Source of the DNA: a virus
DNA length: 60,234 nucleotides
IMG/VR virus record: IMGVR_UViG_3300037961_004087
Location: 1-60,234 of that record
Direction: 5' to 3' (one strand)
In this document: positions 1 to 60,234 of the stretch, in pieces
How the letters are laid out: each line of letters opens with the position of its first letter
Position numbering within the stretch: position 1 is the first letter of the stretch
Translations under genes and position numbers: made by a program
Notes under the pieces: generated by a model
Seen by the model: the letters and a program-made list of their open reading frames with translations, nothing else
What the model was told of the DNA's origin: nothing
Databases searched by the model: none

Positions 1-105
1 GAAATCCGCGACATTGCTGCTAAAATGTTGGAGTTGGTTCAGGGGATCGAAGGAAACCCGTTTAAGTTTACACTTGGAGCATTTAAGTTGAATAGGGAAA
101 CATAA
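1..105 (+). CDS. C-terminal end of an unidentified protein (partial)
   Basis: The first frame is open from base 1 to a TAA at 103-105, giving 34 residues that include EIRDIAAKMLELVQGIEG. The start lies before the window. The stop overlaps the next ATG by one base (TAATG), the tight coupling seen throughout this genome. The fragment is too short to assign a family. Confidence 0.6.
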   Translation, partial: EIRDIAAKMLELVQGIEGNPFKFTLGAFKLNRET

Positions 106-389
106 TGAGATTAGCACTAGCAATTTCTTTTGTTTTACTTTGTGTGTTAGATAATATATTTACATACGAGATAATAAAATATCCTTTCTTTAAAGAGATA
201 GCGCCAGTAGGTATGCTTATGGTATCAATACCTTTTGGACTTTGGATTCAAAAGTTTTGTGTGTGTTTAGGATTGTATTACTTTAGAGATAAAATTAGGA
301 ATAGATTTCTATGGGCAATCGACTTGGGTATGTTGCTTGTAGTTTTAAATAATGGCTATTGGTATTACGAGGTAATATCTCAAACATAA
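105..389 (+). CDS. Small integral membrane protein
   Basis: 94 residues with three or four predicted hydrophobic segments: about residues 3-22 (LALAISFVLLCVLD), 33-50 (APVGMLMVSIPFGLW), 50-60, and 70-88. The basic loop RDKIRNRF lies before the last segment. It starts on the TAATG overlap with the preceding partial gene, so it is probably translationally coupled. The layout resembles short phage membrane proteins of the DUF5658 type, but that is a weak resemblance and I assign no function. Confidence 0.6.
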   Translation: MRLALAISFVLLCVLDNIFTYEIIKYPFFKEIAPVGMLMVSIPFGLWIQKFCVCLGLYYFRDKIRNRFLWAIDLGMLLVVLNNGYWYYEVISQT

Positions 390-401
390 TGGGAGAAGTT
401 G

Positions 402-734
402 ATGTATGAGTATCGTGCTAGACTAAAACGAGTTGTGGATGGAGATACTGTTGATTTTGTGGTGGATCTTGGTTTCCATGTGCATACAACTATACGAACC
501 AGACTATTAGGAGTTGACACGCCAGAACGAGGACATCCAGATTGGAAGAAAGCAACAGCGGAGTGTGCAAGACTAATCTCGGCTGTTGCAGATGTAGAGA
601 ACGCAGCATTGGGACATCCAGAACACTATCTTACAATTAGAACACACAAACAAGGCAAGTATGGACGTTGGTTAGTGGAGATCGACGGCGTTACAGATGT
701 GCTTGCTAAAACTTGGCCTTACAATAAAGGATAA
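402..734 (+). CDS. Staphylococcal nuclease-like (thermonuclease) protein
   Basis: 110 residues with the SNase OB-fold signature. VVDGDTVDF is near the N terminus. RTRLLGVDTPER follows, with the Arg, Asp and Glu that match catalytic R35, D40 and E43 of the Staphylococcus enzyme. A later KYGRWL supplies the second catalytic Arg (R87 equivalent). There is no signal peptide, so it probably acts inside the cell, for example in degrading host DNA or recycling nucleotides. The ATG at 402 is preferred over the in-frame TTG at 399 because GGGAGAAG lies just upstream at good spacing. The length suits a minimal SNase domain. Confidence 0.85.
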   Translation: MYEYRARLKRVVDGDTVDFVVDLGFHVHTTIRTRLLGVDTPERGHPDWKKATAECARLISAVADVENAALGHPEHYLTIRTHKQGKYGRWLVEIDGVTDVLAKTWPYNKG

Positions 735-738
735 TATT

Positions 739-969
739 ATGTCGTACAAACAATCAGCACTTGACATGTTAAGAAATCAAGCTGAGACAGATCAATGCAA
801 AGCACTTACCAGTCTTGAGCTTTTATTGAATCATCCAGCAGGAATTGGAGATCATAGCACAGGCGATCTATATGATAATCTAAATGAAGCTATAGCACTT
901 CTGGCAGATGCAGAAGATAGGCTAGAAACATTAAGAAAATATAATAGTTTTTTCACAACTACAGATTAA
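739..969 (+). CDS. Small acidic helical protein, unknown
   Basis: 76 residues starting MSYKQSALDML. The frame extends upstream to 697, but that stretch overlaps the nuclease gene, so the ATG at 739, five bases after the upstream stop, is the natural start. The sequence is mostly helical (NLNEAIALLADAEDRLETL) with no transmembrane segment and no motif I recognise. It sits among small genes upstream of the tmRNA locus. Confidence 0.6.
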   Translation: MSYKQSALDMLRNQAETDQCKALTSLELLLNHPAGIGDHSTGDLYDNLNEAIALLADAEDRLETLRKYNSFFTTTD

Positions 970-982
970 GAGGTGTATAATA

Positions 983-1387
983 ATGAAGGTATACATAGTC
1001 GTTTCTATAACCGCAGAGGGCAAAGTTTCAACCTCTTTTTCTATAGAACCCCTTGCGGTTTGCTCTAGTCTTGAAAAAGCGTTGGATATGGTTTCTGAGC
1101 TAGAAGATAATACAACCAACACCAAAGAAGCCTTCATTGAAACAGCTTACGATATTTTTGAATTTAAAGTTGATGAAAAGCCTATACTTCTTAGTTGGCT
1201 TAAAAAAGAAAAAGAAATATTTGAAGAAAGTATACAAGATGCGATAATAAACCTGATGAAAAAAGGTTATATCGACCAACTTATTGGTGAAGATGGTAAT
1301 TTTTATTACACACTTACAGATATTGGTAAGTCTGAAATGAAAAGTATTCCAGAACAAGTGAGGAAGTTCTTCAAGAAGAAGGGCTAA
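983..1387 (+). CDS. Unknown protein with a winged-helix-like C-terminal half
   Basis: 134 residues. The first 45 residues are beta-rich (MKVYIVVSITAEGKVSTSFS). Residues about 75-125 read like a winged helix: two helices (ESIQDAIINLMKKGYIDQL), a beta-hairpin wing (GNFYYTLTDIG) and a closing helix. That pattern is common in DNA-binding or regulatory proteins, but it was judged by eye only. The start is supported by GAGGTG upstream. Confidence 0.55.
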   Translation: MKVYIVVSITAEGKVSTSFSIEPLAVCSSLEKALDMVSELEDNTTNTKEAFIETAYDIFEFKVDEKPILLSWLKKEKEIFEESIQDAIINLMKKGYIDQLIGEDGNFYYTLTDIGKSEMKSIPEQVRKFFKKKG

Positions 1388-1413
1388 TTTTTAGTTTTTT
1401 ACAGGAGTTTAGA

Positions 1414-1677
1414 ATGTCAAAATTTATTGCGGGAATTGTAATTGCTTGTGCGATTACTATCGGATCAAGCTCAACAGCATCAGCAGACTGTTGCGATGGG
1501 CCTGTTCGCAAAGTGGTTAAGGCGACTGCTTGCACGCCTGTGCGAGTTGTTCGTGCTGTGCGAGAAGCTCAACCTGTTCGTCGGGTTGCCTCTTTGCCAT
1601 GCAGAGTTGCACAGCGATGGGCAGAAGCAAAGCCTGTTCGATCTACCCTGAAAAGGGTATGTTGCGGCTGTCGCTGA
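1414..1677 (+). CDS. Small secreted Cys- and PVR-rich protein
   Basis: 87 residues. A signal peptide (KFIAGIVIACAITIGSSS) has a likely cleavage after ASA, followed by DCCDGPVRKVV. The mature part is very basic and repeats a PVR unit four times (GPVRKV, TPVRVV, QPVRRV, KPVRST), with Cys near both ends (DCC and CCGC). Short exported proteins of this composition remind me of small secreted proteins in planctomycete genomes, which suggests host origin; that is memory of a style, not a search result. An ACAGGAG ribosome site precedes the ATG. Function is unknown. Confidence 0.65.
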   Translation: MSKFIAGIVIACAITIGSSSTASADCCDGPVRKVVKATACTPVRVVRAVREAQPVRRVASLPCRVAQRWAEAKPVRSTLKRVCCGCR

Positions 1678-1688
1678 TGAGCTTTAAT

Positions 1689-1705
1689 TAGATCAGTTTG
1701 ATCTA
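1689..1705 (+). other. Inverted repeat upstream of the tmRNA
   Basis: TAGATCA (1689-1695) and TGATCTA (1699-1705) form a perfect 7-bp stem with a 3-base loop. It lies between the stop of the secreted protein and the acceptor piece of the tmRNA. It could be an operator, a processing hairpin or part of the precursor. No T tract follows, so it is not a standard terminator. Confidence 0.4.
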
Positions 1706-1710
1706 TATAT

Positions 1711-1950
1711 GATTGTAGACGTTGTTATTGAAACAACGCAGGACGCGAGTTCGACTCTCGCCGCCTCCACTTACCAAACCAAGGGGGCGTAATGGTATCG
1801 ACTGGTTGCGTAGGTAATGACTGCAATCCGAGGTTGGTCAGTTGGCCTCGTAAAAAGCTGACTAAATTTTAATTGCAGATGAAAGTCTCGCATTGGCAGC
1901 GTAAGTTGTCTGGGGAGTTGCCCGTCCTTATTATCCAAACGGGCTTTTAT
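1711..1950 (+). ncRNA. ssrA: Circularly permuted (two-piece) tmRNA
   Basis: The tRNA-like 3' piece comes first. Its T arm is GCGAG-TTCGACT-CTCGC (1745-1761), followed by CGCCTCC (1762-1768) and discriminator A. After a 13-base loop (1770-1782) the 5' piece begins with GGGGGCG (1783-1789), which pairs with CGCCTCC through one G-U. P2 forms between GATTGTAG (1711-1718) and CTGCAATC (1821-1828). A 6-bp hairpin lies at 1721-1737. PK1 is an H-type pseudoknot: CGAGG/CCTCG (1829-1833 with 1846-1850) and GTCAG/CTGAC (1837-1841 with 1858-1862). The block TTGGCCTCGTAAAAAGC matches E. coli tmRNA as I remember it. The tag frame at 1875-1904 reads ADESLALAA then TAA, a typical protease tag ending. The order (acceptor, loop, coding piece) is that of two-piece tmRNAs, whose loop is removed after transcription. 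CCA is not encoded. tmRNA rescues stalled ribosomes and tags the nascent protein. Confidence 0.93.
1920..1948 (+). terminator. Rho-independent terminator of the tmRNA
   Basis: GCCCGT (1920-1925) pairs with ACGGGC (1939-1944) around a 13-base loop and is followed by TTTT. It follows the tag stop codon and probably forms the 3' end of the coding piece. Confidence 0.65.
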
Positions 1951-1969
1951 CTTTACTTGGAGGTATTTC

Positions 1970-2143
1970 ATGAAGCGTTTTTTTAGATTTATAGCGAGGA
2001 TTAGATGTCGATTTATCGGTATCAGGATGTGGTTTTTAGATCATAGAATTGAACGCAATAAAAAGCGGATCAAAAGATTTAAAAAGAGAGTGAAGCGTCT
2101 ATCCAGTAGGTTAGATCGCATCAAGGATAAGCACAACCTATAA
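1970..2143 (+). CDS. Very basic 57-residue protein, unknown
   Basis: The ATG at 1970 has TTGGAGG at good spacing, and the frame runs to the TAA at 2141-2143. The product begins MKRFFRFIARIRCRFIGIRM and continues with a long Lys/Arg helix (RIERNKKRIKRFKKRVKRL). It could be a nucleic-acid-binding peptide or a membrane-active amphipathic one; neither can be shown. It lies between the tmRNA terminator and tRNA-Asn, and its strong ribosome site argues that it is real. Confidence 0.6.
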   Translation: MKRFFRFIARIRCRFIGIRMWFLDHRIERNKKRIKRFKKRVKRLSSRLDRIKDKHNL

Positions 2144-2153
2144 GATGTGCAAT

Positions 2154-2225
2154 TGTATCGTAGCTCAATGGTAGAGCATGTGACTGTTAATCACAGGGTT
2201 GCTGGTTCGAGTCCAGCCGATACAG
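2154..2225 (+). tRNA. tRNA-Asn (GUU)
   Basis: A 72-base cloverleaf. The acceptor stem is TGTATCG (2154-2160) with CGATACA (2218-2224) and discriminator G. The D arm is GCTC...GAGC. The anticodon arm TGTGA-CTGTTAA-TCACA carries anticodon GTT. The T arm is GCTGG-TTCGAGT-CCAGC. CCA is not encoded. Asn codons are common in this AT-rich genome, so a phage copy could support translation. It is the only standard tRNA seen in the window. Confidence 0.95.
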
Positions 2226-2249
2226 CTTTATAATTTGGGAGTATCTGAA

Positions 2250-2783
2250 GTGAGTGAGAAACTTATTTTGTCTTATCTAATGCAAGAGAATCGACCTGAT
2301 GATTGGGACAATATGTTCTTTTCTACTGCAACTTTGTGGTCGCGTAAGAGTCATGACTCCGAAACGCAATGCGGTTGCGTATTAGTGAAGAATAAAACAA
2401 TTATAGCTACGGGTTACAACGGTTTTATTAGAGGTGTAGATGACTTCATGCTTCCTAACACAAGACCTGATAAATATCCGTTTATGATTCATGCAGAGGC
2501 TAACGCTGTTTACAACGCTGCCCGTGAAGGTCAAAGTACAATGGGTGCAAGAGCATATATTACAGCAATCCCATGCCGAGGATGTCTACAGATGTTATGG
2601 CAATGCGGTATCCATGAAATTTATTACACCAACATATCTTCACCAAAGTCGTGTATGTGGGGTGATGGATACAATGAAATACTCAAACAGATTGAGGATA
2701 GGATCGACTTCAAGTTCTTTCCTAAGAATTGCCTATATAATGATACGCTTATTGAATCCGCAGAAAAGTTTGAAAATTTATAA
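2250..2783 (+). CDS. dCMP deaminase-like protein
   Basis: 177 residues of the zinc-dependent cytidine/deoxycytidylate deaminase fold. The motifs are MIHAEANAVYNAA (catalytic HAE) and PCRGCLQ (the PCxxC zinc ligands), with an upstream CGCVLVKNKTIIATGYNG strand pair. dCMP deaminase makes dUMP for dTMP synthesis, which fits the phage ribonucleotide reductase and dNMP kinase in this window. The frame extends upstream into the tRNA, so I chose the GTG at 2250, eight bases after GGGAG. Other deaminases of the ComE group have the same motifs, so the exact substrate is inferred. Confidence 0.85.
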   Translation: MSEKLILSYLMQENRPDDWDNMFFSTATLWSRKSHDSETQCGCVLVKNKTIIATGYNGFIRGVDDFMLPNTRPDKYPFMIHAEANAVYNAAREGQSTMGARAYITAIPCRGCLQMLWQCGIHEIYYTNISSPKSCMWGDGYNEILKQIEDRIDFKFFPKNCLYNDTLIESAEKFENL

Positions 2784-2791
2784 AAAAGCAC

Positions 2792-2820
2792 TTGACAAAT
2801 CGTGGTCCGTAGACTATAAT
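2792..2820 (+). promoter_or_regulatory. Sigma70-type promoter P1
   Basis: TTGACA (2792-2797), a 17-base spacer ending CGTAGAC, and TATAAT (2815-2820). All twelve hexamer bases match consensus. It lies 50 bases before the gene at 2870, in the gap after the deaminase. The spacer end CGTAGAC recurs at 11383 and 32855. Confidence 0.9.
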
Positions 2821-2869
2821 ATAGTAAACCGAGACAAACCCAGTCAAACATTTATAGGAGCAAAGAGAG

Positions 2870-3091
2870 ATGCCGAATATGGCAGAAATGGTAGAAGCAC
2901 ACCTTTTGAATGTGCAAAGAGAAATTGTAAACCTTCAAGAAAGAAAGGTTGCAATCGAAGCAGAAATTGAGAAGTTGCAAGGTTATTTACAAGAGGGTCA
3001 AGCTACTCTCACCGAAGCAAATTCTACAATTCAACCGATGAAAACAGACGCACCTGCGTCTACAGTATTTAATCCAAGTTTGGGAGGATAG
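2870..3091 (+). CDS. Small coiled-coil protein
   Basis: 73 residues. Residues about 8-48 form a strong heptad coiled coil (NLQERKVAIEAEIEKLQGYL), followed by a flexible Ala/Pro/Thr tail ending STVFNPSLGG. It is the first gene after promoter P1 and is cotranscribed with the 3098 gene and SSB. The tail motif STxFNP also occurs in the virion-like protein at 7000 (STTFNPARTI), which may be chance or a shared interaction motif. A second ATG three codons later is possible. Confidence 0.65.
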   Translation: MPNMAEMVEAHLLNVQREIVNLQERKVAIEAEIEKLQGYLQEGQATLTEANSTIQPMKTDAPASTVFNPSLGG

Positions 3092-3097
3092 TTTAAG

Positions 3098-3409
3098 ATG
3101 GAAGTTAATGAGTTTTATACGGCACTCACGCGATTGCCAAATAGTTACTTTAAAACCGAAAGTGGGCTTACCGGCTCTATCGCTGGGGGTCAGTATCGCG
3201 GGGAAACAGTAAACCCAGTTACCGCAGTTGCATACAAGACTACGGGTACGGTTTACGGAACGAACAAACGGGAGACTCTGAGGGCTGGTAAAGCCTTGGG
3301 GTTGAACCGACACTTTACCGAGACAGTTTATGACGCTACCACGGGCGGTTCAAATCGTGGTAACACACAAGTAGTACGTGGAAAAATTAAGTCAGCTTTA
3401 GGAGTTTAA
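3098..3409 (+). CDS. Unknown 103-residue protein upstream of SSB
   Basis: A basic, Gly/Thr-rich protein (TGTVYGTNKRETLRAGKALG and GGSNRGNTQVVRGKIKSALG) with no transmembrane segment and no motif I recognise. GGGAGG precedes the ATG. It has more G and C at third codon positions than most neighbours, as has the 7000 gene, which may indicate high expression. It lies between promoter P1 and ssb, so a DNA-associated or early role is possible but unproven. Confidence 0.6.
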   Translation: MEVNEFYTALTRLPNSYFKTESGLTGSIAGGQYRGETVNPVTAVAYKTTGTVYGTNKRETLRAGKALGLNRHFTETVYDATTGGSNRGNTQVVRGKIKSALGV

Positions 3410-3411
3410 TT

Positions 3412-3744
3412 ATGAATCAGAATTGTTGGAATGGAGCAGGACGTTTGACAAAAGATGCGGAGTTTACCAATACTAAAAAGGGTACTCCAATGTCTAAATT
3501 TAGATTGGCAGTAAATGATCGTCGCAACGACGACACGCTGTTTATCAATGTTCTTTGCTTCGGCAAGATGGCAGAAAATCTCAATCCTATGCTAGTAAAG
3601 GGTAGACTAGTTTCTATTACTGGTAAAATTAAGATTGATGATTACGAGGATGAGAATCAAAACAAGAGAAACTCAGTTTGCGTAATGGCAGACGAGATTT
3701 CTCTCGGACCTGATCCTTCAACAATCACTCCAAGAGGCGAATAG
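3412..3744 (+). CDS. ssb: Single-stranded DNA-binding protein
   Basis: 110 residues forming one OB fold of the bacterial SSB family: NGAGRLTKDAEFTNTKKGTP, SKFRLAVNDR, FINVLCFGKMAENL, LVKGRLVSITGKIK. The usual acidic tail is replaced by a short PDPSTITPRGE end, so the common tip that recruits other repair proteins is missing. It coats single-stranded DNA during replication and recombination. It ends the P1 operon and is followed by the structured RNA. A second, more divergent SSB-like gene is at 37604. Confidence 0.9.
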   Translation: MNQNCWNGAGRLTKDAEFTNTKKGTPMSKFRLAVNDRRNDDTLFINVLCFGKMAENLNPMLVKGRLVSITGKIKIDDYEDENQNKRNSVCVMADEISLGPDPSTITPRGE

Positions 3745-4032
3745 TGAATATATGGAGTGAGTCGCTCTCACCCCATAGGAAGGTGGCTGAAAACACGGGA
3801 GCAAGCCAGTGACCGTAACAGCACGCGATTCTTAGCCGGACGGCCAAGTGGCATACATGGCATAAGATAGTGGTTAAAGTAGGAACATTGCCATAACTGG
3901 CTCTGAAATTTGTGGGTACTTAAATGGTAAGCCCACCCTTCCATTTTTTACATCTTCTTGGCTAACCGTTAGGTTAAAAGACGGAAATAAAAGCTAAGAG
4001 CAAGACCCTGCCAAGCCGGATGCTTGGTGGGG
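3745..4032 (+). ncRNA. Structured RNA of unknown family downstream of ssb
   Basis: A 362-base gap without a gene holds a chain of helices found by eye. Hairpin 3752-3776 is ATGG-A-GTGAG with CTCAC-C-CCAT. A possible H-type pseudoknot pairs TGGCT (3784) with AGCCA (3804) and ACGG (3795) with CCGT (3813). TCTTAGC (3830-3836) pairs over long range with GCTAAGA (3993-3999). ATGGCA (3857) pairs with TGCCAT (3889). GTGGG..CTT pairs with AAG-CCCAC (3912-3936). TAACC-GTTA-GGTTA closes at about 3963-3976. The long-range helix encloses the rest, as in a folded functional RNA. It lacks the core signatures I know for RNase P RNA, 6S RNA, group I introns and tmRNA. It may be a separate transcript or a structured 3' UTR of the P1 operon. 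Confidence 0.6.
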
Positions 4033-4039
4033 TTTTTTT
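4005..4039 (+). terminator. Strong Rho-independent terminator
   Basis: ACCCTGCCAAGC (4005-4016) pairs with GCTTGGTGGGGT (4022-4033) over 12 bp with two wobbles and a 5-base loop, followed by seven T. It ends the P1 operon and the structured RNA. Confidence 0.92.
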
Positions 4040-4059
4040 CTAAAAATTCTAAAGACCAC

Positions 4060-4088
4060 TTGACAAATAGCCGATACTATGCTATAAT
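4060..4088 (+). promoter_or_regulatory. Sigma70-type promoter P2
   Basis: TTGACA (4060-4065), 17-base spacer, TATAAT (4083-4088), all matching consensus. It lies 18 bases before the ATG at 4107, right after the terminator. Its spacer end (ACTATGC) differs from the CGTAGAC of P1, P3 and P4. Confidence 0.9.
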
Positions 4089-4106
4089 AAGGGAAAGGAG
4101 AACACA

Positions 4107-4556
4107 ATGGGTTTTGAAAATGCAGAATTAGTATTTAGTATAGCTAACGTGATAGCTTTTGGTCTTTCTTGTTTTTTTGCAATGATGTTTATAGGCGGAT
4201 ATTTACTGGGGCCAGACCATGTGCCACCCCTAAAGATTGACGACAAGTTTGATTTAGGTTACATTAGAGATGACAAACCCTCGACACTTGAGACTTCATC
4301 TAACACCCAGTATTACGCAACCTTGGAATCCGTAGAAATTAAGGAGAAGAAGAAGAAGAATAAGAAGAAGAAACCGGTGCAGAAGCCTGCTATTTCACCA
4401 GCACCCCCTAAGCCAATAGTGAACGAGTGTATTGAGGCCATGATTGCTTTAGGGGAAAAGAAATCTCAGGCAAGAGCTACGGTAAATAAGTATTTTGTAA
4501 GTAACCCAAAAACTAAAACCGTAGACGAATTTATATCAGGAGTATTTAAGAAATGA
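4107..4556 (+). CDS. Membrane-anchored protein with RuvA domain III-like C terminus
   Basis: 149 residues. One transmembrane segment covers about residues 10-36 (ANVIAFGLSCFFAMMFIGGY). A Lys-rich linker (EKKKKNKKKKPVQKP) follows, then a C-terminal three-helix unit (IEAMIALGEKKSQARATVNK) that resembles the helicase-contacting domain of RuvA. In RuvA this domain binds RuvB; here it would be tethered to the membrane, so the partner is unknown. It is the first gene of the P2 operon and overlaps the next start (ATGA). The RuvA resemblance is by eye and could reflect a general UBA-like fold. Confidence 0.6.
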   Translation: MGFENAELVFSIANVIAFGLSCFFAMMFIGGYLLGPDHVPPLKIDDKFDLGYIRDDKPSTLETSSNTQYYATLESVEIKEKKKKNKKKKPVQKPAISPAPPKPIVNECIEAMIALGEKKSQARATVNKYFVSNPKTKTVDEFISGVFKK

Positions 4557-5650
4557 TAATTAATCTACAAGCACCAGTTAATCAGCTTGGATATGGAGTC
4601 GCAGGAATAAACATCCTCAAGGCATTACAAGCACAGGACGTAAAGGTTTCATTTTTTCCCATAGGTCAGCCTCAAGTCACCAATCAGGTAGACGCAGATG
4701 CGGTTACAAGAGGAGTGGAAACCGCTAAGACATTTGACCCACAAGCACCCTGCATTAAAATCTGGCATCAGAACCAGATGGCAGAACGTATAGGGTCAGG
4801 CAGGTTCATTGGCTTTCCTATTTTTGAGTTGGATACCTTTAACGACCTAGAGAAACACCATCTAAACTCTTGCGATGATCTAATGGTTTGTTCAGAATGG
4901 GCCAAAAAGGTGTGTTTAGATAACTTATACAAAACTAAACCTGTTATGTATAAATCAGGAGGAAAATGCTTAGACGCTGAACAACAAGTTCATGTTGTAC
5001 CTCTTGGTGTAGACGCAGAACTGTTCCCGCCAGCACCAGCGAGACAGGACGACAAGACGATCTTCTTCAACTGTGGCAAGTGGGAGATCCGTAAGGGTCA
5101 CGATATTCTAATTAAAGCCCTCAAAAAGGTACTTGAACACGGAGAAAATGCAGAATTGTGGATGATGTGCAGTAATCCTTTTAACTCTAGCGAAGAAAAC
5201 GCCCGCTGGCATCAACTATACAACCATCCAAAAGTACGTATTATTCCAAGGGCTGAGACACAGGCAGAAGTGTATAATATTATGTCCCAAGTAGATTGTG
5301 GTGTATTCCCTTCTCGTGGAGAGGGCTGGAATCTCGAACTTTTAGAAATGATGTCTGCTGGAAAACATGTCGTAGCTACAAATTATTCTGCCCACACTGA
5401 ATTTTGCAACCAAGAAAACTGCGGCCTTGTGGAGATAAAAGATGTAGAACCAGCATTTGATGGTAAATGGTTCTTTAATCAGGGTAATTGGGCAAAGATT
5501 GATTCTCACGTAGAGTTTGATTTGTATATGAAGATGATGCGATTTATTCTAGACAAAAAGGGTACACTGAACCAATCAGGAATTGAAACTGCACAGAAGT
5601 TTAGCTGGGACAATACTGCTGACAAGATACTTCAAACTTTAAGGGGGTAA
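4553..5650 (+). CDS. Glycosyltransferase, GT4-like (GT-B fold)
   Basis: 365 residues. The C-terminal half has the GT4 donor-binding pattern: KWEIRKGHDILIKALKKVLE, later AEVYNIMSQVDCGVFPSRGE, then GWNLELLEMMSAGKHVVATN with the E(x7)E acid pair. The N-terminal half begins INLQAPVNQLGYGVAGINIL, a typical first Rossmann strand and Gly loop. It would transfer a sugar from a nucleotide donor. It lies far from the main glycan cassette, next to the sigma-like factor, so its acceptor could be a virion protein. The start overlaps the preceding stop. Confidence 0.85.
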   Translation: MIINLQAPVNQLGYGVAGINILKALQAQDVKVSFFPIGQPQVTNQVDADAVTRGVETAKTFDPQAPCIKIWHQNQMAERIGSGRFIGFPIFELDTFNDLEKHHLNSCDDLMVCSEWAKKVCLDNLYKTKPVMYKSGGKCLDAEQQVHVVPLGVDAELFPPAPARQDDKTIFFNCGKWEIRKGHDILIKALKKVLEHGENAELWMMCSNPFNSSEENARWHQLYNHPKVRIIPRAETQAEVYNIMSQVDCGVFPSRGEGWNLELLEMMSAGKHVVATNYSAHTEFCNQENCGLVEIKDVEPAFDGKWFFNQGNWAKIDSHVEFDLYMKMMRFILDKKGTLNQSGIETAQKFSWDNTADKILQTLRG

Positions 5651-5651
5651 C

Positions 5652-5987
5652 ATGTCCGATGAGAGAACAAATTTTGCATCAGTATCGTATAGTGTAGATC
5701 AAAGCGGAGAATTCTATATTGATGTTCAGATAGAGGACTATTCAAATGAGACCTTATCTAAATTATCACTTTTAGTTGCCTCAATTGGTACAGATGCGTT
5801 TGATGCTCAAACTCTGGAAATACTCAGAGCAGCTTTTGAACAAGATGGTAAATCAACAGAGTTTACGTCATTTATGACACAACTTTTACTAAGACAAACT
5901 ATTTTATCACGCGGTAAAGATACACTGGAGTTTAACGAAGAAAGCAATAAGGACAAACCAATAATAAAACCAACAGACTTGCTTTAG
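5652..5987 (+). CDS. Small acidic protein, unknown
   Basis: 111 residues. A beta-rich N terminus (ASVSYSVDQSGEFYIDVQIE) is followed by helices. There is no signal peptide or transmembrane segment. It starts two bases after the glycosyltransferase stop and reads as part of the same operon. I do not recognise a family. Confidence 0.65.
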   Translation: MSDERTNFASVSYSVDQSGEFYIDVQIEDYSNETLSKLSLLVASIGTDAFDAQTLEILRAAFEQDGKSTEFTSFMTQLLLRQTILSRGKDTLEFNEESNKDKPIIKPTDLL

Positions 5988-5996
5988 GAGATACAT

Positions 5997-6461
5997 ATGA
6001 AATACACTAAAAAAATAGGCTGGCAAAAGTATGAAGATATGATTCAAAATCAATTACAGTCACCACTTATTGAAGCAATGTATCAAAGTCTATCTGGACA
6101 AAGTTCAGAAATTGATTTGGATGATCTCTCAGAAGATGAGCAAGAAATCCTTAATTCACTTAGAGAAAACGAGCAGGAAGACCCTTATGGTCAGTATGTC
6201 ATACCAGTAGATCCAAAAATGATGGAACATATAAATCTATCAGCAAATTTTGACTGCTGGTTGGGGCATACAAATTTTAATATTACAAAAGACGTATTGG
6301 ATACTCTAGAGAGCATGGAGGGCGTAGAAGTTCTTAAAGTATGTAGTCGATACAGGTTTTTTGTTGGTATAGGTAGAATGTTTGACTTCTCAGAGGTCAG
6401 GCAAAACATTGAGGACACTTTAACAACCTTTCAGGAGAAAGAAATTGAGCAAGAAAATTGA
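5997..6461 (+). CDS. Conserved-type acidic phage protein, unknown
   Basis: 154 residues. The N-terminal half is acidic (EIDLDDLSEDEQEILNSLRE). The C-terminal part is a compact alpha/beta unit (CWLGHTNFNITKDVLDTLES followed by GVEVLKVCSRYRFFVGIG) that reminds me of small uncharacterised proteins in large marine phages. No catalytic motif is visible. An AGGAG site precedes the start. Its end overlaps the TTG start of the sigma-like gene by 17 bases, so the two are probably made together. Confidence 0.65.
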   Translation: MKYTKKIGWQKYEDMIQNQLQSPLIEAMYQSLSGQSSEIDLDDLSEDEQEILNSLRENEQEDPYGQYVIPVDPKMMEHINLSANFDCWLGHTNFNITKDVLDTLESMEGVEVLKVCSRYRFFVGIGRMFDFSEVRQNIEDTLTTFQEKEIEQEN

Positions 6462-6924
6462 AGATTATTTGAATGATTCAGATGTGCTTGGTATTGCAAA
6501 CTCAGCAGCATCTTCGTTCTTTGGATCACTATCTAAAGACGAGATAAAAAACTGTGTTCTAAATGCGATATGGAAAGCATCTAAGAAATATGACAAAAGG
6601 CACAAGACTAAATTTAGCTCTTATGTACACAAGGGGGTGGTATTAGAGTGCTTGAACCAAAGAAGATTTAATAAAAATAAGAATCAACTTGGTAACTCGT
6701 CATATTACAGTATTCCAGACCCCAAAAACTGTTTTGAGCAAACTGATATGAAAGATTTGATTGATTCAGTTTGCGAAGATCCCTCACTGATTTACGATAA
6801 ATACTATAAAAATATGACTATAAAAGAAATGTCGGAAGATAGGGGTCTTTGTGGGGAAACGATTAGAATAAGATTGAAAAAAAATCTTGAAAAAGTAAAA
6901 AATGCGATCAAGAAAAGTGTATAA
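6445..6924 (+). CDS. Sigma70-family-like RNA polymerase sigma factor
   Basis: 159 residues with the two-domain plan of a minimal sigma factor. Residues about 34-70 resemble region 2 (AIWKASKKYDKRHKTKFSSY, the KYD...KFSSY pattern that contacts the -10 element and core polymerase). Residues about 122-155 resemble a region 4 helix-turn-helix (MTIKEMSEDRGLCGETIRIR). The start is a TTG at 6445 with AGGAG seven bases upstream. It would redirect host RNA polymerase to phage promoters, as small late sigma factors do in T4-like phages. It lies just before the abundant-type protein gene at 7000, whose upstream region has a -10-like GTGTATAATA without a -35. Confidence 0.75.
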   Translation: MSKKIEDYLNDSDVLGIANSAASSFFGSLSKDEIKNCVLNAIWKASKKYDKRHKTKFSSYVHKGVVLECLNQRRFNKNKNQLGNSSYYSIPDPKNCFEQTDMKDLIDSVCEDPSLIYDKYYKNMTIKEMSEDRGLCGETIRIRLKKNLEKVKNAIKKSV

Positions 6925-6926
6925 TA
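6917..6926 (+). promoter_or_regulatory. -10-only element, candidate late promoter
   Basis: GTGTATAATA overlaps the end of the sigma-like gene, about 75 bases before the virion-like gene at 7000. No -35 match lies at 17 bases (AAAAAA is there instead). The identical decamer occurs on the minus strand at 57911-57920, before the virion-type gene at 57878. Late promoters of T4-like phages also consist of a -10 element only. Confidence 0.35.
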
Positions 6927-6999
6927 GTGTGGACTTGGACCTACAGTTAGGAATTTAGGAATCTAATTATTTTTTATTATTTTTATTAGGAGATTTACT

Positions 7000-7665
7000 A
7001 TGCCTACTGTACGTCCTTCCGGTGCTGGCGATGAAGCTGTTGGCCTCGGAGAAGTTCGAGACGGTGGAACTGTCCTTCGTGGCGGTTCAAATTCCGCTGG
7101 TGTCATGACTAAGAACCTTAGCTTGGCCGACATCGCTGACGATCAAGGCCAGAGCTTTGGTTCAAAAGTTATTGCTAATCACGGAGATGGTGCTGCTACC
7201 ACCGATATGGCTGGTGTGATTAAAGCTCAAGGTGGTGTTTCTCAGTCTGGTACTGCTGGAACTACGGTTCTTGGGTATCAATCTGATGGAACTGAATGGA
7301 TTTTTAAAGGCGGTAATGTTACCACTACAATTGCTGGCGTTGCAAATACCACGCTGATTGGTGGTGCTGCTGGTCCTGATCCGGTTCGTGATAACGTTGC
7401 TCAACTTGAGACATATCGCGATCATGGTTCTCTTGATCTTGATGTAGCCGCTGCTCCTTCTACCACCTTTAATCCAGCGAGAACAATCACTGGTGGTGGT
7501 GCGTTGAAAAATTACATCAACCCTGCGGTTGCTGGTGGTTCAACAAGCTCTGCCGATTCTGCTGCCAATACGACTCGCGGAATCCCCGGAGAGTTTGTCT
7601 ACAGAGACGGTTCTGCAAATCCAATTCAAGACGACTTCAAATCTAAAGAAGCCGCTGAAGGGTGA
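7000..7665 (+). CDS. Gly/Ala/Thr-rich protein, probable abundant virion protein
   Basis: 221 residues, low in Cys and Lys, rich in Gly, Ala and Thr (SGTAGTTVLGYQSDGTEWIF), with a short NYINPAVAGGS segment and a flexible acidic tail. Codons are richer in G and C at third positions than in neighbours, as often seen for abundant virion proteins. It has a clean AGGAG site, its own upstream -10-like element and its own terminator, so it may be a single-gene late transcript. A head decoration or fibre role is plausible; no family is recognised. Confidence 0.65.
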   Translation: MPTVRPSGAGDEAVGLGEVRDGGTVLRGGSNSAGVMTKNLSLADIADDQGQSFGSKVIANHGDGAATTDMAGVIKAQGGVSQSGTAGTTVLGYQSDGTEWIFKGGNVTTTIAGVANTTLIGGAAGPDPVRDNVAQLETYRDHGSLDLDVAAAPSTTFNPARTITGGGALKNYINPAVAGGSTSSADSAANTTRGIPGEFVYRDGSANPIQDDFKSKEAAEG

Positions 7666-7686
7666 TTTCCTAGATAGCATTATACT

Positions 7687-7718
7687 TAGCCCCCAAATGC
7701 GGGGGCTAGGTTTTTTTT
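7687..7718 (+). terminator. Rho-independent terminator
   Basis: TAGCCCCC (7687-7694) and GGGGGCTA (7701-7708) form a perfect 8-bp stem with a 6-base loop, followed by eight T at 7711-7718. It closes the transcript of the 7000 gene just before the PAS gene. Confidence 0.95.
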
Positions 7719-7729
7719 AGGAGATCGAA

Positions 7730-8305
7730 ATGATTACACCTGAATTTGCAGGAGCAGTAGCCACGCTAGTCGGGGCTGGAATAGCAATATTAGCATTTGT
7801 GTGGAGAATATTTAAAGTAACTGGTGTCTTTTTAAAAGACCACGAAGAAATAAAGGTCTCCATCGAGACTATTAGAGCAGAGGTTACACCTAATAGTGGA
7901 AAGTCATTGAAAGATACTGTAAATTCATTGAAAAAAACTTGTGATAGAATAGAAACTAGACAGAAGGTATTGGACCAAAGATCAAAGGCTGCACTCCATT
8001 ATTCAGATAGACCCCTATTTGAAACTGATGTGAACGGTAGATTGACTTGGTGTAATGCATCCTTCCAAGAATTAACCAAAGACAACGGTAGTTGTAAAGA
8101 AGGATTCGATTGGCTAACGGTTATTGACGATGATCGAAGAGAAGATTTCCTAAAAGAATTTAACTCTTGTCTAAAGATGTGTCGTAAAATAGATATTGAA
8201 ACCGTTTCGGTACATGGACGAATTATACATTTTGTAGGATACCCGTACACAGTTGATACGGATGTCCATGAAGGTTTTTTAATTCATCTTTATAAAGGAG
8301 AATGA
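7730..8305 (+). CDS. Membrane-anchored PAS-domain protein
   Basis: 191 residues. One N-terminal transmembrane segment (GAVATLVGAGIAILAFVW, about residues 8-27) is followed by a helical linker that may be a coiled coil (DTVNSLKKTCDRIETRQKVL). Residues about 95-188 form a PAS domain: PLFETDVNGRLTWCNASFQE, then WLTVIDDDRREDFLKEF. PAS domains sense ligands, redox state or light, or mediate dimerisation. No kinase, GGDEF or methyl-accepting output domain follows, so the domain stands alone. Neighbours are a holin-like protein and a peptidase, so it may gate a lysis or envelope step. The PAS call is by motif; the role is inferred. Confidence 0.75.
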   Translation: MITPEFAGAVATLVGAGIAILAFVWRIFKVTGVFLKDHEEIKVSIETIRAEVTPNSGKSLKDTVNSLKKTCDRIETRQKVLDQRSKAALHYSDRPLFETDVNGRLTWCNASFQELTKDNGSCKEGFDWLTVIDDDRREDFLKEFNSCLKMCRKIDIETVSVHGRIIHFVGYPYTVDTDVHEGFLIHLYKGE

Positions 8306-8307
8306 AT

Positions 8308-8526
8308 ATGGGCGAAGGTTCAAAAAGATTTAAACTTAATTGGGGAGACCTTACTGGGGTCGTTAAAAACGCTTTACTTGTCGGTGGTGCTGCTGCACTC
8401 ACTGTTGTTGCAGAGAATTTGGAGGTTATCGACATTGGGTTGTATACCCCTTTGTTCGTGCCGATCATCGCTGTGGGTCTTGACACAGCAATTAAATGGA
8501 TGAAAGACGCTTCAAAAGAGGATTAA
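8308..8526 (+). CDS. Small membrane protein, holin-like
   Basis: 72 residues with two hydrophobic segments (VVKNALLVGGAAALTVVAEN and YTPLFVPIIAVGLDTAI), a charged N terminus (GEGSKRFKLNW) and a charged C terminus (KWMKDASKED). This is the plan of class II holins. An ATG at 8302 overlaps the PAS stop, but AGGAG (8296-8300) is best spaced for the ATG at 8308. It precedes the papain-like peptidase, the usual holin-lytic enzyme order. Holins lack conserved motifs, so this rests on size, topology and position. Confidence 0.55.
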   Translation: MGEGSKRFKLNWGDLTGVVKNALLVGGAAALTVVAENLEVIDIGLYTPLFVPIIAVGLDTAIKWMKDASKED

Positions 8527-8539
8527 CTAGGAGTTTGCG

Positions 8540-9463
8540 ATGGACTTTAATACACCACGCGATTTGCTAAATGCGTATCGCAATGGTTTTGAGGGTAGCA
8601 TATGCGATCAAGAAGAGACCGCAGAGTTACTCGCTAAATTAGAGACTCCACTCTTTGGCGTTGCTGCACACACACTCTCTGGTGCAGGGGAAGGTAAACT
8701 TTCTCTGCCCTTTCTTTCTTTGCTAAAATACGACAAGGGTTTTGGCCCAGCAGAAAAGCAAACAACCGGAGACTGTGTATCGCACTCAACTAGAAACGCT
8801 ATTGATGTGACAAGAGCAGTAGAAATCGACATAAAGGGTGAGTCAGAAGAATTCGTTAATCGTAGTGCAACCGAAGCAATCTATCAATCCAGAGGCCACA
8901 AGGGTCAGGGTATGACCTGTTCGGGTGCAGCCAAGTATGTCCACCAGAAAGGTGGGATTCTTTTAAGAAAAAATTATGGTTCAGTAGACCTATCTAAATA
9001 TAATTCTTCTCTTGGTGCTAGACATAGAATTCCTAAGAGTATTTATATTGATGAAGCTAATAAGCATCAGGTTAAAACCATATCAATGATTACAACTATA
9101 GAAGAAGCTAGAGATGCTTTAGCCAATGGTTACGGCATATCTGTGTGTTCTGGTTATGGTTTTTCAAGCCGCAGAGACTCAAACGGTATCGCTAAAAGAG
9201 GTAGCGGCTGGAGTCATGCTATGGCTTGGATTGCTTGCGATGACACTAAAAAGCGTTATAGAGAAACATTATTCTTAGTTCAAAATAGTTGGGGTAAATG
9301 GAATAGTGGGCCGAAAGTTCATGGTCAACCGGAAGGTAGTTTTTGGATTAGAGAAAGAGATGCTAGAGGTATGTTGGCATCAAATGGCTCTTGGGTATTC
9401 AGCGATGTAGACGGTTTTCCAGCGAGAAAGCTGCCTAATTATAATTTTAAAAAGTTTCTTTAG
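8540..9463 (+). CDS. Papain-like (C1-type) cysteine peptidase
   Basis: 307 residues with the full papain catalytic set: Gln and Cys in KQTTGDCVSHSTRNAI (about residues 75-90), His in GSGWSHAMAWIACDD (about residue 227) and Asn in LVQNSWGKWNSG. No signal peptide is visible, so export would need the holin-like protein before it. It could be a lytic enzyme acting on a protein-rich envelope, a virion maturation protease or an anti-host factor. It has no peptidoglycan-binding domain. AGGAG lies eight bases before the ATG. The catalytic triad is clear; the substrate is inferred from the neighbourhood. Confidence 0.8.
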   Translation: MDFNTPRDLLNAYRNGFEGSICDQEETAELLAKLETPLFGVAAHTLSGAGEGKLSLPFLSLLKYDKGFGPAEKQTTGDCVSHSTRNAIDVTRAVEIDIKGESEEFVNRSATEAIYQSRGHKGQGMTCSGAAKYVHQKGGILLRKNYGSVDLSKYNSSLGARHRIPKSIYIDEANKHQVKTISMITTIEEARDALANGYGISVCSGYGFSSRRDSNGIAKRGSGWSHAMAWIACDDTKKRYRETLFLVQNSWGKWNSGPKVHGQPEGSFWIRERDARGMLASNGSWVFSDVDGFPARKLPNYNFKKFL

Positions 9464-9472
9464 GGTAATGAT

Positions 9473-10057
9473 ATGTACAAGTATTTAGTATTATTTTGTC
9501 TGCTGCTCTCTGGTTGTATGCCATCACCAAGTGTGCATGTAGAAAGTCATCCAGACTATAGAGCATTTATTTCTACGAGAATAGCCTTAGCATCAATGGT
9601 TAATCCTGTAGTCCCAGACGATGAAGAAAATGAAGAACTTTGCGATGGCTCTGGTTGGATTGTTCAAGGTGATGGTCACAGAACCGAATGTCCGGGCTGT
9701 AAAGCCTGCGAAAAGTCAGCTTATCTACAAGAAGATGAATATTATGTGTACCATTTCGGTGCAAAGTGGTGTGCCCCCTGCGAAAAGTTAAAGAAAGAGA
9801 CTTGGGAAAATAAAGATGTTAAGCAATTTTTTAAGAATAAGAACATAGAACTCATCTTGTTAGATGTAGACAATCCAAAACACAGTGAGTTTTTTAAGTA
9901 TTACAAAGTTGAAAAATATCCAACCGTGATACTTTTAGATAAAGATAAGTTGTCAAATGTAATGTACAGATCTATTGGTTTTAAAGATAGTGATACTATG
10001 ATTAAATCTATAGATGAAAATATTCCCGCATCCGTTTTGGAAGACGACAATGAATGA
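9473..10057 (+). CDS. Thioredoxin-like lipoprotein
   Basis: 194 residues. The N terminus YKYLVLFCLLLSGCMPSP is a lipoprotein signal with lipobox LLSG-C. A middle Cys cluster (CDGSG...DGHRTECPGCKAC) may bind metal. The C-terminal half is a thioredoxin fold with active site WCAPC, a cis-Pro strand (VEKYPTVILLDK) and the usual length. It would act at the membrane or in the periplasm, making or reducing disulfides. It follows the peptidase, so it may help fold exported Cys-containing phage proteins. The combination of zinc-ribbon-like cluster and thioredoxin on a lipoprotein is unusual for a phage. Confidence 0.8.
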   Translation: MYKYLVLFCLLLSGCMPSPSVHVESHPDYRAFISTRIALASMVNPVVPDDEENEELCDGSGWIVQGDGHRTECPGCKACEKSAYLQEDEYYVYHFGAKWCAPCEKLKKETWENKDVKQFFKNKNIELILLDVDNPKHSEFFKYYKVEKYPTVILLDKDKLSNVMYRSIGFKDSDTMIKSIDENIPASVLEDDNE

Positions 10058-10382
10058 TCTAGAAAAAGTAGCAAATAGAATATCTTCTCACATATCAGCA
10101 AAAGATCAAAACTTTGGAATTGACCCCGCAACTGTAACACTGATTATAAGTATTATTATAAATCTTGTTAGATTGTGGTGGAATTGTAGAAGTGCTGAAA
10201 AAATTCAAGGGGAACTTCGCAACCCGTCTTGGTTGTTTAAGTTGTTTTTGAAGAGAGAGATAAGAAAAAAAGTAAAGTCCGGTAATCGTAGAAAGACGAT
10301 GTACGGTGCTTTCATAGATGTTGGTAAAAATTTATCGGAAAAAGAATTAAATAATATTTTAAGAGAAATCGGAGGAAACTAA
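10050..10382 (+). CDS. Small membrane protein with basic C terminus
   Basis: 110 residues from the ATG at 10050, which overlaps the end of the lipoprotein gene. One transmembrane segment (TVTLIISIIINLVRLWW, about residues 28-46) is followed by a basic region (KREIRKKVKSGNRRKTM). It belongs to the run of membrane genes between the peptidase and the terminator at 11315. I recognise no family. Confidence 0.6.
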   Translation: MNDLEKVANRISSHISAKDQNFGIDPATVTLIISIIINLVRLWWNCRSAEKIQGELRNPSWLFKLFLKREIRKKVKSGNRRKTMYGAFIDVGKNLSEKELNNILREIGGN

Positions 10383-10669
10383 TGACTATGTTTCAGTGGG
10401 TAATGATTGGTTTGGCGGGTATCCTTGTTGCACCGATCTTTTGGGAAAAGGCTAAGGGTTTTATTCCACAAAGTAAACAACCTGAACCTGTACCAGAACC
10501 ACCAGAACAAGACACGGAAGATACTTGCGATGGGTTGGTTGATGTTGTTGAGTGTTGGGATCATCTTTTACAGTGTTGTGAATCGCAAGATATGCATGAT
10601 GCTTCAAGAGAATTAAGAAAGATCTTTCCCCTTTTCGTAATTTCTACCCCAAAGGAGGAGGAAGTATGA
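10382..10669 (+). CDS. Small membrane protein with acidic Pro-rich tail
   Basis: 95 residues. An N-terminal hydrophobic segment (FQWVMIGLAGILVAPIFW) is followed by PEPVPEPPEQ and an acidic region with four Cys (TCDGL, VECWDHLLQCCES). It overlaps the previous stop (TAATG) with GGAGG at good spacing. The exported Cys residues could be clients of the thioredoxin-like lipoprotein. Function is unknown. Confidence 0.6.
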   Translation: MTMFQWVMIGLAGILVAPIFWEKAKGFIPQSKQPEPVPEPPEQDTEDTCDGLVDVVECWDHLLQCCESQDMHDASRELRKIFPLFVISTPKEEEV

Positions 10670-11133
10670 GCAACAATTTAAGAATTGGACTAGCGTTTAT
10701 TCTAGTTGTCGTAGGATTATTTGGTGAGTCAACAATTGGTTGGTTTAAAGATAATGTAGAAGTTGTTAATGAACCGGAAGTAAAAATTACTGAACCTTCA
10801 TTAGAAAATAAAGAGTTAGTAAGACCAATTAGTGAAATAGATTTCTCTAAAGAAGATGCCAAATTAGTTTCTTGTTATTTTTTAGAAGTAGCAGATGTGG
10901 TTGAAGATGATTCACAAGTAATTAAAACAACTGAAACATTTTCTAACTTTAATCTTATGTCTGGGCTTTTACATTTTAATACAAAGTTTGCAGGTAAATA
11001 CGATGGTCTTGGAGATGCCGTAGAAAGTGCTGTTCAAAACACTATAGGTTTAGATAATCAAGCCTTGACACCTGACAAAAGAAAAGATTTGGTAGAAATC
11101 TTAGAAGCAATCGCTTGGAGTGCCAATCAATGA
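10666..11133 (+). CDS. Membrane-anchored exported protein, unknown
   Basis: 155 residues. An N-terminal anchor (IGLAFILVVVGLFGESTI) precedes an acidic soluble region (KLVSCYFLEVADVVEDDSQV) and a helical end (RKDLVEILEAIAWSANQ). It overlaps the preceding gene by four bases and has a strong GGAGGAGG site. It probably shares the module's envelope location. No motif is recognised. Confidence 0.6.
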   Translation: MSNNLRIGLAFILVVVGLFGESTIGWFKDNVEVVNEPEVKITEPSLENKELVRPISEIDFSKEDAKLVSCYFLEVADVVEDDSQVIKTTETFSNFNLMSGLLHFNTKFAGKYDGLGDAVESAVQNTIGLDNQALTPDKRKDLVEILEAIAWSANQ

Positions 11134-11309
11134 GTTTAATTGATGGTATCCTAGAAAGCGTTCTCAAAAAATATGGTATTGAAAAAACCGATATTGACAA
11201 AGCAAAAAGAGTCATGGATAAAATAAAATTCACCAAACGTAACGGTGAAAATTATCTAATCATTGACATTGGTGATGGAGTAGAATTAAGCATAAAACAA
11301 AAAGACTAA
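11130..11309 (+). CDS. Small soluble protein, unknown
   Basis: 59 residues from the ATG at 11130, which overlaps the previous stop (ATGA). It has an N-terminal helix (MSLIDGILESVLKKYGIEKT) and a beta-hairpin end (NYLIIDIGDGVELSIKQKD). It is the last gene before the terminator at 11315. No family is recognised. Confidence 0.55.
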   Translation: MSLIDGILESVLKKYGIEKTDIDKAKRVMDKIKFTKRNGENYLIIDIGDGVELSIKQKD

Positions 11310-11314
11310 ACCAA

Positions 11315-11355
11315 ACCCACAGTATCTCTTGACTGCTGATATTGTGGGTTTTTTT
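11315..11355 (+). terminator. Rho-independent terminator
   Basis: ACCCACAGTATC (11315-11326) pairs with GATATTGTGGGT (11338-11349) over 12 bp with one wobble, followed by seven T. It separates the envelope module from the nucleotide/replication operon. Confidence 0.95.
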
Positions 11356-11366
11356 ATATTTACCGC

Positions 11367-11395
11367 TTGACAATTTCGGTTTCGTAGACTATAAT
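11367..11395 (+). promoter_or_regulatory. Sigma70-type promoter P3 of the nrd operon
   Basis: TTGACA (11367-11372), 17-base spacer ending CGTAGAC, TATAAT (11390-11395). It directly follows the terminator and precedes nrdA by 55 bases. A second -10-like TATAAT at 11430 has no -35. Confidence 0.92.
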
Positions 11396-11450
11396 AGAGT
11401 GAACTACCCAAAGAAATCGACAACTTTTGTATAATACAAGGAATAACTAG

Positions 11451-13679
11451 ATGCAGGTTACAAAAAGAGATGGATCAAAAGAAGATTTCTCTGTTGAAAA
11501 GATCCATAAAGTTGTAAGCTGGGCTGTCAAAGGTATTAATGGCGTATCATTGTCTGACGTTGAAATGAACGCAAACCTGTCCCTATATGATGGGATCAGT
11601 AGCTCAGAAATTCATAAGATTCTTATCAAATCGGCTAACGACCTAATATCAACATCATCCCCGAACTACCAATATGTTGCTGCTAGACTTCTTAATATGC
11701 AACTCAGAAAAGAAGTTTGGGGTTATGGGGATCAACCAACTGACTTTCTAATGTTCATGCGTAGGAACATAGATAATGGAGTTTATGATCCACAAATAGA
11801 GAAAAAGTGGAATGAGGAACAGATCGACGCTCTAGGTAAATACATCAATCATAGTCGTGATGATATGTTTACATATGCCGGTCTACAACAGTTGATTGAT
11901 AAATACTTGGTGAAAAATAGAAGCACAGGACACATTTATGAGACTCCACAGTTTGCTTATATGGCTATTGCCATGTGTTTATTCGATGATATTAACGAAG
12001 TAAAGAAGGCATATGACTGTTATTCAACGTTCCAAATTAACCTACCTACTCCTATCATGGCTGGTGTTAGGACTAATATACGCCAGTTTGCATCATGTGT
12101 TTTGGTTGATATTGATGATAACCTTGATGCTATTTTTTCCAGCATACATGCTGTTGGAAAATACACCGCCAGACGAGCAGGAATTGGACTCAACATCGGA
12201 CGTATGCGACCAATCAACTCACCCATCAGAGGCGGCGAAGTCATCCACACAGGACTCATTCCATATTTAAAGAACTTTGAGTCGGCAGTCAAATCAACGT
12301 CTCAGAATGGGCTTCGTGGAGGCTCTGCTACGGTGCATGTACCATTCTGGCATTATGAGATTGAGGACATTATGGTTCTTAAAAACAATGCCGGTACAGA
12401 CGACAACAGAGTGCGTAAATTAGATTACAGTATTCAGTTTTGTAAGCTATTCTATGATCGTTTAATTGCTAACGAAGATATTACCCTGTTCAGCCCCAAC
12501 GAAGCAAAGGGTTTGTATGAGGCGTTTGGTAACAACGAGAAGTTTGAAGAGCTATATCTTAAATATGAAAGAGCAACATCTTTAAAGTTTAAGAAGAAAG
12601 TTCCCGCACGAAAGCTGGCAGAAATCTTTGCTCGCGAACGTCTGGAAACTGGGCGTATCTACAGTATGAATATTGACTCAGCCAATGAACACGGATCGTG
12701 GAGTGTACCATGCTATATGTCAAATCTTTGTCAAGAAATTATTCATCCGACAAATCCTATTCAGGCTATTGATGATGCAGAAGGTGAGATTGGTATTTGC
12801 ATTTTGTCGGCTTTGAACCTGTTGGAGATGAACGATGAGAAAGATATTGAAGAAGCATGTCGAATTGCTGTACGGACTCTTGACTCTGTTATTGATTACC
12901 AAGATTACCCCGTACTTGCAGGCGAAAACTTTACCAAAAATAGGCGATCACTTGGAATTGGTATTACTAACCTTGCTGGTTTCTTAGCTAAGAACAAACT
13001 AAAGTATGAAGATCCCGAAGCGTTAGAGTTGATTCATGAGACTATGGAACAGATCCAGTGGAATCTGCTAAATGCAAGTTGTGAGTTGGCAGAAGAAAAG
13101 GGTGCATGTTCTAAATTTGATGAAACTAAATACTCGGACGGTCTTTTACCTATCGACTGGTACAAGAAAACTGTAGACGAATTAATTAAACCAAATTATA
13201 ACATGGATTGGGAGGGGTTACGTGAGAGGATTAAAAAACATGGTCTTCGGCACTCTACTCTATCTGCTGTTATGCCTTGCGAGTCTAGCTCCGTTATTCA
13301 GAACTCTACCAATGGAATTGAACCCGTCAGATCGTTGCTGATTCACAAGAAGGCAAAAAATGGTGTACTGAAACAATTAGTGCCAAATTATCATATGAGA
13401 AAGAACTTCTACACGCTTGCGTGGGACATGCCAAACAATCAAGCCATGCTCAACGTAGCTGCTGTGATCCAGAAGTTTGTGGATATGAGTATGAGTACAA
13501 ACCTATACTACAATTACTCTCACTACGAGGATGGAAATATTCCACTGAGTGTTCTTATCAAAGATCAAATCTATGGCTATAAGTATGGATTAAAGAATTT
13601 CTACTATGCCAACACGCCGGATGGTGATGGCGAAACAGAAAAAGAAATGAACTGCGAATCAGGAGCATGTGCAATATGA
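11451..13679 (+). CDS. nrdA: Class I ribonucleotide reductase, alpha subunit
   Basis: 742 residues, close to the E. coli length. The N terminus is an ATP cone (VTKRDGSKEDFSVEKIHKVV), so allosteric activity control is possible. The substrate-site cysteines are in FASCVLV (about residue 216) and SNLCQEI (about residue 427). The finger-loop region PCESSSVIQNSTNGIEPVR departs slightly from the usual PTETSS form. The C terminus ends CESGACAI, the redox pair re-reduced by thioredoxin or glutaredoxin. With NrdB it converts ribonucleoside to deoxyribonucleoside diphosphates. It is the first gene after promoter P3. A small exported protein gene separates it from nrdB. Confidence 0.97.
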   Translation: MQVTKRDGSKEDFSVEKIHKVVSWAVKGINGVSLSDVEMNANLSLYDGISSSEIHKILIKSANDLISTSSPNYQYVAARLLNMQLRKEVWGYGDQPTDFLMFMRRNIDNGVYDPQIEKKWNEEQIDALGKYINHSRDDMFTYAGLQQLIDKYLVKNRSTGHIYETPQFAYMAIAMCLFDDINEVKKAYDCYSTFQINLPTPIMAGVRTNIRQFASCVLVDIDDNLDAIFSSIHAVGKYTARRAGIGLNIGRMRPINSPIRGGEVIHTGLIPYLKNFESAVKSTSQNGLRGGSATVHVPFWHYEIEDIMVLKNNAGTDDNRVRKLDYSIQFCKLFYDRLIANEDITLFSPNEAKGLYEAFGNNEKFEELYLKYERATSLKFKKKVPARKLAEIFARERLETGRIYSMNIDSANEHGSWSVPCYMSNLCQEIIHPTNPIQAIDDAEGEIGICILSALNLLEMNDEKDIEEACRIAVRTLDSVIDYQDYPVLAGENFTKNRRSLGIGITNLAGFLAKNKLKYEDPEALELIHETMEQIQWNLLNASCELAEEKGACSKFDETKYSDGLLPIDWYKKTVDELIKPNYNMDWEGLRERIKKHGLRHSTLSAVMPCESSSVIQNSTNGIEPVRSLLIHKKAKNGVLKQLVPNYHMRKNFYTLAWDMPNNQAMLNVAAVIQKFVDMSMSTNLYYNYSHYEDGNIPLSVLIKDQIYGYKYGLKNFYYANTPDGDGETEKEMNCESGACAI

Positions 13680-14113
13680 TTAGCCTTTTATTTGCAGTTA
13701 TATTAAGCATAACGCCTGTTCAAACACATGTGGTTGACTACGTTGACATTATCGAAGTGAACCACGTACATAGGAATTGGGCAGATCCAAACACCCCAAC
13801 ACTAGAACAATGTATTTACAAAAACTGGAAGAGAACATATTATTGGAGCAAGACCAAAGAAGATAGGGTGTGGGGACATAACTTTGAGATAGTTGATTGG
13901 AGGATGTTAGATAAAACCGGACTTCCACAAAAGAATTGGAGAACCGGAAAGTGGGAACAGATATTCTACGATAACAAGTCTAAATGTATGAGAAAAATAA
14001 TCGCTATTGGAACGATAACTTCTCACACAACTTATGACCCAGAAGTAGAAGCAAGAGATTTTTTATCACCAGAATACAGAATAAAACTTAGTAAACCAAG
14101 AGAGCAGAAATGA
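13676..14113 (+). CDS. Small exported protein between nrdA and nrdB
   Basis: 145 residues from the ATG at 13676, which overlaps the nrdA stop (ATGA) and lies ten bases after AGGAG; an ATG at 13667 is too close to that site. A signal peptide (ISLLFAVILSITPVQTHV) precedes a polar, Trp/Tyr-rich mature part (YKNWKRTYYWSKTKEDRVWG) with two Cys. It overlaps the nrdB start, so all three genes are coupled. Its place in an nrd operon is odd because the protein would leave the cytoplasm. No family is recognised. Confidence 0.65.
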   Translation: MISLLFAVILSITPVQTHVVDYVDIIEVNHVHRNWADPNTPTLEQCIYKNWKRTYYWSKTKEDRVWGHNFEIVDWRMLDKTGLPQKNWRTGKWEQIFYDNKSKCMRKIIAIGTITSHTTYDPEVEARDFLSPEYRIKLSKPREQK

Positions 14114-15186
14114 AAACTATTTTCAATACTAAAAATGTTGACCCTATGAGCCAACCCTTATTCCTCGGTAAAGATCTTGGAGTGCAGCGATATGACGTTG
14201 TTAAGTACCCCATCTTTAAAGATCTTGACAGTAAGCAAATGATGAACTTCTGGCGACCAGAAGAGATTGAGCTAAAAAAAGATCGCGGCGACTTCAAAGA
14301 GATGTCAGATAATGAAAAGTTTATCTTTACGTCCAATCTTAAATACCAGACTATGCTTGATAGTGTAATCTGTCGCGGTGTTCCTACTCTGCTAGAGTTT
14401 GTTACTAACACAGAACTAGAAGCCTGTCTGATGACTTGGCAATTCTTTGAGAAGATCCACTCACAAAGTTATAGTTATATCATTCAAAATGTCTTTGCTG
14501 ATAGCTCTGAAATTTTTGGAGGAATCTATGAAGACAAAGAGATTATGAAGCGGGCAAAGAGTGCTATTTCAGACTATAATAACTTGATGGGTATGGCTTG
14601 CGATACAACTTCTAAAGCAGACTTGAAGAAGCAAATCTATATGACTGTTGTTAGTATTAATATTCTTGAGGCTGTAAGGTTCTACGTTAGTTTTGTTTGC
14701 AGTTTTGCGTTTGCAGAGAACAAAAAGATGGTTGGGAACGCAGACATCATTAAACTTATCAAGCGTGATGAGGCATTACACTTAGCCAATACCCAGCAGA
14801 TTCTAAAAATTCTCCACACAGAAGAGTCGGAAGGATTTATCAATACCGCAAAACAATGTCAAGATGCTGCTATTGAAATGTTTGATAACGCAGCTAAAGA
14901 AGAAAAAGAATGGGCATCATACTTATTTCAAAATGGTTCAATTATCGGACTAAATGAGAATGTGTTACACCAGTATGTTGATTGGTTGTGTATGTCCCGA
15001 AGAAAATCAATTGGGTTGCCTTACGAAAACGTTGGCAAGAACCCTATTGCTGGATGGACACAGGCTTGGATGCAAAGCGAAAGCGTTCAGGTAGCTCCGC
15101 AGGAACATGAGATCACCAGTTATAAAATTGGTGCAAGTAAGAACGATTTGGATGACATGGATCTAGGAGGTTTTACTTATGAGTGA
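14110..15186 (+). CDS. nrdB: Class I ribonucleotide reductase, beta subunit
   Basis: 358 residues of the ferritin-like NrdB fold. WRPEEIEL carries the first metal ligand as Glu where E. coli has Asp. EKIHSQSYSYII contains the radical Tyr position (E. coli ETIHSRSYTHII), and RDEALHL supplies further metal ligands. The C-terminal tail (DDMDLGGFTYE) would dock to NrdA. It makes the tyrosyl radical needed by NrdA. It overlaps the preceding exported-protein gene and the following MazG-like gene. Confidence 0.96.
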   Translation: MKTIFNTKNVDPMSQPLFLGKDLGVQRYDVVKYPIFKDLDSKQMMNFWRPEEIELKKDRGDFKEMSDNEKFIFTSNLKYQTMLDSVICRGVPTLLEFVTNTELEACLMTWQFFEKIHSQSYSYIIQNVFADSSEIFGGIYEDKEIMKRAKSAISDYNNLMGMACDTTSKADLKKQIYMTVVSINILEAVRFYVSFVCSFAFAENKKMVGNADIIKLIKRDEALHLANTQQILKILHTEESEGFINTAKQCQDAAIEMFDNAAKEEKEWASYLFQNGSIIGLNENVLHQYVDWLCMSRRKSIGLPYENVGKNPIAGWTQAWMQSESVQVAPQEHEITSYKIGASKNDLDDMDLGGFTYE

Positions 15187-15553
15187 TGAATGTAAGGACT
15201 ATTTAGTAAGACAGGCGATGCTTGGAAGTACAAATAACATTCCACGTAACGTAGGAACTAAGACTTACATTGAGAAGATTACGGGGTGGCATCACGACCG
15301 CAATCTGATTGAAGGATCTACAGATAAAGATCAGTTTTGCAAACTAATGCAGGAGGCTGGTGAGCTTTCTGATAATATTTGCAAAGGTAAGGATGTTTCT
15401 GACGATATTGGCGACATGATAGTTGTGTTAATCAATATCGCAGAGAGGAACAAACTTAGCATCTCTAAATGTCTCGAAAGGGCATGGGATGATATTAAAG
15501 ATAGGAAAGGACAGATGGTTGACGGTGTGTTCGTTAAGGAGGCCGACCTGTAA
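15179..15553 (+). CDS. MazG-like nucleotide pyrophosphohydrolase
   Basis: 124 residues of the all-alpha NTP-PPase fold. KLMQEAGELSDNI gives the first acidic metal-binding helix and DVSDDIGDMIVVLINI the second. Family members hydrolyse nucleoside triphosphates such as dNTPs or (p)ppGpp-like molecules; phage versions are thought to adjust nucleotide pools. It overlaps nrdB by eight bases, with GGAGG before the start. The four-acid signature is present, though the first helix has only one clear Glu pair. Confidence 0.82.
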   Translation: MSDECKDYLVRQAMLGSTNNIPRNVGTKTYIEKITGWHHDRNLIEGSTDKDQFCKLMQEAGELSDNICKGKDVSDDIGDMIVVLINIAERNKLSISKCLERAWDDIKDRKGQMVDGVFVKEADL

Positions 15554-15576
15554 CTTTCCGACATAAAAGGGTTTAA

Positions 15577-16245
15577 ATGAGAACTAAACGACAAAGACGA
15601 GAAGACAAAAGACCTAATACTAAACTTGTACCTCTAGAGGCTAAAACTGATAACCAACGCGATTATATTAGATCTATTATTGAGAATGATATTATTTTTT
15701 GTTCTGGGCCTGCTGGTTCTGGTAAATCATTTATCGCAGCGGGAATAGCAGCACAGCATCTTCATCATGGAAAGATTGAAAAAATTATTGTATCTAGACC
15801 ATTAATTTGTACTGGTAAAGACATTGGATCTTTGCCCGGAGAGATGGGTGAAAAAATTGCACCATATCTTTTACCCATGAAAGAAAATGTAAAATACTTT
15901 CTCGGTCAAGCATTGTATGGACTATATTCTAATGAAGGACAAATCCAATATAAACCTCTAGAAGTTATGCGTGGATCAACATTTCATAACACATATATGA
16001 TACTTGATGAAGCACAGAACTGTACAGAAGATCAAATTAAAATGTTTGTCTCTCGCATGGGAGAAAACAGTAAAGTAATTATCAATGGCGATATTGAGCA
16101 AAATGACCTGCGTGGTCGTAGCGGCCTTTCATATTGTATGAATAAGTTGAATAACGTTGAAGGTATTGGTATTTGTAAACTAGATTATAATGATATTCAG
16201 AGGAACGGTATCATTGGGAGATTTTTAAGAGCATTGGAGAATTAA
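15577..16245 (+). CDS. phoH: PhoH-like ATPase
   Basis: 222 residues. Walker A is GPAGSGKS (about residues 48-55) and Walker B is MILDEAQNCTEDQ. The conserved block SRPLICTGKDIGSLPGE and NGDIEQNDL are also characteristic of PhoH. PhoH proteins are predicted RNA-related helicases/ATPases, common in marine phages; a phosphate-starvation role is not established for phage copies. It has no added RNA-binding domain. It lies in the nucleotide-metabolism operon. Confidence 0.93.
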   Translation: MRTKRQRREDKRPNTKLVPLEAKTDNQRDYIRSIIENDIIFCSGPAGSGKSFIAAGIAAQHLHHGKIEKIIVSRPLICTGKDIGSLPGEMGEKIAPYLLPMKENVKYFLGQALYGLYSNEGQIQYKPLEVMRGSTFHNTYMILDEAQNCTEDQIKMFVSRMGENSKVIINGDIEQNDLRGRSGLSYCMNKLNNVEGIGICKLDYNDIQRNGIIGRFLRALEN

Positions 16246-16605
16246 ATGCCAACATATATTTATGAATGTAAAAAGTGTGAACATTCTTTTGAGGAATTTC
16301 AAAAAGTATCAGATGAGCCACTTACAGAGTGCCCCGCCTGCGGTAAGAATAAGCTATTCAAGGTTATAACTGGCGGTATCCACGGTTCAGTCGTAGGATA
16401 TAATACTATTGGAAGTATAGGCGATAAGAATTATCAAAGAGATAAAAATAAACTACAGGAAGAAGAACATAAGAAAAGGGAGGCAACACCAGAAGCTCCG
16501 AAGGCTTGGTATGAAAATAAGAAGTATGGAGACGCTACTTATAAAGAAATTAACAAGATGTCAGATAAACAACGCATAAAATACATAATGGAGGGTAGAA
16601 AATGA
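16246..16605 (+). CDS. FmdB-type zinc ribbon protein
   Basis: 119 residues. The first 45 residues match the FmdB-type regulatory zinc ribbon: MPTYIYECKKCEHSFEEF, then TECPACGKNKL, giving two CxxC knuckles. The rest is charged and helical (DKNKLQEEEHKKREATPEAP). It starts directly after the PhoH stop with GGAG at good spacing. Family members are small and of unclear function, often suggested to bind nucleic acid. Confidence 0.85.
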   Translation: MPTYIYECKKCEHSFEEFQKVSDEPLTECPACGKNKLFKVITGGIHGSVVGYNTIGSIGDKNYQRDKNKLQEEEHKKREATPEAPKAWYENKKYGDATYKEINKMSDKQRIKYIMEGRK

Positions 16606-16937
16606 AATATGTAGAAGGTAACTTCTTGCCTACGGATGAGAAAACAACATTGTTTTTTGGAAAAACAGGAAACGTTTTAAATGAGAAAGAAACTCATAAA
16701 CTGCCGCATTACGCGAAACTTGTAAAGTTCAATACTAATGAGAAAGAAAACTACTACATTAGGATATATCAAAGTACACCATTCGATCCGATGGGTCCAT
16801 ATGGAAGAAGAGAACGTAACTTAGACACGCAAATGAAAAAGGTTTCAAGGAATACATTTGACTTTTACGTTACATATTTAAAAACTAATAATTCAATTTA
16901 CTTAACCAAGGCTAGTAGAGGATTTTTAAATGACTAA
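16602..16937 (+). CDS. Unknown 111-residue protein
   Basis: A basic, beta-rich protein (YYIRIYQSTPFDPMGPYGRR, TFDFYVTYLKTNNSIYLTKA) that overlaps the FmdB-type stop by four bases, with GGAGGG before the start. No signal peptide, membrane segment or motif is recognised. Its last bases overlap the next gene. Confidence 0.65.
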   Translation: MKYVEGNFLPTDEKTTLFFGKTGNVLNEKETHKLPHYAKLVKFNTNEKENYYIRIYQSTPFDPMGPYGRRERNLDTQMKKVSRNTFDFYVTYLKTNNSIYLTKASRGFLND

Positions 16938-17229
16938 GAAAGGACCACTCAGTAAAGCTGAAAAGTTTTATATAGAAAACCATCTAGACAAACCGATTGA
17001 GAAACTTTGCAAAGATCTTGATCGTGCGAAATCTACAATAAATAAATTTCTAAAAACCGTTGCTGTGGAAGAAACAGAGAAGGCTGAAACCCTTCTTTAT
17101 CAGCAATTTGCAAGAAATAACAAAGGGTCAACTGTTATGACTGAAAATGCAGCAGTTCACTCAGATGAAGTCAAATGGGGAAAAGGGGGGAGCACTAGAT
17201 CAAACCAGTGTACAACAAGGATTAGATAA
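16930..17229 (+). CDS. HTH-like small phage protein, possibly frameshifted at its C terminus
   Basis: 99 residues as read. Residues about 7-42 look like a helix-turn-helix (IEKLCKDLDRAKSTINKFLK). A segment NNKGSTVMTENAAVHSDEVK follows, which resembles a conserved phage pattern (VMT..A...DE). After the run AAAA-GGGGGG (17181-17190) the frame reads STRSNQCTTRIR. Reading five G instead of six gives ALDQTSVQQGLDNG and a stop just inside the next gene, which looks more natural. A homopolymer error or a programmed +1 shift are both possible. The N-terminal 85 residues are reliable. Confidence 0.65.
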   Translation: MTKKGPLSKAEKFYIENHLDKPIEKLCKDLDRAKSTINKFLKTVAVEETEKAETLLYQQFARNNKGSTVMTENAAVHSDEVKWGKGGSTRSNQCTTRIR

Positions 17230-17678
17230 TGGATAATAAAAAGTGGTCAGAGTTTTATCAGAAGAACAGGAAGGGTGCGACCAAAGTCATATGGATAAAA
17301 ATTATGACCTCAGACGGTAAGCACTTTTTCTTTCACGATTATGACGAATGGTATAATGTTAAAGAGTACTGCAATAAAAACTCTGTAATTGTTGAAGATT
17401 TACACTTGCAATTTCGGTCTAACAAATGTATAATAGATGTGACTGATGCAGATGGTATTTACTTTGTAAGATCCGTACTTGGTGCTATTGGTATGAAAAC
17501 CAAAGAGTACTATACTGCCGGTGTGCTTAGAGATGGTCAAGTCCACAAAGAAATGTGGCTTATACCGGAACTCATACGAGAAAAAGAATACCTAGATGAT
17601 ATTGAAAATTGTTTTGATGAGGCTATGATCTATTATGAAACAAAGAAAAAGAACAGAAAAGAGCAGGTACAAACATGA
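17229..17678 (+). CDS. Unknown protein upstream of the recombinase
   Basis: 149 residues. The first half is beta-rich (VIWIKIMTSDGKHFFFHDYD) and the second contains RDGQVHKEMWLIPELIREKE. No known motif is visible. A sigma70-like TTGCAA-17-TATAAT lies within the gene at 17406-17434. Its 3' end overlaps the next gene by 44 bases, which is long even for this genome. Confidence 0.65.
   Translation: MDNKKWSEFYQKNRKGATKVIWIKIMTSDGKHFFFHDYDEWYNVKEYCNKNSVIVEDLHLQFRSNKCIIDVTDADGIYFVRSVLGAIGMKTKEYYTAGVLRDGQVHKEMWLIPELIREKEYLDDIENCFDEAMIYYETKKKNRKEQVQT
17406..17434 (+). promoter_or_regulatory. Candidate internal promoter before the recA-like gene
   Basis: TTGCAA (17406-17411), 17-base spacer, TATAAT (17429-17434). 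The -35 is identical to those of P4 and P5. It lies inside a coding region, so the match could be chance. It would drive the 17635 gene and the recombinase. Confidence 0.4.
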
Positions 17679-18090
17679 ATCTACGGGTGATTACTGCACA
17701 TGTGCTGCCTATGTAGCTGAAATTATGTGTAGAAGAAACGCTGAGAATAAAAACGTTGGATCATTACCTTATAAATTTTGGAATAAAAAACCTTGGAACT
17801 GGACGTTTAAGAAACAGTTGTGGGCTGCTCAGAAAATTCTAAAAGATTTTAGCGAGGAAGCACTGGTCAAGGCTGTAAACTCTTCTGATTTTAAAGGTAT
17901 TTTTTCTTTAAATCACCCGAAATGTATTGGTGTTATATCTAAATACGAACTACTATTAAAAGAAGAAAATGCTAAACCGAAACAAGAGATAGATATCAAA
18001 AAAGATCCAACTGTTCGTAATAAAAGCTACGGAAAGAAAAACCTGTTACATAAATTGAGGAAACTAGAAAATGGCGAAGAAGAAGAGTAA
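17635..18090 (+). CDS. Unknown basic protein preceding the recombinase
   Basis: 151 residues. A basic N terminus (KQRKRTEKSRYKHESTGDYC) is followed by CTCAAYVAEIMCRRNAE and an aromatic stretch (KFWNKKPWNWTFKKQLWAAQ). Genes of this general look precede the recombinase in several large marine phages, but I cannot name a family. It overlaps the gene before by 44 bases and the recombinase by 20. Confidence 0.65.
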   Translation: MKQRKRTEKSRYKHESTGDYCTCAAYVAEIMCRRNAENKNVGSLPYKFWNKKPWNWTFKKQLWAAQKILKDFSEEALVKAVNSSDFKGIFSLNHPKCIGVISKYELLLKEENAKPKQEIDIKKDPTVRNKSYGKKNLLHKLRKLENGEEEE

Positions 18091-19180
18091 AGCTGTTGAA
18101 TATGATGATCCAACCGTTGCAACACTTTGTAAGAAGTATGGGAATGTAATTGAGTCTGGAACAAAGGTTCTTGAGTCCTTAGAGACGTATGATACTATTA
18201 GCGTCAGTCCTGCCTTGGATATGGCACTAGGTGGTGGATTGCGAGAAGGTCAAGTAGTAGTTATGACCGGTGATCCTAAAACCGGTAAAACAACAACTGC
18301 ACTTTACGCCGCCGCTAAAGCACAAGCCAAAGGCAAGAAGGTATACTATCTTAACACCGAAGGTCGCTTGACCAAGCAGAACTTTCGTGGCATCAAAGGT
18401 TTAGATGTTGATGCTATTCAAATTGTCCAAGCTACGGACGATACACCTGTCGTATCGGCAGAGACATATCTCAATATTATGGAGCGACTTCTTAAAGAAG
18501 AAGAAAACCTGTTCTTAATCTGCGACTCTACATCCAATATGGTTCCACAGGATGAGATTGATGGAGAGATCCGAACAGGTGTTCGTAACGCTCTACCACG
18601 CTTGTTGTCTATGTTCTTCAAGCGTATCAGTGGTGACGTATCACGCATGAAAGCCATCGCTGTATTTATCACTCACAATATCGCTAACACTGGTGGTTCA
18701 CGTTTTGCACCAAGTAAGATGGCAGACTGTGGCAACATGTTACAGTTCCAAGCTGGAACCAACATGGTCATCACACACCGTGGCAAGTGGGAAGTACCCA
18801 AAGAATCGGGTAATCACGTTGGTCAAGTTGCTAACTGGGTAATCAAGACTTCTGCCGCTGGTGGCACACCTATGAGCACAGCCGCAAGTTGGATTCGTTA
18901 CGGTGTCGGTATTGATGAATCGCAAGAAATTGCACAGATCGCTACAGACTTTGCCCTTATCCAAGCAAAAGGTGCTTGGTATACGATTTCTTGTTTAGTA
19001 GATAACAAAGATCAAATTCTTGTTGCAAATTACCTTAAGGATAATGAGGTTGATATAGACGACCTAGAAGCTGTAACCAAAGCGTTTAAGTTTCAGGGGA
19101 TGGAGAAGCTAGTCAACTTTTTGAACGACAACCAAGACCTTAGAGATATTGTTATCGAAGAAGTAAGAGACTTGTTCTAA
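18071..19180 (+). CDS. RecA/UvsX-like recombinase
   Basis: 369 residues of the RecA ATPase core. VSPALDMALGGGLREGQVVV leads into Walker A GDPKTGKTT (about residues 66-74), and LFLICDSTSNMVP forms the Walker B strand. Further on are ITHNIANTGGSRF (the L2-like loop region) and QFQAGTNMVITHRGKW. The C-terminal 100 residues are unlike bacterial RecA, which fits the phage UvsX-type group. It would pair homologous strands in recombination-dependent replication and repair. The next genes (PD-(D/E)XK-like nuclease, helical protein, zinc protein, DnaB helicase) form a recombination/replication run. Confidence 0.9.
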   Translation: MAKKKSKAVEYDDPTVATLCKKYGNVIESGTKVLESLETYDTISVSPALDMALGGGLREGQVVVMTGDPKTGKTTTALYAAAKAQAKGKKVYYLNTEGRLTKQNFRGIKGLDVDAIQIVQATDDTPVVSAETYLNIMERLLKEEENLFLICDSTSNMVPQDEIDGEIRTGVRNALPRLLSMFFKRISGDVSRMKAIAVFITHNIANTGGSRFAPSKMADCGNMLQFQAGTNMVITHRGKWEVPKESGNHVGQVANWVIKTSAAGGTPMSTAASWIRYGVGIDESQEIAQIATDFALIQAKGAWYTISCLVDNKDQILVANYLKDNEVDIDDLEAVTKAFKFQGMEKLVNFLNDNQDLRDIVIEEVRDLF

Positions 19181-19593
19181 TGAAAGTCACAGGCTTGAAT
19201 GGTAGAGAATATAACCTCGATACCAAAAAATACTTAATTAGCACAAGGGTTAGGCGTAGCTTCTACCACTTACAAGCTAGGGAACTTATAGTAGAGCTAT
19301 TTCATCCATATCAGGTACTTGAAGAAGTTACGCTTCCCGGTTCTTCTACAAAAAAATCCAAATTAGCCCTTGACTTTTTGATTCCATCGTGTACAATAGG
19401 TATTGAGGTGCATGGTGAACAACACTTTAAGTATGTGCCATACTTTCATAAATCTAGAGTTGGTTTTGCACAAGCCAAGAAGCGAGATTTAGACAAGAAA
19501 GAGTGGTGCAGAATTAACGACATCACACTTGTAGAGCTACGTTGGGACGAAGACCCAGAATATTGGAGAGAGAAAATTGAACGCAGCAGATAG
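19180..19593 (+). CDS. Vsr/DUF559-like PD-(D/E)XK nuclease
   Basis: 137 residues. The core is LDFLIPSCTIGIEVHGEQH (Asp then ExH, the PD-(D/E)XK metal site) followed by KRDLDKKEWCRINDITLVEL. The order matches Vsr-like and DUF559 proteins, which nick or cut DNA. It starts on the recombinase stop (TAATG). It may process recombination or repair intermediates or act as a homing-type nuclease; the neighbourhood favours repair. A second protein of this general kind is at 54677. Confidence 0.75.
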   Translation: MKVTGLNGREYNLDTKKYLISTRVRRSFYHLQARELIVELFHPYQVLEEVTLPGSSTKKSKLALDFLIPSCTIGIEVHGEQHFKYVPYFHKSRVGFAQAKKRDLDKKEWCRINDITLVELRWDEDPEYWREKIERSR

Positions 19594-20038
19594 ATTGAAA
19601 TTATTTGTTGAGGGTATTGACAGATACATTACAGCGGAAAACATTTCCCCAACCAAGTTTAATCCAGAGTTTGCTATTGCAGAGACTCTAACACTAGAAA
19701 AGATGGAGAAGTTGACTCAAGACGACTGTTTCAACTATGCTTATCAGTTATATCAGTATGCAGACCATATAGCTTGGTGCCGTTCAAAAAGTGAAAATGT
19801 TGTCAGGTGGTGCAAAGAAAATCTTGGCAGTATTGTGGCAAGTGAAGTCACGCAGATTGAAGTACAGTTTATGAAATATGAAACTAAAGTTGACTTGGTT
19901 AAAAGAGAAAACGACATAGCAAAAAGTATTAACGAATGGCTAATAACAGCGGAGAGTAGATTAGAACTATTAAAGAGTAGGGAATATAATGTTCGCCGCA
20001 AGGCTGATATCTTAATCGAAAAAGGAAAGAGAAAATGA
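19577..20038 (+). CDS. Helical protein, possible recombination mediator
   Basis: 153 residues, almost all helical (LTLEKMEKLTQDDCFNYAYQ, SRLELLKSREYNVRRKADIL). The start is the TTG at 19577 with GGAGAGAG upstream; it overlaps the nuclease stop. In T4-like phages the recombinase works with UvsY, a small helical mediator with a similar C-terminal pattern. Position, size and helicity suggest an analogue, but no sequence motif proves it. Confidence 0.6.
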   Translation: MNAADRLKLFVEGIDRYITAENISPTKFNPEFAIAETLTLEKMEKLTQDDCFNYAYQLYQYADHIAWCRSKSENVVRWCKENLGSIVASEVTQIEVQFMKYETKVDLVKRENDIAKSINEWLITAESRLELLKSREYNVRRKADILIEKGKRK

Positions 20039-20463
20039 GTGACGATGTTATAAAAGCATTACTAAATACTATGACAGACGAGCAGAAAGCTGAACTGTTA
20101 AACAGTCTAGCTGGTTCTTTGAAAAAAGACACAGACGCAGAGCCAGCACCAAAACAAGAGGAAACGGTTTCCTCAACACCTCGGTCAAATGTGACAGAGG
20201 ATTTTAGGGTAGTCAGAGATAATGACCTAGATAAAAGGAAAACTCCGGTGAGAGCCAGAAAGAACCAATGGGTAGATGATGGAGAAAATAGAGATCCAGA
20301 CTTCGACCCTCAGAAGTTTGAACGTATGGGTAAAACGTCAAGAAATAGGGGCAAAGTAAAGAAACGCACTGTTGAATGTCATGTGTGCGGTCGTGATTTC
20401 CAAGTCAATCCCGCTTTGGTCCACGGTGAATACTTTAGATGTAACCGATGCACAGGAAGGTAA
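20035..20463 (+). CDS. Acidic protein with C-terminal zinc finger
   Basis: 142 residues. A short helical start (DVIKALLNTMTDEQKAELLN) and a disordered, charged middle lead to a four-Cys zinc finger (VECHVCGRDFQVNP, then FRCNRCTGR). The finger is probably a nucleic-acid or protein contact. It lies between the recombinase group and the replicative helicase, so a helicase-loading or accessory role is possible. No family is recognised. Confidence 0.7.
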   Translation: MSDDVIKALLNTMTDEQKAELLNSLAGSLKKDTDAEPAPKQEETVSSTPRSNVTEDFRVVRDNDLDKRKTPVRARKNQWVDDGENRDPDFDPQKFERMGKTSRNRGKVKKRTVECHVCGRDFQVNPALVHGEYFRCNRCTGR

Positions 20464-20473
20464 TAGAAATATT

Positions 20474-21928
20474 ATGGACAATCGGCTTGGTGATACTGGT
20501 GCTGAACGAGCAGTACTTGCTGGCTTGTTTGCTTATGGCTTTGAATCTTATGTTGAAATAAGTGACTTTATTACGCATAGTAGTTTTGCTAATCGTAACA
20601 ATCAAGTCATTTACAAATGTATTGAAAAGGTGTTGGAGAATGATGCTGTAGCTGATATTCCATCAATTCTTTCTGCTGCCGAACAATTAAATCTTACAGA
20701 GGTTGTTAAGACAGAGCAAGAATTAAACTACATTCGTGACCTGATGGACTATCCTGTAAAAAAGGATAACGTTCTGCATTTTGCTGCACAGGTTAAAAAG
20801 TTTGAGTTTGCCCGCAATGCAAAACGTATTGCTAAAAAAATAGATAAAGACATTGATTCCATTGTTGGAGACGAGAGCATTGATGATATCATCAATCTTG
20901 TAGAAACTCCACTCATGGATTTTTTGCGTGATGATGAATCGGGTCAAAAGCCAGAGATGCTTGGCGATGATCTTGACGAATACATCGAATTTCTAATCGA
21001 AAACAAATGTGACCAAATAGGAATGTCCAGTGGATTTCCCAGATTTGATGCTGTCATTGGTGGTGGCTTACGTCGTAAGTGTGTGGATCTCGTATCCGCA
21101 AGGCCCGGAGTGGGCAAGTCTGTGTTTGCAGATAATGTTGCTTTGCATAATGCTAGGAATGGAATTCCTGTACTTATGCTCGATACTGAGATGAGCAAAG
21201 AGGATCACCTCAACAGGATTCTCGCCAACATCAGCGGTGTTCCTATTCAAGATATTGCAACCGGTAAGTTCTCAGAAGATGACGAAAAAGCTATTGCTGT
21301 TAAAAATGCAGCAGAAGAGATTAGAGATATTCCTTACACCTATGTTAGTGTCGCTGGTGCCCCGTTTGAAACCATTATGAATATCATCAAACGATGGATT
21401 CTTCGTGAAGTTGGTCAAGACGAAAACGGCAGAACCAATGACTGCCTTGTTGTATACGATTATCTTAAACTTATGTCATCATCAGGTATTACAAATAACA
21501 TTCAAGAATATCAGGCTCTCGGTTTTCAAATCACAGAGTTGCACAATCTGACGGTTAAATATGACTTCCCATGTTTATCATTTGTTCAGTTGAACCGCGA
21601 TGGTATCACTAAGGAATCTACAGACGCTGTGAGCGGATCTGACCGTATCATTTGGTTGTGTACATCCTTCTCGATATTTAAATTAAAATCCGCAGAGGAA
21701 CTGGCAGAAGACGGTCCGAATGGTGGTAACAGAAAGGTTGTCACATTAAAGGCTCGTCACGGTGCTGGATTACTTGACGGTAATTATATTAATATGAACA
21801 TGGTTGGCGAACATGCACAACTGCTTGAGTTGCGAACCAGAGATGAAATTAGGTCGTCACCCGATGGTGATGTAATTGAAGGTTCCGATGTACCATTTGA
21901 CATAGAGGAAGAAGATGCTGAAAATTGA
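20474..21928 (+). CDS. dnaB: Replicative DNA helicase, DnaB-like
   Basis: 484 residues. The N-terminal helical domain (GAERAVLAGLFAYGFESYVE) is the DnaB collar. The C-terminal RecA-like motor has SARPGVGKSVFADN (Walker A, about residues 213-226), PVLMLDTEMSKEDH, CLVVYDYLKL (Walker B), FVQLNRDGITKEST and KARHGAG. It unwinds DNA at the fork and would act with the primase at 23407 and the split polymerase at 32959. The frame extends upstream into the zinc-finger gene, so I take the ATG at 20474. Confidence 0.93.
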   Translation: MDNRLGDTGAERAVLAGLFAYGFESYVEISDFITHSSFANRNNQVIYKCIEKVLENDAVADIPSILSAAEQLNLTEVVKTEQELNYIRDLMDYPVKKDNVLHFAAQVKKFEFARNAKRIAKKIDKDIDSIVGDESIDDIINLVETPLMDFLRDDESGQKPEMLGDDLDEYIEFLIENKCDQIGMSSGFPRFDAVIGGGLRRKCVDLVSARPGVGKSVFADNVALHNARNGIPVLMLDTEMSKEDHLNRILANISGVPIQDIATGKFSEDDEKAIAVKNAAEEIRDIPYTYVSVAGAPFETIMNIIKRWILREVGQDENGRTNDCLVVYDYLKLMSSSGITNNIQEYQALGFQITELHNLTVKYDFPCLSFVQLNRDGITKESTDAVSGSDRIIWLCTSFSIFKLKSAEELAEDGPNGGNRKVVTLKARHGAGLLDGNYINMNMVGEHAQLLELRTRDEIRSSPDGDVIEGSDVPFDIEEEDAEN

Positions 21929-22979
21929 TCCAGAACCGAAACTAGACTTTGATGATGTCTTACTCGTACCACAAAGATCGAAGGCAGCGAGTAGGAGAGA
22001 AGTAGATTTAAACAGAAAGTTCAAATTTTATCATTCACCGAAAGAGTGGCATGGCATACCGTTGGTGGCAGCTAATATGGACACTACGGGAACATTTAAG
22101 ATGGGTACTGCACTCAGTACCAAACAAATGGTCACATGTTTACATAAGCACTATGCCGCCGATGTGATAGATGACTACTACAAATATTATAATGTAGAGC
22201 ATAATGTTTGGATTAGTATTGGTATGGATCTTGAACATGAACTAGAGCGTTTATTCTATATCGAAGATAATTCATCTATTCAACCTAATATCTGTATTGA
22301 TATTGCTAATGGTTACACAGAGAGGTTTGTTGACTACTGCGGCAAAATCAGATTAGAATTTCCCAATTCAATTATTATGGCGGGCAATGTTTGCACACCA
22401 GAGATGGTGTCAGAACTTATCCTACATGGAGAAGTTGACATTGTAAAGATTGGGATTGGTCCCGGTTCTGCATGTACGACCCGCCTAAAAACGGGTGTTG
22501 GATACCCACAGCTTTCAGCTATCGCAGAGTGTGCCCACGTAGCTCACGGTTTAAGGTCTGATGCCGGTAAACTGGGTCTCATTTGTGCAGATGGTGGCTG
22601 TAGGACTGCTGGCGATGTAGCTAAAGCCTATGCTGCTGGAGCAGACTTTGTGATGCTGGGCGGTATGCTGGCAGGAGCAGATGAGTGCGAAGGCGAGTGG
22701 GAATATGACATATCAGAAAAAAAGAAAAATTTACTTTTCTATGGTATGTCCTCAGAGAAAGCTCAAAACAAACACAACGATGGTATGAATGATTACGCTA
22801 CCAGCGAAGGTAGAGTCAAAAAAGTTCCATACAAGGGGAAAGTAGATGGAGTGGTTCGAGATATTTGCGGTGGTGTTCGTAGTGCTTGTGCTTATACGGG
22901 AGCTACTTCATTAAAGGACTTTAGTAAAACGGCACGTTTTGTTCGTGTTAATCGTACTCATAACGATCAGAGTGTCTAA
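21915..22979 (+). CDS. guaC: GMP reductase
   Basis: 354 residues, close to E. coli GuaC. The signature GIGPGSACTTRLKTGVGYPQ contains the catalytic Cys. ANMDTTGTFKMGTAL, the GDVAKAYAAGADFVMLGGML block and LLFYGMSSEKAQ also match GuaC rather than IMP dehydrogenase, and there is no CBS pair. It converts GMP to IMP with NADPH, feeding guanine nucleotides back to the purine branch point. This is rare in phages as far as I know. It lies between helicase and primase and overlaps dnaB by 14 bases. Confidence 0.95.
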   Translation: MLKIDPEPKLDFDDVLLVPQRSKAASRREVDLNRKFKFYHSPKEWHGIPLVAANMDTTGTFKMGTALSTKQMVTCLHKHYAADVIDDYYKYYNVEHNVWISIGMDLEHELERLFYIEDNSSIQPNICIDIANGYTERFVDYCGKIRLEFPNSIIMAGNVCTPEMVSELILHGEVDIVKIGIGPGSACTTRLKTGVGYPQLSAIAECAHVAHGLRSDAGKLGLICADGGCRTAGDVAKAYAAGADFVMLGGMLAGADECEGEWEYDISEKKKNLLFYGMSSEKAQNKHNDGMNDYATSEGRVKKVPYKGKVDGVVRDICGGVRSACAYTGATSLKDFSKTARFVRVNRTHNDQSV

Positions 22980-23443
22980 TGATTACATACGCAGCGATAC
23001 CCAGCCCGCTGTTTGGCTATAAACAAATGTTCGACGCAGTTGAGCTTGTAGACGAAGCGTTTGCTGTTGGTTATTTTAAAAACCATCTAGAAGAAATCGA
23101 GTGTGCATGGATAGCACTTGATGGTGACAAAGTAGTAGGATGGGCAGCAGTAGGAGATTGTATTCTACGATGTATCGTTGTACATCCAGACTATCGAGGA
23201 CAAGGTGTCGGAAAAAGATTAACAGAAGAAAGATTAAAGTATTTAGGAGATTGCAAAGAAGTGATCTCTTATGCTTGGGTTCGTCCAGATGGTCGATGTA
23301 TGTCTTGTAAAAACCTAGAAAATTTCGGTTTTGAGCTTGCAAAAGAGCTTCCTGAATACTATAATGATACTAGAAGCAACTGTAAATACTGTGGGAGTAA
23401 TTGCACATGTGTGGCAAGGCTGTACGTCAAAGCACAACATTAG
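22979..23443 (+). CDS. GNAT acetyltransferase with C-terminal Cys cluster
   Basis: 154 residues. The GNAT core has DKVVGWAAVGDCILRCIVVH followed by the acetyl-CoA loop YRGQGVGKRL. The C terminus adds a Cys-rich tail (NCKYCGSNCTC) that may bind zinc. GNATs acetylate amines on proteins or small molecules; the target is unknown. It starts on the guaC stop and ends inside the primase gene. A promoter-like sequence lies within its 3' part. Confidence 0.8.
   Translation: MITYAAIPSPLFGYKQMFDAVELVDEAFAVGYFKNHLEEIECAWIALDGDKVVGWAAVGDCILRCIVVHPDYRGQGVGKRLTEERLKYLGDCKEVISYAWVRPDGRCMSCKNLENFGFELAKELPEYYNDTRSNCKYCGSNCTCVARLYVKAQH
23337..23365 (+). promoter_or_regulatory. Candidate internal promoter before the primase
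   Basis: TTGCAA (23337-23342), 17-base spacer, TATAAT (23360-23365), the same hexamers and spacing as P4 and P5. It lies within the GNAT gene, 42 bases before the primase ATG. A chance match cannot be excluded. Confidence 0.45.
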
Positions 23444-24465
23444 ACTTGAACAAAGTACGCGACATTATCTTCCAAGACATTTATAAGTTATTGGATAGTT
23501 TTGATTTAGAATATACTCAAGACGCTGATAATATTTTTATGAAGTGTCCTATCCATGAGGGTAGTGATAACCCACAAGGATTGTCGATCTCGCTAGACAA
23601 ACAAGTGTGGCGTTGCTGGACTCGTGGGTGTCACGATCACTATAGTTGTAATATTTGGGGATTCATCAAGGGTTGCCTGCAAACAGACTCATTTTCTGAT
23701 GCACTCAAATATGTTTGTAAATTGTACGATGTAAATGGAGCATCTAAAAATGATAACGGCATTAATACTAATAATCCTAAGCGTGATAATGATTTCAGCG
23801 AGCTTGTACGCCAAATCAAAGGATCTAGAGGAGCAGATAGAAGCCCATGTGAAGTGGAGCATTTATCAAGACCAAAAACTGAGTCGTGCCCTTCACCGTA
23901 TTTCATTGCTAGAGGATACGAACCGGAAACGCTGCGATTTTTTGGAGTTCAACAAACACCAAATGACACAAGGGGAGTTCTTCGACACAGGGCTATTATA
24001 CCCATCTGGGGCGTTGACGGAAAATATGTTGGATACATCGGGAGAGCAACCCGTGATTTCATCCAGCCTAAATACATATTCTCTAAGGGAATCAGAAAGT
24101 CAGACTACCTCTACAACTACCACAACGCCACCACCTCAATGGTTCATCTAAATACTTTGTTCCTAGTAGAAGGTCAGGGTGACGTTTGGAGACTTTGGGA
24201 GTGCGGGGTAAAAAATGCGGTCGGACTATTTGGCAAAGACATATCATCACAACAGCGTAAGCTATTACTAAATAGTGGTGCTACCAGACTTGTTGTCCTC
24301 ACCGACAACGACCAAGCGGGTCGAGAGTCCAAGATTAAAATCAAAAGAGAGTTAGGAAGATTATTTAAGTTGGTATTCCCCAAAATGCATACGAAAGATT
24401 TAGGGGGTATGCTTCATGAGACTATAGAACAAAACATTCTAAAAGATTTAAGAGGGTACTATTAA
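23407..24465 (+). CDS. DNA primase, DnaG-like
   Basis: 352 residues. The zinc-binding domain has KCPIHEGSDNPQGLSIS and RCWTRGCHDHYSCN. A linker of about 80 residues follows. The RNA polymerase part has IIPIWGVDGKYVGYIGRA, and the TOPRIM fold has FLVEGQGDVWRLWECG with LTDNDQAGRES (acid motifs EG and DxD). It makes RNA primers for the helicase and polymerase. It lacks the C-terminal DnaB-binding domain of full DnaG. The ATG at 23407 suits GGGAG upstream better than the TTG at 23401. The linker overlaps a possible nested gene at 23750. Confidence 0.9.
   Translation: MCGKAVRQSTTLDLNKVRDIIFQDIYKLLDSFDLEYTQDADNIFMKCPIHEGSDNPQGLSISLDKQVWRCWTRGCHDHYSCNIWGFIKGCLQTDSFSDALKYVCKLYDVNGASKNDNGINTNNPKRDNDFSELVRQIKGSRGADRSPCEVEHLSRPKTESCPSPYFIARGYEPETLRFFGVQQTPNDTRGVLRHRAIIPIWGVDGKYVGYIGRATRDFIQPKYIFSKGIRKSDYLYNYHNATTSMVHLNTLFLVEGQGDVWRLWECGVKNAVGLFGKDISSQQRKLLLNSGATRLVVLTDNDQAGRESKIKIKRELGRLFKLVFPKMHTKDLGGMLHETIEQNILKDLRGYY
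23750..24151 (+). CDS. Possible nested membrane protein gene inside the primase
   Basis: A second frame on the same strand, within the primase linker and catalytic part, reads 133 residues. It has an N-terminal transmembrane segment (MITALILIILSVIMISASLY), then a helical segment (DLEEQIEAHVKWSIYQDQKL) and a low-complexity Thr/Pro end. GGAG lies nine bases before its ATG. The topology resembles inner-membrane spanins, which are sometimes nested in other genes. Comparable chance frames exist elsewhere in this window, so this is a candidate only. Confidence 0.3.
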   Translation: MITALILIILSVIMISASLYAKSKDLEEQIEAHVKWSIYQDQKLSRALHRISLLEDTNRKRCDFLEFNKHQMTQGEFFDTGLLYPSGALTENMLDTSGEQPVISSSLNTYSLRESESQTTSTTTTTPPPQWFI

Positions 24466-25190
24466 TGATCGTAGGAATTTCGGGACGAAAACAAGCCGGT
24501 AAAAATACAACTGCCAATATACTTCATGGGATTATTCTCAAAAAAGAGGGATTCATAAAAGAGTGGAGTATTGGTGGCGAAGGACAACTAATGATTGATT
24601 CTACGGATGGAAGCGGTTGGGGCGAGTTCGATATTACACGGCAAGACGAACAATTTGCAGAGTGGGCAGATTATAACATGTGGCCTTTTGTAAAATTGTA
24701 TAGTTTTGCAGATCATCTTAAGTGGATTTGTATTAAACTTTTTGATATTCCCTATGAGTGCGTTTGGGGGACAGATGAACAGAAGAATCAGATACAGGAA
24801 CATTTGGTATGGGAAAATATGCCGGTTTGGAGTCTACTGGTCGATAACACTGGCCCAATGACCGCCCGTGAATTCATGCAGTATCTTGGCACAGATATCA
24901 TGCGTAAAATGTACGAACCAATCTGGGTCAATGCTTGCATCAAGAAAATACAACAGGAACAATCAGAACTGGCAATTATTGCAGACGTTCGCTTCCCCAA
25001 CGAGGCGAAAGCTATTGAACAAGCCGGTGGCAAGGTTGTGCGACTAACACGCAAGGTTCACGAGGATAACCATTCGAGCGAAGTAGCTCTGGATGACTAC
25101 CCCTTCACAGATTATATTGACAATAAAATTGAAAGCATCGACGTTCTGATGGTGAAGGTTACAGAATTTTACCGTAAACTAAAGGAATAA
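24465..25190 (+). CDS. Deoxynucleoside monophosphate kinase
   Basis: 241 residues. The P-loop is GISGRKQAGKNTTANIL (Walker A GRKQAGKNT). MTAREFMQYLGTDIMRKMY is the nucleotide-binding helix seen in T4 gene 1-type dNMP kinases, and IIADVRFPNEAKAI follows. It phosphorylates dNMPs (in T4: dTMP, dGMP and modified dCMP) to diphosphates. It starts on the primase stop (TAATG). It complements NrdAB and the deaminase in dNTP supply. Confidence 0.88.
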   Translation: MIVGISGRKQAGKNTTANILHGIILKKEGFIKEWSIGGEGQLMIDSTDGSGWGEFDITRQDEQFAEWADYNMWPFVKLYSFADHLKWICIKLFDIPYECVWGTDEQKNQIQEHLVWENMPVWSLLVDNTGPMTAREFMQYLGTDIMRKMYEPIWVNACIKKIQQEQSELAIIADVRFPNEAKAIEQAGGKVVRLTRKVHEDNHSSEVALDDYPFTDYIDNKIESIDVLMVKVTEFYRKLKE

Positions 25191-25191
25191 G

Positions 25192-26232
25192 ATGTTAGTA
25201 ACCTATGTGAGAAGTTCTTCCTACAACAATTATGAATTTTGCCAGATGCAATATTTTCTGACCTACGTTCTAGGTTGGCAAAGTGCTAGTGGTAAAAGAG
25301 CAGACATGGGAACTATGGCCCACAAGGTCATGGAGATTCTTGCTGGACTTAAAAAGTTTCAGCAGGACAATCCTCGTAGAAAATGGCTAGAAATCGAAGA
25401 TGATAAGTGTGGAAAAGTCAGAGTTAGCAAGGATGATCTCTACACTGACGCCTTTGTAGACGAATTGATCGCTAGATCCATCAAAGATTACGGCGAAACA
25501 TCTGTACATAAGTTTTATCGTAAAGAACGTAAAGAAGTCAGCGACACAGTTTATACTTTTTTAACTCACAACAATGGTCAATTTGACCCTAGACTTAGAA
25601 ATGTATACTACCCAGAGCCCCATTTCGACCTGCCAATTGAAGAGGACTGGGCTAAATTTGATTTTGTAGATGCAAACGGTAATACTCAGAAGGGTCAATT
25701 AGCTATTAAGGGCACAATTGACCTCGTTACCCTTGTAAATGAAGACACAATCGAGGTGGTTGACTGGAAAAGCGGTCGCCGCCTGAATTGGGCGAGCGGT
25801 GAAGAAAAAACCTACGAAAAAATGATGAATGACCCACAGTTATTGCTGTATTTTTACGCTATGTCTAAAATGTTCCCTGATTTTCCCAATAGAATTATGA
25901 GTATTTTCTTCTATAAAGATACTGAAGGGGAACCAGATCCTACACCCTATAGCTTCTGTTTTACCAAGGAGGATGAGGATAGGTTTCTAGGTATGCTCAA
26001 AAAGCGGGTAGAAGAAATCAGACAGAATAATAATCCATCTGTACTAGATCCTACGAGAACAGACTTTAGATGTAAATATCTATGTCATTTTTGTAAAAAT
26101 AAGTTTGAAGGTGAGACGGAAAATATGTGTATAATAACAGAGAAGCACTTGAAGGAACATGGTATGCAGGAAACAGTCAAAAAGTTAACCCGTCCGGGGT
26201 TCAATATAGGCTTCTACGAAGCTCCGGGCTAA
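25192..26232 (+). CDS. Cas4/RecB-like PD-(D/E)XK exonuclease
   Basis: 346 residues. The metal site is GTIDLVTL and IEVVDWKSGR (D...DxK), with the preceding His in GTMAHKVMEIL. Four Cys that could hold an Fe-S cluster are one near the N terminus (NYEFCQMQYF) and three near the C terminus (CKYLCHFCKN), as in Cas4 and AddB nucleases; a further Cys follows (ENMC). It probably resects DNA ends for the RecA-like recombinase. There is no CRISPR array in this window, so no link to spacer acquisition is suggested. It starts one base after the kinase stop. Confidence 0.85.
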   Translation: MLVTYVRSSSYNNYEFCQMQYFLTYVLGWQSASGKRADMGTMAHKVMEILAGLKKFQQDNPRRKWLEIEDDKCGKVRVSKDDLYTDAFVDELIARSIKDYGETSVHKFYRKERKEVSDTVYTFLTHNNGQFDPRLRNVYYPEPHFDLPIEEDWAKFDFVDANGNTQKGQLAIKGTIDLVTLVNEDTIEVVDWKSGRRLNWASGEEKTYEKMMNDPQLLLYFYAMSKMFPDFPNRIMSIFFYKDTEGEPDPTPYSFCFTKEDEDRFLGMLKKRVEEIRQNNNPSVLDPTRTDFRCKYLCHFCKNKFEGETENMCIITEKHLKEHGMQETVKKLTRPGFNIGFYEAPG

Positions 26233-26246
26233 AAGGGGGTGATATC

Positions 26247-26420
26247 GTGAGCGGGGTGAAAGATTTTATGTTAGGTTTTTTTGTTGCTGCTTCGTTTGGT
26301 TTTCTCTTGTATACGATTTGGGAGTATAAGAGACATGTTCCAGTTGTCATTAAACAGGTTCCAGTACCAATTCAGATGATGCCAAATCCATCATCAGATA
26401 TAGAAACTTGGGAAACATAA
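26247..26420 (+). CDS. Small single-pass membrane protein
   Basis: 57 residues from the GTG at 26247, just after a strong GGGGGTGAT ribosome site. One transmembrane segment (FMLGFFVAASFGFLLYTIW) is followed by a Pro/Val-rich tail (PVVIKQVPVPIQMMPNP). It directly precedes the exported DUF1501 protein. No family is recognised. Confidence 0.6.
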   Translation: MSGVKDFMLGFFVAASFGFLLYTIWEYKRHVPVVIKQVPVPIQMMPNPSSDIETWET

Positions 26421-26421
26421 T

Positions 26422-27651
26422 ATGAAAAGAAGAGATTTTGTCAAACTTGGTGCCGCAACATTCGTAGTAGGTAATGTAGAAGCTAGTTATGCAGATTCAA
26501 AAAATAGTGACGAAACTGCCGTCCTTTTCGTTTTTCTTAACGGTGGGGCATCTCATATTGAGACTTTTAATCCTATACCACTTGCTCCTGCTGACAGGCG
26601 ATCTGTAACGGGTCATACTAAAACAAATGTTACCGGCATCGAGCTTGGCGGATTGTTTAAAGAATTATCCAAGCGTACAAATAAGATTGTAATTCCTAGA
26701 GCGTTTGGTCATAGAGATCAGAATCACGCATCTTCTGTACACTGGGTGGTTACTGGTGAAGCAAACTTTGGTGCTGGAACAAGCTCCAAGTGGCCTAGTC
26801 ATGGGAGTATGATGAGTAGGTATCATGGTCCAAACACAGAGGATGGTTTACCACACTACGTCAAGATTGGTGGGTTCGCTCACGATGATGCTGCTTGGCT
26901 TGGCGGTAAGTATATGGGGTTTGATGCTACCAAGGAGGGGCGTAAAGATCTGCAACTTCTTGGCAGTAGTGATGCGTTCAAAAAAAGATTATTTGCACTA
27001 AACGTAATTGACAAAGGTTTTAAAGCCAGAGAACAACAATTGGCTAAAGACTGGTCTGCACTCCGTGAGCAATCCGTAGACATTATTCTGGGTAATGCCT
27101 CCAAATCGTTTAGAGTAGAAGAAGATAAAGACTACAACTCGTTCAAGGAGCACTCTTTTGGCTCAGACGCTTTAACCGCAATCAGGCTTTTGCAGGCTGG
27201 GTCGAAGTTTGTAACACTTAACCTTGGCGGTTGGGATATGCATCAGAATATTGGAGCATCGTTATCTAACACACAGGTTGTACTAGACACATACTTAGCT
27301 AAAATTATGGACACACTGGAAGCAAGGGGTATGTACGAAAGAGTTATGCTTGTTGTGACTTCTGAGTTTGGACGCACACCAAAAGTAAATGCAAACCAAG
27401 GTAGAGATCATTTTGGTAAACTTGCCCCACTTATGATTAGCTGTGGTAGTTATGAAATGGGTAGGACTATTGGTCAAACAAATGCAAATGCTGATGATTT
27501 TGAAGATGGTAGAACTACTCCAGAAGATTTATCTTGGACTATTTTTGACCACTTAAATATGGAAAAGCGTACACGTTATACGGCGACTGATGGTCGTCCA
27601 CATTACATAGTCAAAGAAGATTCTAAAAATATTCTTAAAGATGTATCATGA
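26422..27651 (+). CDS. Exported DUF1501 protein (sulfatase/phosphatase-like fold)
   Basis: 409 residues. The N terminus KRRDFVKLGAATFVVGNVEA is a Tat-type signal (RRDF). FVFLNGGASHIETFNPIP, AFGHRDQNHASSVHWVVTGE and VVTSEFGRTPKVNANQGRDH are hallmark DUF1501 blocks; the family is related to the alkaline phosphatase/sulfatase fold. DUF1501 is especially abundant in Planctomycetota. It would be exported folded through the Tat pathway. Substrate is unknown. A PAP2 phosphatase follows, overlapping by four bases. I know of no characterised phage DUF1501 protein; host gene capture is the likely source. Confidence 0.9.
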   Translation: MKRRDFVKLGAATFVVGNVEASYADSKNSDETAVLFVFLNGGASHIETFNPIPLAPADRRSVTGHTKTNVTGIELGGLFKELSKRTNKIVIPRAFGHRDQNHASSVHWVVTGEANFGAGTSSKWPSHGSMMSRYHGPNTEDGLPHYVKIGGFAHDDAAWLGGKYMGFDATKEGRKDLQLLGSSDAFKKRLFALNVIDKGFKAREQQLAKDWSALREQSVDIILGNASKSFRVEEDKDYNSFKEHSFGSDALTAIRLLQAGSKFVTLNLGGWDMHQNIGASLSNTQVVLDTYLAKIMDTLEARGMYERVMLVVTSEFGRTPKVNANQGRDHFGKLAPLMISCGSYEMGRTIGQTNANADDFEDGRTTPEDLSWTIFDHLNMEKRTRYTATDGRPHYIVKEDSKNILKDVS

Positions 27652-28316
27652 GATTATCAGACATAGACGATTCTTTATCTAATAGACTAGAGTCTGTTAA
27701 GTATACAGAAAAGACCAGAACTTGGAAAGTATCCAAAAACATAACTATTGATTGGAAGGGCGTTTTACCAAACCCGCCAAAAAACACTTCCCAAGAAACA
27801 AAAGAAGAGTTGGAGTATTTAGAGAAAATTACCAACAATCTCATGTTGGGTGATAAAAGTTTGATACACTTAGTTGATGTAGAGCCTTTGGATTTATACA
27901 AACCCATATTTGACAAGATTGGACAACCCATACCCAGAAAAGAATTTAAAAAGATATGGAACATCACCAAGCCAATTATTTTAAATTTAAAACATCAGTT
28001 CAATAGAGCTAGGCCAAAACAACTAGCAGACCTTTTAGGTTACGATATAAAAGTTACTAGAACAAAAACACACCACACACCAGCTTATCCTTCTGGACAT
28101 ACCGCATATGCCGCTATGGGTGCTTATCTATTTTCAGATATGTATCCACAATACTCATCAGAGTTTTTTCAAAAGATAAGTTTAGCTGGACTTGCACGTT
28201 GTTTGCAAGGTGTGCATTATCCATCAGATAACGAAGCATCTATGGTAATTAGTGGTGCTATTTGGCAAGATATTAGATACAAATTATTCCCTGAATTAAA
28301 ACCTTATAGGAGATAA
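27648..28316 (+). CDS. PAP2-superfamily phosphatase
   Basis: 222 residues with all three acid phosphatase motifs: KHQFNRARP (KX6RP), YPSGHTAYA (PSGH) and ARCLQGVHYPSD (RX5HX3D, with Ala in place of the usual Ser). No transmembrane segments are seen, so it resembles soluble acid phosphatase or haloperoxidase-like members rather than lipid phosphatases. No signal peptide is obvious. It overlaps the DUF1501 gene, so the two are coupled and may act together in phosphate or sulfate release, which is inference. Confidence 0.88.
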   Translation: MRLSDIDDSLSNRLESVKYTEKTRTWKVSKNITIDWKGVLPNPPKNTSQETKEELEYLEKITNNLMLGDKSLIHLVDVEPLDLYKPIFDKIGQPIPRKEFKKIWNITKPIILNLKHQFNRARPKQLADLLGYDIKVTRTKTHHTPAYPSGHTAYAAMGAYLFSDMYPQYSSEFFQKISLAGLARCLQGVHYPSDNEASMVISGAIWQDIRYKLFPELKPYRR

Positions 28317-28318
28317 AA

Positions 28319-29485
28319 ATGCCTTTACCAGAAAAAAGAGAAGGTGAAAAACCCGGAGAGTTTATTGCTCGATGTATGAGTGATCCAAAAATTCATAGAG
28401 AATATCCAGATCAAAAACAAAGAACAGCAGTCTGCATGAGTAAAGCCTGCGAGGGAATGAGTTACATTGAAGCTGCTGACTTTCAAATTAATTTTGAAGA
28501 ATATGGCTTTACTGAGGATCTAACAGAAGATAATTGGTACTGCCCCACAGAAGCAGAGTATGTTGATGATGTTGAGTGGGGAGAGCAAACCGAAGAGTGG
28601 GATGTTTCGGAAGCAAGGCCGGGACTCTGGGAAAACATTCGTAGAAAAAAAGAGCGAGAAGGTAAGAACTATAAACCCGCTCGCACAGAAAAAGAAGGCA
28701 GACCTACACAAGAGCAACTTAAAAGGGCACAGTCTGATAAGCCCGGACCAAAAGATCCTCGTAGAACTCCTGCACCCAAGAAAGATCAAAAGAAAGGCTC
28801 CAAAAAGAATAAGCCAGATAGTGCCAAAGACGGCAAGAGTAAAATTACTTTTAGCAAAGAAGTGACTGCACAACTACAAAATAAAGTTAAAGAGCACAAT
28901 GCTAAGGGTAAAGGTTCAAAAGCAACTCTTGGTATGCTTAAAGCTGTCTATCGTCGCGGTGCTGGTGCTTATTCAACAAGTCACGCTCCAAAAATGAGTC
29001 GTCATGGCTGGGCTATTGCTCGTGTAAATGCTTTCCTCAAGCTGCTAAGAAGTGGAAGACCTTCCAATCCAAACTACACGACAGATAACGATTTGTTGCC
29101 AAAGGGTCATCCTAGAAAATCTAAAGCAGAAGAGGCGGAAGCAGGTTTCAAGTACCAAGACCCAAAAACAGGAGAGATTTACGAATACGAGCGTAAAGGA
29201 ATCTATCGTAAAAACGGTCGCGTCCTTGTTCCTGCTCGTGCTGCGGAATACCAAGGTCGCAAGGTTCAGCTTGGTAAACCATTCAGAACCCCAAAGGGAC
29301 CGAAGAAGTTTAGTGTATATGTTAAAAACGACAAGGGTAATGTTGTAAAGGTCAATTTTGGCGACCCTAACATGAAGATCAAAAAATCTGATCCTGCTCG
29401 TCGCAAGTCGTTCCGAGCTAGACACAACTGCGATAATCCCGGCCCTCGTTACAAAGCACGATATTGGAGTTGCCGTAAGTGGTAG
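28319..29485 (+). CDS. Virion-associated-type protein with DUF5824-like centre
   Basis: 388 residues in three parts. The N terminus has FIARCMSDPKIHREYPDQKQ followed by RTAVCMSKA, a motif often found at ends of phage head proteins. The centre (TLGMLKAVYRRGAGAYSTSH) resembles DUF5824. The C terminus (VNFGDPNMKIKKSDPARRKS, then RARHNCDNPGP and ARYWSC) is a block shared by head or prohead proteins of marine myoviruses. I know these blocks only as conserved phage segments without assigned chemistry. It overlaps the next gene by seven bases. Confidence 0.7.
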   Translation: MPLPEKREGEKPGEFIARCMSDPKIHREYPDQKQRTAVCMSKACEGMSYIEAADFQINFEEYGFTEDLTEDNWYCPTEAEYVDDVEWGEQTEEWDVSEARPGLWENIRRKKEREGKNYKPARTEKEGRPTQEQLKRAQSDKPGPKDPRRTPAPKKDQKKGSKKNKPDSAKDGKSKITFSKEVTAQLQNKVKEHNAKGKGSKATLGMLKAVYRRGAGAYSTSHAPKMSRHGWAIARVNAFLKLLRSGRPSNPNYTTDNDLLPKGHPRKSKAEEAEAGFKYQDPKTGEIYEYERKGIYRKNGRVLVPARAAEYQGRKVQLGKPFRTPKGPKKFSVYVKNDKGNVVKVNFGDPNMKIKKSDPARRKSFRARHNCDNPGPRYKARYWSCRKW

Positions 29486-31464
29486 AAAAGGACTTCTCCA
29501 AATGCCAATGCCCAAAGGCGGGGTGGTGCGATCTTCTTAAAAAAGAAATGACCGCCATCCCTCCTAACTGGCAGTGGTGTCAAAATCTCACACCGCCAGA
29601 AAGAGAAGAGTATTACAATACAATATTTAAGCAAGCAAGGGTTATTCATAAATCAAAAGATGAAGACCTTGTTGATGTAGTTAATTTTTATGATGAGCTA
29701 CCTAAGCAGAAAAGTCACTTAGCCATCTGCGTGATTCCAGCTAATGATCTAGCTGTAGAACTTCTAAACATTACACGCGATTCAATCAAATCTTATGCCG
29801 AAAAATGCGGTGCAGACTACATAGAGCTAACTGGAGATCAACATTCAGGCTGGCCTATGGCTAATAAGTATCGACTACACCAAGTAACATCAAAATATGA
29901 TAAAACACTATACTTAGACTGTGACGTTATCGTTTCTCCAAGTGCTGATAATATATTTGATGCAACCCCTGATGACAAAATATCTGCATACGATGAATAT
30001 GAAATATGGCAATTAAAAAATGAAACAAGATGGATTGAAATACAACAAGACTTAATAATTAGACAGTTAAATGAAGAGGATTTAAACGAGAAGTATTTAA
30101 ACAATGGTAAAACACTATTTCCAAATAGTATGATTAACGGGGGAGTGCTTGTGATTCCAAAGTGCTGCTCAGACTATTATCAACAACCAAAGAATATTTA
30201 TCCTAAGCACTGGTGTTTTGATCAGAATTATTTGACACTCAAGTTGCCAAAAGAAAAACTTCATAGACTAGATTTTAAATGGAATTGTTCATATGTTTCT
30301 GGTGACGGTTTTTGGTATCATTCATCTAAGGCACACTTTATCCATGTAAATTCTTTAAGCAAAAGTTTAAAAGCTAGAAAAGCTATCTTATCGTCAATAC
30401 TGCTGGGTGATTTTTGCCCAATAGAACAGCACAGGTACGACAGTTCTTATAACTATTCCAATCTTGAGTGGAAAGAAAGTAAGCTAAACATAAAGACGAA
30501 TACGTTTAAAGAAAACAGAATAGGTCTGATTCAAGGTGAGATAGCTCCGGGCGGTGCCTTAACTTGGATGAAATTTTTTGCACAATGTTTTGGTGACGAT
30601 ATTTCAGGGATAGTCCCAATTATAGATTTTCCCAACTATCACCATCTTGAAACAGGGATGAAACAAGGTTATTCCAAAGAAGAAATGGAAGAGCTTTATG
30701 TTAAATCAGATACAATTATTTACTGGGCCTACTATCTACCAGATAATTTACCATCCTTTATAAGAGACAACCCCCTTAAAAAGAAAATCATTTACATATC
30801 CCATTCAGGATTTAGACACAACAAATTACACGATCTACTACTAGACGTTTTTAAACCAGACATCAGTATTTTTGTAGATGACATTGTAGCAAAACATTAC
30901 GATTCTATATGTATACCACCACCAGTTTCTTTTAATGAAAAACTAGAAAGAAATCCAGTTCCAAAAAATATACTGTGGCACCACAGGTTAGAACATTATA
31001 AAGGGGTTTCGGTTCTCGCTGATATTATTCGCTATCTACCGGATTTTAATTTTCATATAGCTGGTAGTTGGGACGAAAGTTTTCACAGTAAAAAAACGGT
31101 CGAAGCTGTTAACAACCGAATATTGTCTAATGGAAACAAAAATGTTTTTTACTACGGCCATCTAGACAACATGGATGACTTATTAGAAACTTGTTCTCTA
31201 TCTCTGTCTACTTCTTTTGATGAATCTTTTGGCTTATCAGTGGCAGAAAGTATTGCACACGGTATCCCAACAGTTTCCCACGCACTTGGGATAGGTAGGT
31301 TTGCTGACTTTACTTTGAAATACAAATCTCACCCTTCTGAGTGGGCCAAGGCAATAAGGCTCTGCGAACATGAAGTAAAAGAAGCGAAGAATAAAGATTA
31401 CATTAGAGAAGAATTTTCTATAGAACGTTTTGAAGAAAAGTGGAGAAAAGTGTTATGTTTGTAA
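29479..31464 (+). CDS. Fused glycosyltransferase: GT8-like (GT-A) plus GT4-like (GT-B)
   Basis: 661 residues. An N-terminal Cys cluster (KCQCPKAGWCDLL, WCQNL) may bind metal. Residues about 75-330 form a GT-A domain with YLDCDVIVSPSADN (DxD) and a later SMINGGVLVIP. Residues about 350-660 form a GT-B domain with RIGLIQGEIAPGGALTW, LWHHRLEHYKGVSVLADIIR and FDESFGLSVAESIAHGIPT (E(x7)E). Two sugar-transfer steps could be made by one polypeptide. The start is the GTG at 29479, nine bases after GGAG. It opens the glycan cassette. Confidence 0.85.
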   Translation: MVEKDFSKCQCPKAGWCDLLKKEMTAIPPNWQWCQNLTPPEREEYYNTIFKQARVIHKSKDEDLVDVVNFYDELPKQKSHLAICVIPANDLAVELLNITRDSIKSYAEKCGADYIELTGDQHSGWPMANKYRLHQVTSKYDKTLYLDCDVIVSPSADNIFDATPDDKISAYDEYEIWQLKNETRWIEIQQDLIIRQLNEEDLNEKYLNNGKTLFPNSMINGGVLVIPKCCSDYYQQPKNIYPKHWCFDQNYLTLKLPKEKLHRLDFKWNCSYVSGDGFWYHSSKAHFIHVNSLSKSLKARKAILSSILLGDFCPIEQHRYDSSYNYSNLEWKESKLNIKTNTFKENRIGLIQGEIAPGGALTWMKFFAQCFGDDISGIVPIIDFPNYHHLETGMKQGYSKEEMEELYVKSDTIIYWAYYLPDNLPSFIRDNPLKKKIIYISHSGFRHNKLHDLLLDVFKPDISIFVDDIVAKHYDSICIPPPVSFNEKLERNPVPKNILWHHRLEHYKGVSVLADIIRYLPDFNFHIAGSWDESFHSKKTVEAVNNRILSNGNKNVFYYGHLDNMDDLLETCSLSLSTSFDESFGLSVAESIAHGIPTVSHALGIGRFADFTLKYKSHPSEWAKAIRLCEHEVKEAKNKDYIREEFSIERFEEKWRKVLCL

Positions 31465-32213
31465 ACATATCCATGCCAGTTTATAACACCGATGTGCCGT
31501 GGCTAGAAGAAGCGATTGAAAGCATCAGAAATCAAACATATAAAGATTGGAAACTTTTTATTGTAAACGATTGTAGCACAAACAAAGAGACAATCGACTT
31601 TATCAATTCTATTAAAGATTCAAACATCAAAACTGTTACAACTAATGAGAATCTAGGTTGTGACCGAGCTAGACTATTTGTTAGAAACTTCCTAGACGAA
31701 GACTGTGAACTTGTCGCATCTATGGATGGTGATGACATAATGTTCCCAACAAGATTAGAAGAACAAGTTAATTTTTTGAATAGAAATGAAGATGTGGGAA
31801 TATTGGGGGGACAAATGCAGCTATTTGTTGACCGTTCACTACCCTTCACTGATATGCGACTTCCAATAATCGACCCATTAACTTCGCATCCTTATAATGT
31901 CAACGACTATATCCTATCAAGCGATTGGGTCATAAACAATCCCTCAACAATGATAAGACGCTCCATAGTAGATGATTTTAATATTGATTTAATAAAAAAA
32001 ATCCAAGACGAACTAGGTTTAAGAAGAAATGTCTATGGGGACGTAATTTTTTACGGTATCAATGCAGTAAAAGGTGTGAAGATTAGAAATTTATCAGACA
32101 TTGTTATTTTTTATCGAGTGAGTAGACACAATCTTTCTTCTAAAAATTGGTATGGAAACATTGATATGCATAAGCAGTTAAGAAAGGTACTACTGTCATA
32201 TTATGTTGGTTAA
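31455..32213 (+). CDS. Glycosyltransferase family 2
   Basis: 252 residues. The GT2 start VNISMPVYNTDVPWLEEAIE is followed by NQTYKDWKLFIVNDCSTNKE and LVASMDGDDIMFPTRLEEQV, with the catalytic-site DDD-like motif DGDD. The ATG at 31455 is preferred (GGAG nine bases upstream). It overlaps the preceding fusion gene. It lacks a transmembrane tail, so it is a soluble transferase. Confidence 0.93.
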   Translation: MFVNISMPVYNTDVPWLEEAIESIRNQTYKDWKLFIVNDCSTNKETIDFINSIKDSNIKTVTTNENLGCDRARLFVRNFLDEDCELVASMDGDDIMFPTRLEEQVNFLNRNEDVGILGGQMQLFVDRSLPFTDMRLPIIDPLTSHPYNVNDYILSSDWVINNPSTMIRRSIVDDFNIDLIKKIQDELGLRRNVYGDVIFYGINAVKGVKIRNLSDIVIFYRVSRHNLSSKNWYGNIDMHKQLRKVLLSYYVG

Positions 32214-32811
32214 TAGAAAAAGAAAAATGATTTTGGTTCGTATTCCTAAAACCGCCTCTACGTCCATTAATGACGCACTAATTGAATCTGATGAGAATTG
32301 GAAATATATTGAGGTGTCGAAAGATTGGCATGTCAGTAGTAAAATCCTAAAAGACTTTGATGAATTTTCTGATTATGAATTAATTGCCGTCTCAAGAAAT
32401 CCTTGGGATAGACTGGTTTCTCTTTTTTGTTTCTACTTCAAAAGAACCTCAGATATAATTCGAGATCCAGAATCTGTAAGACTAGAGGATCATGAAAAAT
32501 GTTGGGCTTATGAGTGGGCTAGAAAGTTAAATATTGAAATTATAACGAAAGGATTTCATAATTTTATAAAAGATAACAAAGACACATCCTTAAATAGTTA
32601 TGACTTTTGGGTTGACGAATCTCACCCCGGAGGTGTAAAGTGGTTCCGTTTTGAACAAATATGTGACCTAGAACAATATCTAGACATAAAACTTACAGTA
32701 AAAAACAAATCAAATCACCTGCACTACTCCCACTATTATGACGATGAGACAAAAGAGATCGTTAGGATAAGATACGAAAAAGACATAACGAGGTTTGGCT
32801 ACGAATTTTAA
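32203..32811 (+). CDS. Sulfotransferase-family protein
   Basis: 202 residues. The PAPS 5'-phosphosulfate loop is RIPKTASTSINDAL and the 3'-phosphate site is AVSRNPWDRLVSLF, both standard for carbohydrate sulfotransferases. It would move sulfate from PAPS to a sugar or protein. No PAPS synthesis gene is in the window, so the host must supply it. It ends the first part of the glycan cassette, before promoter P4. Confidence 0.85.
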   Translation: MLVNRKRKMILVRIPKTASTSINDALIESDENWKYIEVSKDWHVSSKILKDFDEFSDYELIAVSRNPWDRLVSLFCFYFKRTSDIIRDPESVRLEDHEKCWAYEWARKLNIEIITKGFHNFIKDNKDTSLNSYDFWVDESHPGGVKWFRFEQICDLEQYLDIKLTVKNKSNHLHYSHYYDDETKEIVRIRYEKDITRFGYEF

Positions 32812-32838
32812 AAGTTTGGCATAATTCACAAAAACCCC

Positions 32839-32867
32839 TTGCAAAATAGTCTTCCGTAGACTATAAT
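32839..32867 (+). promoter_or_regulatory. Sigma70-type promoter P4 of the polymerase block
   Basis: TTGCAA (32839-32844), 17-base spacer ending CGTAGAC, TATAAT (32862-32867). The spacer end matches P1 and P3. It starts a 5' leader of about 85 bases before the polymerase gene. Confidence 0.85.
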
Positions 32868-32875
32868 AGGGTAGA

Positions 32876-32928
32876 CGCAATTCAACGGATTTGGCGTATT
32901 ATACGCCTTCAACTTCCCTTTGCGTTTT
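32876..32928 (+). promoter_or_regulatory. Structured 5' leader of the polymerase gene
   Basis: GGCGTA (32893-32898) and TACGCC (32902-32907) form a perfect 6-bp stem with a 3-base loop. Flanking ACGCAA and TTGCGT could close an outer stem. The hairpin lies about 50 bases before the ATG. It could be an operator or a translational control element; no protein match is claimed. Confidence 0.4.
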
Positions 32929-32958
32929 ACATTGACTAACTAATATTGAAAGACGGCT

Positions 32959-34584
32959 ATGAATTGGTTTCCACTACTGAACTATACTCACTATTCACTA
33001 CAATACGGCTTTTCAAAGCCAAATGAGCTTGCTAAAAAATGCAAGCAAAACTCTTACCCTGCATGTGGTATTGCTGACTATAAAACAATCAGCGGTGCTG
33101 TATCTTTCTATAAAGCCTGCATCAACAATGATATTAAACCTATCATTGGCTGTTCTTTCGATGGCTTTACTCTTTTTGCCAAAAACCATGCGGGGTGGTT
33201 GAACCTCATCGAGATTGTCTCTACAATTGATGCAGATGGTAATGAGGACAGGGGAACGATTATAAAATTAGCGAGACAAGGCAATCTGATCTGTATTGCA
33301 AAGTCTGAGGCTTTGTCTCCGGTTTCCGGTGATGATTTTTACATCTGGTCTGAGGCTTTTACAAAAAGCAATTACGTAAATAAAGACCAAGCAGATTTAC
33401 ATAGAATTGTGCTTTGTGGAAAACTAAAAACGACCTTTCATAAAGTTAAAAAGAACGGACCACCCGAAGAATTAGCTCCATACTTTGAATCTAGTGAGTT
33501 CTATATTAAAGATAAGTCAGAGTCTGCTAAACTAATTGTTGATGACCCACGTATGGATGATTTCGATTCTATATTTAAAAAGGTAGAAAACTATAATATT
33601 CTCAGCAAACCGATGCTGCCCAGATTTGATATCCCAAGTAAATTTTCTAGTGAAGGTGACTATCTACGTCATCTTGCTAGGCAGGGTTGGATGAAACTAC
33701 TCAATGACAAAATTCAAAGCGAAGAGCAGCGTAAGGTGTACGGTGACAGATTCAATAAAGAGTTTTCGGTTATTGAAAAAGCAGATCTGTTCGGTTACTT
33801 CCTAATCGTCTGGGATATTTTAAATTGGTGTCGGGAGCAGGGTTGGATGGTGGGTCCGGGTCGTGGATCTGCTGCTGGTTGCCTAATCTCTTACCTAGTT
33901 GGTATCACAGAGATTGACCCCATTGAGTTCGATCTGTTGTTTGAACGATTCTACAATGAGGGTCGTAACACAGAAGATCACATCTCTTTGCCCGATGTTG
34001 ACATGGATGTTCCGGGTAAGAAGCGAGATGAAATAATTACTAGACTAAAGGAAAAGTACGGGTCTGATAATGTTAGTCAAATGCTTACATTTGGTAGACT
34101 GCAAGGGCGAAGTGCGATGAAAGAGGTGCTTCGTGTAAACGATGCCTGTGGCTTTGCCGAAATGAACGAGATCACAAAGTACATTCCAGACGAAGCTGCT
34201 ATCTCTGACCAACTTGCAGAGATGGACGAAGAAGACCGCTCTATTATTCGTTGGGCACTAATTAATCGTTCCGACGACCTGATGGACTATTGTCACCTAA
34301 ATGATAATGGAAGTCTTGAAGGTGATTTTGCAGAATACTTCCAACAAGCTATTGATATTGAAGGTACATTTAAAACACAGGGTAAACACGCTGCTGGTGT
34401 TGTTATATCCGCTGAACCACTATTTAGAGTTTGTCCTATGGTAAACCCAAAGAGTGGTGATGAAAAGATCGCGGGACTAGAAATGAACGACCTAGAAGCA
34501 CTAGGACATGTTAAGTTTGATCTTTTAGGGTTGAACTTATTGGATAAATTAATGCATATTAAGGAGCTTATTAATGAATCGTGA
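32959..34584 (+). CDS. dnaE: DNA polymerase III alpha, N-terminal half (PHP and palm)
   Basis: 541 residues. The first part is a PHP domain with altered metal residues: LNYTHYSLQYG (usual HxHxxYS lacks the first His) and ADYKTIS (usual ADHG). The palm has GWMVGPGRGSAAGCLISYL, LPDVDMDVPGKKRDEI (two catalytic Asp), GRLQGRSAMKEVLRV, and VKFDLLGLNLLDKL (third catalytic Asp). The protein then ends, where DnaE would continue with the FQLES region. That continuation is the separate gene at 35998. No intein motif is visible at the break. All three catalytic Asp are therefore in this half. Confidence 0.93.
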   Translation: MNWFPLLNYTHYSLQYGFSKPNELAKKCKQNSYPACGIADYKTISGAVSFYKACINNDIKPIIGCSFDGFTLFAKNHAGWLNLIEIVSTIDADGNEDRGTIIKLARQGNLICIAKSEALSPVSGDDFYIWSEAFTKSNYVNKDQADLHRIVLCGKLKTTFHKVKKNGPPEELAPYFESSEFYIKDKSESAKLIVDDPRMDDFDSIFKKVENYNILSKPMLPRFDIPSKFSSEGDYLRHLARQGWMKLLNDKIQSEEQRKVYGDRFNKEFSVIEKADLFGYFLIVWDILNWCREQGWMVGPGRGSAAGCLISYLVGITEIDPIEFDLLFERFYNEGRNTEDHISLPDVDMDVPGKKRDEIITRLKEKYGSDNVSQMLTFGRLQGRSAMKEVLRVNDACGFAEMNEITKYIPDEAAISDQLAEMDEEDRSIIRWALINRSDDLMDYCHLNDNGSLEGDFAEYFQQAIDIEGTFKTQGKHAAGVVISAEPLFRVCPMVNPKSGDEKIAGLEMNDLEALGHVKFDLLGLNLLDKLMHIKELINES

Positions 34585-35248
34585 CATTATTGTATTTGAC
34601 TTTGAAACTGGTGGACGCAATCCGCATAGGTGTCAGCCTACACAGATTGCTGCTATCGCACTTGACGGTAGGAACTTTAGACTCAAGGGACAATTCAATA
34701 GTCTCATGCGTCCCATTATCGACGACGAGAAAGCAATTAAAGCTGGCGTTGACCCGCTAGAAGAAGGTGCTTTGAAAGTTACAGGTCAGACCAGAGAGAA
34801 GCTGGCTAAAGCACCACTTCCAAAGGGTGTATGGAAAAAGTTCTGTGCGTTTGTAGACAAATATAACTGGAAAGGCACATCTTACTTTGCACCTATTCCA
34901 TGTGGGTTTAATATTCTTGGTTACGATATGCACATTGTGAATAGGTTGTGCGAACAGTACGGACCCTATGACGATAAGCGTAAATGTCAAAAGTTATTTC
35001 ATCAAATCTACAAGATAGACGTGATGGATGATGTATGGTTATGGACGGAGGGTGATCCAAATGTTAAGTCTATTAGTATGGATAGCTTGCGAGAAAGAAT
35101 GGGACTGTCCAGTGAGAACGCTCACGATGCTCTCCAAGACGTTAAGGATACAGCAAACATCTGGATCAAATTGCAAAAGTCCAGACGAGCAGTCTACAGA
35201 AACATGAAATTTGAAAAGGCATTTGCCGATGGCAAACTTTTTGTATAG
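34574..35248 (+). CDS. DnaQ-like DEDDh 3'-5' exonuclease
   Basis: 224 residues. Exo I is IIVFDFETGGRNPH (DFE), Exo II is PCGFNILGYDMHIV, and Exo III is ENAHDALQDVKDTANIW (HD...D). This is the DEDDh fold of proofreading exonucleases. It overlaps the end of the polymerase N half by 11 bases. With the PHP site of that half degenerate, this enzyme is the likely proofreader. It has no clamp-binding motif that I can see. Confidence 0.9.
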   Translation: MNRDIIVFDFETGGRNPHRCQPTQIAAIALDGRNFRLKGQFNSLMRPIIDDEKAIKAGVDPLEEGALKVTGQTREKLAKAPLPKGVWKKFCAFVDKYNWKGTSYFAPIPCGFNILGYDMHIVNRLCEQYGPYDDKRKCQKLFHQIYKIDVMDDVWLWTEGDPNVKSISMDSLRERMGLSSENAHDALQDVKDTANIWIKLQKSRRAVYRNMKFEKAFADGKLFV

Positions 35249-35281
35249 TTTCGTTGTAAATACTTTTAAAGGAGGATTTTA

Positions 35282-35992
35282 ATGGGTGTTTATCAATGGG
35301 ATCAGTTTGTTGATTATAAAGGCATCAAACTGTTAGACGGGCGAAGTACAATACCTCATTTACCAATAGAGTCTCACGATGATGAGTACGATATGTTTAT
35401 GAGTGTGCTAGAAAATGTTAAAAACGATAATCCGGTAATGATAGAGTGTGGCTCTTGGTGGGCGTTTTGGTCACTAGCTTTCAGAAAAAAGTTTCCTGCT
35501 GGCAGAAACATTTTGATCGAGTTGGGCAAGCGTCAAATTTCTATGGGAAGAAAGAACTTCGCACTAAACGGTCTTGATGCATCTCACTACTGGGGAGGTT
35601 TTTACATTAACGATTCTAATGTATACGAACCTACGGTAAGAGAAAGTAACTACAACTATGACGATCATGGTGGTTATTGGGATACGACCCTATCTGGTCA
35701 AATGACCGGCCCAGAAATTAACTTTACAGACGTTTACGAGATTGAGGGGCTAGATGAAATTGATATGCTGCACATGGATATTCAAGGCAGCGAATATAAA
35801 TTAATTGTTGATTTGTATAACAATAATCGAGATGTTTTAGATAAGATTCAGAATGTTGTTATTGCTACTCATCACCCAGTTGCACAGCAAGAATTAATTA
35901 GAATCCTTATGAGCAACGGAATGAGACTATTGAGAAATGAGCCATTCGGGAGTGTGGGTGGCGATGGAATGATCGCTTTAACTAGGAATTGA
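35282..35992 (+). CDS. FkbM-type methyltransferase within the polymerase block
   Basis: 236 residues. A Rossmann start NPVMIECGSWWAFWSLAFRK is followed by NILIELGKRQISMGRKNFAL and the FkbM signature DEIDMLHMDIQGSEYKLIVD. Family members O-methylate sugars or small molecules. AAAGGAGG before the ATG predicts strong translation. It sits between the exonuclease and the polymerase C half, although all other FkbM-type genes here are in the glycan cassette, so it looks inserted. Confidence 0.85.
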   Translation: MGVYQWDQFVDYKGIKLLDGRSTIPHLPIESHDDEYDMFMSVLENVKNDNPVMIECGSWWAFWSLAFRKKFPAGRNILIELGKRQISMGRKNFALNGLDASHYWGGFYINDSNVYEPTVRESNYNYDDHGGYWDTTLSGQMTGPEINFTDVYEIEGLDEIDMLHMDIQGSEYKLIVDLYNNNRDVLDKIQNVVIATHHPVAQQELIRILMSNGMRLLRNEPFGSVGGDGMIALTRN

Positions 35993-35997
35993 ATTAT

Positions 35998-37563
35998 ATG
36001 ATTGAGAGAGATGACACAAAGGCTTGGGCTTTGTATAAGGATGGACTGACCAAGGGGTTGTTTCAGCTTGAGAGTAATCTTGGGCGAGCTTGGTCGAAGA
36101 GGGTTGCACCGGAGAGTATGGAAGAATTAGCGGCATTAATCGCTATCATCAGACCCGGAACGTTGAAGGCGGTTAGTGACGGAAAGTCTATGACACAAAG
36201 ATTCGTAGACCGTAAACATAAGAGAGAAGATGTTGTATATCTTGACCCTAGTCTAGAAGAAATTCTAAAGACTACGCATGGCGTACTTGTATACCAAGAG
36301 CAGGCTATGCTTATCGCGGTTAAAGCTGCGGGATTCAATGAAATGGAGGCAGACAACCTTCGTAAAGCTATTGGTAAAAAGAAAGCGTCTCTCATGGCTG
36401 AGATTCGTGGACAATTTATTGAAGGCTGCAAAAAGATTGGACTTGTAGATCAAGACACTGCAAACCAGATTTTTGACTGGATTGAAAAATCATCTAGATA
36501 CTCTTTCAATAAGTCTCATGCCGTAGCTTACGCAGTTAATTCGTACAACTCTGCTTGGTTCAAAGCTAATTACACCAAAGAGTTCTTCTTGTCGTACCTG
36601 TACTATGCGAATGAAAAGATGGACCCTCACCAAGAAATCTATGAGCTAGTAAACGAAGCTAAACTATTCGATATATTGGTAAAGACCCCTAAACTAAGCA
36701 GGTTCTCTGAGAAGTTTGCCATCTTTGGTGATGATATCCAGTTTGGAGTTCGTGACGTTAAAGGTCTTACAGGTGTTACTGGTGAGAAAGTCTTAAAGGC
36801 TATTGGCGATTCAGCAGAAGAGTTGGGCAAGCCTGCCGACGAGTTTACTTGGATGGATGTACTTATCTACATCGCCCCCAAGATTACGTCTACGGCTTTC
36901 AAGGCACTCGCCGGTATTGGATTCTTCTCTACCAAATCAACTGGAGTGACTAGGAATCAAGCTCTTTACGAATACCTCATTTGGAGAGAACTAACAAAAG
37001 CAGAAGTCAAGTGGGTAACAGAGAATTATCCTAAAAAGAAGTGGTCAAAACTACAGGATTGTTTCAGAGATCTGTCTCCCACCAAGAAAATGGGAGGTGG
37101 CTGTAGCAACGCTAATCGTAGTCAGATTGTACATGGTGAAATTGAGATGTTAGACAATCCACCATACGATATGGCTGATGAGCCACAGTGGGTTATCGCA
37201 GAAGAGGTAAAACTCTTGGGTTGCCCTGTGTCATATCAGTACACAGATGCTATAGACGCATCAATCGCTAACACTACATGTCAAGAAGTAGCCAACGGCA
37301 AGTTTGGCAAAGATATTTGCATTGTAGCAAATGTTCAACGTGTAGCTAATCATAAGATCAATAAAAAGAATAGCAAGCAGAAGGGTCGAACTATGTCGTT
37401 TCTAACAATAGAAGATGCTACTTGCTCGCTTGACAATGTTATCATTTTTCCAGACGCCAGAGATAAGTACCAGTTTGTTTTATATGAAGGAGCGAACCTG
37501 ATGCTTTGCGGCGAGATCGAGAAAGATAATTCGTTTATTGTTGACAAAATTCATGAAATCTAG
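35998..37563 (+). CDS. dnaE: DNA polymerase III alpha, C-terminal half (fingers and beyond)
   Basis: 521 residues. It resumes the DnaE alignment with KGLFQLESNLGRAWSKRV, ELAALIAIIRPGTLKAVSDG, YQEQAMLIAVKAAGF, EADNLRKAIGKKKASLMAEI and FNKSHAVAYAVNSYNSAWFK. Near the C terminus is an OB-like strand set (GRTMSFLTIEDATCSLDNVI). No catalytic Asp motif of the palm is present. The ATG at 35998 is ten bases after AGGA. It must associate with the N half at 32959 to make an active polymerase, which is inferred. Confidence 0.92.
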   Translation: MIERDDTKAWALYKDGLTKGLFQLESNLGRAWSKRVAPESMEELAALIAIIRPGTLKAVSDGKSMTQRFVDRKHKREDVVYLDPSLEEILKTTHGVLVYQEQAMLIAVKAAGFNEMEADNLRKAIGKKKASLMAEIRGQFIEGCKKIGLVDQDTANQIFDWIEKSSRYSFNKSHAVAYAVNSYNSAWFKANYTKEFFLSYLYYANEKMDPHQEIYELVNEAKLFDILVKTPKLSRFSEKFAIFGDDIQFGVRDVKGLTGVTGEKVLKAIGDSAEELGKPADEFTWMDVLIYIAPKITSTAFKALAGIGFFSTKSTGVTRNQALYEYLIWRELTKAEVKWVTENYPKKKWSKLQDCFRDLSPTKKMGGGCSNANRSQIVHGEIEMLDNPPYDMADEPQWVIAEEVKLLGCPVSYQYTDAIDASIANTTCQEVANGKFGKDICIVANVQRVANHKINKKNSKQKGRTMSFLTIEDATCSLDNVIIFPDARDKYQFVLYEGANLMLCGEIEKDNSFIVDKIHEI

Positions 37564-37592
37564 TTGCAAAAAATCGACTAGTGGACTATAAT
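37564..37592 (+). promoter_or_regulatory. Sigma70-type promoter P5 of the glycan cassette
   Basis: TTGCAA (37564-37569), 17-base spacer, TATAAT (37587-37592). The spacer ends GTGGAC. It begins at the stop of the polymerase C half and lies 12 bases before the second SSB-like gene, so it leads the long run of glycan genes. Confidence 0.85.
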
Positions 37593-37603
37593 AAGGAGTA
37601 CAC

Positions 37604-37921
37604 ATGAACCATTGTATTTTTACAGGGTATCTATTGTTTGACCCAAGCGTGGGTTATGAATCAAATCCATCAGTTTGTGTTTTTAAGCTGGTAACATACG
37701 AGTATACAAGAAACAGGCGTGGTGAAAAAAAGCGTTACCCAACGACTGTAACCTTCCAAGCCTTTGATAGTGGTGCAGATGCCATCGCTAAACTAGGAAA
37801 GAAGGGGATGAAAATGACCGTACACGCTTCAGCCAGAAACGGTGTTATGAAAACCGACTCTGCGGACGATATTATTTTTAGAGTTAATCAATTCGACTTT
37901 GGATGTTTGGACAAGGACTAA
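37604..37921 (+). CDS. Second SSB-like OB-fold protein
   Basis: 105 residues. HCIFTGYLLFDPSVGYESNP, VCVFKLVTYEYTRNRRGEKK, PTTVTFQAFDSGADAIAKLG and GMKMTVHASARNGV follow the strand order of SSB. There is no acidic tail. It differs strongly from the SSB at 3412, so it is not a recent duplicate. It may act with the nearby polymerase, or replace the first SSB at another stage. GGAG lies before the ATG. Confidence 0.75.
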   Translation: MNHCIFTGYLLFDPSVGYESNPSVCVFKLVTYEYTRNRRGEKKRYPTTVTFQAFDSGADAIAKLGKKGMKMTVHASARNGVMKTDSADDIIFRVNQFDFGCLDKD

Positions 37922-37922
37922 A

Positions 37923-39602
37923 ATGAGAAAGAAACGAATTCTGTTCTGTAGCGAAGCTACTTTCCTGAACACTGGATACGCGACCTATACTCGTGAGATT
38001 TTGAACTATCTTCACTCTACGGGTAAGTATGAGATTGCAGAGATGGGTGCGTATGGAGAAAGGAATGACTCAAGGGCTGCTAACATTCCTTGGAAGTATT
38101 ATGGGGTAGCACCTAATACTACGTGTGAACCAAAAGCGACCAAAGAGGAATTAGATGCCTATGGAGCTAGTGGTACAAACCAATTTGGTGAATGGATTTT
38201 TGAACATGTTTGTTTAGATTTCATGCCAGACATTGTGTGTGACATTCGTGACTTTTGGATGCTTGACTTTGCAGAGCGTAGTCCTTTTCGTCAGTATTTT
38301 GATTGGGCCATTATGCCCACTGTAGATGCTCGACCACAAGCCAGACAGTGGGTATCTACTTACTCTGGAGCAGACGCATGTCTTACATATTCTGATTGGG
38401 CAGGAGAAGTTCTAAAAAATCAAACTGGTGGTAAAATTAAGTATTGGGGATCGGCACCACCCTCTGCCCATCCAGCATATGCTCCAGTCGCAGACAAGCG
38501 ATCCCATAAATTATCTTGGGGTATAAATCCAGATCATAAGATTATCGGAACAGTTATGCGTAACCAGAGACGTAAACTGTACCCAGATTTGTTTGAGGCG
38601 TTCCGAAAGTTTTTAAATAACACAGGTAGAAACGATGTATTTCTTTATTGCCATACGTCCTACCCTGATCTTGGTTGGGACATCCCAGAGCTTCTGCTAG
38701 AAAATGATTTGTCTTCTAAGGTTTACTTTACATACATTTGTCCAGAAACAAAAAGACCATTCCCATCATTGTTTAAGGGGGCAGTGGCACAATCACCATT
38801 TACTGGTAAGTGGGGTTCTACACTTTCTAATGTAAAGAATGGTGCATCATATGAAGATCTATCATCAATTCAAAACCTGTTTGACTTGTACACTCAATAT
38901 GCAAACTGTGAAGGGTTTGGTCTGCCATATGTAGAAGCTGCGGCTTGCGGTGTTCCTGTGTGCGGCACTGATTATTCTGCTATGGAGAGCGAGATTCGCA
39001 AGTTGCAAGGTCATCCAATCAAACCATCAGCACTATACAAAGAATTAGAAACTGGTTGTCTACGGGCAGTGCCGGATAATGATGCTGCGGCAAAATACTT
39101 TGAAGATTTCTTCAATAAGTCTGATGAAGAACGTGCAGCAGAAGGTGAAAGAACCAGAAAGAATTTTGATAAACATTTTCAATGGCACCTGAGTGGATCA
39201 AAGTGGGAGGCTATTTTCGATTCTATGCAAATCAAAGATGTGCAACAGACTTGGGCTTCTCCACCTAAGATCCACCAACCAGCACCAAAGCCTGAAGGTA
39301 TTGAAAACGCAGAACCATCTAAACAAGCACAATGGTTAATTGCAAATGTTCTTGGTGACACAAGTCGAATCAATACTTTCTACGAAAGAAGATTAATTAG
39401 AGATCTAACATATAAAAATGCTACTAGTTCCACTGGTGGTATGTATTTCAACGAATCTTCCGCTGCTTTTGAAGGTATGAACCAAAGGCATCCGTTTGAC
39501 ATCAACATAGCGTATGATAATCTAGCGGCACTTTGTAATCGGAGAAACAGTTGGGAACAAAAACGTGTAGACACAATGAAAGAAAGAGGTTTGATGCAGT
39601 GA
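37923..39602 (+). CDS. Large GT4-like glycosyltransferase
   Basis: 559 residues from the ATG at 37923. The N-terminal domain begins KKRILFCSEATFLNTGYATY. The donor domain has HKIIGTVMRNQRRKLYPDLF and FGLPYVEAAACGVPVCGTDY (E(x7)E-like). About 110 residues follow the GT core (from ASPPKIHQPAPKPEGIENAE onward) and end in a helical region with no known motif. This extra tail may bind the acceptor or a virion protein. It follows the second SSB-like gene within one base. Confidence 0.83.
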   Translation: MRKKRILFCSEATFLNTGYATYTREILNYLHSTGKYEIAEMGAYGERNDSRAANIPWKYYGVAPNTTCEPKATKEELDAYGASGTNQFGEWIFEHVCLDFMPDIVCDIRDFWMLDFAERSPFRQYFDWAIMPTVDARPQARQWVSTYSGADACLTYSDWAGEVLKNQTGGKIKYWGSAPPSAHPAYAPVADKRSHKLSWGINPDHKIIGTVMRNQRRKLYPDLFEAFRKFLNNTGRNDVFLYCHTSYPDLGWDIPELLLENDLSSKVYFTYICPETKRPFPSLFKGAVAQSPFTGKWGSTLSNVKNGASYEDLSSIQNLFDLYTQYANCEGFGLPYVEAAACGVPVCGTDYSAMESEIRKLQGHPIKPSALYKELETGCLRAVPDNDAAAKYFEDFFNKSDEERAAEGERTRKNFDKHFQWHLSGSKWEAIFDSMQIKDVQQTWASPPKIHQPAPKPEGIENAEPSKQAQWLIANVLGDTSRINTFYERRLIRDLTYKNATSSTGGMYFNESSAAFEGMNQRHPFDINIAYDNLAALCNRRNSWEQKRVDTMKERGLMQ

Positions 39603-40606
39603 GAACAGTAATAGTAACAGGATGTGCAGGACTACTGGGTGCCCACTTTAGCCGACACCTTTTGAGTAAAGGTTATCGCGTTATTGGTATCGACGATTTG
39701 AGTGGTGGTTATAGTGACTACCTCCCGAAGTCAGACGATTTTGAGTTCTGGCCCATTGATCTTTCTGAAAAGTCCACGGTAAAGTCACTCTCTTATATCT
39801 TTTCAACTAATAAACCAGTAGCCTGTTTCCATTTTGCCGCCTATGCAGCGGAAGGATTGTCGCCCTTTATAAGGCACTATAACTATACAAATAACATTTT
39901 ATCAAGTGTTAATATTATTAATCAATGTATCGAGCATGATACGAAGATGATTTTTACATCTTCTATGGCTGTATACGGAGATCAAGATCCTCCGTTCACA
40001 GAAAATATGGGTCCAGCACCCATCGACCCCTACGGTGTTGCAAAGTATGCTACCGAACTCGACATCAAGATTGCTAACCAACAACACGGTCTTCAATACA
40101 CTATTGTTAGGCCACACAATATCGTTGGTATTTATCAGAATATCTGGGACAAATACCGAAACGTTGCAGGTATTTTTATTCGTCGCGTGCTCGCTGGCGA
40201 GCCGATGTTGATTTATGGTGATGGAGAACAAACTCGTGCGTTCTCAGACGTTAAGTATTACATGGAACCATTTGAAACCTTGGTTGATAGATGTCACGGT
40301 TACACATTTAATCTGGGTGCAGACAAAGCATACACCATCAACGAGCTTGCAGACACAGTTCAACGTGTTGCTAAAAAGCATGACTACAAAGCAGAGAAGA
40401 AGCATGTAGAGGGTCGTCACGAAGCTAAACATGCACACTGCGACCATACATTGGCAAAAGATCCCAGAAACCTTGGTTTTTATGATGGTACAGATCTTGA
40501 TAAACTGATTGACGAAATGTTCCACTGGGCCATGCGTCAACCAGAACGAGAGCAAAAGAAGATGGACTATGAAGTAGAAAAAGGAATATATGACTACTGG
40601 AAATAA
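39599..40606 (+). CDS. NAD-dependent sugar epimerase/dehydratase (extended SDR)
   Basis: 335 residues from the GTG at 39599. The Rossmann motif is VTGCAGLLGAHF (GxxGxxG-like with GLLG). The active-site Tyr-Lys is in PYGVAKYATELDIK and the Ser/Thr in FTSSMAVYGD. DGEQTRAFSDVKYY matches the UDP-glucose 4-epimerase group. It would change a nucleotide sugar used by the neighbouring transferases. The last 30 residues are charged and extended. It overlaps the gene before by four bases. Confidence 0.88.
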   Translation: MRTVIVTGCAGLLGAHFSRHLLSKGYRVIGIDDLSGGYSDYLPKSDDFEFWPIDLSEKSTVKSLSYIFSTNKPVACFHFAAYAAEGLSPFIRHYNYTNNILSSVNIINQCIEHDTKMIFTSSMAVYGDQDPPFTENMGPAPIDPYGVAKYATELDIKIANQQHGLQYTIVRPHNIVGIYQNIWDKYRNVAGIFIRRVLAGEPMLIYGDGEQTRAFSDVKYYMEPFETLVDRCHGYTFNLGADKAYTINELADTVQRVAKKHDYKAEKKHVEGRHEAKHAHCDHTLAKDPRNLGFYDGTDLDKLIDEMFHWAMRQPEREQKKMDYEVEKGIYDYWK

Positions 40607-41234
40607 GTTTGGATTTTTGTTACTTCCGGGTCCACACCTCAACGAAGTAGATTTATCTAAAATTAAAAACTCAATTGTTATATTTATTTCAAGAGCTATA
40701 AAAGCATTTGATGAGGTTTGCCCTAGTAACGAAAAGTATTTTGCTTGTGGTGACTTGCACACGGTGAAGCAAATCCTACCAGATGTTCGCAAAGTAGATA
40801 AAGACAAAGTATACCTTGCGTCTTGTACATCACAAAAAGAATTTGACGGACATTGCGTGTGGAGTATGGATATGGAAAATAGACTAAGCGATGTTGGTCA
40901 GTTGTCCGTAGATATGTTAGATAATGACCCAATCCCTTGGGGCTATGGCTCTGTTAACGATATGGGTTTTCCACTAGCTTTAAGGTTGGGGCTAAAAACC
41001 ATATTTCTAGCGGGTGCAAATCACGATACAGGAGGCCAGTTTTTTGATCCTAACTACAAAACAAGAGTAGGGCCAGATGCACAGGGTATTATTGACGGTA
41101 TAGGAAATTCATTTCATATTTACAGAGAATTCTTTGACCAACAAGGTGTTAAGGTTTATAATACTTGCACTTATAGTAAAGAGACAGCTTTTGAAAAGGT
41201 GAGTTTTGAAGAACTTAGCGATTATACCGGTTAG
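40590..41234 (+). CDS. DUF115/GT42-like protein of the glycan cassette
   Basis: 214 residues. GFLLLPGPHLNEVDLSKIKN starts the fold and GSVNDMGFPLALRLGLKTIF with LAGANHD forms the region that in DUF115 and CST-I-type sialyltransferases carries the active-site strand. It lies directly before the CMP-sugar synthetase, so transfer of a sialic acid-like sugar is plausible. Assignment is by motif resemblance only. It overlaps both neighbours. Confidence 0.55.
   Translation: MTTGNKFGFLLLPGPHLNEVDLSKIKNSIVIFISRAIKAFDEVCPSNEKYFACGDLHTVKQILPDVRKVDKDKVYLASCTSQKEFDGHCVWSMDMENRLSDVGQLSVDMLDNDPIPWGYGSVNDMGFPLALRLGLKTIFLAGANHDTGGQFFDPNYKTRVGPDAQGIIDGIGNSFHIYREFFDQQGVKVYNTCTYSKETAFEKVSFEELSDYTG
41134..41162 (+). 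promoter_or_regulatory. Candidate internal promoter before the CMP-sugar synthetase
   Basis: TTGACC (41134-41139), 17-base spacer, TATAAT (41157-41162). It lies in the 3' part of the preceding gene, 44 bases before the TTG start at 41206. It may be chance. Confidence 0.35.
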
Positions 41235-41892
41235 AAAAGGGAGTATTAGAGTAAAGAACAAGGGCGTAAGACCCTTTGCTGGATCTAGTCTTTTGGAAAT
41301 AAAGATAAAGCAATTGTTAGATTGTTCACTTATCCATGAAGTGATGGTTGGTACAAATGATCCAATAGCAAAAAGTATAGCTAAAAAGTACCCAGTAATT
41401 ATTGCTGATAGAAGCGAGAGGGTTTGTGATGAGAAACTGTCTACAGCAAATGATATGATATTTGATTTGGCTAGTAGGGCAGACTCATCCGTTACAAACA
41501 TTGTATGGGCACATTGCACAAATCCACTTATTGATGAGAAAATTTATGATGAAGCAATCGACATTTTTATCAAAGGACAGTCAATGACGATGTTCGATTC
41601 GTTAGTTTCCGCATCAGAACTACGCAGTCATGTTTGGCAAGATTATGAACCTCTTAACTTTAACCCATACGGTGATCGTCATCCATTAGCTTCAGAGCTT
41701 GAACCATACTGTTATCAGAACGGTGGTATTTTCATTCAACCCAGAAAACAAATGGTGGATAATAAATATTTCTACGGCCAAAACCCACACTTATTTTTAA
41801 TCGACGAATACGATGCAATTGACATAGATACACCAAAAGATTTTAAAATAGCTGAACTTTTATATGAGGACAAATATGGAAACGCAAGATAA
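41206..41892 (+). CDS. CMP-sugar synthetase, acylneuraminate cytidylyltransferase-like
   Basis: 228 residues. The N terminus LAIIPVRKGSIRVKNKGVRP is the NeuA-type nucleotide loop (usual IPARxGSxxxxxKN). NIVWAHCTNPLIDEKIYDEA and CYQNGGIFIQPRKQM follow the family order, and EYDAIDIDTPKDFKIAE is the usual metal-binding end. It would activate a nonulosonic acid with CTP. No NeuB or NeuC homologue is visible here, so the free sugar must come from the host or from outside the window. The start is the TTG at 41206. Confidence 0.85.
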   Translation: MKNLAIIPVRKGSIRVKNKGVRPFAGSSLLEIKIKQLLDCSLIHEVMVGTNDPIAKSIAKKYPVIIADRSERVCDEKLSTANDMIFDLASRADSSVTNIVWAHCTNPLIDEKIYDEAIDIFIKGQSMTMFDSLVSASELRSHVWQDYEPLNFNPYGDRHPLASELEPYCYQNGGIFIQPRKQMVDNKYFYGQNPHLFLIDEYDAIDIDTPKDFKIAELLYEDKYGNAR

Positions 41893-42244
41893 AACTTGGG
41901 GCAAAAATACGGTAATTCACAGTAGTGAAAATTCTATTGTTTGTTTTGCAGAAATAGATCCCGGTGGATTTTGTTCGGTTCATATTCATGAGGACAGGCA
42001 CAATTGGTTTCAGGTAGCAGAAGGTTCTGTTACCATCCATATATGGAATCATACCGATCAAGATGCAGAAGGTATACCAGCAAATTATGAACTAACGTCA
42101 GATAGTGATCCAATTTGCCTTGAGGCTGGAATACCACACCAATTTTACAGTGAAGAAGGGTGCAAGCTAGTTGAAGTTTATACGCCCGCATCTGACAGCC
42201 CTATTAATTTCGACGACATAATTAGACTGAGGTTAAATTTATGA
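41876..42244 (+). CDS. Cupin-fold protein
   Basis: 122 residues. The first cupin motif is VHIHEDRHNWFQVAEGSVTI and the second is LEAGIPHQFYSEEGCKLVEV, giving a His/Glu metal site. Small cupins in glycan loci are often sugar isomerases or epimerases, but a dioxygenase-like or binding role is also possible. The ATG at 41876 follows GAGG and overlaps the preceding gene. Confidence 0.8.
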   Translation: METQDKTWGKNTVIHSSENSIVCFAEIDPGGFCSVHIHEDRHNWFQVAEGSVTIHIWNHTDQDAEGIPANYELTSDSDPICLEAGIPHQFYSEEGCKLVEVYTPASDSPINFDDIIRLRLNL

Positions 42245-42831
42245 GTGTAGATCAATACTACAACATGGAGCTTGAGAGAGCAAGCGACATCAATGAGCAC
42301 CTTCCGGTTTTGCTAGAACTTGCAAATGATTGTGATACAATTGTAGAGCTAGGAACAAGGTGGGTGGTAAGTACATGGGCGTTTTTAAAATCTTCCGCAA
42401 CAAGAATTACAATGTGCGACTTAAAAGAGCCAGATGTTTGGCATGATAGTCCAGAAAATCCAAGCCCAACACCTTGTAAGCTAGAAGAAGTCATCCAGTC
42501 TGCACCCGACAAAGATGTTAATTTTATTAAGGGTAGTAGCCTAGATTTAGAGATTACAGATACAGACCTGCTTTTTATCGACACTTGGCACTGTTACGAT
42601 CAATTAAAAGCAGAATTGGACAAGCACGCTCACGCAGTAAATAAATATATTGTACTACACGATGTAGTGTTATTTAAATATGTTGGCGAAAACTTTTACG
42701 GTGATCAAACTCGTCAGTATGAAGGTCTGCAAAAAGCTGTAGATGAGTTCCTAGAAGAAAACAAGAACTGGTCTGTTCATCAATGGCATACAAACAATAA
42801 TGGATTGGGAGTGCTAAAAAGAAATGACTAA
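42241..42831 (+). CDS. Class I SAM-dependent methyltransferase
   Basis: 196 residues. Motif I is TIVELGTRWVVSTWAFLK, motif II region RITMCDLKEPDVW, and TDLLFIDTWHCYDQLKAELD with YIVLHDVVLF complete a Methyltransf_24/CmcI-like core. Such enzymes methylate hydroxyls of sugars or small molecules. It overlaps the cupin stop by four bases. Confidence 0.8.
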   Translation: MSVDQYYNMELERASDINEHLPVLLELANDCDTIVELGTRWVVSTWAFLKSSATRITMCDLKEPDVWHDSPENPSPTPCKLEEVIQSAPDKDVNFIKGSSLDLEITDTDLLFIDTWHCYDQLKAELDKHAHAVNKYIVLHDVVLFKYVGENFYGDQTRQYEGLQKAVDEFLEENKNWSVHQWHTNNNGLGVLKRND

Positions 42832-43573
42832 ATTACAACTGCCTGATGTAGCAATTTTTACTTTCTGTTGGGGTACAGAGCATGTAGAGAAGTCTCTTAG
42901 AGCCATGCTAATCGCAATGGATCAGGTAGATTTTAAGCGTAGCGTTCTAATTACTGATAGTGATAAAACTGATTTGTCGTTATTCGGTCAAGCTATTGAC
43001 AAACACAATATCGAAGTCTGTGATATGAGTGTCGATCTCAATAGCAATTTACAGAATGATGATAAGAATCGAAGCGGTTTCTGTGAATCATTCGTTCAAC
43101 AAACAAATAAATACATTTTGGATGATTTCTGTTTGAATGTTCAGCATGACTCGACTATAATAGATAGTACCAAGTGGGACAATCGTTTTTTGGATTACGA
43201 CTACATCGGTGCCCCTTGGCCCATGAACATTATTCAAGCAAGCGATATGGTTGCTGGACGCATACAAGAGATACCGAACGTTGTTGGCAACGGAGGGTTC
43301 TCTTTGAGAACACGTAAGTTTGTAGAAGAATCGGCAAAGCTAGGTTGGGAACATAAGAACGAAGACCTCAATATTTGTGTTTTCAATTATGACACAATGA
43401 CTTCAGCAGGAATCAAATTTGCACCACCTAGTTTAGCGGCTAAATTCTCAAAAGAACATCCAACGCCATATGGCATGTTTTCCAGATCGTTACTATTTAC
43501 ATACGAGTCGTTTGGATTTCATGGCGACTTTAACGTAGCTGGCATGGATTTTATTGAACATTACAATTTATAA
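42824..43573 (+). CDS. DUF5672-type glycosyltransferase-like protein
   Basis: 249 residues. DYDYIGAPWPM, VVGNGGFSLRTRKFVE, NEDLNICVFN and YESFGFHGDFN follow the DUF5672 pattern seen in glycan clusters and thought to be a GT-A-like transferase. It overlaps the methyltransferase gene by eight bases. A weak promoter-like TTGAAT-17-TATAAT lies inside it at 43133-43161. Confidence 0.82.
   Translation: MTKLQLPDVAIFTFCWGTEHVEKSLRAMLIAMDQVDFKRSVLITDSDKTDLSLFGQAIDKHNIEVCDMSVDLNSNLQNDDKNRSGFCESFVQQTNKYILDDFCLNVQHDSTIIDSTKWDNRFLDYDYIGAPWPMNIIQASDMVAGRIQEIPNVVGNGGFSLRTRKFVEESAKLGWEHKNEDLNICVFNYDTMTSAGIKFAPPSLAAKFSKEHPTPYGMFSRSLLFTYESFGFHGDFNVAGMDFIEHYNL
43133..43161 (+). promoter_or_regulatory. Weak candidate internal promoter
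   Basis: TTGAAT (43133-43138), 17-base spacer ending CTCGAC, TATAAT (43156-43161). Only four of six -35 bases match and it lies within a gene, so this is a low-confidence call. Confidence 0.2.
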
Positions 43574-43581
43574 GGAATAAA

Positions 43582-44211
43582 ATGAAGGTTTTAGACACTA
43601 GAGATGATTATCTAGACTATGTAAAAACACTGTTACCACAAAACCCAAAGGTTCTAGAAATTGGTGTTGAATATGGTCATTTTTCGGAAAAGATTTTGAA
43701 GGTTCTACAACCCTCAGAATTGCATTTGCTAGACCCTTGGGAGTGGAATCCCGGCAACGGGTTGGTGTATCAGGAGGGGCATATGACAGGAACCCCTACT
43801 GCACACAGTAATGTGACAATGCAAATCAATATAGAAAGAAAATATGAGGCACAGATCTCTGCGGGACAAATCTACGTTCATAGAGGTTACTCACATGAAC
43901 TAGTCGATACCTTTGATACAGCCTACTTTGACTTTATCTATTTAGACGGGTGTCATTTGTACGAGTCTGTCAAGAAAGATATTGAGGGTTACATCAAAAA
44001 AGTCCAGCCAGATGGTATTTTGGGTGGTCACGATTATATTAGTCAAGAAACAAAGTTTGTGCAACAAGGTGTCGAGTACACAAACCAACTTGGTTACGGT
44101 ATTAAACAAGCACTAGATGAATTTCTAGAGGTCAACCCTCAATTAGAATTGTGTGCGTTGGTCAGTAGTGACATGCCGTTTCCAGATTGGGCAATTAGGA
44201 GGAAAAGCTAA
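43582..44211 (+). CDS. Class I SAM-dependent methyltransferase
   Basis: 209 residues. NPKVLEIGVEYGHFSEKILK is the SAM loop; ELHLLDPWEWN and FDFIYLDGCHLYESVKKDIE followed by GGHDYISQETKFVQ match the Methyltransf_24 group. It starts after a short gap with AAGGAA and is adjacent to the next transferase gene. The acceptor is unknown. Confidence 0.82.
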   Translation: MKVLDTRDDYLDYVKTLLPQNPKVLEIGVEYGHFSEKILKVLQPSELHLLDPWEWNPGNGLVYQEGHMTGTPTAHSNVTMQINIERKYEAQISAGQIYVHRGYSHELVDTFDTAYFDFIYLDGCHLYESVKKDIEGYIKKVQPDGILGGHDYISQETKFVQQGVEYTNQLGYGIKQALDEFLEVNPQLELCALVSSDMPFPDWAIRRKS

Positions 44212-45278
44212 TGAAGGTTCTTTATATTGGATATTACAGAGAGCATAGTGATTGGTCGGAATCGGCTATAAATAATATGCTTGCTCTAGAAAAGGCTGGG
44301 TGCGATGTTGTCGCAAGGTGCATAGAATTCAGCAAGGGTGAAACACCTAATGAAATTAAACATCTAGAAAACAAAGACCTAGAAGGTGTGGAGTACTGTA
44401 TTCAACACGTATTCCCCCATCATATGATTGGAACTAATAAATTTAAAAAGAATGTCGGATATTTTTGTAATGAACATGTCGATATTCAACACTCTACTTG
44501 GGTAGAAAAACTTGAACTGATGGATGAGGTGTGGACACCGACTGGATCGGTAGGGGTCAAAATGCCTCACGCTGTTAGTCATGAAAAGTTTAGCAACAAT
44601 TATTCTGGCATGTCCGTCCCAGCACTAGACGCTACATTTAAATTTTATAATATAGTAAATACAAACTCGCTACCTAGTGTTATCAAGGCTTTCCATAGTG
44701 AATTTAGCACATTTGAGCCAGTCAACCTGATTTTACAAGTAGACTCATTTCAACAAGACCAAGAACTTCACAATACTCTAGAGTCTAAGATCACAGATAT
44801 AAAAACAGGACTAGGTTTACAACCAGATCCTAGAATGTACAAGAGAGACTTTATCTCCACCAGTTGGGCATCACCGTTAAGTAAATTTCAGTTACACGAC
44901 TATGCAGACTGTTACATTTCTAACAATAATCCATCTATCACTAGTCATGACATTGAAGCTGTGGCATTTGGAAATACACCTTTGGTAGCATCCTTAAATC
45001 CAATTGTTGACATTTTTGATTCTGTGCAAAAAATTAATAGTATTTATGTTTCAAAATCACGGTCAGAATCATCGTTGTTTAGAGATATGAATAACTCTCT
45101 AGACTTTTCAATTTCTGTGTGCGAAAGAGATTTGAGACAAAAAATGAGAGACACCTATGAAAAATGGAAACAAGATCCAATGACTTCTATAGAAAATAGA
45201 AAAAATGGAATCAATGCTGTTGCAGAACTATCTCTAGAAAAAACAGGAGAAAAAATGAAGGAGGCTTTAAGTGTTTAA
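44211..45278 (+). CDS. GT-B-like glycosyltransferase
   Basis: 355 residues. KVLYIGYYREHSDWSESAIN and NMLALEKAGCDVVARCIEF form the N-terminal Rossmann start. The C half has FQLHDYADCYISNNNPSITS and DIEAVAFGNTPLVASLNPIV, which replaces the usual E(x7)E donor motif with a weaker pattern. The family is likely GT4-like but diverged, so activity is uncertain. AGGAGG precedes the ATG. Confidence 0.65.
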   Translation: MKVLYIGYYREHSDWSESAINNMLALEKAGCDVVARCIEFSKGETPNEIKHLENKDLEGVEYCIQHVFPHHMIGTNKFKKNVGYFCNEHVDIQHSTWVEKLELMDEVWTPTGSVGVKMPHAVSHEKFSNNYSGMSVPALDATFKFYNIVNTNSLPSVIKAFHSEFSTFEPVNLILQVDSFQQDQELHNTLESKITDIKTGLGLQPDPRMYKRDFISTSWASPLSKFQLHDYADCYISNNNPSITSHDIEAVAFGNTPLVASLNPIVDIFDSVQKINSIYVSKSRSESSLFRDMNNSLDFSISVCERDLRQKMRDTYEKWKQDPMTSIENRKNGINAVAELSLEKTGEKMKEALSV

Positions 45279-46242
45279 AACTTTAAATATACTAGATTCT
45301 ACAAACACGGGGCGTAAAGAAAAACTAAATATCTTGACTTTTAATACTCATGAGAGATATCAAACTCAGCTATCTAAAACTGGGCACGACTTTTATTGTT
45401 TTAATTTTGATCAAGGCAAAGAATGGTTTTCTGAACACGCACCGATGCCAGAAAATCACTATCAGCTACCGAAAAACTCTGTTTACCCCGGAATTGTTTT
45501 TGATTTAATTCTAGTCCAAAGCAAATTTGGTCAGTTTCAAACGGCATCTAATATAAACTCAAAACTGCAACTACCAGTAGTGGTTTTAGAACATACTCTT
45601 CCGCACAAAAACTGGCCTCAAAACCATACGGATCAGTTCAGGTCAATGGTAGGTGAGAAAAATGTTTTTATCACAGAATACTCTAAAGGTAAGTGGGGTA
45701 TTCCGGGTGATGTAATTTATCATTCTGTTGATACAAATGTGTTTAAACCAGCGAGTGGCGAGTCAAAAGCACAGGTTCTGACTGTTGCTCACGACTTCAT
45801 CAATCGGGATTATGCTCTGAACTTTAAAGGGTGGGATCGGATTACTCAGGGGTTGAATAGGGTTGTTGTTGGAGAAACAGAGGGGTTATCTAAAGCAGCA
45901 GAATCTGTAGACGAGCTAGTAAAAGCGTATCAACAGTCTTTGGTATATATTAATCCAAGCACGCTCAGTCCTGTTCCTACGTCCATGCTAGAGGCTATGG
46001 CTTGCGGCTGTGCGGTCGTAACAACAGAAACGTGTGAGATTCCTAATTTTATTAAACACGGCGAGAATGGCTTTATGTCGAACGATGAGACAGAACTAAG
46101 GGGGTACATCGAGAAACTACTTGCCGATCCCGAACTTGCAATACACATTGGTAATAATGCAAGACAAACTATTAAAGAAAAGTTTTCAGAAGAACGATTT
46201 ATTAATGAATGGAACAAAATATTTTATGGAGTAGTAAAATGA
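45271..46242 (+). CDS. GT4-like glycosyltransferase
   Basis: 323 residues from the GTG at 45271, six bases after AGGAGG. The donor-site block SPVPTSMLEAMACGCAVVTT and HGENGFMSNDETELRGYIEK are typical of GT4. The N half is shorter than usual (LNILTFNTHERYQTQLSKTG). It overlaps the preceding gene by eight bases. Confidence 0.87.
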   Translation: MFKTLNILDSTNTGRKEKLNILTFNTHERYQTQLSKTGHDFYCFNFDQGKEWFSEHAPMPENHYQLPKNSVYPGIVFDLILVQSKFGQFQTASNINSKLQLPVVVLEHTLPHKNWPQNHTDQFRSMVGEKNVFITEYSKGKWGIPGDVIYHSVDTNVFKPASGESKAQVLTVAHDFINRDYALNFKGWDRITQGLNRVVVGETEGLSKAAESVDELVKAYQQSLVYINPSTLSPVPTSMLEAMACGCAVVTTETCEIPNFIKHGENGFMSNDETELRGYIEKLLADPELAIHIGNNARQTIKEKFSEERFINEWNKIFYGVVK

Positions 46243-46652
46243 AATTACAGGTTATTAAACCAAACCAAGAACCAATTAGCGGTTATGAGACAGTTGTATT
46301 GACAGACACTCTAGATCTTTCGCATGTTATAGCCAATTCTTGTGAAAGTGTTTTTTGTCCAGATATCTGCGACATGTTCCCAGCAGTGGACTTGGCTAAA
46401 GGTATTGAAGCGTTAGTTTCTAAAATGAGGATTGGTGCTAGTATTGTTTTAGGGGGTACAGACATTAGAGCTTTTAGTAAAAATGTTTCTAACGGACTTG
46501 TGCCACTGTTAGAAGCATCAAATATTATTGGTATCTGTCGTTCTATGACAACTCCAGATTCAATTATTCAGGTCTTTTCGTCTTTGGGTTTAAATATTGA
46601 ATCTGTAAATATAGACGGTATTCATTACGAAGTAAAAGCTAGGAGATCCTAA
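46239..46652 (+). CDS. Unknown small protein of the glycan cassette
   Basis: 137 residues from the ATG at 46239. SVFCPDICDMFPAVDLAKGI and MRIGASIVLGGTDIRAFSKN resemble the second half of a class I methyltransferase, but no SAM loop is present. It may be a truncated or inactive relative. It overlaps the transferase stop (ATGA). Confidence 0.55.
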   Translation: MKLQVIKPNQEPISGYETVVLTDTLDLSHVIANSCESVFCPDICDMFPAVDLAKGIEALVSKMRIGASIVLGGTDIRAFSKNVSNGLVPLLEASNIIGICRSMTTPDSIIQVFSSLGLNIESVNIDGIHYEVKARRS

Positions 46653-47389
46653 TGGATTGTGATGGTTGCGTATTCAACATTATGGACAACAACCCTCCGT
46701 CCAGTGGTGGTCCTTGGGCTGGAAACCAAATTGGGTGCAAGGCGGGTAGAATTGAAAAGTATATTGAAAGAGGTGAAGCTACACTTTCTTTAGGTAGAAA
46801 ATTCTATGAACTAAAGCGATTTTGCAATATGTACAGAGATGAGGATGGCGTAACCCCAGAGAAAGCAAGAAAGCAAGTAAAGCAAAATTTTGGGGTTGTT
46901 ATCGAAGATAGTTTGGATGCAAACACTTGGGAAGAACTTTTAGAGTTAGTAGACAGGGTTTTGCAGATTGACTATGATCCAGCACATATAAAAATCATTA
47001 TCTCTACAAATAGAAAGCGTGGAGTTAACAACGTATGCACCTTGGTCGATAAAATGCGGAAAACCTTTAGGCACTCAAGAGCAGTCTTTCACGAACACGA
47101 TGTACAAGATTTAAAGGAGTACGAAGATTTTTCTCAAATTACAAACGCTACCTATTTTGTAAACCTTAAAACTTGGAAGAATCCAAAATTTCAAAATGGA
47201 TTTTTACAAGATATTGATGAAAGAACTAATGACCAACTGATACCTATTGTTATAGAAAAATTCGATGGGTTCTACGTAGTTCTAAAACAAGCTGTCAACT
47301 CTTTATACTTAGATTTTTATGATTACGAAAAAACAGTAGAGGCTATTTATAAAATAGCTCAGGAGGGCGACAGTGGGAAAGCGGAATAA
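46652..47389 (+). CDS. Cys-motif protein of the glycan cassette, unknown
   Basis: 245 residues. The N terminus MDCDGCVFNIMDNNPPSSGG followed by QIGCKAGRIEKY forms a three-Cys cluster that recalls the one on the fused transferase at 29479. Later residues (IDYDPAHIKIIISTNRKRGV, INATYFVNLKTWKN-like pattern) resemble a GT-A core without a clear DxD. AGGAG precedes the ATG. Function is unassigned. Confidence 0.6.
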   Translation: MDCDGCVFNIMDNNPPSSGGPWAGNQIGCKAGRIEKYIERGEATLSLGRKFYELKRFCNMYRDEDGVTPEKARKQVKQNFGVVIEDSLDANTWEELLELVDRVLQIDYDPAHIKIIISTNRKRGVNNVCTLVDKMRKTFRHSRAVFHEHDVQDLKEYEDFSQITNATYFVNLKTWKNPKFQNGFLQDIDERTNDQLIPIVIEKFDGFYVVLKQAVNSLYLDFYDYEKTVEAIYKIAQEGDSGKAE

Positions 47390-48131
47390 CTCAACCTTCG
47401 TAGTCAGCCCCAAATCTAACGATAGCAATGGGAAAAGAGAAGAAAAAGTAACATTTATATTGCTTGCGGAAAACTATGGGTACAGAATGAAATCTTATGG
47501 ACCGCTTTCTTTGATAGATATACATGGTAAAACACTTTTAGAGCATCAAATTCAAGCAATCTCGTCAACATTTATAAATTTTGAGATTATTCTTTGCTCT
47601 GGATTTGAAACAAATAAAGTATACCATTTTATACAAAACAATTTTCCACCAAGTTTGCCAATCAGAATTGTAGAAAATCAAGTATATTACCATTCAAACT
47701 GCTGCGAAGGTTTAAGGCTTTGCATGAATAACACTATGAACGATAAGATAGTCGTATGCGGTGGCGGTGTATTACTAACAACGGACTATCTAAGGTCTTT
47801 AAATACTAGAAGATCTTCAATAATGTATCAGCTATCTGACAAGAAAGAAAATTTTGAAGTAGGTATAGTCAAAAATGAAGCCAATAGATTAGAAAATCTT
47901 TCACTCGCAGTTAGGGACAGAGTTTGGACTGAGCTATTGTATATAACTGGAACACCACTTGTGAAATCCTTTTACAATATGGTTTCTAAACCGGAACTAA
48001 AAAACAAATTCTTGTTTGAAGCAATAAATAATTGGAGGGGTAGAAAAAGTTTACACCTAGAAGAAAATGCAAATAACTCTATAATTAAAATAGACAATAT
48101 TAAAACACTGAAAAGGATCAAAAAGAAATGA
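47373..48131 (+). CDS. Sugar nucleotidyltransferase-like protein, divergent
   Basis: 252 residues from the GTG at 47373. TFILLAENYGYRMKSYGPLS and IHGKTLLEHQIQAISSTFIN match the nucleotidyltransferase start (usual LAAGxGxRxxxxxPK...GKxLL), but the key PK is replaced by GPLS. KIVVCGGGVLLTTDYLRSLN takes the position of the DxD strand with no Asp pair. It may be an inactive or altered relative. It overlaps the previous gene by 17 bases. Confidence 0.65.
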   Translation: MGKRNNSTFVVSPKSNDSNGKREEKVTFILLAENYGYRMKSYGPLSLIDIHGKTLLEHQIQAISSTFINFEIILCSGFETNKVYHFIQNNFPPSLPIRIVENQVYYHSNCCEGLRLCMNNTMNDKIVVCGGGVLLTTDYLRSLNTRRSSIMYQLSDKKENFEVGIVKNEANRLENLSLAVRDRVWTELLYITGTPLVKSFYNMVSKPELKNKFLFEAINNWRGRKSLHLEENANNSIIKIDNIKTLKRIKKK

Positions 48132-49006
48132 AATTATTAATTCACAATTACGCTGACCACAAATCTTCGGAACCTATATATCTTTATCAAGCACTTCAAT
48201 ATGCGAATATTGATGTTGCAATTTGGTCTGATCCAAACGCCAGTGCTTTTGATGTATTTGACAGGGCAAAGCCAGATGTGTTTATCACACACTATAGGTT
48301 TATCACTAATGACATTCTAACTTATTTGAATCAATCATCAAAAAATATAAGGTTGGTTGTTAATGTTACAGATGCCTCGGAAACACAACTAGATTCAATT
48401 AAATCCGTACTTCCTGAAAATTATTTGTTGTTCACTAATAGTTTTAATGGGCCAAGCGGTGTTGAAACCATTTACCCAGCAGCAGATATTTTCCAACAAC
48501 CGTCCAATGACTTTAATCTTCCCAACCTGAAAAAACTCAGCGTTGGTTTAATTTCTGATAAAAATTCCGATACATTACAGGAAATTGCTGGTAAAAATAG
48601 CGTTTACCATATACTATATATGGGCGAAGATAAGGACTATGCAGACTTTGATCTTAGAGCAGATGTTAGATCGTTAAAGAGAATTATGAAATTGTATGAG
48701 CAAATTCACTTGGTTGGAGATTCTAATCTGTGTACATCACAGCTATTCTTTGACTTGTGCTTGTTCTCTGATAATCTTAGGGTAACATCTACTGAGCAAG
48801 AAAAATTTAACAAAACCATGTCTAAGATATTTGATGATGTTTCAGATGTTGAAGATGTACAGAAAGAGATGAAGTCTCAAGTCAAATTAAAGCACACCCC
48901 GTTCCATAGAGCCGCTAGGTTGATGAAAATGTTAGGAGAAAAACGGGCTATGCAATCGTTAGAAACTATTAAATCTCAACTAGGCGAACTAATGAAGGAT
49001 CTCTAA
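48128..49006 (+). CDS. GT-B-like protein of the glycan cassette
   Basis: 292 residues. KLLIHNYADHKSSEPIYLYQ and ANIDVAIWSDPNASAFDVFD form a glycosyltransferase-like N-terminal domain, and YEQIHLVGDSNLCTSQLFFD recalls a donor-binding helix. The last 60 residues are helical. No E(x7)E motif is evident, so this is a tentative family call. It overlaps the previous stop (ATGA). Confidence 0.5.
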   Translation: MKLLIHNYADHKSSEPIYLYQALQYANIDVAIWSDPNASAFDVFDRAKPDVFITHYRFITNDILTYLNQSSKNIRLVVNVTDASETQLDSIKSVLPENYLLFTNSFNGPSGVETIYPAADIFQQPSNDFNLPNLKKLSVGLISDKNSDTLQEIAGKNSVYHILYMGEDKDYADFDLRADVRSLKRIMKLYEQIHLVGDSNLCTSQLFFDLCLFSDNLRVTSTEQEKFNKTMSKIFDDVSDVEDVQKEMKSQVKLKHTPFHRAARLMKMLGEKRAMQSLETIKSQLGELMKDL

Positions 49007-49716
49007 TGAAATTGTTGATTCAATTCCCGACTTATGCAAGACCCGAAAAGTTTCTTCGGGTTTTAAATAAGTACGTCGAAACAGTCAGTAATCATAATAC
49101 AGTATTTTTTAACATCAATTGTGATGCGGCTGATTTAACTATGACAAATGCGTACATTCAAGAAAGAATCAAATTCATACTGGGTAAGATACCCAATGTA
49201 GATGGTGTGATTAATTATGATCAGAATACTACCAAGATTAGTGCAATCAACGACCACGTTGAAGAGCAAGAGTTTGACATTGTAGTTTGTGCCAGTGACG
49301 ACATGGTTCCAAAGGCTTGGGGTTGGGACAATGAGATTGTTATTGCTATGCAAGAACACTTTCCAAATCTAGATGGGTGTGTTCATTTTAATGATGGAAA
49401 TACAGATGGAAAACTTATTACTTTTTCTATTCTTGGCAAAGAACTGTATAACCACTTTGGTTATATCTATCACCCGGACTATAAAAGCCTTTATTGCGAT
49501 GATGAGTTCACGCAGGAGGTAAGAGCTATGGGTAAAGAGAAATATATCAATAAGGTTATTATTAGTCACGAACATTGGAGCATTGAAGGCTCTGAAAATC
49601 ATAACGAAACAGATATGGCTGTTCAAAAAACACTACACTTTTCAGGTCGAGATCAAGAGGTGTTTAATAGAAGAAAAAGTCTTGGATTTCCAAAACAAAG
49701 GATTACAAATGACTAA
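49006..49716 (+). CDS. Glycosyltransferase family 2-like protein
   Basis: 236 residues. KLLIQFPTYARPEKFLRVLN is a GT2-type start and FDIVVCASDDMVPKAWGWDN carries the SDD metal motif. HPDYKSLYCDDEFTQEVRAM resembles the acceptor-side ED-like motif. AAGGAT precedes the ATG, which overlaps the previous stop. Confidence 0.8.
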   Translation: MKLLIQFPTYARPEKFLRVLNKYVETVSNHNTVFFNINCDAADLTMTNAYIQERIKFILGKIPNVDGVINYDQNTTKISAINDHVEEQEFDIVVCASDDMVPKAWGWDNEIVIAMQEHFPNLDGCVHFNDGNTDGKLITFSILGKELYNHFGYIYHPDYKSLYCDDEFTQEVRAMGKEKYINKVIISHEHWSIEGSENHNETDMAVQKTLHFSGRDQEVFNRRKSLGFPKQRITND

Positions 49717-50380
49717 AGTTATATCTTTTAGTTTGTGGGGTAATGACCCAAGATACACACAGGGTATGGTAAGAAATGCAGAACTGGCTAAAGAAGTCTA
49801 CCCAGACTGGACTGTAACTCTTTACGCACATCAAGATGTAAACCAAGACATATTGCAAGTTTTAGAAAACTTAGATGTTCAGATTCGCTTGATGACTACT
49901 CAGAATTGGAAAGCAAGTATGTGGAGATTCTATCAAGCCGATGGGCCAAACACGGTTATCGTTAGAGATGCCGATAGTAGAATTTCTTACAGGGAAAAAT
50001 TTGCTGTCGATGAATGGCTTGCAAGTGACAAAGATTTTCATATCATAAGAGATCATCCTTATCACGCTGTACCAATTATGGCTGGTATGTGGGGTGCAAG
50101 AAATGGAATCTTAAAAGGAATAACCGATCAGATTGAAAGATACGAAGTAGACAAATTCGGTGTAGATCAAGACTTTCTTAAAGATGTAGTTTTCCCCAAG
50201 GTTGTAAAAGAATCTTTTGTACATGATACCTTTTACGGTCATAACCCAATACCCATCGCACAAAGACATCCAGATTTTTTCGTTGGGCAAGCGTATGATG
50301 GAGCCGACAAAATACTAGATGCCGATGGTAACTTCCAGAAATATTTTGAAGTGGAGAAAATAAATGCGGGTATTCGCTAA
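49709..50380 (+). CDS. GT-A-like glycosyltransferase
   Basis: 223 residues from the ATG at 49709. KVISFSLWGNDPRYTQGMVR and NAELAKEVYPDWTVTLYAHQ start a GT-A fold; ASMWRFYQADGPNTVIVRDA followed by DSRIS gives the RDADS (DxD) site. DHPYHAVPIMAGMWGARNGI resembles the acceptor loop of capsule-type transferases. The frame extends upstream, but the added part overlaps the preceding gene. Confidence 0.78.
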   Translation: MTKVISFSLWGNDPRYTQGMVRNAELAKEVYPDWTVTLYAHQDVNQDILQVLENLDVQIRLMTTQNWKASMWRFYQADGPNTVIVRDADSRISYREKFAVDEWLASDKDFHIIRDHPYHAVPIMAGMWGARNGILKGITDQIERYEVDKFGVDQDFLKDVVFPKVVKESFVHDTFYGHNPIPIAQRHPDFFVGQAYDGADKILDADGNFQKYFEVEKINAGIR

Positions 50381-51176
50381 TGTAATGATACAAAACGAGG
50401 CTCTGATTCTACCGCTTGTCTATGAGTACTGGAAGGATTACCCTATTGACCAGTGGGTTTTCTACAACGATAATTCTACAGATGCCACTCTAGAAGTTAT
50501 AAACAGTTTGTTTCCAACCGCTATGGTCTTTGACAACAAAGATCCAAACTTTAGCGAAGCTAGAAATAGAGGAACAATGTTCGAGTATTCTAGGCAAAAT
50601 GGTGCAGACTATGTACTTGCTATAGATGTGGATGAACTTCTTAGTGCTAATCTTGTAAATCATTGGTCGGAGCTTACAAACTGCGAATCTGAGTGTCAAT
50701 TGTATTGGTATAATGTCGTGGGATCTGTAAATAAAATGCGGCAAGATCCGAGTTATTTAGAAAACTACAGAACGTTCTTTGTTCCTACCGCAAAAGCTGG
50801 AATGTTTAACCCCGGACATGTGACGTATCATACACCGAGAACACCACCTGTGTTTTTACCACAAACCAAAAGGAAAGACGTTGGAGTTATCCATTTACAG
50901 TCTATAAATAAAAAATACTACGCTTTGAAACAGCTTTGGTATAAGCACTATGAGTGGGTAACTTGGAAAAAAGATCCTAATTATTTAAACGCAATGTACG
51001 ATGTGGTGGTTAATGGGTTGGATTTTTGTGAGCAAAATACCCCCGAAGAAATTGCTGGTGATTTAAAGTTCGATGCGTCTGTATACGACGAAATAGCTGA
51101 AATCAAAGGCTATAGACAATTTATTCTAAATAATTATAATCCAACACTTGTAACATTTGGAGAACAATACCTGTGA
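50364..51176 (+). CDS. Glycosyltransferase family 2/92-like protein
   Basis: 270 residues. FANVMIQNEALILPLVYEYW and FYNDNSTDATLEVINSLF match the GT2/GT92 start, and YVLAIDVDELLSANLVNHWS supplies DxD with the following DE. Later IHLQSINKKYYALKQLWYKH is typical of this group. It overlaps the previous gene by 17 bases. Confidence 0.85.
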   Translation: MRVFANVMIQNEALILPLVYEYWKDYPIDQWVFYNDNSTDATLEVINSLFPTAMVFDNKDPNFSEARNRGTMFEYSRQNGADYVLAIDVDELLSANLVNHWSELTNCESECQLYWYNVVGSVNKMRQDPSYLENYRTFFVPTAKAGMFNPGHVTYHTPRTPPVFLPQTKRKDVGVIHLQSINKKYYALKQLWYKHYEWVTWKKDPNYLNAMYDVVVNGLDFCEQNTPEEIAGDLKFDASVYDEIAEIKGYRQFILNNYNPTLVTFGEQYL

Positions 51177-51889
51177 AAATAATTGGTTTGATGCTTGCGT
51201 CGAATAATCAGGAAAATGGCCGGTCATATCTGGATATGGTCACCGCCTGTAAAGAGACGTGGATAAAAAAGAGACATCCTAATGTAGAGGTCATCTCCAC
51301 TTGGGGAAAAACGTTTAATCCATACCTCACAGAAAAACTAAATAATAATGAGTGGATGTTAACTCAAGAAAATGACCTATTGATAAACACTGAAGAGCAT
51401 AGGGCAAACCTTTTAATTAAAACAGTTAAAGGTATGGAATGTGCCCTATTGAAATATCCAGATTTAGATTACGTCTTTAGGCCAAATTGCGGTAGCTATA
51501 TCTGTACAGAACTGCTGTATGATTTTTTAAAAGATCAACCAGATAAGAATTACTATTCTGGAATGTTTGGAGATTATAAGGGGGTAGAGTTTTGTTCAGG
51601 GTCTTGTACATTATACAGTAAAGATGTTGTAGAGCATATCGTAGAAAACCAATCTAAGTTACAGTACGATGGTTGGGATATGATGGACGATGTTAGTATG
51701 GGGAAATTCTTAAAAGAATCTGGTTACAAGCGAACTGACGGTGCAAAAAGAGTTATGATTCAAACAGAGCAACAGTTAGTAGAAAAATGGGACAAAAAAT
51801 GCTATCATCATTATTTCTGTCATACTATAAATCCACAACTCATATACAAATGTCATGAATTATTCGAGGGGGTAACAAATGAAAATTGA
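51173..51889 (+). CDS. GT31-like (fringe-type) glycosyltransferase
   Basis: 238 residues from the GTG at 51173. MVTACKETWIKKRHP and VISTWGKTFN resemble the GT31 start; LLIKTVKGMECALLKYPDLD then YVFRPNCGSYICTEL corresponds to the DDD region, here altered to RPNCGS. EFCSGSCTLYSKDVVEHIVE and WDMMDDVSMGKFL match the GG and ED-like motifs. The altered metal site raises doubt about activity. Confidence 0.65.
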   Translation: MKIIGLMLASNNQENGRSYLDMVTACKETWIKKRHPNVEVISTWGKTFNPYLTEKLNNNEWMLTQENDLLINTEEHRANLLIKTVKGMECALLKYPDLDYVFRPNCGSYICTELLYDFLKDQPDKNYYSGMFGDYKGVEFCSGSCTLYSKDVVEHIVENQSKLQYDGWDMMDDVSMGKFLKESGYKRTDGAKRVMIQTEQQLVEKWDKKCYHHYFCHTINPQLIYKCHELFEGVTNEN

Positions 51890-52664
51890 TAGAATTGTTA
51901 CGTCTATAAATGAGAACCCAGACTACGTTTCATTTGCACAGTCTACGTGTTGGATATGGCACAAGTTGGGGTATGCGGTCACACTAAATATTGTTGGGAA
52001 CCATACGGTTGACGTAGGCGACACAGCAGAGGTTATCAATTGGGATAATCTACCGTCTGTAGAAAGCAACAAACAATCTCAATTTATTAGAATGTATAAT
52101 GCTAGTACATATGGCGATGAAAACTGTATGATTGCAGACATTGATATGATTCCTCTAAGTGATGCACCACTTTTGGCCTACAATAAAGTTCCAGAGGATC
52201 ATCTAGCTCAATTCGGTTATGAACACCCAGCGTTTCAAGTATATCCAGATGTTGGAAAATGGCCCATGCATGGGACCGCTGCAAAAGGTAATACATTTAA
52301 AGAAATTATTAATCCTCACAACAAGAGTCTGGAACAACTTGCGTTTGAATGGAATATTTCTATGTTAGACCATCGAGCAAGACCTATGGCTAATGGGTAT
52401 TTTTGTGACGAATCTTTAATTAAGTGTCTTCTAGATAAATGGGTGGGAAAAACTAATAGAGTCAGTAGGATACGAAGAGAACAAGCTGGAGATTTTAAAC
52501 AGCATGAAGATGGAGGCTATACTGTCTACGGAAGAATAGATAAAGAAAAATGGGACACCATAGAGGGTGAAAATTTACGGGATTATTTTGAAATTCATGG
52601 ACCAAGACCGTTCACAAAAGAATGGTATGGTACAGTCATTGATTTTATAGGAGAAAACAAGTGA
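51879..52664 (+). CDS. GT-A-like glycosyltransferase
   Basis: 261 residues. RIVTSINENPDYVSFAQSTC and WIWHKLGYAVTLNIVGNHTV begin the fold. ENCMIADIDMIPLSDAP carries the DxD metal motif in GT8-like context. MHGTAAKGNTFKEIINPHNK and ANGYFCDESLIKCLLDKWVG follow. It overlaps both neighbours. The acceptor is unknown. Confidence 0.72.
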   Translation: MKIDRIVTSINENPDYVSFAQSTCWIWHKLGYAVTLNIVGNHTVDVGDTAEVINWDNLPSVESNKQSQFIRMYNASTYGDENCMIADIDMIPLSDAPLLAYNKVPEDHLAQFGYEHPAFQVYPDVGKWPMHGTAAKGNTFKEIINPHNKSLEQLAFEWNISMLDHRARPMANGYFCDESLIKCLLDKWVGKTNRVSRIRREQAGDFKQHEDGGYTVYGRIDKEKWDTIEGENLRDYFEIHGPRPFTKEWYGTVIDFIGENK

Positions 52665-53314
52665 TTTATACTCACCCATTATTTACAAAATTTTTAGACA
52701 GAAATAACGTATCCACAATCGTAGAAGCTGGTGCTAGGTGGGGTGCGGAGTCTAGAGATTTGAGTGAATTTTATAGGCAGGCCGATATATATTCTTTTGA
52801 ACCAAACCCTAACACAAGAGAAGATTGTAGAAATGAACTTGAGTCTTTGAGCAATGTAAAGTTCTACGATTTCGGACTTGGTGACAAAAATGATGAACTT
52901 CCATTCTTTTCTACCCCAACCGGACACGAGGGCTCATCTTCTTTTTTGAAGCGAATAGATTTTGAAAGTTTTCAAGAGCAGACTGGTGTTATTAAAACTC
53001 TTAGGCTTGATGATTTTATGAGAAATGAAGGTATTCAGCATATCGACCTATTATGTATGGATGTTCAAGGTTTTGAACTAAACATATTAAAGGGTGCTGG
53101 AGAATTTATTGATAAGATTAAGTTTGTCATTATGGAAGAACCTACATCAGAGAAGTGGCCTGCATTTTTACCACAAGATATCCATTCTTTTTATGTGGGA
53201 GCACCGCCCGCATCAGAAATTCAACGTTTTATGATTGATAACGGATTTCAAGAAATTGCAAGAATAAGAGAAAACGATGTAGAAGATAACGTTATGTATG
53301 GGAGAATCAAATGA
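52661..53314 (+). CDS. FkbM-type methyltransferase
   Basis: 217 residues from the GTG at 52661. STIVEAGARWGAESRDLSEF is the SAM loop, YSFEPNPNTREDC the acidic strand end, and HIDLLCMDVQGFELNILKGA the FkbM signature. GEEP-like IMEEPTSEKWPA follows. It probably O-methylates a sugar of the cassette's product. AGGAG precedes the start, which overlaps the previous stop. Confidence 0.92.
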   Translation: MIYTHPLFTKFLDRNNVSTIVEAGARWGAESRDLSEFYRQADIYSFEPNPNTREDCRNELESLSNVKFYDFGLGDKNDELPFFSTPTGHEGSSSFLKRIDFESFQEQTGVIKTLRLDDFMRNEGIQHIDLLCMDVQGFELNILKGAGEFIDKIKFVIMEEPTSEKWPAFLPQDIHSFYVGAPPASEIQRFMIDNGFQEIARIRENDVEDNVMYGRIK

Positions 53315-54246
53315 AGGTATTACTAACTGGCGGATCAGGATTTCTGGGAAAGAATATTAGGCAAAACTTTCAAGATAAACAGTATAGCCTTACATCTCTA
53401 AGTAGCAAGGTATATGACCTTAGAGATAGTTATGCCTGCAAGAAAGTAATAGAAAATTATAGCCCTGACGTTATTGTTCATGCTGCTGGCAGCGTTGGTG
53501 GTATTCAGGCAAATAAAGAAAATCCCGGTAAATTCATGTACGATAACCTTTCTATGGGTATGAACATGATTGAACGCACCCGTCAATACCGAGATAAAAC
53601 ACAGAAAGATATAAAGTTTATTATGTTGGGCACAGTTTGTGCATATCCAAAATATACACCTACCCCATTTTTGGAAAGCCACCTCTGGGAAGGTTATCCA
53701 GAAGAAACCAACGCACCTTATGGCATCGCTAAGAAAACTTTGATGAAGATGGGCGAGACTTACCATGAACAATATGGGATGAATATTGTAAATATTATTC
53801 CTGTTAATATGTATGGTCCATACGATCATTTTAATCTTACTAGTAGCCATGTAATACCTGCCCTTATTTTAAAGTTTTATAATGCCATCAAGAATAATCA
53901 GAAAGAAGTAGAGGTTTGGGGTACGGGTAGAGCATCAAGAGAGTTTTTATATGCTGATGATTGTGCCCAAGCAATTCATTGTGCTATTCATGCCAATGTC
54001 GGACCTGAACCAATCAATATTGGGACCGGAAAAGAGATTACTATTATGGATCTAGCTTTTGAAATTGCTGAACAAATGGCTTACGAAGGCGTTATTAAAT
54101 GGCAATCCGACAAGCCGGATGGTCAGCCCCGCCGTTGCCTGAACACTCATCAGGCTACTGAGAAGTTAAACTTTCGAGCTTCAACGGATTTACAAACTGG
54201 ACTTAAACATACCATCGAATGGTTTTTAAAGGAGAATCAAAAATGA
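53311..54246 (+). CDS. fcl: GDP-L-fucose synthase
   Basis: 311 residues. VLLTGGSGFLGKNIRQNF is the NADP Rossmann loop. VHAAGSVGGIQANKENPGKF, GTVCAYPKYTPTPFLESHLW, PYGIAKKTLMKMGE (Tyr-Lys pair) and WGTGRASREFLYADDCAQAI are hallmarks of Fcl, and DKPDGQPRRCL completes the match. It converts GDP-4-keto-6-deoxymannose to GDP-L-fucose. The preceding enzyme (GDP-mannose dehydratase, Gmd) is absent, so its substrate must come from the host. Confidence 0.95.
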   Translation: MKVLLTGGSGFLGKNIRQNFQDKQYSLTSLSSKVYDLRDSYACKKVIENYSPDVIVHAAGSVGGIQANKENPGKFMYDNLSMGMNMIERTRQYRDKTQKDIKFIMLGTVCAYPKYTPTPFLESHLWEGYPEETNAPYGIAKKTLMKMGETYHEQYGMNIVNIIPVNMYGPYDHFNLTSSHVIPALILKFYNAIKNNQKEVEVWGTGRASREFLYADDCAQAIHCAIHANVGPEPINIGTGKEITIMDLAFEIAEQMAYEGVIKWQSDKPDGQPRRCLNTHQATEKLNFRASTDLQTGLKHTIEWFLKENQK

Positions 54247-54680
54247 AACTAGCATTTTATGTTGACACAAATGGTGGAACACCTCTAAACACAGAAATAT
54301 ACAATTTTCTAAATGAGAATATTGATGAGCTAGAAGATGCGGCAGTGTTTTTTGAGAACACAAACTTTAATCCTGTGCAGGTAAAGTTTGGGATGTTTGA
54401 TGCTGCGGATATTTGGAGTTTTAGTGGAGACCTTGTTTGTACTTCTCCAAGCTCATTTGCTAAAGCAAGAAATGTGGTTAACGACCAAAAGATATGTTAT
54501 ATGTTTGACTCTAGTCAAAAAAGAGAAGAATCCTTATTTGATTTATTCTGGATCTCTCAAAGCGTTAAGGTATTTGTGAACAATGAAACAGATGCAAATA
54601 TTTTTTACAGAATTACGGGTGTTAAGCCTGTAAATATAGAAGGTTTTAATTTAAGTAAGCTAAAAGAGGTATTCCAATGA
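54243..54680 (+). CDS. Unknown small protein at the cassette end
   Basis: 145 residues from the ATG at 54243, overlapping the fcl stop (ATGA). KLAFYVDTNGGTPLNTEIYN and IWSFSGDLVCTSPSSFAKAR recall the N-terminal domain of a GT-B enzyme, and SQSVKVFVNNETDANIFYRI a later strand, but no donor motif is present. It may be a degenerate or accessory glycosyltransferase. Confidence 0.5.
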   Translation: MKLAFYVDTNGGTPLNTEIYNFLNENIDELEDAAVFFENTNFNPVQVKFGMFDAADIWSFSGDLVCTSPSSFAKARNVVNDQKICYMFDSSQKREESLFDLFWISQSVKVFVNNETDANIFYRITGVKPVNIEGFNLSKLKEVFQ

Positions 54681-55441
54681 ATGATTTTGATAAACAAGTC
54701 ATCGAACTCTACAACGAAAAGAACAAGAGTACTTATGAGATAGCTAAACAGTTGGAGACATATCCTAACAAGATTAGACGAACGCTAATCAAACACGGTT
54801 ATGAATTGAAGGATAAAAGTGCGGCACAAAAAGCTGCACTAAACTCTGGTCGTAGCCTACATCCAACTGCGGGTAAAAAAAGAACTGAGCAGCAAAAAAT
54901 AGCTATCAGTAAAGGGTTGGTAAGTTATTGGGAAGAAATGAGTGATAAAGAAAAAGCAAGAAGAGTTAGGCAAGCAAAAAATAATTGGAAAAATATGTCG
55001 TCAGAACAAAGAGAAGTTATGAGATCTAAGGGAATCGCTGCTATTCGTGCCGCAGCGAAAGAAGGGTCGAAGATGGAAAAATGGGTAAAAGATAGGCTGG
55101 AAGAGGCTGGGTTTTTTGTTCGTATGCATGTTTTGATAATTCCTGCTGAAAATCTAGAAATTGACTTGTATATTCCTGAATTGAAGACTATAATAGAGGT
55201 AGATGGGCCTAGTCATTTTTTACCAATCTGGGGAGAGGACAAACTCCAGAAACAGGTAAATGCTGACTTGAGGAAGTCAGGTTCTCTCCTATCTAAAGGA
55301 TACGCAGTGATCCGTTTGAAGTCACTGGGACAGGAAAGTTTGGCGAAACGTGAAGAAATGTTATCGTCCGTAGTAGACGAAGTAATTAAGATTTCAAAGA
55401 AGTTCCCGCCAAAGGCAAAGCGTTTTATAGAGGTTGAATAA
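54677..55441 (+). CDS. HTH plus PD-(D/E)XK endonuclease, homing-like
   Basis: 254 residues. The N terminus has a helix-turn-helix (STYEIAKQLETYPNKIRRTL). A basic middle (TAGKKRTEQQKIAISKGL) resembles the NUMOD3-type DNA-binding repeat of homing endonucleases. The C terminus is a Vsr/DUF559-like nuclease (NLEIDLYIPELKTIIEVDGP, then SHFLPIWGED). The plan is that of free-standing homing endonucleases in phages. It overlaps the preceding gene by four bases. No intron or split gene lies directly beside it. Confidence 0.75.
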   Translation: MNDFDKQVIELYNEKNKSTYEIAKQLETYPNKIRRTLIKHGYELKDKSAAQKAALNSGRSLHPTAGKKRTEQQKIAISKGLVSYWEEMSDKEKARRVRQAKNNWKNMSSEQREVMRSKGIAAIRAAAKEGSKMEKWVKDRLEEAGFFVRMHVLIIPAENLEIDLYIPELKTIIEVDGPSHFLPIWGEDKLQKQVNADLRKSGSLLSKGYAVIRLKSLGQESLAKREEMLSSVVDEVIKISKKFPPKAKRFIEVE

Positions 55442-56199
55442 TGAGTGATGATATGTTTGAGGGCGTTGCTCTTGAGACTCCAGTAAGTGTTGACACTAGC
55501 GTAAAAGATGAGATTGTGGCAGATGGTCCAGACCCCACATCTCCAGAATGGAACGACTATGTTCTTGGTTTATTTGCTGAAAACGAGTTGTACGATGGTA
55601 GACCATTGTGTGCTGGTCTCAGGAGAGTAGCAGAACTTCTGCTAGGAAGGATCGTTATCAGTAGACCTACTCAGGTTTTCCCCCCTACAGCGGGGGACAC
55701 TATTGGTAGAGCTACTGTTATTTGGGAAGTGGTATTTGAAGATGGTAGTATTTTCAGTGACGTTGCAGACTGCTGGGAAGGTAACACAGACGACACATTT
55801 TGCGTCTTTAACACTGCTACAGCAGCAACCAGAGCAGAGGGTAGGGCTTTAAGAAAGGCTCTTAGACTCAAGACTGTGGCCGCAGAAGAGATGACCAAGA
55901 AGAATACCGCAAGTATTGTACGTAGTATTAGCCAAACTAAGGCGATGGAAGCGACAGAAGGCGAGTATAATGATTCGCAGAGAATGACTGACCCACAAGC
56001 CAACTTCATTGATGTCAAGTGTAAGCAGTTGAACCTTAACGTCGCGGAATTCTTTAAGGTGGTATTCGACGTAAATGTAAAGAGAAAAGTAGATAAGGGT
56101 CAAGCGAGTGCTGCGATCCAAAAACTTAATGATTTCCAAGCTGACAAGGGTCTCATTCCAGACTCTATCAACTCTTACTCATCCGATTGGAGGGATTAA
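55441..56199 (+). CDS. Possible ssDNA-annealing protein
   Basis: 252 residues. Residues about 60-145 include GRATVIWEVVFEDGSIFSDV and TATAATRAEGRALRKALRLK, which resembles the Rad52/ERF-type pattern in which a strand-rich core is followed by a helix with AxxRAxxRALR. The C-terminal part is helical (ASAAIQKLNDFQADKG). It starts on the stop of the nuclease gene. A recombination role would fit the RecA-like and Cas4-like proteins, but the family call is tentative. Confidence 0.5.
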   Translation: MSDDMFEGVALETPVSVDTSVKDEIVADGPDPTSPEWNDYVLGLFAENELYDGRPLCAGLRRVAELLLGRIVISRPTQVFPPTAGDTIGRATVIWEVVFEDGSIFSDVADCWEGNTDDTFCVFNTATAATRAEGRALRKALRLKTVAAEEMTKKNTASIVRSISQTKAMEATEGEYNDSQRMTDPQANFIDVKCKQLNLNVAEFFKVVFDVNVKRKVDKGQASAAIQKLNDFQADKGLIPDSINSYSSDWRD

Positions 56200-56531
56200 T
56201 GAAAGTAAATTATACTTCAAAAAATGGTCGCATTTCAGTTGAATTGGAAGGCGATGGTCAAAGAGAGATTTTCGAGCAGATCTCAAGATTTCAAGAGGTT
56301 TTTGAAGAAGCCTCATGTGGAAAATGTGGCTCTGACAATATTAAATTCGTTGTTCGTAATGTAGATGATAACATGTACTATGAACTTCGTTGTCAAGATT
56401 GTGGAGCAAGGTTGTCCTTTGGTTCTCATAAGAAAGGGGGTGGTTTGTTTCCAAAACGTAAAGATGGCGACAACTGGCTACCTGACCGTGGTTGGGTAAA
56501 GTGGAATCCCAAGACTGAAAAGAACGAATAA
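56199..56531 (+). CDS. Small zinc-ribbon protein
   Basis: 110 residues from the ATG at 56199, which overlaps the previous stop (TAATG) after GGAGG. CGKCGSDNIKFVVRN and YELRCQDCGARLSFG form a four-Cys zinc ribbon. The tail is basic and Trp-containing (DNWLPDRGWVKWNPKTE). It is the last plus-strand gene before the terminator. It may assist the preceding possible annealing protein. Confidence 0.7.
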   Translation: MKVNYTSKNGRISVELEGDGQREIFEQISRFQEVFEEASCGKCGSDNIKFVVRNVDDNMYYELRCQDCGARLSFGSHKKGGGLFPKRKDGDNWLPDRGWVKWNPKTEKNE

Positions 56532-56544
56532 AGGAGGATAAAAG

Positions 56545-56575
56545 AAAAGGGGTGGCAAAAACCACCCCTTTTTTC
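56545..56575. terminator. Bidirectional terminator between convergent operons
   Basis: AAAAGGGGTGG (56545-56555) pairs perfectly with CCACCCCTTTT (56562-56572) around a 6-base loop. T-rich sequence follows on the plus strand, and the flanking A run gives T on the minus strand. It lies between the last plus-strand gene and the convergent virion genes. Confidence 0.93.
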
Positions 56576-56594
56576 TATTTCTACACTAAAATTA

Positions 56595-57059
56595 TTAGGT
56601 AGGTGTAGATTCAATCAAAACTCTGGCAGTAAGAGTACCGGTAGCACTTACAGTCTGACCTTGGTGTGCATACCACTGCAAGTCAGTCATTGCATCTTGC
56701 AACTTATTCGCTCCCCACTTATCGGTGTTACCAGCTTGCCAAACAAACGGTTCGCCACGGGTCAAGTTAACAATAACATTTGTTCCGCCATCATCCATGA
56801 GATAGCCAGAAGCGGCACTTGCACCTGTAATTTGAGCGGCAGTCTGCTCCCACAGAAACAATACAGATTGTGCGTCAGCAGCAGTCTCAAGATTAAAGCC
56901 GGGAATCGTTTTTGCTGATGTGATAGTGCCGTGTCCTACTACTTCAGCAGAGATATTAATCTCTAAATTACCAGTCTTTGAATAGTTCTCTGTAATAGAT
57001 TTAGTTGAACCACCGGCTGTGTAATTTGTAGTTTGAGCAATAACGTGTGTAAAAGACAT
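56595..57059 (-). CDS. Virion-type protein
   Basis: 154 residues, rich in Thr, Ala and Gly (TTNYTAGGSTKSITENYSKT, SVLFLWEQTAAQITGASAAS), without Cys. AGGAG lies eight bases before the ATG. The composition and its neighbours suggest a head decoration or tail/fibre component. No family is recognised. It is the last gene of the minus-strand operon. Confidence 0.65.
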   Translation of the reverse strand: MSFTHVIAQTTNYTAGGSTKSITENYSKTGNLEINISAEVVGHGTITSAKTIPGFNLETAADAQSVLFLWEQTAAQITGASAASGYLMDDGGTNVIVNLTRGEPFVWQAGNTDKWGANKLQDAMTDLQWYAHQGQTVSATGTLTARVLIESTPT

Positions 57060-57086
57060 GTCAAAATCTCCTATTTAAAATATTCG

Positions 57087-57878
57087 TTATAGGTATTCTA
57101 GTGTAAAGTAAAGTCCAAAATCAGTTTTGCTTCCAATACTATCGGGGGAAGCACTCAAGGCTACGTACCAGTCGTGACGTGTTGCACGACAAGAGTTGCC
57201 AGATCTTGCAATATAATTAGTATATCCGCCCGCTGTGGAAACATTTGAACCCGGACTATCTTCTGCAATTCTTGTTTCGTCACCGCTAGTATTCAATCCA
57301 CTTGGCCCCGGACCGGGAGTCATTACCAAGTCTGCCATAGCAGTTCCATCTGTATACTCACTCCATTGATGAACGTCATCTTCGCCCCTAAATTTTAATG
57401 GGCCAATATCAGAGTCGTAATCGACTCCTTCTGTGGGATTAGGATGCCTAATCTCATAGACTTGAGTAGTAACACCAACCGCATGTGTATTGATGTCGTT
57501 CCTGTCGAAGATTCTTAATTTGCAGTTCTGAACCCTTACACCAGCAGCATCATCATGCTCGAATCTAATATTCAATGGTGCTTGAAAGTTTGGAATTCCA
57601 GAAACTCCAATTGGAGTCGTAGAGGATTGGATAAGACAAGTATTCTCATCGGCAGTTTCTACGTACTTAATATTTGAGCATCTAACACCAGAGGCGGTTC
57701 CTGCGGCGTTTGTTACGTATGTCGAGGTTTGATATTCACCAACTGGCACAGAGATACCAAATCCACCACCAAAAAAGCCAAGACCGGACCCGGCAGTGTG
57801 GTTGATAGTATCTGGCGAAGTCGAATGATCGGATACAAGCCAATCGTTATTATTCGCATGAAATGTAATTGTAGGCAT
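57087..57878 (-). CDS. Virion structural protein
   Basis: 263 residues, beta-rich. A Gly-rich start (TAGSGLGFFGGGFGISVPVG) and a C-terminal block RHDWYVALSASPDSIGSKTD then FGLYFTLEYL resemble structural proteins of large marine phages as I remember them. AGGAG precedes the ATG. It lies between two other virion-type genes. A tail-tip or fibre role is possible. Confidence 0.72.
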   Translation of the reverse strand: MPTITFHANNNDWLVSDHSTSPDTINHTAGSGLGFFGGGFGISVPVGEYQTSTYVTNAAGTASGVRCSNIKYVETADENTCLIQSSTTPIGVSGIPNFQAPLNIRFEHDDAAGVRVQNCKLRIFDRNDINTHAVGVTTQVYEIRHPNPTEGVDYDSDIGPLKFRGEDDVHQWSEYTDGTAMADLVMTPGPGPSGLNTSGDETRIAEDSPGSNVSTAGGYTNYIARSGNSCRATRHDWYVALSASPDSIGSKTDFGLYFTLEYL

Positions 57879-57910
57879 TATTTTGATCTCCTATTAAAAG
57901 ATATCCGTAT

Positions 57911-57920
57911 TATTATACAC
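57911..57920 (-). promoter_or_regulatory. -10-only element before a virion gene
   Basis: The minus strand reads GTGTATAATA, identical to the decamer at 6917-6926. It lies about 33 bases before the ATG at 57878. No -35 match is seen at normal spacing. It may be a late promoter for the phage sigma-like factor. Confidence 0.35.
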
Positions 57921-57928
57921 AAAAATGG

Positions 57929-60234
57929 TTAAGATGTTGAAATAGAGGCGGAAATAAATTGCTCCGTAAGTTTCATAGACGCAGAACCTCCGGCAGGACC
58001 AGCACCGTGAAACTTTGCATCGTAATCACCAGCAAGCCAAGTCATAGATGTATCGTTGTGGAAACGGTAAAAAACGTCATATGCATTATTTTCTGATAAG
58101 AAATTAGGATCTAACACAATCTCAGTCTCGTTCTGTTCTACAACAAAGGCATCAGCCGCTCCGGTGTCTTGATCGTTGTAAGTCCCCTGTGTAAATTGTG
58201 GTGCTGTTTTTGATGATGAAACTATAAATTCCGTTTGGTTTTGTGCGTCAATTACTTGACGAGGTTTAGGGTCAGTAACTACATAGGATTGAATTTGTGG
58301 AGCTAAGAAAGAAAGATCCAAATCTTTCCCATTTGTAGACTCTATAATGTCTAATCTAATTGGTCCTTTAAATCCACTACTCAAAATAGTGCCGCTAGAA
58401 ATTGTGTTTGTAACGTTGACCCCAATACCCTCATATTTGAGTTTTACTGGGACACCCTCACCTACACCAGCAATATCAGCAACCTCAGTGACACGTAATA
58501 CCACGTTTTTACTTTCTATTCCAACCTTATCTCCCACACTAAATCCCGTACCAAATCCATTACCATTGTAAATGATTGATTTGATTTGATTACTAGTCAA
58601 ATCAGTGATAAATGAAGGGTTTTCATTAAATGGGGCCTGTGTCTTTGGAAACATTTGGTGATCCAGTCCATCTAGTAATATGTTGATTTCCGATTCATGC
58701 CAATTATCTGCAACTGATGGGACACCTTGTTCGTAAGAAAAATATCTATATGGTAATAGTTTACCAACCCGCGAGGTGACAATAGGCCAAAATTGCTCAT
58801 CTGCCAAGGGTGGATCGAAAAACGATGGTGTTGGATTTGTCAGGTCTATAGTAGCATTAGAGAACATAAGAGAGCCAGATTCCAAGTATTGTGTAACATA
58901 ATAACCGTCGTTTGCATGTACTTCTGCTCCTGCATACGAGGTATCTTCATGCAACAACCATCTAGCCGGTCTTTTAAAGTCCACTGTGCTACTTGGTACA
59001 GGTGCGAAATAATTCCAAACAATCGGTTCTCCTGCTGCATTTTGACCAGATAGCTCTTTCTTCAAACCATTTCGATTCGATAGTGTTACTGAAGAACCGG
59101 TATCATCGTAAGCAATTATTCTATTCCAGCTAAAAGCACTGTTGTTGTTAAAGTTTGTAGTATTACTTGTTCTGTCTAAATACATGTCATAGGCATAATC
59201 TATATCTGGATTGTAATGGTGGACTGCAAATACTCTTGGATCATATACAGTTTGATTTCTTGGATGTTCATGGAATATTCTAGCGGCAAGCAAAGCATAG
59301 CCTATTTTTTGGTAGTCTGGCAGAGGACCAGCCGCTCCCCAAGTATGTGTAATGTCAAAGGAAACACCCCCGCCAAATTTAAATTCTGCTGATACATCAT
59401 TTCCCATGCCATACTTGTTGTCAGTGGTAATTGTAATAGACTTTGTTGCTCTAACTGTTGTGAATGTACTAATTACACCAAACGCATTAGGACCAAGCCG
59501 CATGGATGGCGGTGCCCACTGAAACGCACCGTCACCAGTTTGACCCAGAAACGAACCGATAATATTCTTCTCTGTAGCCCAATAACACTGCTTGCTCAAA
59601 CCATTATAGCTATATTTGTATATATCATCTATATCTGATCCATACTTAAGTCCGTTTTGAATGTCAAATAACTGATTTTTATAATTAAATTTATCTTGAA
59701 ACTCTCTGGTTTCAAAACATCTAGTAACTGGTCTACTGAAGTCAAATTGGGTTCTGTGAATTTCAGATTCCATCCCCGTTCTCACTTCTTTGGTCGTTGT
59801 AGTAAGATTTTGAGGGCTACTAGTATTGTCTGGATCTTGAGGTGGATTTGCCTTTTTGCTTCCAAATTGCTGATAAGCCTCGATCTTTAATGGTCTAAAC
59901 ATTAATGTTCCGCCAATAGGTTTAAAATCAAAGGCACTATCATTTTCAGAATATTTAGGTGTCTCACCCTGTACGGCTTCTACCTTTCTAAGGTATTCGT
60001 TTGCACCCTTGTATATGTTTGTATCTCTAGCTGGAACCCCAGCCTCATACATATCAGCCAATTTATGAATACTGTAAAGCGGGCTACCATTGACACCAGA
60101 GGGTGAAGCGTTAAGAGCTATATCTGCTGGTAACTGTACTAAAGCTGTTGATCCGTTGACAGTTTCCTGAAAAAACATAGAACCTTCTGGATGAAAATGA
60201 CATCTTGACCATCTGTGGTCTATGTCGCCATCAA
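57929..60234 (-). CDS. Large virion structural protein (5' end outside the window)
   Basis: At least 767 residues. The frame continues upstream of the ATG at 60178 without a stop to the window edge, adding DGDIDHRWSRCHFHPEGS, so the true start lies beyond 60234. Visible features are an N-terminal part with ETVNGSTALVQLPADIALNA, a central section (NAFGVISTFTTVRATKSITI, FAVHHYNPDIDYAYDMYLDR) and a beta-rich C terminus (VGDKVGIESKNVVLRVTEVA, FIVSSSKTAPQFTQGTYNDQ). Size and composition suggest a baseplate or tail-fibre protein. No enzymatic motif is seen. Confidence 0.75.
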   Translation of the reverse strand, partial: DGDIDHRWSRCHFHPEGSMFFQETVNGSTALVQLPADIALNASPSGVNGSPLYSIHKLADMYEAGVPARDTNIYKGANEYLRKVEAVQGETPKYSENDSAFDFKPIGGTLMFRPLKIEAYQQFGSKKANPPQDPDNTSSPQNLTTTTKEVRTGMESEIHRTQFDFSRPVTRCFETREFQDKFNYKNQLFDIQNGLKYGSDIDDIYKYSYNGLSKQCYWATEKNIIGSFLGQTGDGAFQWAPPSMRLGPNAFGVISTFTTVRATKSITITTDNKYGMGNDVSAEFKFGGGVSFDITHTWGAAGPLPDYQKIGYALLAARIFHEHPRNQTVYDPRVFAVHHYNPDIDYAYDMYLDRTSNTTNFNNNSAFSWNRIIAYDDTGSSVTLSNRNGLKKELSGQNAAGEPIVWNYFAPVPSSTVDFKRPARWLLHEDTSYAGAEVHANDGYYVTQYLESGSLMFSNATIDLTNPTPSFFDPPLADEQFWPIVTSRVGKLLPYRYFSYEQGVPSVADNWHESEINILLDGLDHQMFPKTQAPFNENPSFITDLTSNQIKSIIYNGNGFGTGFSVGDKVGIESKNVVLRVTEVADIAGVGEGVPVKLKYEGIGVNVTNTISSGTILSSGFKGPIRLDIIESTNGKDLDLSFLAPQIQSYVVTDPKPRQVIDAQNQTEFIVSSSKTAPQFTQGTYNDQDTGAADAFVVEQNETEIVLDPNFLSENNAYDVFYRFHNDTSMTWLAGDYDAKFHGAGPAGGSASMKLTEQFISASISTS

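Follow-up and report, generated by a model that had tools for sequence, protein, structure and literature searches.

Two-piece tmRNAs, encoded by circularly permuted genes, have already been described in phages. Of the 133 unique phage tmRNA structures counted in the report on the Methylophilales phage Melnitz, 53 were two-piece, 50 of these from marine or aquatic phages (PMC9004378). A second survey, PMC11915505, reports in the part of its text considered here 79 phage tmRNAs and 11,946 permuted tmRNAs, and describes group I introns that carry LAGLIDADG genes, one spacer that contains a tRNA-Ala and another that contains a repetitive element.

We analysed a viral contig record of 60,234 bases (IMGVR_UViG_3300037961_004087), hereafter the window, in which a phage-encoded permuted tmRNA had been proposed from the sequence. 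That original prediction called such a copy in a phage striking, which was an overstatement in view of the published 53 of 133 and of the Kyanoviridae myophages Melnitz, HTVC008M and Mosig (the last two infecting Pelagibacter), all of which score above the cut-off of the Rfam permuted-tmRNA model RF04321, as the window does. These three are T4-like phages of marine type, like the phage of the window, and the tag ends in their group (ANDNYVPVDYALAA, ANFNEYALAA and GEDNFALAA) are similar to that of the window. However, CCA is encoded in their genes and their spacers are much longer, whereas the window gene has no CCA and a spacer of 13 nt. The tRNA-like domain of the window is also of beta type, with the T loop GTTCGA, unlike theirs. 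The betaproteobacterial two-piece tmRNA (RF01850) is alike over its full length, down to the CCTTRTTAYCCAAA loop that caps the 3′ hairpin; the window differs from it in its short tag (ADESLALAA), in the lack of an encoded CCA and in a score just below the model's cut-off.

Model matches and parts of the tmRNA gene

Searched across the whole window on both strands, RF04321 (tmRNA_permuted) matches positions 1711–1904 over the full model (1–213) with 96.2 bits against a cut-off of 47 and E = 2e-17. This E-value and the covariation described below rule out a chance match, and a standard one-piece tmRNA is ruled out by the order of the parts, with the 3′ piece lying ahead of the 5′ piece. ARAGORN independently called a permuted tmRNA (tmRNA*) at 1680–1995 with the tag ADESLALAA*. 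The proposed arrangement of a 3′ piece followed by a 13-base loop and the 5′ piece is borne out at the stated positions. The parts of the gene, with the neighbouring tRNA, are as follows.

1711–1769, + strand: tRNA-like 3′ piece (acceptor piece) with the P2 5′ strand (RF04321 alignment, pair coordinates)
1711–1715 and 1824–1828, + strand: P2 tip, GATTG/CAATC
1745–1761, + strand: T arm, with stem 1745–1749/1757–1761 and loop TTCGACT
1762–1768, + strand: acceptor 3′ strand CGCCTCC, followed by the discriminator A at 1769
1770–1782, + strand: intervening spacer CTTACCAAACCAA, 13 nt (sequence, spacer table)
1783–1828, + strand: tRNA-like 5′ piece, comprising the acceptor 5′ strand, the D-loop analogue and the P2 3′ strand (RF04321 alignment)
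1783–1789, + strand: acceptor 5′ strand GGGGGCG
1829–1862, + strand: H-type pseudoknot PK1 (covariation), with S1 CGAGG/CCTCG (1829–1833/1846–1850) and S2 GTCAG/CTGAC (1837–1841/1858–1862)
1875–1904, + strand: tag frame GCAGATGAAAGTCTCGCATTGGCAGCGTAA, with resume codon GCA at 1875, ADESLALAA and stop (ARAGORN, translation)
1920–1950, + strand: terminal hairpin GCCCGT/ACGGGC followed by TTTTAT, terminator-like (alignment of relatives, coordinates)
2154–2226, + strand: tRNA-Asn (GTT), no CCA encoded (ARAGORN; Rfam RF00005, 73.6 bits)

The acceptor stem, GGGGGCG/CGCCTCC, pairs at all seven positions and contains the alanine identity pair G3.U70 (G1785 opposite T1766). With the intact T arm and the covarying pseudoknot, it upholds the expectation that acceptor stem, P2, T arm and H-type pseudoknot would form. 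PK1 stands ahead of the resume codon, and the tag frame, which had been read correctly as ADESLALAA, starts with this alanine codon and ends with a protease-type hydrophobic tail and a stop. The sequence encodes no CCA, and removal of the spacer at 1770–1782 is predicted by analogy with the known processing of two-piece tmRNAs. Thermodynamic folding energy was unremarkable (z −1.56) in a calculation that cannot display the pseudoknot, so the evidence for the gene comes from the covariance models and covariation.

Among the older subtype models, RF01850 (beta_tmRNA) fits best, aligning over its full length (331 model positions) to 1669–1970 with 83.6 bits, 0.4 bit below its cut-off of 84. RF01849 (alpha_tmRNA) reached 52.1 bits against a cut-off of 50 over model positions 40–278 of 355 only. 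We rejected the alpha subtype because this match, though above cut-off, is weaker than the beta match and the gene lacks the alpha T loop. Judged by these models, the window tmRNA is closest to the betaproteobacterial type.

Covariation and spacers among relatives

Relatives were collected from viral contigs by exact patterns covering the acceptor-5′ region, the T arm plus short spacer, and the tag. Pairs were counted by anchored positions, as the MAFFT alignment placed the 3′ strand of PK1 one column off. All 25 distinct relative sequences keep PK1 S1 fully complementary, and they comprise five types (CGAGG, CGTAG, GCTGG, CGTGG and ACTGG), each with its own partner strand; the second stem also varies in step. 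Compensatory changes occur in the 3′-terminal hairpin (CCCG/CGGG versus CCAG/CTGG) and, elsewhere in the group, in the acceptor stem (e.g., GGGCGTG/CACGTCC and GGGGATG/CATCTCC). At the level of sequence, the window gene is confirmed as a phage-encoded two-piece tmRNA gene, another case of a published gene type.

The loop had also been described as very short, a feature that proved not to be distinctive: spacers in relatives span 5, 7, 9, 12, 13 (many), 15, 23, 29, 70 or 123 nt, and 13 nt is ordinary for the family. The 5-nt spacer, CTTAC, occurs in L054, L056, L060, L062 and others; L054–L056 and L060–L062 combine it with an alpha-like tRNA-like domain and the window's tag cassette. Most members of the window clade encode no CCA, their spacers beginning with CTT, ATT, TTT or similar, while in most other phage genes found the spacer begins with CCA. 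The 123-nt spacer of L004, L005, L007 and L017 contains a T-arm-like stretch, GAGGTTCAAATCCTC, which is perhaps a tRNA remnant.

Genome context

T4-like replication genes on the same contig, the viral nature of the record and the orthologous locus in other viral contigs assign the tmRNA to a phage rather than to its host's DNA, as had been proposed. Its genes include ribonucleotide reductase (RNR) subunits, PhoH, a UvsX-like recombinase, a DnaB-like helicase, primase, dCMP deaminase, SSB and DNA polymerase, and the RNR large subunit is nearest to those of Pelagibacter phage Mosig and cyanophages (55–57% identity). The phage collection contained no nucleotide match to the 22-kb middle part, and no close DNA relative was found among 50,697 phage records. 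The gene is flanked by a 134-aa ORF on one side and by the tRNA-Asn and dCMP deaminase on the other. The order ORF–tmRNA–deaminase recurs in the viral contigs L003, L006, L008 and L060, whose deaminases are 90, 92, 92 and 85% identical, and adjacency of tmRNA and deaminase is kept in relatives whose deaminase identity ranges from 92% down to 57%.

Two small ORFs (1414–1677 and 1970–2143) flank the window tmRNA; their products are a Cys-rich peptide, probably exported, and a very basic peptide of 57 aa. The ORF at 1970–2143 is absent between tmRNA and deaminase in L003. Elsewhere in the window, the DNA polymerase at 32959–37563 is split into two ORFs (32959–34584 and 35989–37563), between which lie an RNase_T-type exonuclease ORF (34574–35248) and a possible FkbM-type methyltransferase ORF (35282–35992). 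A 749-aa ORF at the contig end (57929–60178, − strand) has no PHROG or Pfam match.

A scan of genome contigs matched only a contig of a SAR202 MAG (L019, VFHP01000007.1). It carries a permuted tmRNA whose tag, GVENYAMAA, also occurs in viral contig L013, and its tRNA set is much like that of L013. The permuted tmRNA of this contig is probably phage DNA within a bacterial bin.

Independent exchange of tag and tRNA-like domain

Comparison with the window reveals a mosaic make-up. In L003 and L006 the tRNA-like 3′ piece is 93–95% and the 5′ piece 95% identical to those of the window, yet the tag is only 67–70% identical and encodes AEPC[LF]ALAA. Conversely, L054, L055, L056, L060 and L062 have the window's tag cassette with tRNA-like pieces that are only 48–59% identical; these pieces are alpha-like and, outside L055, have the T loop GGCAGTA and GGGGGTGAAATAGATTCGAC. 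Tag identity among these relatives is by selection, as 26 tag bases served as the search key. The unselected contrast is that L060 lies at the same locus, next to a deaminase 85% identical, and yet its tRNA-like domain belongs to another class. The simplest reading of these sequences is that the tag cassette and the tRNA-like domain have been exchanged independently.

An endonuclease gene in or beside the tmRNA genes of relatives

Three relatives (L057, L058 and L059) carry the exact 26-base tag pattern, with no ARAGORN call and only 19–26 bits against RF04321. Their 3′ pieces are situated about 604 nt upstream. The tmRNA halves are separated by an ORF of 180 aa, the end of which (CGG GGG TGA) is the acceptor 5′ strand. 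PHROG profiles matched the ORF as endonuclease (2e-28), endonuclease VII (3e-16) and HNH endonuclease (2e-12); Pfam gave no match to it, and the HNH assignment rests on the PHROG profiles. Its predicted structure was a poor model (mean pLDDT 54.5).

A wider search for the endonuclease returned 80 loci, although several contigs are near-duplicates and the counts overstate independence. In 12 of them (L096–L106 and L109, L096 being the L057 region), a permuted-tmRNA spacer of 588–618 nt is taken up by an endonuclease ORF of about 180 aa that runs with its final codons into the acceptor 5′ strand. All 12 have a tag frame and an acceptor stem paired perfectly over 7 bp, with G3.U70, and four carry the exact tag peptide of the window. 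Acceptor pairs are compensated across the insert, with G-C or C-G at 4:69 and U-A or C-G at 6:67. ARAGORN made no tmRNA call at any of the 12 loci; given this and the sub-cut-off RF04321 scores of the three relatives tested, phage tmRNAs are probably under-counted.

At 45 of the 80 loci (L117–L119, L121, L123, L126 and most of L128–L170), the endonuclease begins 5–76 nt after a standard phage tmRNA, with several tag types represented. A T arm with an acceptor end lies within 130 nt upstream at 60 of 78 loci, where other stretches of these loci would predict 0.85. As read from these sequences, both gene forms follow a single rule: the endonuclease lies just 3′ of the acceptor end, a position that is the spacer in permuted genes. 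Homing would be the natural explanation of this placement. On balance we favour a model in which the permuted-tmRNA spacer is the nesting site of a tmRNA-specific, HNH-type homing family that inserts 3′ of the acceptor end. The insert would be harmless downstream DNA in standard genes and would be discarded by tRNA processing in permuted ones, so that the mobile element could be tolerated without an intron. The window gene would then be an endonuclease-free allele in a shared pool within which tRNA-like domains and tag cassettes are exchanged.

The window gene itself has no endonuclease insert, and no convincing homologue of the spacer endonuclease was found there. Three crAss-like phages have endonuclease homologues with no tmRNA adjacent, so the association is not exclusive. 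A match in Myxococcus phage Mx1 was set aside: it is a standard tmRNA, and the HNH gene directly after it has no detectable kinship to the spacer endonuclease.

Many of the standard-tmRNA loci with the endonuclease have a 24-aa tag, AKTAKYKGHISARVSLVEMTASVA, and such a long conserved tag is unusual. At many loci (e.g., L096, L105, L111, L116, L125 and L158) a TGTATAAT-like promoter lies between the tmRNA end and the endonuclease start. Its flank is complementary to the Shine-Dalgarno region, as in CTGGGTC/GACCCAG of L158, and this stretch could silence read-through translation of the endonuclease. The longest Shine-Dalgarno complement averages 5.8, against 5.0 with swapped partners and a maximum of 5.5 in 200 swaps, which lends moderate support to a putative Shine-Dalgarno-hiding hairpin as a property of the group.

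We found no report of an endonuclease gene in a tmRNA spacer in the open-access literature, and none in the portion of PMC11915505 considered. The intron-bearing tmRNA genes described in that portion share with the 12 loci (not with the window) an endonuclease nested in a tmRNA gene. There, however, LAGLIDADG genes reside in self-splicing group I introns in the T loop, whereas here an HNH-type gene occupies the permuted spacer and would leave by tRNA-type processing. The spacer-borne endonuclease is the more novel part of this work and belongs to the relatives, not to the window.

Proposed working of the window tmRNA

Taken together, the intact and covarying parts indicate that the window very probably encodes a functional two-piece phage tmRNA, betaproteobacterial-like in type. 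A single precursor would be transcribed from it and cut by host RNase P before G1783, while host 3′ processing would trim back as far as A1769, where the CCA-adding enzyme of the host would append CCA. The 13-nt spacer would thereby be released, leaving two RNAs joined by the acceptor and P2 helices. After charging by host AlaRS, host SmpB and EF-Tu would bring the tmRNA to ribosomes stalled on non-stop mRNA. Translation would resume at GCA 1875, add ADESLALAA and terminate, and the LAA end would send the tagged product to host proteases such as ClpXP. An SmpB gene was not found in the window (weak evidence of absence in a 60-kb fragment), or in 25 further related records, including HTVC008M and ones of 166.8, 162.7 and 147.3 kb; host SmpB must therefore serve, if the RNA works. 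The likeliest benefit would be the supply of ribosomes during degradation of host and phage mRNAs. The original prediction suggested that the RNA may recycle host ribosomes late in infection or tag host proteins for decay. Similar roles have been proposed for the Melnitz tmRNA, where they were placed early in infection (PMC9004378).

The phage RNA might instead mainly compete with host trans-translation, titrating SmpB or altering the tag, rather than rescue ribosomes. A DS6A-like phage RNA consisting of the tRNA-like domain only inhibits endogenous tmRNA (PMC4131195; also the portion of PMC11915505 considered), tags differ between phages with a near-identical tRNA-like domain (AEPC[LF]ALAA versus ADESLALAA), and the window and the 25 records yielded no phage SmpB. 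A pure decoy, however, would need neither the complete, maintained tag frame, nor the resume context, nor the LAA ending found here, and we consider competition as the main role unlikely. Capture of a functionless host gene fragment or pseudogene, for instance through tmRNA-targeted integration, was considered by the Melnitz authors (PMC9004378), tmRNA genes being common integration targets, but is highly improbable here, as both halves, the stems, the pseudoknot and the tag are all intact and show covariation, which largely refutes it, and as the phage locus is conserved, with orthologues of the gene in other phages.

Rescue with host partners thus remains our preferred reading, and the window would represent a clean, covariation-backed case of a phage with its own ribosome-rescue RNA, dependent on host protein partners. 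The separate swapping of tRNA-like domain and tag may serve as a natural experiment on which parts of a tmRNA have to suit the host. In the wider family, the spacer of permuted genes would plausibly act as a refuge for mobile genes.

Follow-up and report, generated by a model that had tools for sequence, protein, structure and literature searches.

An aquatic phage encodes DNA polymerase III alpha (DnaE) in two separate genes, polN and polC, with an exonuclease gene between them (Table 1). The phage is known from an IMG/VR record, its relatives form a large uncultured group, and the window analysed comprises 60,234 nucleotides. The best explanation, to which we assign a probability of roughly 0.82, is a natural non-covalent two-subunit DnaE replicase that would work with its own exonuclease and is encoded by an ancient, fixed gene in pieces, cut at a site where fission recurs. 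This reading is based on the anatomy of the two genes, the complementarity of their folds, conservation, purifying selection, fixation across the clade and the finding of no other recognised polymerase.

Table 1. Features of the split polymerase locus (positions in the window)
Feature	Position	Strand	Basis
polN, N-terminal DnaE/Pol III alpha half (PHP, palm, thumb)	32959..34584	+	Pfam, phmmer, fold match
DEDDh-type 3'-5' exonuclease gene	34574..35248	+	RNase_T, phrog_192 'DNA polymerase exonuclease subunit'
FkbM-like methyltransferase (variable cargo between exonuclease and polC)	35282..35992	+	Weak Pfam match below cut-off
polC, C-terminal DnaE half (fingers, tail, OB fold)	35998..37563	+	Pfam, phmmer, fold match
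SSB-like gene immediately 3' of polC	37604..37921	+	PF00436

Both polymerase frames were found where a preliminary description of the sequence had placed them, and the break that leaves dnaE as two genes does fall after the third catalytic Asp. The product of polN (541 aa) harbours PHP (PF02811; 59.5 bits) and DNA_pol3_alpha (PF07733; 230.2 bits, profile positions 2–260 of 260), and that of polC harbours DNA_pol3_finger (PF17657; 142.3 bits); the PHP, palm and fingers domains of a C-family (DnaE) polymerase are thus jointly present in the two halves, together with the three catalytic Asp. A chance match is excluded by the best phmmer E-values against solved Pol III alpha chains (1e-54 for N and 2e-45 for C) and by the recurrence of the arrangement in 198 of 198 sequence-distinct loci among the matches listed. 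The polN model (residues 1–541) was superimposed on residues 4–575 of E. coli DnaE (501 residues aligned; Z 27.3) and the polC model (residues 1–501) on residues 588–1021 (5fku; Z 18.5), the single-chain model of polC being less certain (pTM 0.71). The models therefore leave a clean gap of ~12 residues in the palm–fingers linker, and the sequence matches to E. coli DnaE stop at 574 (N) and restart at 590 (C). Alignment with the full-length enzyme, which had been proposed as a check, thus places N and C on complementary stretches of a single enzyme. In aligned relatives, polN ends ~20 residues past the third Asp and polC begins ~21 residues before the FQLES motif, near which the C half had been said to resume. 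The catalytic residues D346, D348 and D521 of polN, which by alignment we take to be D401, D403 and D555 of E. coli, are present in 105 of 105 N sequences.

Each half had also been credited with its own start and ribosome site. For polC, the ATG at 35998 is a likelier start than the alternative TTG at 35989, because four of five aligned close relatives start (MID...) there. The Shine–Dalgarno-like sequences of polN and polC are weak in the window, and a clear one (AAGGAG) precedes the exonuclease, within the 3' end of polN, which the exonuclease start overlaps by 11 bases. As for the two genes reported in the gap, the exonuclease was borne out (RNase_T 44.3 bits, cut-off 24; D9, E11, D118, H184 and D189 each in at least 98% of 99 sequences), and the methyltransferase is a weak assignment: its FkbM match (19.3 bits) is below the cut-off of 22.7, and five other close relatives (L003–L007) carry no match to it. 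The SSB-like gene (PF00436 28.2 bits, cut-off 26) follows polC in six of six close loci.

The split is not confined to one phage; in a large uncultured clade no other form was found. Among the matches listed, 198 sequence-distinct loci show both halves; every one is split, with the exonuclease in between, and none is fused. These loci represent the better-matching part (the best 80 each of 353, 119, 170 and 495 relatives). A survey of relatives for the intact gene, likewise suggested earlier, thus returned no intact dnaE inside the clade in these 198. Overall the split was seen in 284 of the 303 loci examined, the remaining 19, mostly at contig ends, being without N or C and counted neither as split nor as fused. 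The two halves lie within a few kb of each other in clade loci. In a separate check on loci from genome contigs, 76 of 80 were fused, L176 and L177 were split, and L190 and L224 were not classifiable.

From these observations we infer how such an enzyme would assemble and act, which partner its exonuclease would have and what may have cut the gene. The replicative polymerase would be a C-family DnaE made as two polypeptides, N giving the catalytic Asp triad along with PHP, palm and thumb, and C giving the fingers, tail and OB fold, and the two would bind non-covalently across the palm–fingers interface into one rebuilt active site. The separate DEDDh exonuclease would be the proofreading partner, probably translationally coupled to N. 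A single ancient cut presumably took place in the ancestor of the large aquatic phage clade, and homing-type endonucleases, which appear still to settle in the gaps, are a plausible cause. If N and C cooperate, a whole uncultured aquatic phage lineage relies on a two-chain DnaE for genome replication, and the clade would be a source of two-part polymerases and a natural test of a copying enzyme in pieces. Paired 'DNA polymerase III alpha' annotations of the N and C type probably denote one enzyme, a caution for annotators. In E. coli DnaE, the region of this palm–fingers interface was treated as a single rigid body in fitting.

The exonuclease is a fixed member of the split unit and the methyltransferase, a variable cargo, is not. 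Gaps of >200 bp were found between N and exonuclease in 23 of 103 distinct loci and between exonuclease and C in 39 of 98; the commonest cargo cluster of the latter gap (18 loci) matches Endonuclease_7 and another (3 loci) HNH_3, one representative of each being scanned. These cargoes are what would be expected if a homing endonuclease insertion had made the cut and still maintained the split, with the exonuclease a mere passenger, an account that we consider possible but rather doubtful. The window itself harbours no endonuclease at the break, and 47 of 98 distinct loci are free of cargo, with both gaps at most 60 bp; thus the split can persist without a mobile element. Moreover, the exonuclease is always present and, of the three genes, is under the tightest constraint.

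The fixed exonuclease raises the question of whether proofreading is coupled to assembly. At the far end of such coupling, N, exonuclease and C would form an obligate core of three chains: dnaE would have been cut by the inserting exonuclease gene itself, whose product would have become a clasp joining the palm and fingers halves, which would make assembly proofreader-dependent. We regard this as unlikely; were it true, the catalytic subunit of a replicative polymerase would be unable to form without its proofreading subunit. Relatives of the exonuclease occur in eight records of cultured phages, and the stretches around them held no polymerase half in the three of these records examined.

The reading of a two-subunit replicase was further weighed against one in which N and C are decaying or diverted, form no joint polymerase and leave replication to the host replicase. 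Two observations point that way: the PHP metal ligands are changed from HxH to NxT in the subfamily of the window (105 of 196 distinct N starts), and none of 18 larger related records yielded a phage beta sliding clamp (PF02768). The ligand loss, however, is a matter of a side activity, the catalytic residues are invariant, the split is fixed in every distinct locus among the matches listed, and both halves are under strong purifying selection. Across the four closest pairs, dN/dS ranges from 0.064 to 0.079 for N, 0.046 to 0.088 for C and 0.016 to 0.037 for the exonuclease (4 of 8 comparisons for N, and 4 of 8 for C, were saturated and left out). Decay is thus quite improbable. A second complete polymerase, named beforehand as an observation that would speak against the split enzyme, was found neither in the window nor in the 18 larger records (up to 174 kb), all of which carry one PF07733 palm and a single fingers domain and none of which carries Pol A or Pol B (family B profile PF00136, 0 of 18); these records are linear IMG/VR contigs and possibly incomplete, so that another polymerase could be missed. 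In one of them (G013) an insertion breaks up the fingers domain.

In cyanobacteria, DnaE is interrupted near the FNKSH motif and its halves are reunited through a split intein; Wu, cited in PMC6390638, reportedly described it in 1998 as two genes with a split intein. That cut lies ~165 residues downstream of the aquatic-clade cut. A comparable joining of N and C after translation by trans-splicing, or in RNA by a split intron, is very improbable here, even though the clade does carry inteins, both in-frame (L119, L155) and split (L155, between FNK and S; L344, between GRG and S). Because these were readily detected, they serve as a positive control, and no Pfam intein match was obtained in N, exonuclease, methyltransferase or C, in agreement with the earlier remark that no intein residues are visible and with no intein halves at the break. 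The termini of N and C are, furthermore, too short to leave room for intein halves. An intron at the break was also rejected: no Rfam match was obtained at E <= 1 in 32800–37700 (such absence alone being no proof), and the short gaps in the 47 cargo-free loci are such that a split intron cannot fit beside the exonuclease gene.

A sequencing or assembly artefact or simple frameshift can practically be discounted, since an entire conserved gene lies between the halves and a second record, 99.99% identical over 17.6 kb, has the same structure, as do the 284 split loci, although one look-alike of the same-site split, MT835496, did prove to be a frameshift in an UNVERIFIED record and was excluded from tree and counts. 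Another candidate, MT836709 (L175), is broken elsewhere.

The view that an intein-free split is unusual for a phage is not supported, given the clade loci, four actinophages, others cut elsewhere and the split Pol III alpha already published for jumbo phages (PMC7824862, as far as consulted). According to the consulted part of a review (PMC2988022), gene 43 of Aeromonas phages 25 and 44RR, nrdA of Aeh1 and the T4 topoisomerase gene, which is split by mobA, are likewise unspliced two-polypeptide genes, with homing endonucleases in or close to the break; gp43A/43B and split NrdA function as two chains, and gp43A/43B of phage 25 co-purify and are active as a polymerase. Those cases affect PolB, RNR and topoisomerase genes of a few phages whose relatives are intact, whereas the aquatic clade has a C-family polymerase and an exonuclease fixed in the gap: one ancestral gene persists as two unspliced frames, with no intact close relative in the 198 distinct loci among the matches listed. 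In group 2.2 jumbo phages, a two-protein C-family catalytic subunit is described for which reconstitution is proposed; it is minimal, its genes lie far apart, and a family B polymerase is present as well (PMC7824862, consulted part); the aquatic halves, by contrast, are near full length and adjacent, and make up the sole polymerase found. DnaE of Desulfonema ishimotonii is also encoded by two adjacent CDSs, in different frames and reportedly without a split intein division, in a single bacterium, no exonuclease being mentioned in the part of the source consulted (PMC6390638). Other split polymerases appear in the consulted parts of PMC10580990 and PMC6892783. The literature searched (open-licence PMC papers) contains no description of the clade's split, which is a variant of a kind known beforehand from split gp43, NrdA and jumbo-phage Pol III.

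Among cultured phages, the four actinophages P1201, Fowlmouth, MrMiyagi and Cuke also carry dnaE as two genes cut in the same palm–fingers linker; P1201 and Fowlmouth were inspected closely, and the assignment of MrMiyagi and Cuke follows annotation and frame. Unlike in the aquatic clade, their two frames overlap briefly with no exonuclease between, and Indlulamithi, the sister of Fowlmouth, has a fused dnaE. In the first tree (51 rows used, MT835496 left out), the split actinophages lie far from the aquatic split rows. In this tree and a second that omits 13 of its rows (SPbetaL6, Muntaha, Finn, L223, L179, L204, L087, L095, L103, L120, L128, L156 and L177, for long branches or time; L394 was skipped), the aquatic split rows form one clade with support of 100 in quick tree searches without bootstrap. 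A single clade of all split rows was rejected (AU test, p 6e-5). Fission at this linker has thus probably recurred independently in phages, and a natural split reached at least twice offers a system for studying Pol III alpha folding. Phage dnaE is cut elsewhere in Suzy, LittleFella, Papyrus and CB457P1.

DnaE, the alpha subunit of DNA polymerase III, is divided between two ORFs (N and C; see the table) on this linear virus record of 60,234 bases, as the preliminary description had stated. By sequence match to solved structures, N ends at residue 574 of Escherichia coli DnaE and C resumes from residue 590. The AlphaFold models of N (pLDDT 90.9, pTM 0.88) and C (pLDDT 85, pTM 0.71) are each most similar in structure to Pol III alpha chains. 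In structural alignments, N covers E. coli residues 4-575 (2hnh; 501 residues aligned, Z 27.3) and C covers residues 588-1021 (5fku; 360 residues aligned, Z 18.5), which leaves just some twelve residues of the linker uncovered. The E. coli palm and fingers were fitted as a single rigid body (residues 281-432 plus 510-810) in PMC4703070; as the cut falls inside this body, the two halves would need tight binding.

Coordinates of the divided polymerase, its surroundings and related loci
Feature	Record	Position	Length	Description
DUF1501 protein	window	26422-27651		182 bits; in a phage genome
Sugar-related genes	window	29479-32811, 37899-40606		Flank the polymerase operon; glycosyltransferases, sulfotransferase, epimerase
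Polymerase operon	window	32959-37921		
N ORF	window	32959-34584	541 aa	PHP domain and complete DNA_pol3_alpha profile
PHP metal-ligand motif	window	32980-32997		HxH, as NxT in the window's subfamily
Exonuclease	window	34574-35248		RNase_T/DEDDh protein
Methyltransferase	window	35282-35992		FkbM-like; weak match, below curated cut-off
C ORF	window	35989-37563		Fingers domain
SSB-like gene	window	37604-37921		
ORF near record end	window	57929-60178 (-)	749 aa	No Pfam or PHROGs match
polC	L119	8331-10679	782 aa	In-frame intein with HNH_2 match at RPG|C, same site as L155
polC	L155	8479-12112		Two ORFs; in-frame HNH-type intein at RPG|C; apparent split intein at FNK|S
Endonuclease-like ORF	L155	10098-10985		Between the apparent split intein parts; no Pfam match
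polN	L344	1835-4126		Apparently cut by a true split intein at conserved GRG|SAAG
polN	L324	1108-4101		Broken just before catalytic DxD (also in L325, L328); HNH-like ORF between; no Rfam intron
DnaE	L174 (Enterocloster phage CB457P1)	5302-10130		Three ORFs; no Rfam intron

That each half has its own start and ribosome site held in part. The first 11 bases of the exonuclease gene lie within the end of N, and its Shine-Dalgarno sequence, also inside N, is good; the likely start of C was revised to the ATG at 35998, where four of five aligned close relatives begin with MID, and its Shine-Dalgarno is weak. Of the two genes described in the gap, the exonuclease is a constant feature and the methyltransferase is not, its slot being occupied by other genes or nothing in the five other close relatives.

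The order N, exonuclease, C, SSB was found in all six close relatives in IMG/VR, one of which is nearly identical to the window (99.99% over 17,572 bases). In wider searches, the best 80 of 353, 119, 170 and 495 relatives were kept. Among 303 loci (window included), the two halves are separate ORFs flanking the exonuclease in 284 and fused in none; the other 19, most of them at the ends of contigs, are missing N or C. Counted as distinct sequences, 198 of 198 are split around the exonuclease. The split, which the preliminary description called unusual for a phage, is sound and more general than supposed there. The same arrangement is present in L176 and L177, two contigs assigned to a Lokiarchaeota assembly; since polC of IMG/VR virus contigs is 96% identical to that of L176, they are most likely mis-binned phage contigs. 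A literature search of open PMC papers returned no description of the N-exonuclease-C arrangement.

Both halves and the exonuclease are conserved. All 105 distinct N sequences keep the three catalytic Asp, and exonuclease residues D9, E11, D118, H184 and D189 are retained by no fewer than 98% of 99 sequences; dN/dS over the four closest pairs was 0.064-0.079 (N), 0.046-0.088 (C) and 0.016-0.037 (exonuclease). A second polymerase, which would have refuted the preliminary description, was not found: each of 18 larger related records has one palm and one fingers domain, the latter split by an insertion in G013, and each of seven close records, window included, has one palm. Pol A and Pol B were absent from the 18 and Pol A from the seven, all linear contigs (99 to 174 kb for the larger ones), so absence is no proof; nor was a beta clamp found in the 18. 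Most likely, N and C would together make up a DnaE replicase of two chains, with the exonuclease as its fixed partner. Among 196 distinct N starts, the PHP motif is NxT in 105, HxH in 88 and other in three; perhaps the PHP site was lost while the separate exonuclease took over.

The absence of inteins was borne out, as Pfam detected none in N or C and their ends are too short to leave room for one. Positive controls came from the same clade: in-frame inteins in C of L119 and L155, and apparent split inteins in L155 (FNK|S) and in N of L344 (GRG|S). The two split ones were recognised by visual reading of the sequence, L155 also giving a weak Hint match. The glycosyltransferase gene next in L155 also looks intein-bearing. 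Neither gap is longer than 60 bp in 47 of 98 distinct loci, whereas gaps of more than 200 bp occur in 23 of 103 (N-exonuclease) and 39 of 98 (exonuclease-C). One representative per cargo cluster was scanned (two from one cluster of nine): Endonuclease_7 accounts for 18 loci and HNH_3 for three, while clusters of nine, nine and four loci gave no nuclease match and resemble HNH or PD-(D/E)XK proteins on visual inspection alone. The gaps are thus sites where free-standing nucleases settle, like those of known genes in pieces, and the split DnaE is predicted to behave as such a gene; an endonuclease origin of the split is plausible.

The split aquatic rows of a 51-row tree group into a single clade (SH-aLRT support 100), separate from the DnaE of bacteria and of other phages, and a further tree, with 53 rows and 15 intermediate loci included, agrees. 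Split actinophages are placed elsewhere, interspersed with fused relatives. Three changes of the split label are needed in both trees, and a single clade of all split rows was rejected (AU test, p 6e-5). From the third Asp to the N end there are 20 residues in the window, about 22 in phage Fowlmouth and about 31 in P1201, placing these cuts in one short linker; Indlulamithi, sister of Fowlmouth, has a fused DnaE. Other positions are also used: after the PHP region in Suzy, LittleFella and Papyrus (judged from ORF lengths), and elsewhere in CB457P1.

Comparable cases are found in the literature. According to a review (PMC2988022), the two parts of split gp43 (gp43A/43B) from Aeromonas phage 25 purify together and show polymerase activity, and the NrdA of Aeh1, also split, has full function. 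In one group of jumbo phages a minimal Pol III alpha is encoded by two genes far apart, alongside Pol B (PMC7824862), and a bacterium has DnaE in two CDSs, reportedly not due to a split intein (PMC6390638).

Compared with its four nearest relatives, the window shows a synonymous divergence that declines along the operon, from 1.1-1.6 in N to 0.68-0.78 in C and 0.19-0.33 in SSB, which suggests recombination between the halves.
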